The notes beneath the pieces were generated by a model, which worked only from the letters and a program-made list of their open reading frames with translations, was not told the origin of the DNA and made no database searches. From a virus: a stretch of DNA of 33,848 nucleotides. Of this stretch, positions 1 to 33,848 are shown piece after piece. The stretch is taken from positions 1 to 33,848 of the IMG/VR virus record IMGVR_UViG_3300045950_000063. The stretch is one strand, 5' to 3'. The position numbers and the translations under genes were made by a program. Each line of letters starts with the position of its first letter. The stretch's first letter is position 1.

Positions 1-339
1 GTGAGAAGCAGCAATCGCACTCGCCGCGATCTTGGCCGACGTGACGGCGCCCAGATCAATATGCAGTGATTGCACAGCCGACGCAGCCAGTTGCAGCTCA
101 TACCCAAGCCCGACCATCTTCTCGGTTAACTTGCTGGTTGGTAGAACACCGTTCTCGTCCATTCCGCTATTGATAACTTTGCTGTTGATCGGTTTGCCGG
201 TCGCCTTCTCGTAAAGCTGCAAAATGTGTAGCATGTGTGCGACTTCTTTGAAGTTCCGCTCGATGGCCGCCTTCAGGTCGTCGCCTTCAAGGTGGCCGAT
301 ATGCTGGTGCGGCAATTGTACGATGTCCTGAGTCATCAT
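1..339 (-). CDS. Partial phage tail protein (runs off the left edge)
   Basis: The minus strand is open from an ATG at 339 (or the adjacent ATG at 336) to the edge of the window, 113 codons with no stop. An AGGGGG ribosome binding site sits 7-8 bases before the ATG pair. The N-terminus is hydrophilic. The visible C-terminal part has the motif SAKIAASAIAA, a short Ala/Ile/Lys repeat style common in phage tail fibre, spike and stem proteins. It begins 5 bases after the stop of the gp10-like gene, so it belongs to the late operon. The tail assignment rests on that motif and on position. The C-terminal, receptor-binding part is not visible. Confidence 0.7.
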   Translation of the reverse strand, partial: MMTQDIVQLPHQHIGHLEGDDLKAAIERNFKEVAHMLHILQLYEKATGKPINSKVINSGMDENGVLPTSKLTEKMVGLGYELQLAASAVQSLHIDLGAVTSAKIAASAIAASH

Positions 340-343
340 CCGA

Positions 344-1786
344 CTACCCCCTGACCTTCGGCTTGCGCCTCGGCTTGTAAGGAATCAAAAGGCCCCTGAC
401 TTCACAAGGGCCGAGGGCACTGTGTATAAACTTCGGGGTCAAATACCGCCAGCGTGCCCCGGATGCAAACCGAAACTCGCGAACCATGTCATCGCTCGCT
501 TTGAGCGTCAGCGCCCCAAAAACGCCGTAATCCAGGGACACCTGGAGCGTGACCGTGTTCACCGTCTCGGGCGAATCCTCAACAAAAGCCCGTTTCGCCT
601 TCTTCTCACGCTCGGGCGAACCCTGGTCGAAGCTCTTACCCTCCCAGAAGGCGGCGATCAGGCTACCAAAGTCGTCCGTACCGGTGTCCTGCCGGTTGAC
701 GAATCCGGCGTTGGAATCCCCGGCGTAAAACAAATCCTGCGTGCCGTCGCTGAACGGCTGGAAACAGGAGGCGTTGATCCCCCGCCAGGGCCAGACCTTG
801 CCGCCCGTCGCCCCTTCCGCAGGCAGGGCATAAATCAGCATTAAGTTATTATAAGTACTGGTGCCCTCGGGCAGCGCGAACCAGACCAGGCCATCCCACA
901 CGCCGACGGCGGCCTTGTGCAGTTGGGCCTTATTAACCGTGGCCCACAGTTTGGGAATGCGCTCCGCGGAAATATTTACGGCCCGCATGCCGTTGAAAAC
1001 GCAAATGCCCTCGTCGGCCACGAAGTACAGATACGGTCCAAGCGCCGCCGCCGCGAACGGCCCGACGCAACCAAGGCGTGAATCAAGTTCCTCCAACCTA
1101 AAGTCATCCAAGCTCGTACCGCGCAGGGTGTGCAGGGACCGGCGCTTGAAGACCACCAGTTCGCCCAGGTGCTTGCGCAAGCAGGTGATCTCGTCGCCAT
1201 CGCCCTTCTTTACGTCCCAGTAGTTCACGCCGGGCCACTGCTCCGGCTGAAAGCTCTCCGACCAACGCAGGGTGGACGGCTCCGTGACCGGCACCACGAA
1301 CAGCTTCTCCTTGTGCAGCACCGGAAAGCGCCCGTTCACCGGAGCATTCAAAAGGTTGCTGACGGTGGTACCGTCCCATTTCCACGGCTGATCAACCCCA
1401 TTGAAGCAGACCATGTAGTTCACGCACGTCTCGAACATAAAGGGCTGTGTAGTACTCTGGCCGGTCTTCAAGTCAACCCAGGTTGACGTGCCCGGGTTCC
1501 ACCAGGCCACCACACCGTTGGCGGCCGCCACTAAGTGCCGGGTAGAGATCGGCGTGCCGTAGTAGTAAGCGTAAAGCCCCTGGATCGGGCCGCCCAAAGG
1601 CGTCGCCGGATTGAGCCGCGCTTGGCCAGGGCGCTTTTTCAAGGACCCGATGGTCCGGCTAATAAAGTTCTGACAGTTCTTGGCCGCGTTCTCGGGCAAC
1701 AGGTTATCGTCTACCTTATCGATCAGTCCCTCGGAAAAGTCGCGGATTTGCCATTCCTGCCAGCGGGTGGTTGTTTGTTGTGGCAT
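344..1786 (-). CDS. P22 gp10-like tail hub / DNA-stabilisation protein
   Basis: A 480-residue protein rich in short beta-strand repeats with regularly spaced W, Y, F and G-P turns (for example VCFNGVDQPWKWDG and YLYFVADEGICVFNG), as expected for a beta-propeller-like tail hub. Size, repeat style and position after the adaptor gene fit the P22 gp10 family, which plugs the portal after packaging. The ATG at 1786 is preferred because GGAG lies 9 bases upstream. An in-frame TTG at 1801 would add five residues but has a poor site. The start lies 5 bases after the adaptor stop. Family membership is inferred from visible pattern and order, not from an alignment. Confidence 0.6.
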   Translation of the reverse strand: MPQQTTTRWQEWQIRDFSEGLIDKVDDNLLPENAAKNCQNFISRTIGSLKKRPGQARLNPATPLGGPIQGLYAYYYGTPISTRHLVAAANGVVAWWNPGTSTWVDLKTGQSTTQPFMFETCVNYMVCFNGVDQPWKWDGTTVSNLLNAPVNGRFPVLHKEKLFVVPVTEPSTLRWSESFQPEQWPGVNYWDVKKGDGDEITCLRKHLGELVVFKRRSLHTLRGTSLDDFRLEELDSRLGCVGPFAAAALGPYLYFVADEGICVFNGMRAVNISAERIPKLWATVNKAQLHKAAVGVWDGLVWFALPEGTSTYNNLMLIYALPAEGATGGKVWPWRGINASCFQPFSDGTQDLFYAGDSNAGFVNRQDTGTDDFGSLIAAFWEGKSFDQGSPEREKKAKRAFVEDSPETVNTVTLQVSLDYGVFGALTLKASDDMVREFRFASGARWRYLTPKFIHSALGPCEVRGLLIPYKPRRKPKVRG

Positions 1787-1791
1787 CTCGA

Positions 1792-2367
1792 TCAACTCCA
1801 AGCCCTTGCTTTGATCCGGCGCGATGCCCGCGTCGTCGGTCTGGTCCGCGCCAGTTCCTCAATCGCCTTCTGGCGATAAGCGCGGTATTCACCCATTAGC
1901 CGGTGAGCGTCCGGGTTTTCCTCGTCGTCATTGGACTTGTACCGGCTAGCCACGTAGAGGCTGATCGGATAATGAAAGAGGGCATGCACCACCGGGGTGT
2001 CCGCCAGGGTTGCGATCGGTGCGGGAACCGCATAGTACCGCACCGTGTACGTGCCCGCATCCAGAAAACTGATATAGCCATCACGCAGGTCAAATCTCCC
2101 TGTGTATGCGGTGCCATATCGAGTGCCATAGTAAGGATCATCCTGGCCCGCCTGCTCAATCTCGAATATCTCCAGGATATCGGTGGGCAGGGCATACCAA
2201 GTGTTGGCTGTGGCCGTAATTGCGGGTGACGATGTTTTTACCACCCGGGCCTCCTTGCCGAGATCCATCACCAGGCACTCATTGATGAATTTTAGAGCCA
2301 AGGTGGTTAATATCGTCTCGCCCTCGGTATGCTGCTCAGCATGCAGACGGATTTCTTCTCCGGTCAA
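1792..2367 (-). CDS. Head-tail adaptor (connector) protein
   Basis: A 191-residue protein with a helical N-terminus, a beta-rich centre (WYALPTDILEIFEIEQ, GYISFLDAGTYTVRYYAVP) and a helical, basic C-terminus. This layout is typical of phage connector proteins that bind below the portal, such as P22 gp4-like or Gp6-type adaptors. It starts at TTG with AAAGGGGA 8 bases upstream; no ATG is available near the N-terminus. It sits between small virion genes and the gp10-like gene, the expected place for an adaptor. It could be another completion protein. Confidence 0.55.
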   Translation of the reverse strand: MTGEEIRLHAEQHTEGETILTTLALKFINECLVMDLGKEARVVKTSSPAITATANTWYALPTDILEIFEIEQAGQDDPYYGTRYGTAYTGRFDLRDGYISFLDAGTYTVRYYAVPAPIATLADTPVVHALFHYPISLYVASRYKSNDDEENPDAHRLMGEYRAYRQKAIEELARTRPTTRASRRIKARAWS

Positions 2368-2391
2368 ATCAAAAATCCCCTTTCGGGAGGC

Positions 2392-2712
2392 TTAGAGATT
2401 CAGGGCCTGAACCGTCACGGTATGTGTCCCGTCCGTCCTGGCCAATGTGATTTCCACATGATCCATGATCCCTTTGAAAAGGGCTGTGTAGCTCACGGCG
2501 ACGTCGGCCGCTTTGATGTTGGTTCCCTCGCCGTGGTGAGCAACGAACGGGCCGTCTGCCGCAGGTCCCATCTTCAAGGAAACGTATCCGCCGATAGCCG
2601 CGCCGCTGATCACGTGATGCACCAGCAGGGCGTTGTACCCCTCGCACCGGTGTATTACCGCGCTGCCCGCTATAACAGCAGCATGGGTGGTTCGGGCCGA
2701 TCCTTTACGCAT
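2392..2712 (-). CDS. Small putative virion protein, unknown function
   Basis: A 106-residue protein, beta-rich and glycine/alanine-rich with several histidines, ending DGTHTVTVQALNL. It is not recognised as a named family. The ATG at 2712 overlaps the stop of the gene before it (TAATG), and GGGAGGG lies 6 bases upstream, so this start is better than the in-frame ATG at 2727. The composition resembles a small beta-sandwich decoration or fibre protein. That reading is inference from composition and location. Confidence 0.6.
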   Translation of the reverse strand: MRKGSARTTHAAVIAGSAVIHRCEGYNALLVHHVISGAAIGGYVSLKMGPAADGPFVAHHGEGTNIKAADVAVSYTALFKGIMDHVEITLARTDGTHTVTVQALNL

Positions 2713-3119
2713 TAGATTCCCTCCCATCCGAGCGGCCGGAATGCGGAATGCATCTCCCGCGCCGCCGCCTCGTTAAAGTTCTTCTGGTCCCGCTTCTTGC
2801 GCGCCCGCACGTTCGCGTTGTGGGCGTCAATCTCCGCGAAAACGCGTTTGCCGTGAACGCGCAAATCACCCTGGCGGATCACGGTTTCCACCCGGGCGTC
2901 CAGGACGTTATCCGGCACATCGGCCGCATAGGTGTGTCCCACGTGGTTCAGGGAGTGAACCTCGTACCGCTGCCGATTCACGTTAAAAACCACGAACATG
3001 GCCGGGTCATACTCCCGGAGCCGTCGGGGAATGTCATAGGTGCTGAAAAAGATAGGCCGCAGATGGTTTAGTCCCTGCAGCCTGTCCTGTACTTGATGTT
3101 CGAACGCCAGTTGTCCCAC
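2712..3119 (-). CDS. Small putative virion protein, unknown function
   Basis: A 135-residue protein with a mixed N-terminal half (PIFFSTYDIPRRLREYDPAMF) and a long charged helical C-terminal half (RARKKRDQKNFNEAAAREM). It may belong to a head-completion or tail-joining protein. The GTG at 3119 has a GGGGG motif about 10 bases upstream. The TTG at 3128 is only 1-2 bases from that motif and is less likely. The stop overlaps the next start as TAATG, indicating translational coupling. Function is not recognised. Confidence 0.55.
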   Translation of the reverse strand: MGQLAFEHQVQDRLQGLNHLRPIFFSTYDIPRRLREYDPAMFVVFNVNRQRYEVHSLNHVGHTYAADVPDNVLDARVETVIRQGDLRVHGKRVFAEIDAHNANVRARKKRDQKNFNEAAAREMHSAFRPLGWEGI

Positions 3120-3133
3120 TGAACACAAACCCC

Positions 3134-3538
3134 CTAGATGCCGATCGCGATGACCCGCGTAGTGACTGCGGAGAGATCCACGGCGTTGGCCACCTCGGCC
3201 GCTACATTCCTTACCACGGCCGCTGTCCCTGTGCCAGAAACACCGACGGCCGTGTCGCTCGTTTTAATTAGTGTATTGTTGGCATCCGCGAGTCCCGCGG
3301 TTCCGGCCATAGCAACGCTGGTCGGCGTGAACGCCTTCAGCTTCCGATTGACGTGGTCGTACTCAAAGATGTACCCCGCCGCCGGCGCCGGAAGCACCAG
3401 GTCCAGCCGGGTCAGTCCCAACTGCTGCGGGGTTACCGCTACGCCGTTGGTGGCGTAAACTCCGGGAACAATGTCGCACACGTTCATATAAGCATTTCCT
3501 AATTTCCTGCGCTCGCGCAGGGTAACGGTTGCAGACAA
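3134..3538 (-). CDS. Small putative capsid decoration or structural protein
   Basis: A 134-residue protein rich in Ala, Val, Thr and Gly with alternating hydrophobic residues, as in small beta-sandwich capsid decoration proteins. The segment GYIFEYDHVNRKLKAF is the type of sentence seen in phage virion proteins that follow the capsid gene. The TTG at 3538 has GGAGG 8 bases upstream. A GTG at 3547 overlaps that ribosome binding site and is unlikely. It would directly follow the capsid gene if the endonuclease gene between them were absent, which supports a head role. Function is inferred. Confidence 0.55.
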   Translation of the reverse strand: MSATVTLRERRKLGNAYMNVCDIVPGVYATNGVAVTPQQLGLTRLDLVLPAPAAGYIFEYDHVNRKLKAFTPTSVAMAGTAGLADANNTLIKTSDTAVGVSGTGTAAVVRNVAAEVANAVDLSAVTTRVIAIGI

Positions 3539-3587
3539 TGTAAGCACCTCCGAAAAAGAGTAGAGGCGGGGTTACCGCCTCTTGGGT

Positions 3588-4865
3588 TTATTGGTTTGGT
3601 TTGCCGTTTGGTTCTAACGCTTCGATTACTGTGGTATCAACGTCAGCTTTGATTTTCTGCTCACAGATTCGTTCCACCCAGTAACCCTTTGATCTCAACC
3701 AGGCATCGCGCCTTTTGTCGCGGGCTTTTACTTCCGGCTTATTGTGCCAATACCAACCGTCAGCCTCAATAATCAGGTTACAATCCGGAATATAAAAGTC
3801 TACGATGCACCTGCCGATGATTTTCTGAGATTCGTACTTGATGCCAAGGGCGTCCAAGACTTGAGCCACCGGAACATCCAAGGAAGTTGGCTTTTTGCTG
3901 GCAAGAGCCTCCAGAGCTTTTTTGCGGAACCTGGGGTCTTCCCAGAGCTTTTTTGTTCTTTCAGCCGCTTTCCGTCTTTGCTCAGGCTCATTGGCTCGTG
4001 CCTTGACTGCCGCAATGTTTCTCGCCCTGTACTCAGGATTGCTCCATCGCGTGCGAGCCTTTTCTGCAACAACATTCTTTGCTTCATCCGTATGTTGTCT
4101 GCCTTGAAATGGTTTAAGCCCAACCATTGCGGCGCTGATCTTGGCCCTGGTTTCCGGCGATATTTCACGCCCCTTGGCCTTCTCCGAAATTTTGCGCTTG
4201 GTTTCCTCGCTAAGCATGCAACCGTATCTCGGGTTGGCCTCGCCCGCACATTTGCCCTCTTTCGCCTTGGAAATGGCCTTGCGCATCTGGTCTCTCTGAT
4301 CAGGATCAGACCACTGTGCCTTGGTGGATTCCGACAGTTTCTGGCGCGTCTCATCCGATAATGGCACCGAACGCGCCCTGTCCAGTGACTTGAGTGCCTG
4401 CGCAAGGAGCGCCTCTCGATTATCGGGATCAGACCATCTGGCCTTCATAAGCCGAGACAATTTCTCTTTGGTGGCCTCATCATGAGTGCGTCCAGCGCCG
4501 GCTTCGGTGATCTTCTCCCGATATTCCGGGTTTTCCCACCGCTTGCGGGACGACACAGACAGCTTTTGGCGGGTTTCGTCCGAAATGCCCTTTTCCAGCT
4601 TGGCTTTTATACCCTGCCGGCTGATCGCTTGCAGGTGTTCCGGATCGACTTCGTGCCGCTTCCGCGCCGCCTCGGCTATCGCCTTCCGCGCTTTCTCGCC
4701 GTGGGTGCGTCCGTGCATCGGGTTATTTTCGCCGGACACGTTGCGCTTCTTGGCCGCCTGCTTGTTGATCCCACGCATTTTCTCCTGAAAGGCGGGGTCG
4801 GCCCAACGCTGGCGAGCCTTCTCCGCTATCTTGCGCTTGGTCTCTTCGCTACGCGGCTTTGACAT
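3588..4865 (-). CDS. Free-standing homing endonuclease: NUMOD3 repeats plus EDxHD (Vsr-like) nuclease
   Basis: A 425-residue selfish endonuclease. Residues 1-310 hold about eight NUMOD3-type DNA-binding repeats of the form S-[DE]-E-T-[KR]-x-K-[IL], each ending in a RW-x-[DN]-P unit. The C-terminus is a Vsr/DUF559-like nuclease fold with the EDxHD set of residues: E367 and D369 (IIEADGWYWH), H374 and D387. This is the catalytic set described for I-Bth0305I-type phage homing endonucleases. The ATG at 4865 has GGGAGG 7 bases upstream. The gene separates the capsid gene from the next small head gene and needs no virion role; it probably entered by homing. Its cut site may lie in a capsid-region gene of relatives that lack it. 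Confidence 0.88.
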   Translation of the reverse strand: MSKPRSEETKRKIAEKARQRWADPAFQEKMRGINKQAAKKRNVSGENNPMHGRTHGEKARKAIAEAARKRHEVDPEHLQAISRQGIKAKLEKGISDETRQKLSVSSRKRWENPEYREKITEAGAGRTHDEATKEKLSRLMKARWSDPDNREALLAQALKSLDRARSVPLSDETRQKLSESTKAQWSDPDQRDQMRKAISKAKEGKCAGEANPRYGCMLSEETKRKISEKAKGREISPETRAKISAAMVGLKPFQGRQHTDEAKNVVAEKARTRWSNPEYRARNIAAVKARANEPEQRRKAAERTKKLWEDPRFRKKALEALASKKPTSLDVPVAQVLDALGIKYESQKIIGRCIVDFYIPDCNLIIEADGWYWHNKPEVKARDKRRDAWLRSKGYWVERICEQKIKADVDTTVIEALEPNGKPNQ

Positions 4866-4931
4866 TGTACCGCCTCCCACTATTCATATATTATGATTAT
4901 AGCAGGAGGCGGCTACGGTGTCAAGTTAAAC

Positions 4932-6101
4932 TTAGTGCTCCGAAATTCCGCTGAGTTCCACTTGTCCACGGAGCCGGGAACAGCCTAAATCAGCATATTT
5001 ACGAAGGCTTGCCTCGTAAACCGCTTTCCCCGGAACGCGCATCAGGATGTTCCCCGTCCGGTTGTCCAGCCAGTCCCAGTCCGCCATCTCGTACATCTTC
5101 CAGTCGTCGGTGGCCAGGGCATAGAGTTTCCCAGCCGGCGCAAACAGGTCGTCCACCAGCGGGAGTCCATTGAAGCTGAGAGCTTTGCCCCCGCCTTTGA
5201 GCTCAATCGTATTCACGATCTGTTTTTGAGCCGTGAGCAGGTTCTGGTACGCCCGCTTGACGCCCTGGGAGCAGATCAGGAAGTTGGTTTTGGCCCCGGT
5301 CTTCCGCTTTGCCGTGTCAATGGCCCGCTGAATGACGATCTCCGAGATTTCCCCGTTCACGGCGATGTTTGTCATCTTCAGGAACGGGTAGGTGGCGCGG
5401 TTGAGGCCGTAGATGCTGCCGCTCTGGGCCGCCACGGCCGCCATGCCGGTCAACTCCAGGCCCTTTGACCCGGCAATGTACAGGCCGTCACCGGCTGCCG
5501 TCGAGCCGATGGTGTCCACGGTGATGGTGTTGGCCACGTCGTCCACCGCCGTGACCTCCATCCCGGCTTGACGTAGCGTATTGACGTTGTAGCTGTCAAT
5601 CAGCATACCCTCGGCGAACAGCCAGATCACGGCCGCCGAAAGAGTGATCACGCTGCCGGTCACGCCGCCGGCGGGGATGGTCGCCAGGAGTCCGGTAGTG
5701 TCGCCCCACGCCTGGCGGGACAGGTTGAACTTCGCGTCATTCTGCAGATCCTCCAGGGTGGTCTCCAGCATCGGCGCGAAAGCGGCCGCGCTGCCCCGGC
5801 TGGCCTCGATGGTCTTGTCCGAAATGTGCATCCGGGCAAAGACGTTTTTGGTATCCCATTCCGCCTGCTTGGTCTTGCGGGCGTTAGGGGTCGGCAGGTC
5901 GCCGTCGTCGGCCCGGTTACCGACACCGCCGGAGCGGCCGTAGCGCAGGGCCATGACGATCTTCAGGCCCCGGACCTCCTTGGAGCTGCGCTCCAGTGCG
6001 TTCAGGAAGTCTGACGTGGTTTCATTCAGTTGGTAGCGAAGCCCTTCCAGATACCAGAGTTTCAGGGCCTGCTCCACCTGTAGCATATTCAGGGTTGGCA
6101 T
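4932..6101 (-). CDS. Major capsid protein
   Basis: A 389-residue protein of the size and layout of HK97-fold major capsid proteins: a helical N-terminal arm, a central domain with a beta-rich insertion (about residues 145-215), and a C-terminal part with the pattern of an axial domain (LSFNGLPLVDDLFAPAGKLY) and a late DWDWLDNRTGNILMRVPGKA segment. It lies directly after the scaffold gene in the order portal, scaffold, capsid. The ATG has GGAGGG 8 bases upstream. The shell-forming role follows from order, size and pattern. Confidence 0.85.
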   Translation of the reverse strand: MPTLNMLQVEQALKLWYLEGLRYQLNETTSDFLNALERSSKEVRGLKIVMALRYGRSGGVGNRADDGDLPTPNARKTKQAEWDTKNVFARMHISDKTIEASRGSAAAFAPMLETTLEDLQNDAKFNLSRQAWGDTTGLLATIPAGGVTGSVITLSAAVIWLFAEGMLIDSYNVNTLRQAGMEVTAVDDVANTITVDTIGSTAAGDGLYIAGSKGLELTGMAAVAAQSGSIYGLNRATYPFLKMTNIAVNGEISEIVIQRAIDTAKRKTGAKTNFLICSQGVKRAYQNLLTAQKQIVNTIELKGGGKALSFNGLPLVDDLFAPAGKLYALATDDWKMYEMADWDWLDNRTGNILMRVPGKAVYEASLRKYADLGCSRLRGQVELSGISEH

Positions 6102-6133
6102 GGTTATTTCCCTCCAATTTTACATATTCAGGG

Positions 6134-7105
6134 TTAATGGGCTCCTTCTTGCGCCAGAAATGCTCTGGTCGCTTCCGCCAGGGTCTTTGGCTTGTTTGGT
6201 GCAGTGCTGGGTGCGCCGCCGCTCGGCTGATTACCGATGAGCACAGGCGGCTTCTCCCCGGCCTGGATCCGCTGTTGATGCCGCAGGAGAATCTGTCTTT
6301 CGATCTCCGGATCGGAAAGCGCCTGCTTGCGCCAATCCTGCGCCGGTGCCGGGGTTTCCCGCGGTGCAAGTCCGGCCCGGGCCATATTGGCGATCACCTC
6401 CACAACATCCGGCAGGTTCGCCAGGTGAGGCCGTTCCTGCAGAATCTTCCCCATCGCCGGCTTGAGCTGCTCAAGGTCCGGAAGCGCCTCCAGCTCCTGT
6501 TGGTAGCGCGCCGCCGCCTGCTGTTGCGCCTGTTGGGCATGCGCCTGCTGTTCCTGATGAGCGCGGAACACCTGCTCGGCCTGACCGGCGACGAATTCCG
6601 CCAGCGCCTTGCCGGCCTCTTTCGGGTCCTCGTAGCGCACTTTCTCCAAAAAGCCCTCATAGTCGAACCCCGGTTCTTCCTGGGGCGGCTGTATCTGCGT
6701 CTGGGGCTGCTGCTGGTTCCCCACTAGTTGCTCGACCTGGCGGCCGAGGTGGGCCAACACCTGACTCTGCTGCGTATAGTGGCTCTCCAGGTTCCGGTAT
6801 GCGTCCACCAACTCGTCGGCGGACTTGAACCGCCCCAAAAGCAGTGACGGCACGTTCCCCGATTCCTCGGGCGTGCCATCCGTTTCGGTGGCGGGTGCTC
6901 CCTGTGCTTCCGGCGTCTCTTGGGCCGGAGTTGCGGCGGGCGCTTCCGTCGCCAAAAGCTCCGACGACTGTCCCGGCCCCAACCAGTGCTCGTCCAGCAG
7001 CGGGTTGACTGTCGCCTTTTCCGGATCCGCTACGGTTTGCGGGGTGGTTGGTTCGATTTGCGTAACTTGACTCTCTGGGGTCTGGGTACCAACTTCCGGT
7101 GGCAT
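6134..7105 (-). CDS. Capsid scaffolding protein
   Basis: A 323-residue protein that is Pro/Glu/Thr-rich and probably disordered over the first 90 residues. A short helical segment follows (ADELVDAYRNLESHYTQQ), then a Gln/Ala-rich coiled-coil region around residues 170-200 and a charged helical C-terminus. No enzymatic motif is visible. Acidic, coiled-coil scaffolds directly before the major capsid gene are the rule in tailed phages, and the C-terminal helices usually contact the capsid protein. The ATG has AAAGGAGGG 7 bases upstream. There is no visible protease gene nearby, so the scaffold may exit intact as in P22. Confidence 0.82.
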   Translation of the reverse strand: MPPEVGTQTPESQVTQIEPTTPQTVADPEKATVNPLLDEHWLGPGQSSELLATEAPAATPAQETPEAQGAPATETDGTPEESGNVPSLLLGRFKSADELVDAYRNLESHYTQQSQVLAHLGRQVEQLVGNQQQPQTQIQPPQEEPGFDYEGFLEKVRYEDPKEAGKALAEFVAGQAEQVFRAHQEQQAHAQQAQQQAAARYQQELEALPDLEQLKPAMGKILQERPHLANLPDVVEVIANMARAGLAPRETPAPAQDWRKQALSDPEIERQILLRHQQRIQAGEKPPVLIGNQPSGGAPSTAPNKPKTLAEATRAFLAQEGAH

Positions 7106-7132
7106 AATCAGGCCCTCCTTTGAATTTTGGGG

Positions 7133-9358
7133 TTACCAAATATTAAGACCGCCAATCGGCGGTCCCTGCGGTATCACTTGCTCAGCGGTCGCTGCTTCCA
7201 TCGGCGGAACCGGTTCCGCTTGCGGGTGTTCCGCGAGCGGCGGTACCGGGACTTCCTCTGCCGCTGCTGGCCCGGGTACAGTCGGCACCTGTTGCTGCGG
7301 CGGCAGCTGTTGCATCAGTGCCTCCATGTGCAGCCTAATGTGCGCCTCGAACGCCTGGGCCACCTCCGGACTCCGGGCGGCGGTCTCCTCGTAATCCACC
7401 GTGACCCGCGCCCGGTTATGCCGCGCCAGGTGCAGTATATGCTCATCGTATGGAGCCGGCTCCGTCAGCTGTCCCCGGATCAAAGTCGCGTTCTCCCGCT
7501 CGGCGCGGTCAATGTGCAACTGCTCGATGTCGTTATAGTTCTCCCAGTCGCCCAACTCCAGCATCTCGAAGATCCGGGCTCGGCCGTGCGGCGTGATCTG
7601 GCCGGACGCTGGGTCGCGGAACAATTCGGTGTTCAGCAGGTCGAAGATCATCTGGCGGCGCTGATGCAGCGAATCTAAGAGGTTCGCCACGCCCTCCACC
7701 ACGACGTTCTCCGCCTTGATGTCGCTCCCGATCCAGTGGGTAACGGGCAGCAGGTGCTGCTTGCCTACCTGCCGCAAGAGACGCGGGGCCTGGACGTGCT
7801 GCTTGAACATCCGGAGCCAGATTTTGCCGGATTCGACCAGTGCCCGTTTCAGGTTCTCCGCCGTATGCGAAAGCCGGGTGTCGTCCTGCTCAATGGCGAT
7901 ACTCAAAGCAACGCCCGACTTCACGCCGGGCGGGGCCTTGGACTGCCGTGCAATCTCGGACACACCGGAGATAATCGTCAGTTCGTCCAGGAGCGTTCGC
8001 TCCTCGGACTCGAACGCCTGGGGCAGTTGGGGATTATCCATAAACTGGGGGGCGCCGAATCCCCGTCTGTACGGGATCACCGCGCCCGGGGCAGCCGCGT
8101 CCTGCTCAAGCACGTCCGGGTCCACGCTTCCCTCTTCGTAAACCACGGTACCGATCGCGCAGCGGTTCAGGTACTCCGCTTTGCGATTTCTGAGGGCATT
8201 GTACCGGCGCTGCAACGGGATCAGTCGCTGTACCACGCTCCGGCCCCAAAAGCAGCCCGGCCGCCGGATGCACTGTACGCGCTCCATCGGGATGCCGGGT
8301 TTGGCGTCATCGCCCACCTTGTACGGCAGCGGGCCGGCGTGCAGGAGCTTCTTCCCAGCCACGATTATCAGCCGCCCCTCCGAGTACTTCTTGGACGGCT
8401 TCTCCCAGTATTCTTTGACCAGGGTATGGTTTTCGAGCTTAACGACGGCGTAGCTGTGTGCGTCCGCGCCCGCGCCAAAACCGATCCCGCCGGTTCCGGC
8501 GGTCACGCGCTGAATCCGCGCCACTTGCATCTCCTCGGCGGCCACTTCCACGCCCCAGTTGTCCTTGATGGTGTCAATGTGGTACGCCTTGGCGTGAATG
8601 ATGCTCCTGGTGGCCCGGATGCCGTCCTGCCAGGACGATTCGGGAAATATCTCCTGTGGTGGGCAGATCACTGTTTCCATGTCGCCCTCGTGGATCGGTT
8701 CTCCGTCAATTTCCATGCCCATCTCCCGAAAGGCGTTCGCGGCGTCGGCGGGGATCACGTTTTCGCCTTCCGCGCCCATGCCGTTTTCGCCTTCCGCGCC
8801 AAACGTCTCCAGATCCATCCGGTAACCGATGATGCGGCCGGCGTCGGGGTTCCAAACGTATTTAAAGACTACGGTGCCGGTGGATTCCAGCCAGGCCAAA
8901 GCCTCGGCAATCTGGTCCGGCATCCGCATATCCTCGTAAGCCATGTTCAAAATGGCCGTGCTCACCAGGGCCGCGCCCTGGTCGGCCTCGTCGCCCCCGG
9001 GAGAGGGAACACGCACTTTTAAAACCGGCCGCAGTCTTCCCAGGCGGGCCATTCTGGTCTCCACAATTGGCGCGATGTGGTTGAACACTTCGCGCTCCTG
9101 CCACCAGTAAAGCGGCGGCGTATCCATGATCTCGGCGGCCACGGGGTTGATCATGGCGTGTTGGCGCCCCTCGATAAAGGCGATATTCAGCCGCCACTGC
9201 AGCTCGAACGCTTGGCGCTCCCGGAAGCGGCGGTCGAATTCCTTGTCTACGTGGGTGATCAGGTCCTCTTCAAAGTCCACGCCCTCCGCGCCGAAGGGGT
9301 TCTTATCCGCCAACGGCGGGAGGCCGGTTCTAATTTCACCCCGGACTTCTTCCAGCAT
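7133..9358 (-). CDS. Portal protein (large, P22-type)
   Basis: A 741-residue protein, the length of P22-type portals (about 725) rather than HK97 portals (about 420). The N-terminal third holds FRERQAFELQWRLNIAFIEG and a conserved VFNHIAPIVETRMARLGR segment typical of portal wing regions. A long helical stem region (MERVQCIRRPGCFWGRSVVQRL, split here by its loops) precedes a Gln/Pro/Ala-rich C-terminal barrel tail. The ATG has GAGGTG 6 bases upstream and lies 4 bases after the stop of the small membrane gene. The gene carries a 24-base tandem repeat (8759-8800) that encodes GAEGEN twice. Confidence 0.85.
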   Translation of the reverse strand: MLEEVRGEIRTGLPPLADKNPFGAEGVDFEEDLITHVDKEFDRRFRERQAFELQWRLNIAFIEGRQHAMINPVAAEIMDTPPLYWWQEREVFNHIAPIVETRMARLGRLRPVLKVRVPSPGGDEADQGAALVSTAILNMAYEDMRMPDQIAEALAWLESTGTVVFKYVWNPDAGRIIGYRMDLETFGAEGENGMGAEGENVIPADAANAFREMGMEIDGEPIHEGDMETVICPPQEIFPESSWQDGIRATRSIIHAKAYHIDTIKDNWGVEVAAEEMQVARIQRVTAGTGGIGFGAGADAHSYAVVKLENHTLVKEYWEKPSKKYSEGRLIIVAGKKLLHAGPLPYKVGDDAKPGIPMERVQCIRRPGCFWGRSVVQRLIPLQRRYNALRNRKAEYLNRCAIGTVVYEEGSVDPDVLEQDAAAPGAVIPYRRGFGAPQFMDNPQLPQAFESEERTLLDELTIISGVSEIARQSKAPPGVKSGVALSIAIEQDDTRLSHTAENLKRALVESGKIWLRMFKQHVQAPRLLRQVGKQHLLPVTHWIGSDIKAENVVVEGVANLLDSLHQRRQMIFDLLNTELFRDPASGQITPHGRARIFEMLELGDWENYNDIEQLHIDRAERENATLIRGQLTEPAPYDEHILHLARHNRARVTVDYEETAARSPEVAQAFEAHIRLHMEALMQQLPPQQQVPTVPGPAAAEEVPVPPLAEHPQAEPVPPMEAATAEQVIPQGPPIGGLNIW

Positions 9359-9361
9359 TGT

Positions 9362-9589
9362 TTACACCTCGGCTTCCCGGCGCAGTTGTTCGTGCACCCG
9401 GTCTATGGCCTTCTTGATAAAGTTCCGGCTTTGCGGCAGGGGCTCGGTGTTCGCCGCCGCCATGTAGTCGGTCAGATCCTTCGCCATCAGGCGCGTGTAA
9501 AGGTCTTTGCGTTCCAGGTCGTGCCGGTGCTCCCGCCAGGCCAGGAAGGCCAGCAGGGCCAGGATGACGGCCATTAGAGCGTAATCCAT
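9362..9589 (-). CDS. Small single-pass membrane protein
   Basis: A 75-residue protein with one N-terminal hydrophobic segment (residues 3-18, YALMAVILALLAFLAW), then a charged amphipathic helical tail. The predicted topology is one membrane anchor with a cytoplasmic or periplasm-facing helix. It lies between a zinc-finger gene and the portal gene. The ATG is about 10 bases after GGGGG and 3 bases after the previous stop. No holin partner or lysin is next to it, so a lysis role is not supported. Function is unknown. Confidence 0.6.
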   Translation of the reverse strand: MDYALMAVILALLAFLAWREHRHDLERKDLYTRLMAKDLTDYMAAANTEPLPQSRNFIKKAIDRVHEQLRREAEV

Positions 9590-9592
9590 CGG

Positions 9593-10048
9593 CTACAACC
9601 CCCACTCTTCGGGCTTTTTCTTCGAGCAGAAGCGCTGGTGGCTGGACAAGAGTCCGGCGTTCTTAAACTGCTTACCGCAGCCCGGACAGGTCAGTAGCTT
9701 AGGCGTGACCGGCGGAGGTGCCGGCAGGGCATCGGTCGGCAGACCCTGAGGGGCACAAGCGAGCCCCTTTAGTTCATCCGGCAAGAGGTCGATCACCGGC
9801 AGGGCATCGATCGGCAGACCCTGAGGGGCACAAGCGAGCCCCTTTAGTTCATCCGGCAAGAGGTCGATCACCGACCGGGCGCAGTCTTCGCAAATCCGAA
9901 ATCCAATGGAAAGCGGGCCGTCCGGCCGCCCGATAAAGTATTTGGCCCGGCGGTTACAGTTGAAAATGTCGCAGGGCGCCGATGAAAACGGGTTCGGGAA
10001 CAGTTGGGGTCTCGACTTATGCGGGTTATCCTGGTAACTCGGGATCAA
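9593..10048 (-). CDS. Zinc-finger protein with a tandem 25-residue duplication
   Basis: A 151-residue protein. The N-terminal half has a CDIFNCN ... CEDCAR cysteine set and the C-terminus has a CPGCGKQFKNAGLLSSHQRFC finger of the C2HC type. Between them a 25-residue unit starting VIDLLPDELKGLACAPQGLP is present twice with one I/T change. The TTG at 10048 has AAGGAG 9 bases upstream. It follows the large terminase gene. Phage zinc-finger proteins of this size often bind nucleic acid, but no partner is evident. Without the duplication it would be about 126 residues. Confidence 0.7.
   Translation of the reverse strand: MIPSYQDNPHKSRPQLFPNPFSSAPCDIFNCNRRAKYFIGRPDGPLSIGFRICEDCARSVIDLLPDELKGLACAPQGLPIDALPVIDLLPDELKGLACAPQGLPTDALPAPPPVTPKLLTCPGCGKQFKNAGLLSSHQRFCSKKKPEEWGL
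9721..9870. repeat. 75-bp in-frame tandem direct repeat
   Basis: Two copies of a 75-base unit, 9721-9795 and 9796-9870, differ at one position (g at 9735, a at 9810). The unit is 25 codons, so the reading frame of the zinc-finger gene is kept. The near identity points to a recent slippage or unequal crossing-over event. Confidence 0.95.
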
Positions 10049-10068
10049 AGAAAACCACTCCTTCTCGG

Positions 10069-11517
10069 TTAGTACAGCGCCGCCCGGCGCAGATGCGGGT
10101 GGGTTTGCGCCCGGGCCAGTTTTTCCTTGTCTTGGCGGATCAGGCCCTTTTTCGACTCCGGGGCCTTCGCCCGGTCAGTGTGCCAGGCGCAGATCCCGTA
10201 ACTTGAGCTGTCAAACCAGTGATCAATACTGCACTCCGCTACCTTCTCCCGGTCCCGGGGATCGATGACCAATGTCGGTAGGGTCTCGACCAGTTTGCGA
10301 CAGGTGTTGAAGATTTTCAGCCGCGCCGTAGTTTTGCCGGTGTTCTTGTCCTCGGCCCATTTCAGGTATTCGTGGAAGACGGCCTTCCTCACCCGCCGGG
10401 AATTCGGCCCGTGGACCGGCTGGATGAAGCCCCAGGGAATACCGCCCTCCCGGTAGTAGTCAATAATCGATTTCCCATCCTCGGGGTGCTTGTTAAAGGC
10501 GTCCATGCCGGTGACCACAAAGTCGATCTGCTCCCGCACCGACCTCCCGCCCTCGTCCTGCTCCGGCCGGTTTATCTCCAAGCCCTGAATCGACCGGTCG
10601 AACACTTCGCGGCCCTGGTCGGAGTACGCGATACGCTCCGACTGGCCATCCCTGGTGTATTCCCGGTAGCAGTACACATTGCCGTCCTGATCGGCGGCGA
10701 ACCAGTGCCAGGCGAAGGGGTCCGTGTATCCAGGGTCGTTGGCGATCCAACGCCGCCACCAGGACGGGATCGGGAATGGCTGCACCACGTGTATTTCCGT
10801 CCGGAACTCCGGGAACGCTTGGCCGGAGAAGGCGTCCCAGTCGCCGTAGCGAAGCATCCGGTGCTGCTCGGGCGGAAGGTTGCTCAAGAACTGTTTATAC
10901 TGATCCGCGTTAAGATGCGGGTTATCGTCCAGCGTGGCCGGAACAAACCGCCGGGTCGTGCCCGATTCCGGGTCCACATACCGTGTATTCGGCGGAGCCA
11001 CGGTCACGAAGCGGGCACGCACAAAGGCATGTCCGATATTCCCCGGGTTGGTGGCCCCCCGCGCAAAACAGAGCACCCCCGGCTTCGTGGTCCGTAGCCG
11101 AGACAGCATGTACGTGTACTGAAACTCCGTGAAGGCGGTTAACTCATCAAAGCATATGTCTTCAAACGCAGCACTCTGGTACCGATAAACGTCATTGTCT
11201 TTCTCCATGTAGCTGAACATCTGCACTGAGCCGTTCGGGAATACCCAACGGTGGTGCTGCTCTTGATACTTGGCCCCGAATCCGGGGTAAAGCTCTCTTG
11301 AGCGGGCGATCAAAGACATTTCCAGTTCCGGGAACGTCCGCCGCAAGATCAGGCCCTTGCTGCCCGGTATGGCCAATCGGCGAAGCGTGGCAAATAGTAA
11401 CAGACCGTCGCTTTTTCCACCGCCAACGGCGCCGCCGAGGAGCACCTCGTCTTCGGTACACTGCAGAAACTCATCCTGCTTCGGCGTCGGTTCCCAGATG
11501 ACTTTACGCTTTACCAT
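10069..11517 (-). CDS. terL: Large terminase subunit (TerL)
   Basis: A 482-residue packaging motor and headful nuclease. Walker A is GGAVGGGKS (residues 28-36) and Walker B is DICFDEL (about 120-126). The C-terminal RNase H-like nuclease begins near IANDPGYTDP, with further acidic residues in VVTGMDAFNKHPED. It hydrolyses ATP to drive DNA through the portal and cuts the concatemer. The ATG at 11517 has GGGGAG 5 bases upstream. The ORF extends to 11568, but the extra 17 codons have no better site. It is separated from the small subunit by a repeat-rich gap, which is unusual since terS and terL are normally adjacent. Confidence 0.93.
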   Translation of the reverse strand: MVKRKVIWEPTPKQDEFLQCTEDEVLLGGAVGGGKSDGLLLFATLRRLAIPGSKGLILRRTFPELEMSLIARSRELYPGFGAKYQEQHHRWVFPNGSVQMFSYMEKDNDVYRYQSAAFEDICFDELTAFTEFQYTYMLSRLRTTKPGVLCFARGATNPGNIGHAFVRARFVTVAPPNTRYVDPESGTTRRFVPATLDDNPHLNADQYKQFLSNLPPEQHRMLRYGDWDAFSGQAFPEFRTEIHVVQPFPIPSWWRRWIANDPGYTDPFAWHWFAADQDGNVYCYREYTRDGQSERIAYSDQGREVFDRSIQGLEINRPEQDEGGRSVREQIDFVVTGMDAFNKHPEDGKSIIDYYREGGIPWGFIQPVHGPNSRRVRKAVFHEYLKWAEDKNTGKTTARLKIFNTCRKLVETLPTLVIDPRDREKVAECSIDHWFDSSSYGICAWHTDRAKAPESKKGLIRQDKEKLARAQTHPHLRRAALY

Positions 11518-11637
11518 GTCAGCTCCCCTCTCGGTAAATTGAAATTGTGCTTTTTCCACTGCTGACATGCACGATGATTTCCGGCAAAATGTTCCAGAAA
11601 TTAGGATAATTTAAATTTTGCGCGGTCATGCTGAAAG

Positions 11638-11920
11638 AAGTGTCACAAGTGTCACTTTGAGCCCTGTATCCCTTGGTATCACTCGATGACACTTTGTGCG
11701 GCGGTACCGAAAAGGAAGTGTCACAGTGACACTTGTGACACTTCAAAAGCCGTTTTTCCTATAACCCTATTAGAGTAGTATTTTTTTTTATTAAGTCATA
11801 TATAAGTGTCACAAGTGTCATCCGTAACGCGTGCGCTTTGTGCGAGTAAGGCTAGAGGCAATGACAGATGGTCAAAATGAAGTGTCACGAAGTGTCATCA
11901 AGTGTCACACGAAGTGTCAC
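11638..11920. repeat. AAGTGTCAC iteron cluster with AT-rich core (candidate origin or pac region)
   Basis: A non-coding stretch with about twelve copies of AAGTGTCA(C/T) or its complement: tandem pair 11638-11655; 11687-11694; an inverted pair at 11716-11734 forming a perfect 19-base palindrome, followed by a further copy at 11735-11743; tandem pair 11804-11821; and four same-strand copies at 11880, 11890, 11900 and 11912, spaced 10-12 bases (about one helical turn). An AT-rich tract with a run of T lies inside the array at 11760-11805. Iterons plus an AT-rich tract are typical of replicon origins. Position between terS and terL also allows a packaging site. Confidence 0.8.
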
Positions 11921-12265
11921 GGGAACCATCGCCACTTTTACAGGATTGGGAATTGCTGGAATCGGGTTTATTGGGAAATTTTCAGAGAGCGGGTCCCTCT
12001 AATAGCGCGACCACCCCCCGGCCGACGACGCATACCCCCCTGCCCAGCTCTGGGAACGCACGCTGCGCCCTGGTGCCCCTGTATGGCGGCGGCCTACCCT
12101 GTGGTACCGGGAGCGGCGCACCACCATCCCTGGGGCAGCTGAGTGACTGAGATGCACTTGTGTGCCCGGCCACCCAGGCGCAGCCGCGGCGTGGATTGAA
12201 CCGAATGATACTCAATGGGTATTGTGTATCATCAAGAACCTAGTAATGGTGCGGGTTTCCGGGTT
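11921..12265. other. Non-coding gap between terS and the iteron cluster, with one hairpin
   Basis: No convincing gene is seen on either strand. The short open frames here lack ribosome binding sites and have shadow-like Pro/Arg/His composition. An imperfect hairpin lies at 12205-12232: ATGATAC pairs with GTATCAT, then a T:T mismatch, then CAAT pairs with ATTG around GGGT. It sits 34 bases after the terS stop and may end or process that transcript, but no T-run follows it on the minus strand. Confidence 0.5.
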
Positions 12266-12868
12266 TTACTCCAGCTCTGCTGGTAATTCTGGGGACTCTG
12301 ATGACTCAACGTCGACGATCTCGCCCTCGCCGCGGCCGGCGAGGGCACCAAAAACCGCGCTGGGCAGGGCCGATCTAACCTGGATGTGAACTGTAAGATC
12401 CGTTTTGACTGACAATTGATCTCGCTTGCCCCAGCGATCCGGGAATTTGCGCTCAAGGCGCCACGCGCTCGCGGTCCACTCCCGAGCCGCATGGCGCTTG
12501 ATATTTTCAACGTCCTCCGCCTCCGCCCTTGCCATTGCTCTTTTTACGGCAACAGCAAAGCGCGAAAACCGATTATCCACCCCCTCCTGGTACTCTTTTA
12601 TCCCTCTTCTGACCCAATCTCTAGCAAGCACTGGAGAAACGCCAGCAAGTTGCGCCGCCGTCTCCATGTAATTCCCGGACTCTAGGGCATCTACGATGAT
12701 TTTATGCACATCTGGAGTGAGCCGGCTGGGCCTATGTGCCGGCCTCCCGCTGGGCCGCTTTGTGTCTCCGTTTGGGTACCGTTCGACGGGTCTCCCGTGC
12801 TCATCTACCAGTCGGTGATTCACCGGCATCCCTGGCACGGGCTCTGCCACATTCTTACTCACCGCCAT
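12266..12868 (-). CDS. terS: Small terminase subunit (TerS)
   Basis: A 200-residue protein. The N-terminal part is basic and holds the motif KRPSGRPAHRPSRLTPDVHK, followed by a helix-turn-helix (IIVDALESGNYMETAAQLAG, then VSPVLARDWVRRG), the DNA-recognition domain of small terminases. A helical oligomerisation region (VENIKRHAAREWTASAWRLERKF) and an acidic tail that would contact TerL follow. The ATG at 12868 follows a G-rich run (GGGGGTGGGGGA). The open frame begins at 12994, but those codons read through the intergenic region and are unlikely to be used. TerS selects phage DNA for packaging. Confidence 0.85.
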   Translation of the reverse strand: MAVSKNVAEPVPGMPVNHRLVDEHGRPVERYPNGDTKRPSGRPAHRPSRLTPDVHKIIVDALESGNYMETAAQLAGVSPVLARDWVRRGIKEYQEGVDNRFSRFAVAVKRAMARAEAEDVENIKRHAAREWTASAWRLERKFPDRWGKRDQLSVKTDLTVHIQVRSALPSAVFGALAGRGEGEIVDVESSESPELPAELE

Positions 12869-13049
12869 TCCCCCACCCCCAAAATTTATTTTTCCGGCGA
12901 ACGGTCGAAAATCACCGGTGAACAGTCGTTTTAGCCAGCGAACGCCCTTGACGGGCTGCCTGGCGGCGTGAGGCAATAGGTCAAGCACGACCAACCACGA
13001 CCAACCAAGGCCCGCCGGGAGCCGATCCCGGCAGAAAGGAGCGATACCG
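12869..13049. promoter_or_regulatory. Divergent intergenic region between terS and the plus-strand cassette
   Basis: Starts of terS (leftward) and of the plus-strand cassette (rightward) face away from each other here, so promoters for both are expected. A tandem CACGACCAAC repeat occurs twice at about 12986-13005, and TCACCGGTGA forms a short palindrome near 12920. A TTGACG is present near 12953 on the plus strand but no convincing -10 box follows at 16-18 bases. No promoter can be assigned firmly. Confidence 0.4.
13014..13041 (+). promoter_or_regulatory. Hairpin-SD element 1
   Basis: GCCGGGA (13014-13020) pairs with TCCCGGC (13026-13032) around GCCGA. AGAAAGGAG, the ribosome binding site, follows at once. 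The element precedes the ATG at 13050 and is one of five copies in this cassette; the stem bases differ between copies but remain paired. Confidence 0.85.
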
Positions 13050-13289
13050 ATGAAAAGAACCTATGTAAAGAGCTACCGCGAGGAAACCACCGAGATCGCC
13101 GCCGAGCGAGCGGCACAGATCAGCGAGAAGTTTATCGCCGAAGTTGAGCGCCTGCTGAAGTCCGGAGCCGTTAATCTCGAATTCCACAACCGGAGCATGT
13201 TGTATGGCGTAGCCCTGGAGAATCTGGCAGATGCCTTCCTGCGCGGCGAGCGCAAGACCAAGGAATACCGGAATCTGAAACGCTTCTAA
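13050..13289 (+). CDS. Small helical protein, first gene of the accessory cassette
   Basis: A 79-residue, highly charged and predominantly helical protein (EETTEIAAERAAQISEKFIA) ending in a basic tail. No named family is recognised. It is preceded by hairpin-SD element 1 with AAAGGAG 8 bases before the ATG. It is the first gene in a seven-gene plus-strand operon that runs against the surrounding late and early operons. First small genes in such cassettes are often regulators, but no helix-turn-helix is obvious here. Confidence 0.7.
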   Translation: MKRTYVKSYREETTEIAAERAAQISEKFIAEVERLLKSGAVNLEFHNRSMLYGVALENLADAFLRGERKTKEYRNLKRF

Positions 13290-13300
13290 CCACCAGGCCC

Positions 13301-13330
13301 GCCCGGAGCCGCAATCCGGGCAGAAAGGGG
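13301..13330 (+). promoter_or_regulatory. Hairpin-SD element 2
   Basis: GCCCGGA (13301-13307) pairs with TCCGGGC (13315-13321), loop of 7. Compared with element 1 the third and fourth stem pairs are changed on both sides (covariation). AGAAAGGGG follows directly and precedes the ATG at 13335. Confidence 0.85.
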
Positions 13331-13334
13331 AAAA

Positions 13335-13877
13335 ATGCAAGTAACCCTCAATACCCGGGTCCCGATCGAGATTGCCAAAGCTTTGGATAACTACGCCCAA
13401 GCAAGCGGCAAAAGCAAGGCGGCGATCGTAGCCGCAGCCCTGCAAAAGTATTTGGCCCGGCACAAACTGCCGGAGAAGGAGGCTCCCAAAATGTTTAAGG
13501 CTATCATTGCTGATGGTGCCGCCCGCAAGGAAGGACGCGACCCCAACCACGATGGGGAATATCTCACCCTTTACTGGAATCCCGCGAAGCAGGAATTTAA
13601 TCGCCCGCAGTGGATACTACAACATAATGCGGGAGTTTGTGCCACCTGCTACCAGGATTACGAGGAAACCTGCGCTGAAAACAACTTTGGCCTCACAGAG
13701 TACACCGAGGCAGAAATGGATGCAGCTATTGCCGAAGCGAAACAGATTCAGTATGAGATTTATGAGATCATTCGCGGCAGCGGCAGCGGCGACCCGATCG
13801 ACCCCGAGCGGATGGGCAACGAAGCGCAGGACTTGGCTGTTCAGTGGGGTTGGTTTTCTCCGCTCCAAGAGATCTAG
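13335..13877 (+). CDS. Ribbon-helix-helix protein with a large C-terminal domain
   Basis: A 180-residue protein. Residues 1-45 match the ribbon-helix-helix (Arc/MetJ/CopG) pattern: a short beta strand (MQVTLNTRVPIEIAKALDNY) and two helices with the turn SGKSKAAIVAAALQKYLARH. Such domains bind DNA as dimers, often at tandem short repeats. The remaining 135 residues are unknown and carry three cysteines (VCATCYQDYEETC). Preceded by hairpin-SD element 2. It may regulate the cassette, or bind one of the short repeat arrays in this genome; that is inference. Confidence 0.7.
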   Translation: MQVTLNTRVPIEIAKALDNYAQASGKSKAAIVAAALQKYLARHKLPEKEAPKMFKAIIADGAARKEGRDPNHDGEYLTLYWNPAKQEFNRPQWILQHNAGVCATCYQDYEETCAENNFGLTEYTEAEMDAAIAEAKQIQYEIYEIIRGSGSGDPIDPERMGNEAQDLAVQWGWFSPLQEI

Positions 13878-13896
13878 CCGCTCCTGGTCACGGCCC

Positions 13897-13928
13897 GCCG
13901 GGCGGCCTAAAGCCCGGCAGAAGGAGGG
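13897..13928 (+). promoter_or_regulatory. Hairpin-SD element 3
   Basis: GCCGGGC (13897-13903) pairs with GCCCGGC (13912-13918), loop of 8. The last stem pair is C-G where elements 1 and 4 have A-T. AGAAGGAGGGG follows and precedes the ATG at 13937. Confidence 0.85.
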
Positions 13929-13936
13929 GAAGAAAA

Positions 13937-14080
13937 ATGCCGAGCATCGCCGGAAGCTGGTTCTACGTTGTGAAAGGCTGTACGTTGTATGTCTACAATC
14001 GCGGACAGCTCGTACAGCAAATCAAATACGGTAGCGCGGAGGCTGCCGAGGACGCAGCTACCCGCTACGCCAGCCCCTAA
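13937..14080 (+). CDS. Small unknown protein (47 residues)
   Basis: A 47-residue protein starting MPSIAGSWFYVVKGCTLYVY. It is a compact beta-rich N-terminus with a short Ala-rich helix at the end (AEAAEDAATRYASP). The ATG at 13937 has AGGAGGGG 7-8 bases upstream and hairpin-SD element 3 before that. A longer in-frame opening from 13844 overlaps the previous gene and lacks a site. Pattern resembles small KTSC-like or beta-strand-helix domains, without a firm assignment. Confidence 0.65.
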   Translation: MPSIAGSWFYVVKGCTLYVYNRGQLVQQIKYGSAEAAEDAATRYASP

Positions 14081-14087
14081 AAGGCCC

Positions 14088-14118
14088 GCCGGGAGCCTGA
14101 TCCCGGCAGAAAGGGGAG
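14088..14118 (+). promoter_or_regulatory. Hairpin-SD element 4
   Basis: GCCGGGA (14088-14094) pairs with TCCCGGC (14101-14107), loop GCCTGA. AGAAAGGGGAGGA follows and precedes the ATG at 14125. Confidence 0.85.
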
Positions 14119-14124
14119 GATAAA

Positions 14125-14304
14125 ATGACAATCAGTTATTTTCTCAGCGATGGCCACCCGACCTGGATCGGGGCCAACACGGTTAAGCTTAACGCCAAGA
14201 CCGAAGAAGGTGCACGAAGAGAGGCCAAAAAAAAGGAACACCTCTTCGACAAACCGCCGACGTTGTTTTTCCATGCGGGCGACCGCTGGAGCGAAATCAA
14301 GTGA
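14125..14304 (+). CDS. Small unknown protein coupled to the AcrVA2-like gene
   Basis: A 59-residue protein starting MTISYFLSDGHPTWIGANTV and ending HAGDRWSEIK, with a Lys/Arg/Glu-rich helical centre. It follows hairpin-SD element 4 and a strong AAAGGGGAGGA site. Its stop overlaps the GTG of the AcrVA2-like gene by four bases (GTGA), so translation of the two is coupled. Function is unknown; genes in this position in anti-CRISPR operons are often further anti-defence proteins. Confidence 0.65.
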   Translation: MTISYFLSDGHPTWIGANTVKLNAKTEEGARREAKKKEHLFDKPPTLFFHAGDRWSEIK

Positions 14305-15311
14305 GACCGAAGAAATACCTCGAATACTATTCCCGGATCTACCCCTCCGCTTGGAAGCAGGTCGACAGGTTCCGGGCCGCGAGGGGCAGAGGTCTGCCCT
14401 TCTGGCCGGAATGGTGCTTTATGCCCCTAGCCGGCGCGTATGCGATTGTTTCCAGCGAGGCCGAGTCTCAAGGAATTGACCTCACTAACCCAGACGGGAG
14501 ACCACTGGTAAACGACGTGGGCATCATCGGCGCACTGGCTGCCTGGCGCGTTACCCAGGGAGTGTATCGGTTTGATCCGGACGTGTACCGGGCGGTGATC
14601 GATACACCCATCAGCGGGGATCTGCCGCACACCGTTCTTTTCAATCTGCCTGAGTGGTGCGTCTACATCGAGACACCGGAGTTAAAAGTGCATGGTATTC
14701 CAGTGGCAGGTTTTTTCGCCCATCTGGAATATGATGCCGGGAACACCCGTAAAGAATTAAGATTAGTGCTTGATGGCAACGAAGCATACCTAAGCCTGCT
14801 ATCTGTTCCGATGCACCTTGGGCCGTGGGCGCTCAGGGAATCTCTGGACAGAATGATCGAGGAAGCCAGGCGACAGGTTAAAACATCAGAGATTGAATTC
14901 CCGCCCGGATTAGCAGAGCATATGGAATCTGGATACGCTCCACTGGTCTCGCTACTCCTCTACATCTGTGCCGTTAACGGGGAAATAGGGAGCGGCGATA
15001 AGGGTCCGGTTAAACCCCGGCCCACAAAGACCAAGCAGGGATACCGCATGTTTCCCGCTCAAAAGGTATCCGTCTGGGACGTCGGGGTACGGATGGGAGC
15101 CGCCTTACGTGCAGCCACAAGGGCCAGTAGCCAGAGCAAACCAACCGAACAATATCGTTCCGGCCCCCGGCCACACGTGCGGCGCGCTCACTGGCATGGG
15201 TACTGGACTGGTCCGCGCGACGAAGAGCGTAAGTTTGTTCTTAAGTGGCTGTCACCCATATTGGTAGGCTCTGCCGAAGATCTGCCGGTAACGATCAGGC
15301 CGGTAGATTAG
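14301..15311 (+). CDS. AcrVA2-like protein (anti-CRISPR homologue)
   Basis: A 336-residue protein that matches, as recalled, the AcrVA2 family of Cas12a inhibitors (Moraxella AcrVA2 is about 322 residues). Shared features in order are VYRFDPDVY (88-96), LFNLPEWCVYIET (113-125; AcrVA2 has LNLPDWCVYVD), a GFFAHLEYD-like strand (137-145), PLVSLLLYICAV (214-225), an RPTKTKQGYRMFPAQ linker, VGVRMGAALR (261-270) and PHVRRAHWHGYWTG (291-304; AcrVA2 has PHIRRGHWHGYWQG). AcrVA2 is reported to lower Cas12a production by acting on its translation and mRNA. Here the start is GTG, coupled to the preceding gene. Homologues occur in hosts without known Cas12a, so inhibition of Cas12a by this protein is inference. 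Confidence 0.82.
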   Translation: MRPKKYLEYYSRIYPSAWKQVDRFRAARGRGLPFWPEWCFMPLAGAYAIVSSEAESQGIDLTNPDGRPLVNDVGIIGALAAWRVTQGVYRFDPDVYRAVIDTPISGDLPHTVLFNLPEWCVYIETPELKVHGIPVAGFFAHLEYDAGNTRKELRLVLDGNEAYLSLLSVPMHLGPWALRESLDRMIEEARRQVKTSEIEFPPGLAEHMESGYAPLVSLLLYICAVNGEIGSGDKGPVKPRPTKTKQGYRMFPAQKVSVWDVGVRMGAALRAATRASSQSKPTEQYRSGPRPHVRRAHWHGYWTGPRDEERKFVLKWLSPILVGSAEDLPVTIRPVD

Positions 15312-15365
15312 CCCCACTAATGCAGCATAATTTCCAGAAGTGCAAAACCCGTTAACCAAGGTCAT

Positions 15366-15390
15366 GCCCGGAGCCGATCCGGGCAGAAAG
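15366..15390 (+). promoter_or_regulatory. Hairpin-SD element 5
   Basis: GCCCGGA (15366-15372) pairs with TCCGGGC (15378-15384) around GCCGA. Its stem is the element-2 version with the element-1 loop. AGAAAG follows; the ATG at 15401 is further away than in the other copies. Confidence 0.8.
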
Positions 15391-15400
15391 AATGATTTAG

Positions 15401-15610
15401 ATGTTAACCGTCCGAGATATCGCTACTACCCTCGGGGTCACCGAGCCGACCGTCTGCAAGTGGATCAAATCCGGAGAACTCCAAGCTATCGAGCTGGGCG
15501 GCCGGACCGGCTATCGGATCGCCGAGTCCGACCTGGAAGTGTTTATACAAGGGAGGAGGCGAAAAGCCGGTGAATCTCGTTCAGCCGATCCGAGACCGGG
15601 CCAAGATTGA
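15401..15610 (+). CDS. Excisionase / MerR-type helix-turn-helix DNA-binding protein
   Basis: A 69-residue protein with the classic excisionase-family pattern: MLTVRDIATTLGVTEPTVCK, then WIKSGELQAIELGGRTGYRI and a closing SDLEVFIQ strand. It binds DNA as a small winged helix. It lies directly after the AcrVA2-like gene and overlaps the recombinase gene by 41 bases. It could be a directionality factor for that recombinase or a self-repressor of the cassette, like the Aca proteins of anti-CRISPR operons. The sequence does not decide between these. Confidence 0.82.
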   Translation: MLTVRDIATTLGVTEPTVCKWIKSGELQAIELGGRTGYRIAESDLEVFIQGRRRKAGESRSADPRPGQD

Positions 15611-16115
15611 GCAAGTAAAAGCGGTGCTCCTGAAGCAGTCCCCGCGGGATCATCTGCTCTTTGTGCTCGGGATCAATACCGGCCTGCGGATCAGCGATAT
15701 ATTGAAACTCCGGGTCGGGGACGTGCAGAACTCCCATATCGTCATCAAGGAGCAGAAGACCGGCAAGGTTAACCGTTTCCTGGTCAACCAGAAGCTCCGG
15801 AAAGCTTTGGACGAGCACACCCGGGACCTGGCCGACGAGGAATACCTGTTTCCGTCTCGCAAGGGTGGCCGGCCGATTCTGCGCGGCCAGGCGTACCGGA
15901 TACTGAACACTGCGGCCGAAGCGGTGGGGCTGACGGAGATCGGAACCCACACACTCCGAAAGACCTTTGGGTATCACCACTACCGGCGGTTCAAGGACGT
16001 GGCGCTGTTGCAGGAGATACTCAATCACAGTTCCCCGAGCGTGACGCTCAGGTACATCGGCATCAACCAGGATCTCCTGGACCAGAGCATTAAGGACTTC
16101 AGCGTCGGCCTGTAG
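15570..16115 (+). CDS. Short tyrosine recombinase (catalytic domain only)
   Basis: A 181-residue protein that consists only of the tyrosine recombinase catalytic domain. Visible active-site residues are R40 (INTGLRISDIL), K63 or K66 (EQKTGK), H127 and R130 (THTLRK), H153 (LNHSS) and the nucleophile Y162 (LRYIGI). The core-binding domain found in phage integrases (about 350 residues) is absent. The GTG at 15570 has GGAGGAGG about 10 bases upstream and lies inside the previous gene. Such small Xer-like enzymes occur in many Bacillota phages beside a full integrase; the usual target is not known. All catalytic residues are present, so it is likely active. Confidence 0.85.
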   Translation: MNLVQPIRDRAKIEQVKAVLLKQSPRDHLLFVLGINTGLRISDILKLRVGDVQNSHIVIKEQKTGKVNRFLVNQKLRKALDEHTRDLADEEYLFPSRKGGRPILRGQAYRILNTAAEAVGLTEIGTHTLRKTFGYHHYRRFKDVALLQEILNHSSPSVTLRYIGINQDLLDQSIKDFSVGL

Positions 16116-16128
16116 AGCCGTCTTTACG

Positions 16129-16222
16129 GTCAGCCCCTTGGCGGTCCGGGCCTTTCGACCCGGTGCCGCGATAACGCTAAATACCGCAGCCTTGCGGAGT
16201 GCGGCTTGTCGGCGGGGCTGAC
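16129..16222 (+). ncRNA. Candidate structured RNA or folded site
   Basis: GTCAGCCCC (16129-16137) pairs perfectly with GGGGCTGAC (16214-16222), closing a 94-base domain. Inside are CCGGG/CCCGG around CCTTTCGA, a GCG-ATAA-CGC mini-hairpin and CCGCA/TGCGG. This multibranched fold lies 14 bases after the recombinase stop. It matches no riboswitch or ribozyme core I know. It may be an RNA, a terminator leader or a recombination site. Confidence 0.45.
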
Positions 16223-16236
16223 TTAATATTAAGAGA

Positions 16237-16268
16237 CCGCCCCCAGGCGGACGTCTGTCTGGGAGCGG
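16237..16268. terminator. Hairpin between convergent operons, possible bidirectional terminator
   Basis: CCGCCCCCAG (16237-16246) pairs with CTGGGAGCGG (16259-16268), with one C:A mismatch on the plus strand that becomes U:G on the minus strand. It lies between the end of the plus-strand cassette and the end of the early minus-strand operon. No clear T-run follows. The rest of 16,269-16,408 holds further imperfect repeats and no gene. Confidence 0.4.
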
Positions 16269-16408
16269 CCAAGATATTAAAGGGAGATTGGTCGGCAGTG
16301 GGAAGTCTCACCCGGTAGGAGTCCTGCTGCTCCGCACTCCCAGTATTGGACGGCTCTTGATGCTACCAGTATAAACCGGATTCCCCGCATTAATAACTAT
16401 AGTGTTAA

Positions 16409-16951
16409 TTAGCCCAGTAAACCCCTTTTCGCCGCCACCCTACCTGCCAGATCAACGATCTTGCCCCACCAGTTGGTGAATGCCTGCGGACTATCCACCC
16501 ACACATCCTCGATTTTTTTGCCCGTGCGCTTGGACATTTCCTCAGCGTACCGATGCTGCACAAACGGTATCCACGCCGGACGCCCCCTGTACTTACCCTT
16601 GCGAATTAGCCCCTGCTTATGTACTACCTCTCGCCGTAAACGCAAGATCACCTGTGCTTTCCACGGCAATGCACGCTCCACGTCCTCGACCACTCGAAGC
16701 CACAACCACTGGTCCTCATCCAGATCCTCAGCGGGCACGATTTCCCCGGTCACTAGTTGGATGGCGATTCGCGCCGTCGGGTCGCTCTTCCGGTTAGTTT
16801 TTACCGGCAGTCTGTCCTCCGGCGCGACCGTCCCAGGATAGGCAAACGCATCCTTCAGCATCTCGTAAGCCGCCTTGCGCTTTGGGTAATGCAGGAGCCA
16901 ATCGGCCACCACCTTGTTTTCGTCCTTGGCCTCTCGAACCAGGTTAGTCAC
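16409..16951 (-). CDS. Unknown phage protein at the end of the early operon (possible late-gene regulator)
   Basis: A 180-residue basic protein. The middle has DVERALPWKAQVILRLRREV, a helix pattern like sigma-region or RinA/ArpU-type regulators. The C-terminal half has RGRPAWIPFVQHRYAEEMSK and many Trp residues. Position as the last early gene fits a late-transcription activator, but no firm family match is claimed. The GTG at 16951 overlaps the previous stop as GTGA. The open frame extends upstream to 17137, but those codons are out of frame with the real gene there. Confidence 0.55.
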   Translation of the reverse strand: MTNLVREAKDENKVVADWLLHYPKRKAAYEMLKDAFAYPGTVAPEDRLPVKTNRKSDPTARIAIQLVTGEIVPAEDLDEDQWLWLRVVEDVERALPWKAQVILRLRREVVHKQGLIRKGKYRGRPAWIPFVQHRYAEEMSKRTGKKIEDVWVDSPQAFTNWWGKIVDLAGRVAAKRGLLG

Positions 16952-17154
16952 CGCCCTACCCCCCACTCCGACAACATCTTCCGGATCGCAATGCTTCGGC
17001 CAACCAGCCAGCTTTCCCTTATGGACGCATCCATCTCGCCATACATCTTGGTGGTTTTGAGCCATTCGGTGATCAATTCGTTGCTGATCTTGCCGTGAGT
17101 CCTCACTGCGTGAGCGTAGTAGCCCCAGGCTAGCCAAGGTGTGCTTCCAGTCAT
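16948..17154 (-). CDS. Small unknown early protein
   Basis: A 68-residue protein starting MTGSTPWLAWGYYAHAVRTH. It is aromatic-rich at the N-terminus and helical and basic at the C-terminus. The ATG at 17154 has GGAGGAGG 8 bases upstream. It overlaps both neighbours by four bases (ATGA before, GTGA after), which fits a tightly coupled operon. Function is not recognised. Confidence 0.65.
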   Translation of the reverse strand: MTGSTPWLAWGYYAHAVRTHGKISNELITEWLKTTKMYGEMDASIRESWLVGRSIAIRKMLSEWGVGR

Positions 17155-17276
17155 CCAGCCTGCCTCCTCCCCACTCGTTCGTAAATCGTGATTTTGCCGC
17201 ACTTGGTACACAAGAGGACTCTTAACTTCCAGAATTTATTGCGGATTGTGCCTCGGACTTGACTGTGCTGGCACAT
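17151..17276 (-). CDS. Tiny zinc-ribbon protein (41 residues)
   Basis: A 41-residue gene overlapping the 3' end of the helix-turn-helix gene upstream. It begins MCQHSQVRGT and contains LLCTKCGKITIYERV, a Cys-x2-Cys half ribbon; Cys2 and His4 may supply the other ligands. GGAGGGG lies 6 bases before the ATG at 17276, and its TGA overlaps the next ATG as ATGA. The strong site and exact junctions support a real gene. Its role is unknown; nucleic-acid binding is plausible. Confidence 0.65.
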   Translation of the reverse strand: MCQHSQVRGTIRNKFWKLRVLLCTKCGKITIYERVGRRQAG

Positions 17277-17670
17277 CAGGCACCCCTCCCTTTTTTAGCC
17301 CCATTCCCAACAAACCATTCTGCGTTTTCCAGATGTTAAAAGTCCGGGGACTCACCCCGCAAGCCTTTGCTATCGCCGAATCAAACCAGTGATCGCGTTT
17401 AAGCTCTAGGTATAACTCCGGGCTCAACACTTCCCGCCAATTCTGGCCTTCTTCGATGCTGAATCTTGTAGTCGGTTTGGGAAACGCCTGCCGTCTACTG
17501 GGCATCCTCTGGACTCTCACGCCGCAGGGTACCTTGCGCTTCTGCACGGGCGGATACTTTTGCCGTTCTTCGGCGGTCATCGGCCTGGTGGAGACTTCGC
17601 CCGGCGGCGAGTATGCGCCATCACCGCAAAGATCCATCGGGAAGATGAGCTTGCCCCGGTTACGAATCAT
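17236..17670 (-). CDS. Helix-turn-helix DNA-binding protein
   Basis: A 144-residue protein with a basic, Pro/Arg-rich N-terminal half. A C-terminal helix-turn-helix follows: WFDSAIAKACGVSPRTFNIW, preceded by a leader helix (SPELYLELKRDHWF). The pattern is that of transposase- or phage-regulator-type HTH units. The ATG at 17670 has AGGGGA 8 bases upstream. It lies among small nucleic-acid-binding genes late in the early operon. Target unknown. Confidence 0.65.
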   Translation of the reverse strand: MIRNRGKLIFPMDLCGDGAYSPPGEVSTRPMTAEERQKYPPVQKRKVPCGVRVQRMPSRRQAFPKPTTRFSIEEGQNWREVLSPELYLELKRDHWFDSAIAKACGVSPRTFNIWKTQNGLLGMGLKKGGVPDVPAQSSPRHNPQ

Positions 17671-17807
17671 GTTTGGATTCCCCTCTCACGCGCACATTTG
17701 CCTTGTAATGCCGGTCTAACTTCCGGGATAATAGTCTGCATTACTACTATGCTTTTCGCTACTCCTGCGCCATTCTCGCTTCGCACAGGGGGTATTACAT
17801 CATCCAC
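17667..17807 (-). CDS. Possible small gene (46 residues)
   Basis: The gap between the resolvase-like gene and the helix-turn-helix gene holds an open frame from GTG 17807 whose stop overlaps the next ATG as ATGA. It contains SIVVMQTIIPEVRPALQGKC. GGAG lies only 1 base before the GTG, which is poor spacing; an internal ATG would leave about 24 residues. The exact junction and the filled gap favour a gene, and the weak start argues against. Confidence 0.4.
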   Translation of the reverse strand: MDDVIPPVRSENGAGVAKSIVVMQTIIPEVRPALQGKCARERGIQT

Positions 17808-18132
17808 ACTCCGGGCTACTGGTGCAGCTATTACGCTTTAATTCGTTCAGCTCATCCTGTAGGAGTTTTAAATCCTTAGCCCGGATCACCACCAAGGCGG
17901 GCTTGCGGTCAGACCGGATCGCCAAGAAGTCGTTGTTGCCTAGCCAATCATACAGTTGCTTAAACCCACTCGCCCGCCGCTTGCACTCACCCCGGCCAAG
18001 ATAGGGGACGTCTACGGCGTCCGGTTTCTGCTCCTGGCCTGGTTGCCAATACGTACGTTCGCCGCCCAGGAGTTTGCAGATTTCCCGTTCGAAGTCGTCC
18101 CCCTTCCGCTTCGGGCCGCGTCCGCCGGTCAC
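17800..18132 (-). CDS. Small Holliday-junction-resolvase-like PD-(D/E)XK nuclease
   Basis: A 110-residue protein with the small phage/archaeal resolvase pattern: KGDDFEREICKLLGG (N-terminal helix with Glu), PDAVDVPYLGRGECKRR (the D...ExK catalytic pair) and FLAIRSDRKPALVVI (core strand). It would resolve branched DNA made during replication and recombination, which must be removed before packaging. The GTG at 18132 overlaps the previous stop (GTGA). An RNA- or ssDNA-nuclease of the same fold is the main alternative. Confidence 0.7.
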   Translation of the reverse strand: MTGGRGPKRKGDDFEREICKLLGGERTYWQPGQEQKPDAVDVPYLGRGECKRRASGFKQLYDWLGNNDFLAIRSDRKPALVVIRAKDLKLLQDELNELKRNSCTSSPECG

Positions 18133-18422
18133 TTGGCCGCACCTCCCAAAACATCCCGCGCTTCCACGACAGCATCCCTCGGCACCTGTATCTCCACGTA
18201 CTTACGTTGAACGTCAACAAATGTGATCGGCGAGTAGGCCAGCTCGCTCAGCAACTCCCGCAGTTCGAAATAGCGCAACAGCTTAGTCCAATACTCCGCC
18301 TGCTTGAGATACGGCTCTTTGCCTGCCTCATCCAGCGTGCCCCAGACGTAGGTATCGTTGTGATCCACATAACACTGGCAGGCTAGCCGTTCGATAATCT
18401 CCCGCTTTTCCTGGTCAGTCAC
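18129..18422 (-). CDS. Tandem paralogue B of a MTDQEKREI-type phage protein
   Basis: A 97-residue helical protein starting MTDQEKREIIERLACQCYVD. It shares with the gene directly upstream the N-terminal MTDQEKREI, the central FELxELLSELAxSPI and the C-terminal VEIQV...VVEA segments. The middle region is diverged. GTG start overlapping the previous stop as GTGA. Function unknown; the pair is discussed as a duplication. Confidence 0.65.
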   Translation of the reverse strand: MTDQEKREIIERLACQCYVDHNDTYVWGTLDEAGKEPYLKQAEYWTKLLRYFELRELLSELAYSPITFVDVQRKYVEIQVPRDAVVEARDVLGGAAK

Positions 18423-18769
18423 TCTCTCCGCCCCCCAATCAACTTCTTTGCTTCCACGACAGTCGCCCTCAGCACCTGCAGCTCCAAGAACTTCGGACTG
18501 GCAAATGCGATCGGCGAATTGGCCAGCTCGCTCAGCAACTCCTGCAGCTCAAAATGGCGGATGATGTGGAGCGCCATATGCGCCCACTTGCGATCAGACT
18601 CTTTTTCCCGTTCGCTCAACTCCTCGTAAGGTGTGTTTATCTGCCGTCGCCACCGGGCGATGTTTTCCGGTGTCAGGTTATCAAGCATATACGAGGTCCA
18701 GTGTATCCACTGATCGTGTTCCAAGGTCGCCAGTTGTTCCACAATCTCCCGCTTCTCCTGGTCAGTCAT
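18419..18769 (-). CDS. Tandem paralogue A, RyR-like phage protein
   Basis: A 116-residue protein starting MTDQEKREIVEQLATLEHDQ. Its middle, EHDQWIHWTSYMLDN and then YEELSEREKESDRKWA, matches a widespread small phage protein type that resembles RyR-domain repeats (W-x-x-W ... EL-x-x-x-x-K-x-x-DR-x-WA). The ATG at 18769 has GGAGGGG 6 bases upstream. The second copy lies immediately downstream with a four-base overlap. Function is unknown. Confidence 0.65.
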   Translation of the reverse strand: MTDQEKREIVEQLATLEHDQWIHWTSYMLDNLTPENIARWRRQINTPYEELSEREKESDRKWAHMALHIIRHFELQELLSELANSPIAFASPKFLELQVLRATVVEAKKLIGGRRE

Positions 18770-19069
18770 CTTCCACCCCTCCACTCCTGGATAAATGCCG
18801 TTATATCCGGCCGCTTTCCCTGCCGTATTACCTCGCACCCGTACTCTCTCAGCGCTGATAAGAATCTCCGTGCTTCCAGCTCTCGGGTGCCAAGGCAAGT
18901 CGATTGTGCGTGGTCGCGGCTTCTCCGCTCTGCCGTGGTGCTGGTTGTAGCACTTCCGGCAGCAGTATTTCAATGTGACACGTGACACTTGGTGACACGA
19001 ATTCCCGTATAACCCTACATGAGAGAAAATCCTAAGAGTTATACCGGAAATGACACTTCGAAGTGTCAT
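18766..19069 (-). pseudogene. Zinc-ribbon gene apparently broken by a +1 frameshift
   Basis: From ATG 19069 (GAGGTG 6 bases upstream, just after the primase stop) one frame reads KYCCRKCYNQHHGRAEKPRP, a natural-looking cysteine-rich segment. Downstream a frame shifted by +1 reads LGTRELEARRFLSALREYGC, then EVIRQGKRPDITAFIQEWRG, and stops at a TGA overlapping the next ATG (ATGA). The second frame has no start codon of its own. The switch lies near 18893-18905. Either the gene is broken, a programmed shift is used, or there is a sequence error. The iteron cluster lies in its 5' part. Confidence 0.4.
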
Positions 19070-19071
19070 TT
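18975..19071. repeat. Second AAGTGTCAC-type cluster with a 24-bp perfect palindrome
   Basis: Three GTGACAC copies lie at 18975, 18982 and 18992. A perfect 24-base palindrome at 19048-19071 is built from TGACACTT and AAGTGTCA meeting at TTCGAA. Between them TATAACCCTA (19008-19017) is identical to 11760-11769 in the first cluster. It lies just after the primase stop. Confidence 0.75.
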
Positions 19072-19072
19072 T

Positions 19073-21265
19073 TCACACCTCATCATTCCTTGCAGCGGCA
19101 GCCCGATTATCCCGACCATGATCGATCAATCCGATCCCCTGCCAGTAACGCGCCTGCCCGGTCCGGTCCTGCTCAAATCCCCGCCGCACAAGCTCCTGGG
19201 TGAACCGCTTGCGTCCCACCGGGTACTTCTCTCCGCCCTCTCTGGCCCAGTTCAGATACGCCTTCCAGATGTCCGCATTATGCGCCCGGGCCAGGGGGTT
19301 GATCAGGCAGCAATCAGTCAAAAAATCAGTTAACGGGTCCGCTTGCTCGCGGTACTCCTCGGTGGCCGTTCGGACTTCGTCCGGTATACCCAAGCCTCCC
19401 CGTTGCCATAGCAAACAACCCTGCACCGCCCAGTTCAAAATCCCAGGCAACTCAACCAGCAACTTTTCGGGAAGTTTTTTGTCCTGTCGGGGATCTCCAT
19501 CGAGGAATTGCACACTAAAGGGGATGAGCTTCAGCCGGTTCCAGATTGCAACATCTGTCCCGCGGACCTGTGGCTTGTGGTTTGTAGCCAACCACAATTT
19601 GTGCGTCGGCCAGAATTCCCAGAAGTCTTCCCGCATTCGACGGGCTTTGATTTTGTCGCCACCGGTTAATTGCTTGACCAGCCCCTCGGCCAATCGCCGC
19701 CCCTGTTCGCTTTCGATCGAAACCACCAAGCGCCTCCCAAACAGGTCAGCTAGTTCAGTGGGATGGCGGTCATTTTTTTTCGTGATGAGCAGATCCGGAG
19801 GTGCTTGGATTGCATAATCCCCCAACGCCACCAGGAGGGTATTGAGAAATGTGCTCTTGCCATTGCGGCCCGCACCGTGGAGGACGAACAACACATGTTC
19901 CGAAGTGTCCCCGGCCAAACTCATGCCCGCTGCTCGTTGAAGAAAGTCCACCAAATTCTGGTTGCCATCCATCATCTCATCCAAGAAAGTCATCCATCGC
20001 GGGCATTCGGCTGCTGCGTCGTATACGACCGGGGCCAACTTGGTGATCAGATCCTCGCGCTGATGGGGCCGCAGCTCCCCAGTTTTGAGATTGATAGTGC
20101 CGTTCAGCATGTTTAAAAGCCATGGGTCCTGGTCAAAAATTGCTGGGGTCACAGCAACTTTTAATTCACTCGCCGCCAGGTTGACCATCGCTTTGAGGCC
20201 ACGTTCAGACTCACTCCGGATAGCGTGAGCAGCAATCTTCTTGCGCTCGTCGGGGTCAATTACCGCTGAAGCCTCAGTGTAGATTGAAGACACAGTCTCC
20301 TTTGCCCGCCGCATTACGGCCCCCGTGTTGTCCCGAGCCCACCGGATGCTGTCCCACGCCAACCACTTGCCCCACGTGTGGCAGTAACGAAGGTCTTCGC
20401 CGTGACGGAACACGAGCCGCAGCGCATTACCCAAGTCCGTCCGGTTAATCTCAAACTCGTTCTTTTCATCCCTAATCGGCGACTCCACTTTTTGACCTGT
20501 TGGCACCCATGGATCCGCCAGGGCCGTCAGCTCGAACAATTGGTCCTTGGTTCCGCCGGCAGCAATCCAATCCGAAACATCTCCCTTGTCGGGCAGGTTC
20601 TCCAGGTTCACAATCCGCACCCGGCAACCCCTGTCGTGTAGTGCTTGGGCCACCTGCTCCGCGTGCTGGCGGCCCGGTTCGTCATTGTCTGGAAGGATGG
20701 CTACCTCGGTACTGTCCGGAAAATGCTTCGAGAGCTGCGGTTTCCACTTTCCCGCGCCGCTGTGGTTGCAGGTCGCCGCAATCCCAATGGCGGCGAGGTT
20801 AAGGACATCCTTTTCGCCCTCCACAATAAAAACAGGGTCTCCCTGCTTGATTGCCGTCAGGAGTTCGGGCAACCGGAACGGCAAGGGCTCAACTCCCTTC
20901 ATGTTCCAAACCTTGCCCCCGGCCTCGTTGAGCTGACACTGGACGAAGCTTTTGGGATGGTAGCGGACGGCCTGATACCTGACCCGGCCATCGGCGTCGC
21001 GATAGTCATAGGTTGCGACGATAACCCTTTTCGCCTTGTGCGCGTTGATATCCGGCTTGAGGCCCAGGGCGTCCATAATGTCTTCATATTTGCAGCGGGC
21101 GAAACAATAGAGAAGCACTTTACCGCCCTCATCCTTGACACTGAGAGACCGGCGGCCTTGTGTCGCCCCGTCATTGTGACACGGACAAAAGCCCATCCAC
21201 TTTCCTTCGCCTGCGGGAATTGGATCTCGCACCAGAGATAGAATATCGTGAACTGAATAGCTCAA
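19073..21265 (-). CDS. Primase-helicase (CHC2 zinc finger, Toprim, D5/SF3 helicase)
   Basis: A 730-residue replication protein. Residues 27-58 form a CHC2-type zinc finger (CPCHND ... LYCFARC). A Toprim domain has FIVEGEKD (146-153) and LPDNDEPG (191-198). A D5 N-terminal region follows, then an SF3 helicase with Walker A GAGRNGKST (464-472), Walker B VVSIESE (514-520) and the LATNHKP motif (559-565). It primes and unwinds at the phage origin. The TTG at 21265 overlaps the helicase stop (TTGA), with a strong GGAGGGGGCGGAG just upstream; no ATG lies nearby. Length is normal for the fused family. Confidence 0.92.
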   Translation of the reverse strand: MSYSVHDILSLVRDPIPAGEGKWMGFCPCHNDGATQGRRSLSVKDEGGKVLLYCFARCKYEDIMDALGLKPDINAHKAKRVIVATYDYRDADGRVRYQAVRYHPKSFVQCQLNEAGGKVWNMKGVEPLPFRLPELLTAIKQGDPVFIVEGEKDVLNLAAIGIAATCNHSGAGKWKPQLSKHFPDSTEVAILPDNDEPGRQHAEQVAQALHDRGCRVRIVNLENLPDKGDVSDWIAAGGTKDQLFELTALADPWVPTGQKVESPIRDEKNEFEINRTDLGNALRLVFRHGEDLRYCHTWGKWLAWDSIRWARDNTGAVMRRAKETVSSIYTEASAVIDPDERKKIAAHAIRSESERGLKAMVNLAASELKVAVTPAIFDQDPWLLNMLNGTINLKTGELRPHQREDLITKLAPVVYDAAAECPRWMTFLDEMMDGNQNLVDFLQRAAGMSLAGDTSEHVLFVLHGAGRNGKSTFLNTLLVALGDYAIQAPPDLLITKKNDRHPTELADLFGRRLVVSIESEQGRRLAEGLVKQLTGGDKIKARRMREDFWEFWPTHKLWLATNHKPQVRGTDVAIWNRLKLIPFSVQFLDGDPRQDKKLPEKLLVELPGILNWAVQGCLLWQRGGLGIPDEVRTATEEYREQADPLTDFLTDCCLINPLARAHNADIWKAYLNWAREGGEKYPVGRKRFTQELVRRGFEQDRTGQARYWQGIGLIDHGRDNRAAAARNDEV

Positions 21266-23829
21266 CTCCGCCCCCTCCGTTTCAGCCCGCTACCGGTATT
21301 CGGCATCCCCAGCCGACGGTAAACCTTTCGGCGTGCCCAGTGTTGCGCCCTGAGCGGTGGTATCAGCTCATCCACGAAGTCGAACACCGCCGCGTCGAGC
21401 TTGCTTGTGCCCCCCAGGGTATCTGTGAATGGCCGCTGAATCCGGCCTACCTGTTGCTCTGTTACCGCCTCATTCCGGCCACCGCCAACCAAGAACAACC
21501 GATCCAGACGCGGAATGTCGAGACCTTCCTTAGCGATTTCGACGGCGAACAGGACGTCACACTTGCCTGCTTGCGTCAACTCAATGATCTTCTCGCGCAC
21601 TTTTTTGGCCAGCCCCCCGTGGATCACCGACGATCTGAGCCGGGGCTTGATGCCGCGATCCAGTTCCGCCTTGTTGAGCAAATGAGCCAACTGCAGACAA
21701 TGCTCCACCCGCTTCGAGAGAACCAGCGCATAGTGTCCCGGACACTCACGGAGTAAAGTTTCCACAATCAATAAATTGCGCTCATCGTGCGTGAGCAACT
21801 CGTCCAACAAGGTGCTCCAATCTACGATCGGGGCCTTCGGCGCGACCTTGCCCTGTAGGCGCAGCTCCGCCGCTCGCTTCTGATACTCCTTCATCCGCTC
21901 CGCGTGCCTCTTCCAAACCGCAGACTCGACACCGGTGTTGATTACCGTTAGCGTCGGCACCATCAACCGATCACTCACCGCCACCCTGGATACCGTGTGA
22001 AACGTCGGCCCGATCACCCGCTCCGTGATCACTTGTAGGCCATCGGCACGCTCCGGGGTCGCCGTCACGCCGAAGCGATAGCGGGCCGATAGTTGATTCA
22101 TCACGTGAACCCAGGTTGGCGAACTGCCGTGATGACAGTTATGGACGACAAATCCGTTTGCCGTGTAGGTGTGGTGGTGCCCAACCTCGAAATTGTAGAC
22201 ATGACCGTCTGGACACAATCCGCCAAACATTCCATCACTTCCCGGTTTGAGAACCTCAACACGGTCCACCCTAACGAGGCGAGGAACGTATCCTTCTTCC
22301 GATCCAAGCCTTTGCGGCTGTAATGGGAACGGCCGTCCACTTCGATGGCAATCTTTAGTTTGCGGTTCGCGATATCCACTTTGTAACAAGTCGGATATCC
22401 GCTGTCCCTGGGCATCTTGGTCCGGATCGCTATTTCCATCGGCCAATCCAGAGTCTGAGCTAGTAGCTGCTGCGGTTTCGTTGGGCCTTTGCCATTGCCG
22501 CCTCGAAGCACCGGTTTCCAGTTGCCCCTTTCCCGTTTTATGGCCGCAACTCGCGCTTTGATTGCCGGATCGCTCATTGGGTTGTTCTTTTTCATCCGAG
22601 CCGAAGCATATTTCCGGTTCGTCTTGGCCATCGCTTGAGAACTGATACGGCTTTTCCGCGTGTCCCTGCACACATCCGAGCAACATGTTACTCCCCGGCT
22701 CTGATAGTGCTCGTACTTGGAAGCTTCCTTCTTGGTCAGTCTGGTCAGCGTGACCGGATTCCCACATTCGCTGCAAGTTGTCTCGATCTTCGAACGCGCT
22801 CGCATCTGGGCTGCTCGGCAAATGCGACACAGCGATTTTGGATTGTTGGTGCTCCTGATTTTTCCGCAAATCGGACACGGAAGCTTGATCGACATAAAGC
22901 AATTCACGTCCTTCAGGTAATAAGATTGCGGGCACCCAGCCAAATCGAGTAAGGAATGGATGTGTAGGGGTACACACGATCGTCTTCCCGCCAACAGATA
23001 ATTTAATGAGCCTCGATGGTGCAGGACGTTTAAACAAGCGAACGACTTTACTGGGTACTGGTTGACGGTTGTTCTCATCCCAGGCCGTGACTGTGTCGCC
23101 AACTTTAACAGTCTCAATAGGCCTGCCGTCGATTAGCGTTCCGGCCGGGAAGCACTCATCGAGCACCACAGTCCCGAACTGCCGCCCCAGCTCCGCCAAG
23201 TCCATTCTGGTCAACGTCTGAATAATTCCGATCGTCAGCCGATCGCCGATCTTCCGCACCCCGTCACCGATCAGCCCGACCTCCGGCCGCTCCAGGCCCA
23301 GCACCCTACACGCCCGCTCCGCGGCTTGGTTGGCCAGATCTTTGGTGTGGGTCAACCACAACGCCGGCTGCTGTAAACGAGCAATGATCTCCAGGCCGAC
23401 TTCGGTCTTGCCGCTACCGGCCGGTGCCTGCAGCACTCCACCCGTGGCCTTGATCGCCGCCTCGACCGCCGGAACCTGGTAGTCACGCAGTACGACCTTA
23501 GAGCCGAAGCCCACCGGATTCAAGGTCACCCGCTCATCCACCGCGTCCCAGCTGATCCGGAACGATCTCAACAAGGCCGCCAGTGCCTTACCGTAGCCAC
23601 GCGGCACGGCCAGCGTCCCGGTCAGCGCATCGTACTCCCACAGCACGATATGCTCCGGGATGTTGCCCGCATAGCGACCGTAGTTCACAGCCTCCGCGTA
23701 CTCCGGGTTGTCGACCAGCATGTCGTCACGGATTGCCTGGACGAACTGCGGCTCGGTCTGCCGGATGTCCGGCGTTAGCCTGAAGTGGATTTTGGAGTCG
23801 ATCGTTAAACTCAGCCGTAGTGAGGCCAC
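21262..23829 (-). CDS. SF2 DNA helicase interrupted by an intein
   Basis: An 855-residue precursor. The exteins form an SF2 helicase: Q-motif region VVLRDYQVPAVEAA, Walker A APAGSGKT (135-142), motif Ia WLTHTKDLAN, motif II DECH split by the intein, motif III FGVTATPERADG (586-597), then RecA domain 2 with SSVIHGG and a final QQVGRIQRPF (motif VI). The spliced product is about 516 residues. It probably acts in replication fork or recombination remodelling, like phage UvsW- or RecG-type enzymes. GTG start at 23829 after AAAGGTGG. It lies between the primase and the decayed SleB region. Activity depends on splicing because the intein splits the ATPase motif. Confidence 0.9.
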   Translation of the reverse strand: MASLRLSLTIDSKIHFRLTPDIRQTEPQFVQAIRDDMLVDNPEYAEAVNYGRYAGNIPEHIVLWEYDALTGTLAVPRGYGKALAALLRSFRISWDAVDERVTLNPVGFGSKVVLRDYQVPAVEAAIKATGGVLQAPAGSGKTEVGLEIIARLQQPALWLTHTKDLANQAAERACRVLGLERPEVGLIGDGVRKIGDRLTIGIIQTLTRMDLAELGRQFGTVVLDECFPAGTLIDGRPIETVKVGDTVTAWDENNRQPVPSKVVRLFKRPAPSRLIKLSVGGKTIVCTPTHPFLTRFGWVPAILLPEGRELLYVDQASVSDLRKNQEHQQSKIAVSHLPSSPDASAFEDRDNLQRMWESGHADQTDQEGSFQVRALSEPGSNMLLGCVQGHAEKPYQFSSDGQDEPEICFGSDEKEQPNERSGNQSASCGHKTGKGQLETGASRRQWQRPNETAAATSSDSGLADGNSDPDQDAQGQRISDLLQSGYREPQTKDCHRSGRPFPLQPQRLGSEEGYVPRLVRVDRVEVLKPGSDGMFGGLCPDGHVYNFEVGHHHTYTANGFVVHNCHHGSSPTWVHVMNQLSARYRFGVTATPERADGLQVITERVIGPTFHTVSRVAVSDRLMVPTLTVINTGVESAVWKRHAERMKEYQKRAAELRLQGKVAPKAPIVDWSTLLDELLTHDERNLLIVETLLRECPGHYALVLSKRVEHCLQLAHLLNKAELDRGIKPRLRSSVIHGGLAKKVREKIIELTQAGKCDVLFAVEIAKEGLDIPRLDRLFLVGGGRNEAVTEQQVGRIQRPFTDTLGGTSKLDAAVFDFVDELIPPLRAQHWARRKVYRRLGMPNTGSGLKRRGRS
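22101..22895 (-). CDS. EDxHD homing endonuclease nested out of frame inside the intein
   Basis: A 264-residue protein in the +1 frame relative to the intein. Two zinc fingers come first: C7/C10 with C23/C26 (CPICGK, CRICRA) and C41/C44 with C71/C72 and C76 (CSECGN, CCSDVC). Then come a NUMOD3-like segment (MKKNNPMSDPAIKARV) and a Vsr/DUF559-like nuclease with E185, D187 (IAIEVDGRSHY), H191 and D202. The frame is open upstream to 23117; ATG 22895 is chosen as the first residue of the recognisable protein, with AAGGA 13 bases upstream, which is weak. The stop lies 37 bases beyond the intein, in C-extein DNA. It likely provides homing for the intein. Confidence 0.82.
   Translation of the reverse strand: MSIKLPCPICGKIRSTNNPKSLCRICRAAQMRARSKIETTCSECGNPVTLTRLTKKEASKYEHYQSRGVTCCSDVCRDTRKSRISSQAMAKTNRKYASARMKKNNPMSDPAIKARVAAIKRERGNWKPVLRGGNGKGPTKPQQLLAQTLDWPMEIAIRTKMPRDSGYPTCYKVDIANRKLKIAIEVDGRSHYSRKGLDRKKDTFLASLGWTVLRFSNREVMECLADCVQTVMSTISRLGTTTPTRQTDLSSITVITAVRQPGFT
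22138..23154 (-). mobile_element. Intein inserted in the DExx box of the helicase
   Basis: Residues 226-564 of the precursor (339 codons). Block A starts at Cys1 with CFPAGTLIDGRPIETVKVGD. Block B is GGKTIVCTPTHPFLTRFGW with the TxxH pair. Blocks F and G are HVYNFEVGHHHTYTANGFVV and a terminal His-Asn, followed by Cys at +1. The insertion is between Glu and Cys of VVLDE/CHHG, in helicase motif II. The central 200 codons of this frame are hydrophilic and resemble no endonuclease; that region instead encodes one in the +1 frame. Confidence 0.93.
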
Positions 23830-23858
23830 CTACTCACCACCTTTCGCAGGGAAGGGGT

Positions 23859-24215
23859 CTACTCTTTAATGGCCTCCATCCCCAGCACCTGCCTGATCGC
23901 ACGTTTCGCCTCAGTCCGCATATCTGCACACTTCCGCCAACGCTCACCGGCCGGCACATCCGCCATGCCGTCCGTTAGGGCGCGGTGGGCAAGCTCAAGC
24001 GCCGCCCGTGCCTCTGCAGTCAGGTATGTCTCCAAACCCTTCTCCTCATTGGTGTATGCTTTTTCGTTATAGATGACTGTGTCGCTAGGATATGACATCG
24101 GATAGTAGTACCGACACCCTTCCGCGTCCAGCGCCGGACCGGGACAAGACATCCGGTTGAAATGGCAGGACTTGCACTGCTCCCTTTCCACCACGTATGG
24201 CGTACAGTTTTCCAC
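23859..24215 (-). CDS. Cysteine-containing unknown protein, fused in frame to a SleB remnant
   Basis: An approximately 118-residue protein. The N-terminal part has REQCKSCHFNRMSCPGPALD and GCRYYYPMSYPSD, a likely zinc-binding cluster. The C-terminal half is helical (LTAEARAALELAHRALTDGM). GTG 24215 is preferred, 9 bases after GAGGTG; GTG 24221 and 24227 are alternatives. The frame is also open upstream to 24431 because a deletion joined it to the SleB remnant, so a 190-residue fusion could also be made. The intact hydrolase gene has an equivalent GCGAGGTGA end followed by a new gene, which supports an independent start here. Confidence 0.55.
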   Translation of the reverse strand: MENCTPYVVEREQCKSCHFNRMSCPGPALDAEGCRYYYPMSYPSDTVIYNEKAYTNEEKGLETYLTAEARAALELAHRALTDGMADVPAGERWRKCADMRTEAKRAIRQVLGMEAIKE

Positions 24216-24223
24216 GCTCACTC

Positions 24224-24431
24224 TCACCTCGCAAAAGTATGGTTGCCCACTTGGGCGGTTATTTCCCGGCTCCGAATCCACCCATAGCGCGAACCGGTTG
24301 AACTCGACCGTATCCGGCCACCTGGGGTCGCCTACGCGGTTTAAAACGACAGCGCCCACCGCCACTTTACCTTCGTGAGATTCGCCTTTTGCTTCGGCGG
24401 CAATTAGTTGGGCATAGTCAGCGTGAGCCAC
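24224..24431 (-). pseudogene. Decayed duplicate of the SleB-like hydrolase gene
   Basis: From GTG 24431 (AGGGGG 8 bases upstream) the frame reads AQLIAAEAKGESHEGKVAVG and VLNRVGDPRWPDTVE, nearly the same as the intact hydrolase gene. About 46 codons of the domain centre are then missing. The remaining 3' end, GWIRSREI...NHTFAR and stop, matches the end of the intact gene (GWIRGREV...NHTFAR) but in another frame. The deletion is therefore out of frame and the active domain is lost. Confidence 0.75.
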
Positions 24432-24696
24432 TCTTATTACCCCCTCGTTGCCAATGTTCACAAGTGCGCCAGCAGGCTATATTATTGCCATACCCAACCG
24501 GGCACTCATTGCTGTGGCACTGACCAACGGCATAAACCCACTTCTCGCTCCCGTCCGGCATCATAAGCCCGCTGTCCTCGGTTCCGGTGCGCTCCCAATG
24601 GCGGCAGGTGCCGCAGTTTTTCTTCATCACCTTCCCCCCGCCCACTGTGTACTCGGCGCGGCGACCGCCGCAGTTGGGTGCTTTACAAATATCCAT
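24418..24696 (-). CDS. Small multi-cysteine zinc-binding protein
   Basis: A 92-residue protein with CKAPNCGG at the N-terminus, NCGTCRHWERTG, then QCHSNECPVG and CWRTCEHWQRGG. The paired C-x-x-C-x-H/E-W units suggest two zinc knuckles. ATG 24696 has GAGGTG 7 bases upstream, in the end of the previous gene. An internal ATG 24627 after GAAGGTG is possible. Such proteins are common in Bacillota phages between early genes; the role is unknown. Confidence 0.6.
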   Translation of the reverse strand: MDICKAPNCGGRRAEYTVGGGKVMKKNCGTCRHWERTGTEDSGLMMPDGSEKWVYAVGQCHSNECPVGYGNNIACWRTCEHWQRGGNKSGSR

Positions 24697-24702
24697 TCCC
24701 TT

Positions 24703-25392
24703 TCACCTCGCAAAAGTATGGTTTTCGATCACCGTCACGACTTCCCGCCCCCGAATCCACCCACACCGACTCACTTCAGCGTTATAGAAATACACCGAAT
24801 CCCCCACGGGATTAACCCCACTTAGTGCCTCTCTCGCCGCCCTCTCCGCCTCTGGTGTCGCTTCTGTTGGTGTGGCAAACTGTCCAGGCTGTAGCACTAC
24901 CCCCTCGACCGTATCCGGCCACCTGGGGTCATTGACCCGGTTGAGCACTACAGCTCCGACAGCCACTTTGCCTTGATAAGGTTCACCGCGAGCCTCGGCG
25001 TGAATGAGCGCCGCCAGCAGTTCCTGGTCGAGGTCCGCAGGCTCATCCTCAACCACCACAGCCACACTTTCGGCAGTCGGCATTCTGTCCAGCTCATGGT
25101 CAATCGCCGGTCCCAATAGATCTGTTGCGGCCAGCCATAGCATCAGCAGCACCCCGGCCACCATCAGCAGGTTGACTAGCGCCTTCTGCCACCGCCAGTG
25201 GCGCGACCGCCCAGCCCGTCGTCTGGCCACTTCCTCCATCACCTGATCCTGAGTGAGCAGAGGCATCCCATTCCGGATTGCTCGCTGCCGAATGGTACGC
25301 AGTCTGCGACCCAGCGGCGTACGCGGCTCATTCTGCATCGCGGCGCGAATCTCGTCAGCGCCCAGGCGGGCTTTTAGTTTGGGGTAGGGCAT
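24703..25392 (-). CDS. Membrane-anchored SleB-like cell wall hydrolase (Hydrolase_2)
   Basis: A 229-residue protein. Residues 1-65 are basic and cytoplasmic. A transmembrane segment follows (LVNLLMVAGVLLMLWLAATD), then an acidic linker and a C-terminal SleB/CwlJ-type domain: LLAALIHAEARGEPYQGKVA, VLNRVNDPRWPDTVEGVV, QPGQFATPTEATPEAERAAR and GDSVYFYNAEVSRCGWIRGR. The Glu in AEARGE is the expected catalytic residue. SleB proteins are lytic transglycosylases that degrade spore cortex peptidoglycan. ATG 25392 has GGAAGGGG 8 bases upstream. Finding it in the replication operon instead of a lysis module is odd; it overlaps the MmcB-like gene by 38 bases. Confidence 0.8.
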   Translation of the reverse strand: MPYPKLKARLGADEIRAAMQNEPRTPLGRRLRTIRQRAIRNGMPLLTQDQVMEEVARRRAGRSRHWRWQKALVNLLMVAGVLLMLWLAATDLLGPAIDHELDRMPTAESVAVVVEDEPADLDQELLAALIHAEARGEPYQGKVAVGAVVLNRVNDPRWPDTVEGVVLQPGQFATPTEATPEAERAAREALSGVNPVGDSVYFYNAEVSRCGWIRGREVVTVIENHTFAR

Positions 25393-25954
25393 CTCGGGCA
25401 CCCCTTCCTTCCAAGCGTCGCATTATTGCGCCTATATCCTGTCGCGTCTCCTGAATCTCCCCTTGGATCTTAGTAAGCATCCGTAATCCATTGTTCTGAG
25501 TCATTTGACGCATCACAACGCCCTCCAGCAGATCAATATAATGCTCATCATCCGGGCGCTCCTGAAGTCGACTACAACCCCGAACATATCTATGATCCAG
25601 GAGGTAAAATGGGTCACCGCGCCAGCCTGTTCGCTCCTCGTACCAGAACTCGACCAGCCCTATCCCCGCAGGCAATTCATCCGGTTGAATCGCGTTCTTG
25701 GGCGCAACAAAAGCGAAATGTGTACAATAAGGCAGATATGATTGCCACTTGTGGTCAGAAATAAAATCGGCCCGCCCGGACTTAATTTCTAGAATGCGAA
25801 TTTCCCGCTTTAGGCGGTTTATGCCCAGCACGTCGAACCGTATTAAATCCTGGTATGGACCGATTTCCTTAGCCTTGAATCCGTATCCATCCAGTAGGTG
25901 CTCAAGGCAGTATTTTCGCATTTCGTCAACGTCGTCAACCGATACGGTCTTCAT
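25355..25954 (-). CDS. MmcB-like PD-(D/E)XK DNA repair family protein
   Basis: A 199-residue protein. The core RIEILEIK-type strand appears as EIRILEIKSGRADFISDHKW, then YLPYCTHFAFVAPKNAI and PAGIGLVEFWYEE. This is the MmcB family signature (Asp in the strand before, E-x-K, then Asp and Lys). MmcB relatives are linked to DNA repair and translesion synthesis in other bacteria. The C-terminal 60 residues are a helical extension. ATG 25954 has GGAGGA 7 bases upstream. Next to SbcC/SbcD, a role in DNA end or break processing is plausible. Confidence 0.7.
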   Translation of the reverse strand: MKTVSVDDVDEMRKYCLEHLLDGYGFKAKEIGPYQDLIRFDVLGINRLKREIRILEIKSGRADFISDHKWQSYLPYCTHFAFVAPKNAIQPDELPAGIGLVEFWYEERTGWRGDPFYLLDHRYVRGCSRLQERPDDEHYIDLLEGVVMRQMTQNNGLRMLTKIQGEIQETRQDIGAIMRRLEGRGARDALPQTKSPPGR

Positions 25955-25975
25955 CGTTCTCTCCTCCCGCCACAA

Positions 25976-26983
25976 TTAAACCAACAACAGCTCCCGCGCC
26001 TTGCCCAGGCGATTCAGAGCCTCGACGCGCACCGGCTCCGGTAGCGCCTCGCTGTCAGCGACATGGTTGATGATCTCCCTCGTATCCAATAGCCGCGTCT
26101 CGCGGTCCTCGGCCAACAGCGCCAGGAACGCCGCCGTCCGCTCTTCGCGCTCCGCTGCCTGAATCAGGTGGTCCCGTGACAGGACCTCGTGACCAGGCCG
26201 GGCCGACTTCAGCGGTACAAGCTCGGCGAAGATCCCGTCCTCGGTGAACGTGAACACGGCCACCTGGATCCGCCGGTGCATTTCTTCGACCTTAGCGGAT
26301 ACCCGACCCAACGCTCCAGGGTTGCAGAACCAGACACCGTCCGCCCGCTTGATTAGCCCGTAGCCCAGATGCTCGTGACCGCTCAGGATCACGTCAGCAT
26401 TGGTCTTACAGTCTTTAACGATCGTGTGTGCCACCTCGTAGGGCAGCGGCCGCTCGACGAGCATCCCGTGGACGACGTGGACGTGGTAAATTTTTGAGGT
26501 TAAACCGTCTTCGATCCGCTCAACCAGATAGTCGCGGCCAGTCCGGTCCATGTCGTGATGGAACCCCTGGCCGGTAAGATACACCGAAAAATTAAACAGC
26601 CACTCATCGGCAACCAGCACCGGATCCCTGGTTAACAGTTCCACCAGCCCCACGCGGGCCAGGAAGCCCAGCACCGTCCGGGGCAGCGTATCTAAGTTGT
26701 ACCCGTAGATCTCGTGGTTGCCCGGGCAGACATAGAAGGGACATGGAGCCTGAGCGAGCAGTACGGCCAAATCACCCGACACCGAGTAGGCAGCATCCGG
26801 ACTGTCGAGCAGGTCCCCACCGCAGACGATGATCACGCCATGCGTATCGGCAAGCTCGGCGGCCAGGTCGAAGACCTCGCGCAGCTTCGTATCGATTGCC
26901 TCTTGATAGTTGTCCGTCCGCGCCCTCGGAGAGGTTCCGCGCCAGTGTGGATCGGTCAGGTAGATGATCTTGAAGGCTTTCAC
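25976..26983 (-). CDS. sbcD: SbcD/Mre11-like nuclease (metallophosphoesterase)
   Basis: A 335-residue calcineurin-like phosphoesterase with the metal-binding motifs in order: TDPHWRG (D-x-H), VIIVCGGDLLDSPD (GD), YVCPGNHEIYG (GNHE), HVHVVHGML and ILSGHEHLGYG (GHxH). With the SbcC-like subunits it would open hairpins and trim DNA ends during phage replication. GTG at 26983 with GAGGTGA 7 bases upstream. It is separated from the SbcC C-half by about 50 bases with no gene. The short helical C-terminus fits the Rad50-binding part. Assignment strengthened by the adjacent split SbcC. Confidence 0.85.
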   Translation of the reverse strand: MKAFKIIYLTDPHWRGTSPRARTDNYQEAIDTKLREVFDLAAELADTHGVIIVCGGDLLDSPDAAYSVSGDLAVLLAQAPCPFYVCPGNHEIYGYNLDTLPRTVLGFLARVGLVELLTRDPVLVADEWLFNFSVYLTGQGFHHDMDRTGRDYLVERIEDGLTSKIYHVHVVHGMLVERPLPYEVAHTIVKDCKTNADVILSGHEHLGYGLIKRADGVWFCNPGALGRVSAKVEEMHRRIQVAVFTFTEDGIFAELVPLKSARPGHEVLSRDHLIQAAEREERTAAFLALLAEDRETRLLDTREIINHVADSEALPEPVRVEALNRLGKARELLLV

Positions 26984-27033
26984 TGCTCGCTCACCTCGCT
27001 TCGACTCTTGCGCATTTACACAGGCCAGCAGGA

Positions 27034-27675
27034 TTAGTCAAGGCGACTCACCACACTTGCTCCATTGGATTGAGATACTTGGTACCTAACGTGAGCTATT
27101 TCGGACAGGGTCTTCTGATGAGTAATGAGGATAACCTGGCGCCCGGTTTTTCCCGCGTATTGACGGAGAAAATAGGCCATATTTGATACAAATTCTGACG
27201 ATACGTGTTTGCCGGGCTCATCGAATAACACCGGCCCCTCAACGCGCGGCCGGATCAGTTCCAGCATCGCCAGACGCAGCGCCAGCGAAACGACGTCCGT
27301 GATTCCCCCACCGCGCGCGTCCTCCGGGTTGGCTGAGACCTCGGCGTCCCCGTACTGCGAAATCACTCGCCACTCCGCCGTCGGCTGCCCGCCCCGATCG
27401 CCGATCACGATTCTAAAAGAAAAACCTTCCCCGAACACGGCCACCAGGGCTGCCGTGACCACCGCCTCAATATGTGACGTGATCTGCTGCCGCGCGTATT
27501 CGGCTGCTTTACTGAGCAGGATCTGGACCTGCTCCCAAACTTCAATATCAGACCGGGCCTCGGTCAACGCCATCTGCTTAGCGGCCAGTTGCCGGCGGAG
27601 CAGATCCCGGGCCCCGACACCCGCGTTATATGCGGACTGCATTTTGCTGAGATTGGACTCGTAAACTGCAATCAC
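27034..27675 (-). CDS. SbcC/Rad50 C-terminal half (signature motif and Walker B)
   Basis: A 213-residue protein. A short coiled coil (residues 1-65) leads to the C-terminal ATPase lobe: RGGGITDVVSLALRLAMLEL is the ABC signature (LSGGx-like) region, GPVLFDEPGKHVS is Walker B plus D-loop, and VILITHQKTLSEIA is the H-loop. It has no Walker A, which is in the separate N-half gene. GTG 27675 (GGGAGG 8 bases upstream) is preferred over GTG 27684. Together the two halves complete one Rad50-type ATPase; the coil here is much shorter than that of the N-half. Confidence 0.82.
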   Translation of the reverse strand: MIAVYESNLSKMQSAYNAGVGARDLLRRQLAAKQMALTEARSDIEVWEQVQILLSKAAEYARQQITSHIEAVVTAALVAVFGEGFSFRIVIGDRGGQPTAEWRVISQYGDAEVSANPEDARGGGITDVVSLALRLAMLELIRPRVEGPVLFDEPGKHVSSEFVSNMAYFLRQYAGKTGRQVILITHQKTLSEIAHVRYQVSQSNGASVVSRLD

Positions 27676-27689
27676 TGGGACCACCTCCC

Positions 27690-27950
27690 TTACACCCGAT
27701 ATTCCGCCGGAATAGCCTCCGCGATCTGCGCCAGGTTCGCCGCGATCGCCGTGTTGAGGTTCGCGATCTCAGCATCCAAGTTCTCCGGCTCCACACCCAA
27801 CCCGGCCAACTCGGACAGGATGCCCTCGCGCTGTTTTTCCAAGCTTTCCTTAGTAGCCTCGGCCCGGGCCTTATCGGTCCGCATCTTCTCGATCGACTTC
27901 CGCGCCTTTTCCAGTTTTTCAGAGTAATCATTGGTCGGGGTTGTCACCAC
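27690..27950 (-). CDS. Small coiled-coil protein between the SbcC halves
   Basis: An 86-residue protein that is almost entirely a heptad-patterned coiled coil (LEKARKSIEKMRTDKARAEA, LNTAIAANLAQIAEAI). GTG 27950 overlaps the SbcC N-half stop (TAGTG), with GAGG 8 bases upstream. It lies exactly where the descending coiled coil of a full Rad50 would be encoded. It may pair with the long N-half coil as a third subunit; this is inference. A free adaptor protein is the alternative. Confidence 0.65.
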   Translation of the reverse strand: MVTTPTNDYSEKLEKARKSIEKMRTDKARAEATKESLEKQREGILSELAGLGVEPENLDAEIANLNTAIAANLAQIAEAIPAEYRV

Positions 27951-29527
27951 TAAACGACCTCCCTCAGTTGCATTTTTTTGGTATCCGCGCCGCAGGTCGG
28001 GCAGGTGCCCATTGCCTGCAGAATTTCCCTGTATTCACGCTGAGCAGCAGTGAATCCCCGCTCCGCATCGGTCAAAGTGAGGATGTTGGCGTTGATCCCG
28101 GTCTGCACCGTGCGCAGGTTGTTAGCCGCTGCGGCTAACCGCACCAGCGATTCCGCTCTAAATCCAGCAGCTGCCATCAGGACCTCGGCCTTGCCGATAG
28201 CCATTCCAAGAGTAGTCGCCTTACTGTCCGACTCTCCCTGCGTAAACTCGACCGCCTGTAGCCTAACTTGAAGCTCTACTAGCCGAATCCGCCGGAGATG
28301 ATCTTTACCCGCCTTACTAGCCAACCAGGCCAACTCATCTACCCGCCCCGTCGCCACCAGGACGTCCTCAGCACGGCGCAACCCAGGCTCAATGACCTGT
28401 AGGTCAGCGTGTAGTTTACGTAGCCGTGACAGTGTTGAACCGTCCACCTCAGAGCCAAATAAAGACTGGTGCAGGGTCTCGGCATGCGCCGTGTTCCAAA
28501 TGGTCTCGTTCGCGGTTTTCAACTGATCATCCACGCGGCCCAGTTGATCACGCAAAACGATCATCCGAGCGAGGTTGGGGATTGGATAACTGGTACTCTG
28601 AATCAGGTCGGCGGTATAATCGACGTACTTCGTTCGCTCCAGTGTCACGGCTATGGCCTGTAGCCCGCTGTCCACCTGGCCCAGCCGCCCGGCGACATCA
28701 ATCAATCGCCGGTGCTTATCGGCGCTGCGTTCTGTCTTAGCCACTAGAGGCTCCGTCACGATCAGCGTCATCGACAACGTGTTGATCCGTCCCTTGACCG
28801 TCCGGATCTGTGCACCCAAGCCCTGCAGATCCGTCCTCAACCGCTCCAGACGAGCCTTCCGGACGTCGGCGGCCTTAACGTCAGCTAGCAGTGCCGACAC
28901 CTTATCGATAGCCTCACCCAGTGGCTCCAGGTAGTCGTAACGACTAATCGTATCCGCGAGATCCGCGACATCCTGCCGGTATTGCTTCTCGGCCTGGTGC
29001 CGCCGATAGAGGTCGGTGCCCAACTGTTTTGAAGCGAAATCCACCTCTTCGGTCCCGGCCAGTTTGCCCAGTACCTTAGCCTTCTGTGTGGCGGGAACCG
29101 ACTTGCCCAAAAACGGTCCGTCCAACTGCTCAGCCAGGTTGAGATTTAACTCCATGTCGCCGATCTGGACCGGGACGATCCCAAGGGCTTGCTGTACTTC
29201 TAGCGGCATGGTTACGCCGAAGCCCTCAAACACCAGGTCTTCTAGGCCAGGCTGGGCGATCGTGTACCGGTTAACCGATTTGCTCCGCTCCCGGATCACT
29301 GCGCGACCGTCTTTCAGGCCGATGGTTATCCGGGCCTTGGTCGCCCCGACCCGGATAAAATCCATGCCGGCAGGTTCGTTATACGCTACCCAGCGCAACG
29401 CCCGGAAAATCGCCGTCTTGCCCGAGTCCGACGGGCCGACGACCACCGTCAAATGGTCATCGGGTGCGAATTCAATCAGGGACTTTTGGTGAGACTGGAA
29501 GTTCTCGATCTCAATGGCGGTGATCAA
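27950..29527 (-). CDS. SbcC/Rad50 N-terminal half ending at a zinc hook
   Basis: A 525-residue protein. Walker A is GPSDSGKT (31-38) and the N-terminal lobe has a Q-loop region (VPVQIGDMELNLNLAEQLDG). A long coiled coil runs from about residue 190 to 500, and the protein ends 13 residues after GTCPTCGAD, a Rad50-type zinc hook (C509, C512). So the polypeptide stops at the tip of the Rad50 arm. Signature, Walker B and H-loop are supplied by the downstream gene. TTG 29527 has GGAGGG 7 bases upstream. Role: ATP-dependent DNA-end tethering and control of the SbcD nuclease. Confidence 0.82.
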   Translation of the reverse strand: MITAIEIENFQSHQKSLIEFAPDDHLTVVVGPSDSGKTAIFRALRWVAYNEPAGMDFIRVGATKARITIGLKDGRAVIRERSKSVNRYTIAQPGLEDLVFEGFGVTMPLEVQQALGIVPVQIGDMELNLNLAEQLDGPFLGKSVPATQKAKVLGKLAGTEEVDFASKQLGTDLYRRHQAEKQYRQDVADLADTISRYDYLEPLGEAIDKVSALLADVKAADVRKARLERLRTDLQGLGAQIRTVKGRINTLSMTLIVTEPLVAKTERSADKHRRLIDVAGRLGQVDSGLQAIAVTLERTKYVDYTADLIQSTSYPIPNLARMIVLRDQLGRVDDQLKTANETIWNTAHAETLHQSLFGSEVDGSTLSRLRKLHADLQVIEPGLRRAEDVLVATGRVDELAWLASKAGKDHLRRIRLVELQVRLQAVEFTQGESDSKATTLGMAIGKAEVLMAAAGFRAESLVRLAAAANNLRTVQTGINANILTLTDAERGFTAAQREYREILQAMGTCPTCGADTKKMQLREVV

Positions 29528-29572
29528 GTTACCGCCCTCCCTTCAAAAACAGATCCATATTGTTGAGGGGAT

Positions 29573-29612
29573 GTTGGGGACGCCACCCAAGAGGGTAGAC
29601 GACGTCCCCAAC
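29573..29612 (-). promoter_or_regulatory. Strong intergenic hairpin before the SbcC N-half
   Basis: GTTGGGGACG (29573-29582) pairs perfectly with CGTCCCCAAC (29603-29612), with an inner ACCC/GGGT pair around AAGA. It sits between the ssDNA-binding-like gene and the SbcC N-half gene. No T-run follows on the minus strand, so partial termination or RNA processing is more likely than full termination. Confidence 0.5.
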
Positions 29613-29622
29613 GGGTGCAGAA

Positions 29623-30501
29623 TTAAATCAGGTTTACTGGATCTTTGGGATGCAGGCCATCATCATTGACCTCGCCAACCGGTGGGACATCGACATCGCC
29701 GACCGGCGGAGCAGCGTCCTTCGTCGCCGCACTTTCCTTGGTAGCGTCGTAATCATCAGCGGTGACTTCCTGGGTCTTCAGCGCGGCCTCGAACTGCTGC
29801 TGAATTTTCGCGTACTTGAGTATCTCCAAAGGCTTTAACCTCCTGCCGAGCTTCGGCTTGATGACGGCATAGGAGAAGCCGCCGCCGGATTCCGGCACGA
29901 GCGTAAAGACGGCCTCGGCGGTAAGATCGGAAACCTTCACCGACAGGCGGTCGCGGATGTACTGGTCGAAGGCTTTCAGAGACGAAGGCGGTAGGCTGAT
30001 CTGGATCGGCAGGATCGCGTCCTCGGTCATCAGTGTCACGCGGCGCATCTCCTTACACGCCTTGCCTTTGCGCTTCTTGTCGCCCTCGGTGGCGCTGCCC
30101 CACTCGTCGCATTTGCAACCGGCGCAGGACCAGGTTCTGCGGTTGCCGTGTTCGTCGGCGCGGGTCCGGCCGGTAACACAGTTCAGGCTGGAACAGAGCG
30201 GGATTTTATTCCCCTCTTCCCAGAAGCCGCGAACGGCCTGCCGGGCAATGATCACGCCCACCAGCTGGTCGTGGCTGTTACCGAACGGATCGGTGAACAC
30301 ACAGGCATCCTTGTTGATTTTGTAGCGGACCGGCTGAATCTTCGTGCTGTCCACTGATTTCTGCATGTCCGCATACAGAATGCATGCAAACTGGTACTGC
30401 TCGTCCTGGCTCATCCCGGCAACGTCGTGCCCGGCAAGCAACATCTTCACATCATCGGGCCGGAGCTGAATCTCCGTGTTTACAACTGCGAGATCTGGCA
30501 T
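29623..30501 (-). CDS. Putative phage ssDNA-binding protein (zinc-containing)
   Basis: A 292-residue protein. A beta-rich N-terminus leads to a cysteine cluster (CSSLNCVTG, WSCAGCKCDEWGSA, GKACKEMRR), then IQISLPPSSLKAFDQYIRDR and a C-terminal tail rich in Asp, Pro and Ala. The C-x-x-C-x-x-x-x-[WF]-GSA ... GKACK-x-x-R followed by a LP-x-SLK-x-F pattern is widespread in phage early operons and is usually annotated as ssDNA-binding or unknown. The acidic tail fits an SSB. ATG 30501 has GGAGGA about 10 bases upstream. Position before the SbcC genes supports a DNA role. Confidence 0.6.
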   Translation of the reverse strand: MPDLAVVNTEIQLRPDDVKMLLAGHDVAGMSQDEQYQFACILYADMQKSVDSTKIQPVRYKINKDACVFTDPFGNSHDQLVGVIIARQAVRGFWEEGNKIPLCSSLNCVTGRTRADEHGNRRTWSCAGCKCDEWGSATEGDKKRKGKACKEMRRVTLMTEDAILPIQISLPPSSLKAFDQYIRDRLSVKVSDLTAEAVFTLVPESGGGFSYAVIKPKLGRRLKPLEILKYAKIQQQFEAALKTQEVTADDYDATKESAATKDAAPPVGDVDVPPVGEVNDDGLHPKDPVNLI

Positions 30502-30519
30502 AGCTTATCGTTCCTCCTG

Positions 30520-30984
30520 TTACTGGCCGGATCCGGCCAGCAAATTAAGTTGAGCGCTTACGAGGTCCGCGGCTTTGACGTGCGCCTTGAATTCGTTGTC
30601 GAGCCCCTGCAAGTCAAACTGCGCCGCGTTGTAGTCTTCCTCAGCGCTCCGGTAATGGTTGCGAGCCTCGATATACATCGAGTCTCTGTTCATCCTCACC
30701 GCGACTTCTGCCTCGCGGGCTTCCTTGTTGGAATACCGGGCTTTCCCGTTTTCGGTCTCGCTGGCCACCATTGCGAACAAGATCGCCTTGGCCTGTTCAA
30801 CCTCGGCCTTAGCGTCATCCAGCGCCCGCCGGCAACCTGATACGACGGCCTGCTGTTCACGGATCTTCGCCGGGTAGCTCGTAACGTTGTCGATCAGGCG
30901 CTGGACGCCCAGGTTCTCGGAGACTTGGAGTGCGGCGTCGCGGATCGCCGCGGTGAGTAGGATTTGGATTTGGTTCTGGACCAT
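30520..30984 (-). CDS. Coiled-coil phage protein of unknown function
   Basis: A 154-residue, almost fully helical protein (REQQAVVSGCRRALDDAKAE, RSAEEDYNAAQFDLQGLDNE) with a short central break (ENGKARYSNKEARE). The pattern occurs in small phage proteins next to recombination and ssDNA-binding genes, probably as oligomers. ATG 30984 is 13 bases after AAGGAG; GTG 30996 is 1 base after it. Neither spacing is ideal. It lies directly before the ssDNA-binding-like gene and may act with it. Confidence 0.6.
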   Translation of the reverse strand: MVQNQIQILLTAAIRDAALQVSENLGVQRLIDNVTSYPAKIREQQAVVSGCRRALDDAKAEVEQAKAILFAMVASETENGKARYSNKEAREAEVAVRMNRDSMYIEARNHYRSAEEDYNAAQFDLQGLDNEFKAHVKAADLVSAQLNLLAGSGQ

Positions 30985-31026
30985 GGTCTGGATCACACTC
31001 CTTCACACTCTTTTAGCTTTCACCAT

Positions 31027-31107
31027 TTAGGCATGCCTGTGCTCAGTATCTAAATCAACTCCCTTCGGTGCCGCGAATATAATCTTGAAACTCACTCTCC
31101 CTCTCAT
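31027..31107 (-). CDS. Possible 26-residue peptide gene
   Basis: ATG 31107 overlaps the stop of the gene before it (ATGA) and reads MRGRVSFKIIFAAPKGVDLD to a TAA at 31027. GGAAGG lies only 1 base before the ATG, so translation would depend on coupling. Support is limited to the overlap. Confidence 0.3.
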   Translation of the reverse strand: MRGRVSFKIIFAAPKGVDLDTEHRHA

Positions 31108-31259
31108 CCTTCCGCTTTCTTGAGAGCAATGATCGCTTTAGTACGCCCCCACATAGAAACGTAAGAGCATTCCCAGTAGTCGCGGGTCACATAAAGCCCA
31201 CCCACAGCCGTCAAAGTCTTCCCAGTAGACCAGAATGTCAGTGAGCAACTTGCGGTCAC
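31104..31259 (-). CDS. Small unknown early protein (51 residues)
   Basis: A 51-residue open frame from GTG 31259 reading TASCSLTFWSTGKTLTAVGG and ending in a basic helix (MWGRTKAIIALKKAEG). The composition looks natural: aromatic, balanced and with a basic tail. GGGA lies about 5 bases before the GTG, which is weak. It fills most of an otherwise empty 260-base gap between two early genes. No function is recognised. Confidence 0.45.
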   Translation of the reverse strand: MTASCSLTFWSTGKTLTAVGGLYVTRDYWECSYVSMWGRTKAIIALKKAEG

Positions 31260-31281
31260 CTCATTCCCGTATGATGTTTGA

Positions 31282-31524
31282 TTACGCGCTGTCTCGTTGC
31301 GTTTTGCAGTAGGTCAATTCATCGCCCACCATGTACCTAATGAACCGCTCAGTGTTGATGTAATAAGCCCACTGTTCCATTTCCACTCCTACGCCGAAGG
31401 GGAATCTCCCCTGCTGCAGGCCCATCTGCAAGAAGCGAGGCGTCACATCCATAATGGCGGCTGCGTCCTTGACGCTAAGTTTCACGGGCCTCGGTCTAGT
31501 GGCCAGAAGCTCGTCCAGTGTCAC
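31282..31524 (-). CDS. Small excisionase-like DNA-binding protein
   Basis: An 80-residue protein with the pattern VKLSVKDAAAIMDVTPRFLQ, then MGLQQGRFPFGVGVEMEQWA and YYINTERFIRYM. This is the winged-helix excisionase-type unit found second or third in Bacillota phage early operons. GTG 31524 has GGGGTGG 6 bases upstream; an in-frame TTG at 31581 would overlap the Cro-like gene. Role: early gene control or excision. Confidence 0.7.
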   Translation of the reverse strand: MTLDELLATRPRPVKLSVKDAAAIMDVTPRFLQMGLQQGRFPFGVGVEMEQWAYYINTERFIRYMVGDELTYCKTQRDSA

Positions 31525-31540
31525 CGAAGACCACCCCGCT

Positions 31541-31759
31541 CTAGGCGCCCTGCTGTGTCTTATTACGACACCCGGCCTCAAAAAAATTTAGCATGGGGAC
31601 GCTAAACAACTGACTAAGAGTTGCCAGCTCGTCAGCATAGAATTTGGATTGACCGTTTTCTTTCTTCCGATATCCGGTCACTGACAAGCCAAGGGCCTCT
31701 GCTACTTCTTCTTGGCCCATCTTTGCATTAACCCTTGCGGCCTTGACTGATATCTGCAT
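31541..31759 (-). CDS. Cro-like XRE-family regulator
   Basis: A 72-residue XRE helix-turn-helix protein: MQISVKAARVNAKMGQEEVA, EALGLSVTGYRKKENGQSKF and a closing helix. It is the first early gene, divergent from the CI/LexA-type repressor, so it has the Cro position. ATG 31759 has GAGGGGA 8-9 bases upstream; the upstream in-frame opening to 31849 spans the promoter and operators. It likely competes with the repressor for the operators described here. Confidence 0.82.
   Translation of the reverse strand: MQISVKAARVNAKMGQEEVAEALGLSVTGYRKKENGQSKFYADELATLSQLFSVPMLNFFEAGCRNKTQQGA
31555..31571. promoter_or_regulatory. Operator O1 inside the 3' end of the cro-like gene
   Basis: GTGTCTTATTACGACAC: GTGTC and GACAC half-sites separated by 7 bases, almost the same as the site at the early promoter. 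It overlaps the last codons of the cro-like gene. Confidence 0.7.
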
Positions 31760-31783
31760 TGCACCGTTCCCCTCCCAGATTTC

Positions 31784-31800
31784 GTGTCTTATAATGACAC
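31784..31800. promoter_or_regulatory. Operator O2 at the early promoter
   Basis: GTGTCTTATAATGACAC, half-sites GTGTC and GACAC 7 bases apart. It covers the expected start of transcription just downstream of the -10 box of the leftward promoter. Confidence 0.75.
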
Positions 31801-31804
31801 CACT

Positions 31805-31833
31805 AGAATACCATTTGTTTCCCGCCGTGTCAA
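31805..31833 (-). promoter_or_regulatory. Leftward early promoter
   Basis: On the minus strand TTGACA (31833-31828), a 17-base spacer and TATTCT (31810-31805). It reads into the cro-like gene and the early operon. Its -35 box lies inside operator O3 and its start region inside O2, so repressor binding would shut it off. Confidence 0.8.
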
Positions 31834-31847
31834 CTATAAAAAGACAC
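31827..31847. promoter_or_regulatory. Operator O3 (half-sites 11 bases apart)
   Basis: GTGTC (31827-31831) and GACAC (31843-31847) are separated by 11 AT-rich bases instead of 7. It overlaps the -35 box of the leftward promoter. Confidence 0.55.
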
Positions 31848-31862
31848 AAAAAAATATTTCTG

Positions 31863-31892
31863 TTGCTGGATGTGTCCTATTGTGGTTATAAT
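31863..31892 (+). promoter_or_regulatory. Rightward repressor promoter
   Basis: TTGCTG (31863-31868), an 18-base spacer and a consensus TATAAT (31887-31892), about 35 bases before the repressor ATG. A half-site GTGTCC (31872-31877) lies within the spacer and may mediate autoregulation. Confidence 0.75.
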
Positions 31893-31926
31893 AGGGCATG
31901 ACCATATTTAAGGAAGGAACTAGAAA

Positions 31927-32565
31927 ATGGCGGGTAGCAAAGCTTCACAGCGGTTTTACCTTACGGTAGGAGAGAACATAAAGAAGTTTAGGGAACTCAG
32001 AAACTATAGCCTAGAAGTTCTCGGTGACATGGTCGGCGTAAAAAAGAAGACCATCCAGCGCTACGAACGTGGCGAGATAAAGATCAGCATGAACAGATTG
32101 GCCGATATTGCCGAAGCTCTTGAGCTGGACAATGCCAAATTATTGAAGGGTACCGAGGCATTCTTAGGCATCGAGTCTAGTGATCCGAACATTATAAAGC
32201 TACCCATACTCGGTTTTGTTCCGGCTGGTGGCCCAATAATGATCGAGGAAAACCTTGAGGGTCATATGCCATTACCCAAAATGCTCATAAAAGATGAAAG
32301 GGATTTTTGTCTGAAGATCCGAGGCGACAGTATGAAGGATGTCGGGATCAATGACGGCGATCTGATTTTAGTGCATCCCCAGCCCGTAGCCGAAAACGGG
32401 CAAACCATCATAGCCCGAATTGATGGCGAGGTTACCTGTAAGAGGTTCTACAAGACTAATGGTAAGTGCCGACTGGAACCGGCAAACCAGAATTATAAAC
32501 CCATTGACTGCAAAGACCTAGAAATCATCGGTATTGTGACCAAAGTCATAAAGGACATCTTTTAA
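31927..32565 (+). CDS. CI/LexA-type phage repressor (XRE HTH plus S24 peptidase)
   Basis: A 212-residue repressor. Residues 10-68 form an XRE helix-turn-helix (YSLEVLGDMVGVKKKTIQRY). The C-terminal S24 domain has the self-cleavage bond A100-G101 (FVPAGGP), the nucleophile S135 (IRGDSMKD) and the general base K172 (VTCKRF). It should keep lysogeny by binding the GTGTC-N7-GACAC operators and be inactivated by RecA-stimulated self-cleavage. The ATG has AAGGAAGGA upstream. It is the only clearly SOS-responsive element seen here. Confidence 0.92.
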   Translation: MAGSKASQRFYLTVGENIKKFRELRNYSLEVLGDMVGVKKKTIQRYERGEIKISMNRLADIAEALELDNAKLLKGTEAFLGIESSDPNIIKLPILGFVPAGGPIMIEENLEGHMPLPKMLIKDERDFCLKIRGDSMKDVGINDGDLILVHPQPVAENGQTIIARIDGEVTCKRFYKTNGKCRLEPANQNYKPIDCKDLEIIGIVTKVIKDIF

Positions 32566-32578
32566 GGCGGGATTGATC

Positions 32579-33643
32579 GTGCTGAGGAAGAAAGAGATCA
32601 AGGCAAAGAGGGATGAATTTAAGCGGCCAAACGGTTACGGCACCTGCTACAAGCTATCAGGCCGCCGCCGCAGGCCGTGGATAGCCAGGGCCACAACCGG
32701 TTGGAATGAGGATGGCAGGCAGATTTTCCAGACCATCGGTTATTTCGAGGAAGAAAAAGACTGTAGGGATGCACTTGAAATGCACCGGTTTAACCCCGTT
32801 CCGCCGAAGGCCGACATCACTCTGGGCGAACTCTACGAGGAGTGGGCCGAGGGCAAATATCAATACGTCGGCAAAGCGACAGCCGACAACTACCGTGCTG
32901 CCTGGAAGTATCTGTCCCGGTATAAGGGTGTGAAAGTGAAGGAGATCCGTACCGCGCACTTGCAGTCGGTCATAGATAAATGCCACAAAGCCAAGATGAG
33001 CAGATCAACACTGGAGAAGATCCGGATTGTCTCCGTGTCATTGCTTGGCTACGCAATTCAGAACGATATCACAAACAAGAACTACGCTGATTTCATTCGC
33101 CTGCCCAAGTCAGAGAAGGTCGAAAAGGAACGGTTCACGGACATCGAGGTTAAGAAACTGACAGATGCCGCACCGGAAAATGAATGGGTCGGTACGGTTC
33201 TGGTCATGATTTATACCGGTATGCGGATCTCGGAGATGCTCGGCCTGACCAGGTTCAACATCGATATAGATGCCGGGATAATCACGGGCGGCATAAAGAC
33301 GGACGCAGGCAAGAACAGGGTGATCCCGATACATCCCAAAATACTGAAATACGTTAAACACTGGTACAACAAAGAGGGACAGGCCCTAATCTGTGAGGAC
33401 GGTAAGGCTCTCTCAGCGAAGCGATACCGGGAAAAGTATTACTACCCGGCACTCGAAGCGGCCAAGGTCAGAAAGCTGACCCCACATGCTTGCCGGCACA
33501 CATTCGGTAGCCTGATGGCGGCTGCCGGGGTGGCCTCCGTCTACATCCAAAAACTGATCGGCCATGCCGACTACGGCACCACTGCAAACACCTATACGCA
33601 CCTGGAGATCGAGCCCCTGAGAGAGGCTATCGGGAAGATCTGA
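32579..33643 (+). CDS. int: Phage integrase (tyrosine recombinase, full length)
   Basis: A 354-residue integrase with an N-terminal arm-binding domain (FKRPNGYGTCYKL, then RPWIARATTGW), a core-binding SAM-like domain (DITLGELYEEWAEG onward) and the catalytic domain. Active-site residues, counting from a possible TTG at 32573, are R218 (YTGMRISEML), K242 (GGIKTDAGK), H305 and R308 (HACRHTF), H331 (LIGHAD) and Y341 (TANTYTH). GTG 32579 (GGCGGG 7 bases upstream) is preferred. It lies just after the repressor and points into the attachment site, the usual arrangement. It should recombine attP with attB in a tRNA gene. Confidence 0.93.
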   Translation: MLRKKEIKAKRDEFKRPNGYGTCYKLSGRRRRPWIARATTGWNEDGRQIFQTIGYFEEEKDCRDALEMHRFNPVPPKADITLGELYEEWAEGKYQYVGKATADNYRAAWKYLSRYKGVKVKEIRTAHLQSVIDKCHKAKMSRSTLEKIRIVSVSLLGYAIQNDITNKNYADFIRLPKSEKVEKERFTDIEVKKLTDAAPENEWVGTVLVMIYTGMRISEMLGLTRFNIDIDAGIITGGIKTDAGKNRVIPIHPKILKYVKHWYNKEGQALICEDGKALSAKRYREKYYYPALEAAKVRKLTPHACRHTFGSLMAAAGVASVYIQKLIGHADYGTTANTYTHLEIEPLREAIGKI

Positions 33644-33662
33644 GATCGCCTGAATGCGCAAC

Positions 33663-33684
33663 GGTAACTAACACGTAACTAACA
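33663..33684. repeat. Direct repeat near att (possible integrase arm sites)
   Basis: GTAACTAACA occurs twice with an 11-base period, 20 bases after the integrase stop. Short tandem repeats beside the core are typical arm-type binding sites of tyrosine integrases. Confidence 0.55.
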
Positions 33685-33693
33685 AATAGCCCG

Positions 33694-33787
33694 GAAACCC
33701 TTGTGCGACGGCACCTTCCCTTTGACTCACATTCAAGAGGTCGCTGGTTCGATCCCAGCCGTGCCCACCAATAACGACAAGGGTTTC
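33694..33787. repeat. 11-bp inverted repeat flanking the att core
   Basis: GAAACCCTTGT (33694-33704) and its complement ACAAGGGTTTC (33777-33787) flank the tRNA-like core at near-equal distance. This may be an arm or core-flanking site, and it suggests that both flanks belong to the phage. Confidence 0.6.
33721..33770 (+). other. att core: 3' half of a tRNA-Val(CAC)
   Basis: The stretch folds as the 3' half of a tRNA: anticodon stem TTTGA/TTCAA(G) with loop CTCACAT and anticodon CAC (33728-33730), variable loop AGGTC, T-arm GCTGG-TTCGATC-CCAGC, 3' acceptor strand CGTGCCC, discriminator A and CCA. The bases just upstream do not form a D-arm or the matching GGGCACG 5' acceptor strand, so this is a fragment and not a complete tRNA gene. 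Integration into the 3' end of a tRNA gene would leave exactly such a copy. Confidence 0.8.
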
Positions 33788-33819
33788 AGGGTTTTTGTAG
33801 AACCCGTTGAAATAGGGCC

Positions 33820-33837
33820 TTGCAAACATTTGCAAAC
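33820..33837. repeat. TTGCAAAC direct repeat right of att
   Basis: TTGCAAAC occurs twice with a 10-base period (33820-33827 and 33830-33837). It may be a second pair of arm-type sites; if so the right flank is phage DNA. Confidence 0.45.
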
Positions 33838-33848
33838 GCGAGTGTGGG

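Follow-up and report, generated by a model that had tools for sequence, protein, structure and literature searches.

A viral helicase intein with a probable homing endonuclease overprinted in a second reading frame

The helicase gene of a viral genome, studied here over the whole 33,848-nucleotide stretch of IMG/VR record IMGVR_UViG_3300045950_000063 (hereafter the window), very probably carries a mobile intein whose homing endonuclease is the product of an overprinted gene, rather than a domain in frame with the splicing elements. This view is built on what comparison of the loci shows of the architecture of the element, selection on both of its frames, the empty sites of its relatives and its phylogenetic placement; from these we infer protein splicing, DNA cleavage, homing and internal initiation of translation. 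Roughly one hundred further genes of phages and bacteria share this double-coded design. Inteins would thereby have a second way of carrying a homing enzyme, in which the dose and structure of the enzyme are freed from protein splicing.

Architecture of the intein and the overlapping nuclease gene

The minus strand of the window is open from 21262 to 23829 as a single uninterrupted ORF of 855 codons, coding for an SF2 helicase precursor (PHROG match: DNA helicase, 1.3e-58) in which the Pfam domains ResIII (1.4e-17) and Helicase_C (2.2e-13) flank an intein on both sides. A preliminary description made from the letters alone had placed a complete intein at 22138-23154 with the precursor open across it, and both points are borne out: the host ORF is unbroken in the window, rather than parted into two ORFs as in fractured genes with split inteins. 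The features of the locus are as follows:

21262-23829 (-): SF2 helicase precursor, 855 aa, recognized by one open frame and domain matches
23829-23155 (-): N-extein of the helicase
22137-21262 (-): C-extein of the helicase
22138-23154 (-): intein of 339 aa (precursor residues 226-564), interrupting the DExH (Walker B) motif
22825-23154 (-): IntN splicing half, intein residues 1-110, with block A C1 and block B T62xxH65
22285-22824 (-): intein-frame filler, intein residues 111-290, stop-free and predicted to be without structure
22138-22284 (-): IntC splicing half, intein residues 291-339, with VYNFEV of block F and VVHN of block G
22101-22895 (-): candidate EDxHD homing endonuclease gene, +1 relative to the helicase, 264 aa, recognized by DUF559, fold match and third-position substitution bias
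22893-22895 (-): probable ATG start codon of the endonuclease, where the N-terminal CxxC region common to relatives begins
22909-22913 (-): AAGGA, a possible Shine-Dalgarno sequence 13 nt before the ATG, a spacing longer than ideal
22302-22376 (-): catalytic stretch of the endonuclease, D174...E185-x-D187...H191...D198, of the EDxHD type, columns invariant in 55 sequences
22230-22274 (-): dual-coded block, one stretch of DNA giving LGWTVLRFSNREVME in the endonuclease and RVDRVEVLKPGSDG in the intein, each family having conserved residues here

The insertion junctions read VVLDE-CFPAGT...FVVHN-CHHGSS (hyphens marking the ends of the intein), with Cys1 at 23154 and Asn339 at 22138. Thus, the insert has the N-terminal Cys/Ser (Cys1 of block A, CFPAGT), the TxxH block B (T62-x-x-H65), the C-terminal His-Asn (H338-N339 of VVHN) and the Cys/Ser/Thr at +1 (here Cys) by which inteins are recognized. 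Across 53 inteins of the family C1 and H65 are invariant, 27 of 30 members match TIGR01443 (intein_Cterm), and the intein profile matches solved intein structures, the best being 2lwy (2e-18); the Pfam Intein_splicing match of the precursor itself (2.8e-5) lies below the gathering score of that model. AlphaFold2 models, for which the alignments comprised only the window and IMG/VR loci, gave pLDDT values of 96-98 for IntN up to about residue 90 and 82-85 thereafter, and 93-97 for IntC. The two halves, with pLDDT >90 over most of their length, retrieve HINT-fold structures such as 2in0 and 3ifj in Foldseek with a probability of 1.00. The 180-residue filler has a pLDDT of 41-58 and no secondary structure in its model. 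Hence, the intein frame is predicted to encode two confident HINT halves parted by an unstructured filler. The latter shows low conservation among relatives and lies between blocks B and F, which is where inteins usually carry the endonuclease domain (PMC6801210). A hydrophilic filler had been placed at about precursor residues 318-518; the stretch predicted to be unstructured has its limits at about 336-515.

Over the same DNA the shifted frame is open from 23117 to 22101, with the likely protein running from the ATG at 22895 to the stop at 22101. This 264-aa product matches DUF559 (5e-13), as do all 33 of the family members, and has two CxxC-type zinc regions. Its AlphaFold2 model (mean pLDDT 88) finds the catalytic domain of I-Bth0305I (3r3p; probability 1.00, E 1.2e-3) as the best solved match, and the residues D174, E185, D187, H191 and D198, typical of the EDxHD (Vsr-like) catalytic fold, are invariant. 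The zinc-finger/EDxHD ORF proposed for the +1 frame is therefore confirmed, except that it does not end with the intein: besides the end of IntN and the entire filler, the gene covers IntC completely and extends some 13 codons into the C-extein. The endonuclease lies in the +1 frame both in the window and in all contiguous relatives, rather than in frame as a part of the excised protein. From the DNA at 22274-22230 the nuclease takes the residues LGWTVLRF and the intein RVDRVEV, and both families conserve residues there.

Elsewhere in the window (3588-4880, minus strand), just downstream of the major head protein gene, we found the gene of a second EDxHD-type enzyme. This is a free-standing homing endonuclease of 430 aa in which a NUMOD3 domain is combined with a DUF559/Vsr-like one. 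Adjoining the helicase region are two cell-wall-hydrolase (PF07486) genes at 23859-24461 and 24703-25401 (minus strand), the first of which matches only the first 28 profile positions and looks chimeric or degraded.

Distribution of the arrangement and selection on the two frames

A tblastn-based search of viral sequences with the endonuclease as query, which is blind to the surrounding frame, returned 80 loci, and in 72 of them the host frame is open across the whole endonuclease with one constant offset. Among the contiguous viral relatives, every locus of sufficient length to reveal an intein contains one. The 64 inteins that could be delimited span 277-389 aa and nearly all conform to DE-C...(H/S)N-(C/S) at Walker B motifs, their hosts being genes for SF2 and SNF2-type helicases, DnaX-like clamp loaders and one D12 methyltransferase. 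A search started from the IntC sequence rather than the nuclease gave 66 contiguous and three split loci out of 80, with a single offset throughout; viral contigs searched with the whole helicase precursor as query gave no matches. Full-length relatives from cellular genomes and isolated phages are contiguous and out of frame in 22 of 23 cases, with Ktedonobacter racemifer among them. Isolated phages bearing the element are Corynebacterium phage phi673, Pseudomonas phage MR14 and Vibrio phages CP-T1, 104E43.1, 159E43-1b, 1.088.O, 1.194.O and K391. Thus, the search for further inteins with out-of-frame EDxHD ORFs, which had been suggested at the outset, yielded about 100 independently sequenced loci, finished isolate genomes among them, these being loci that share ancestry and were sampled from one query, so that the counts do not equal independent events. 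In all eight isolate records examined the nuclease gene is unannotated and only the helicase-length ORF is recorded, indicating that annotation misses a class of homing nucleases.

The notion that any DUF559 gene shows this pattern was rejected, as stops interrupt both alternative frames of the ordinary short DUF559 genes (L122 and later). Among the loci retrieved, a single 1322-aa SNF2-type ORF (L069, 2762-6727) has an in-frame LAGLIDADG match upstream in addition to an out-of-frame EDxHD intein. By way of contrast, another intein, in a protein that looks like QueE (L235, 1439-3061), appears to hold a Vsr-like nuclease in frame. In three further loci (L031, L043 and L050) free-standing relatives of the nuclease lie directly upstream of intein-less helicase genes.

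To measure the constraint on the intein frame we shuffled the synonymous codons of the endonuclease, keeping its protein sequence and codon usage. In the window the intein frame has no stops over the 264 endonuclease codons versus 10.2 expected, with none of 300 shuffles as low, and the third frame has 13 stops versus 12.6 expected. Over 81 viral loci the intein frame again lacks stops (675.6 expected) and the third frame has 1351 (1251 expected); the 21 cellular loci likewise have none in the intein frame versus 162.8 expected. Where an NNY codon of the endonuclease precedes AA, AG or GA its third base is C in 895 instances and T in none, versus 1438 C and 2457 T elsewhere. The comparison of substitutions in both frames, also proposed beforehand, showed that between close pairs they concentrate on the third codon positions of the endonuclease, i.e. 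on the bases that open the codons of the intein frame: Vibrio phages 1.088.O and 1.194.O, for example, differ at endonuclease positions 1/2/3 by 5/0/32 substitutions. Further, at 60-75% DNA identity the amino acid identity is 0.56 in the endonuclease frame versus 0.40 in the intein frame. This pattern indicates that the endonuclease is under purifying selection; the third-position substitutions and its better conservation imply that constraint on the nuclease concerns its protein sequence and constraint on the filler chiefly the absence of stops. As a large collection of gene overlaps on one strand, the family displays an exceptionally clean signal of selection.

These observations bear on two alternative readings. 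The first of these traces the offset to indels that arose in sequencing or assembly, or to two frameshifts that displaced an endonuclease domain which had once been in frame and has decayed. A single sequence with such errors would indeed look like this, but a common offset with open frames in about 100 loci, including isolated phages, the absence of the 676 stops expected and purifying selection on the shifted frame render this explanation vanishingly improbable. In-frame homologues would have pointed to indel errors, and no full-length homologue with the endonuclease in frame with the intein was found. The second alternative, namely removal of an ORF-bearing intron at the RNA level with the open intein frame being incidental, could draw on the presence of EDxHD enzymes in group I introns (PMC3943268). 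However, the intein blocks are conserved, a HINT fold is predicted and stops are strictly absent; moreover, an Rfam search over 20500-24500 of the window gave no match to a group I intron or other RNA even at E 0.5, and we regard this possibility as highly improbable.

The overprinted intein can be accommodated by a peculiarity of the genetic code: all stop codons in the intein frame begin with a T in the third position of a nuclease codon, and each NNT codon has a synonymous NNC. Because this exchange is always available, the host frame can always be opened with the nuclease unaltered, and a synonymous change of NNT to NNC would keep it open almost free of cost. In the other frame, opening by synonymous choice is impossible for 62 of 72 nucleases. 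The code-imposed offset therefore explains why the design can work, with common descent being the simplest reason for all members sharing the same offset.

Expression and mobility of the element

A Shine-Dalgarno match of at least 5 nt precedes 33 of 72 endonuclease starts versus 6 of 251 internal ATG pairs (p=4e-19). In the relatives the endonuclease frame opens a median of 241 nt after Cys1 and in no case ahead of it. Frequently an in-frame stop precedes the ATG by a few nucleotides, the median distance from the stop to the first ATG being 12 nt. Given this enrichment and the opening of the frame inside the intein, the endonuclease is best read as being initiated separately within the intein from its own start codons. 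The window on its own would also be compatible with a programmed +1 shift of ribosomes out of the helicase frame, by which IntN would be fused to the endonuclease in place of a separately initiated enzyme. Here the endonuclease frame, open from 23117 onwards, has no stop in most of IntN, and its start site is weak, with the AAGGA poorly spaced. Against this stand the strong Shine-Dalgarno sequences at many endonuclease starts and the opening of the frame within the intein in all 64 loci; we therefore rejected the frameshift fusion as a general mechanism and consider frameshifting quite unlikely in the window.

Near-identical phages with empty sites delimit the element exactly. The helicase genes of phi673 and phi674 (99.1% DNA identity) differ by an exact 302-aa intein, the difference between those of CP-T1 and VchM-138 (96.4%) is a 353-aa intein, and 1.194.O and 234P10 likewise represent intein-bearing and empty forms. 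In-frame insertion is thus evident from the open host frame and from these empty sites in relatives (phi674, VchM-138 and 234P10); no intein-less allele of the window's own helicase gene was found. The report on phi673 noted the intein difference and describes no homing enzyme in the intein (PMC6132909). Phage K461 has a 150-aa mini-intein without a nuclease at the site used in the 1.194.O/234P10 comparison.

These comparisons suggest that the out-of-frame nuclease probably spreads the insert. Alternatively, the intein may splice with a nuclease that is no longer homing and is kept for another role, such as the exclusion of competitors, EDxHD/DUF559 folds being known to serve several roles. 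We deem this unlikely, since near-identical phages differ by exactly the intein and members of the family occupy conserved Walker B codons of several genes unrelated to one another, as homing elements do. In the favored scenario, with an actively homing overprinted nuclease, ribosomes on the helicase message would read through the whole intein including its unstructured filler (approximately 180 residues), after which the HINT halves on either side would splice the helicase together. Other ribosomes would start inside the intein at the start codon of the endonuclease to yield a free zinc-finger/EDxHD nuclease. The probable targets of this enzyme are the Walker B codons in copies of the host gene that lack the intein; repair of the cut copies would copy in the intein and the nuclease together.

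Split inteins and related systems

Several members of the family (L056/L058, L060, L074 and L119) encode IntN and IntC in separate ORFs with the nuclease between them at an unchanged offset. Here the overlap of the nuclease gene amounts to about 105 nt with IntN and about 135 nt with IntC, and the dual-coded block is kept. In the split members put through the shuffling test, stops in the intein frame are about as frequent as expected by chance. In the phylogenetic tree the split members form one clade (SH-aLRT 99) that lies beside a contiguous member and inside the contiguous set, the support for this nesting being moderate (SH-aLRT 81 and 91). This placement favors a change from contiguous to split, suggesting that these fractured genes probably descend from contiguous out-of-frame inteins; a host frame that later gained stops would leave IntN and IntC split, with the nuclease gene in between. 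More generally, we lean, with some reserve, towards the view that out-of-frame overprinting is a stable and ancient lifestyle of EDxHD-carrying phage inteins, enabled by the sole offset in which synonymous choices can always keep stops out, and that breakdown of the filler frame gives rise to split inteins with intervening nuclease genes. Split inteins are major protein-engineering tools of debated natural origin, and this view supplies a concrete and testable path by which they could arise from contiguous ones. A clamp-loader intein (L067, 4166-6307) has one intein-frame stop over the nuclease versus 15.2 expected; it looks freshly broken, and is possibly either a split intein being born or a sequencing error.

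Dassa et al. (2009) reportedly described fractured genes in which split inteins have a free-standing EDxHD (Vsr-like) endonuclease between their halves. These share with the present family the nuclease type and a location in phage DNA-metabolism genes, and the family has split members too; in contrast, the window and most of its relatives have an unbroken host ORF, with the nuclease gene overlapping a contiguous intein frame along its length. Inteins with in-frame endonucleases, such as PI-SceI and PI-PfuI, also have HINT halves, insertion at a conserved motif and an endonuclease coded between blocks B and F (PMC6801210), but in the window this enzyme is a separate protein from the +1 frame and the in-frame sequence is filler. 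I-Bth0305I (PDB 3r3p), an EDxHD homing endonuclease with a similar catalytic-domain fold, is borne by a group I intron rather than an intein. ShiLan, reported in 2025, is an out-of-frame HNH endonuclease in a phage methylase (PMC11855218); it too is mobile and lies over a stop-free host frame, but it lacks an intein splicing domain, unlike the window with its complete splicing halves and EDxHD nuclease. The arrangement had been thought to be new, and in the literature searched, with Dassa et al. 2009 and a 2025 preprint on Actinobacteriophage inteins of 'non-canonical architecture' (10.1101/2025.01.02.630785) outside its scope, we met with no account of an out-of-frame nuclease in a complete intein; out-of-frame HNH enzymes (2025) and EDxHD genes in split inteins (2009) do precede it. 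A further split intein (L242, 2513-4699), in a protein with a radical-SAM-like CxxxCxxC motif, has an HNH-like-looking nuclease between its halves, which is also at a +1 offset and overlaps both intein halves at their edges.
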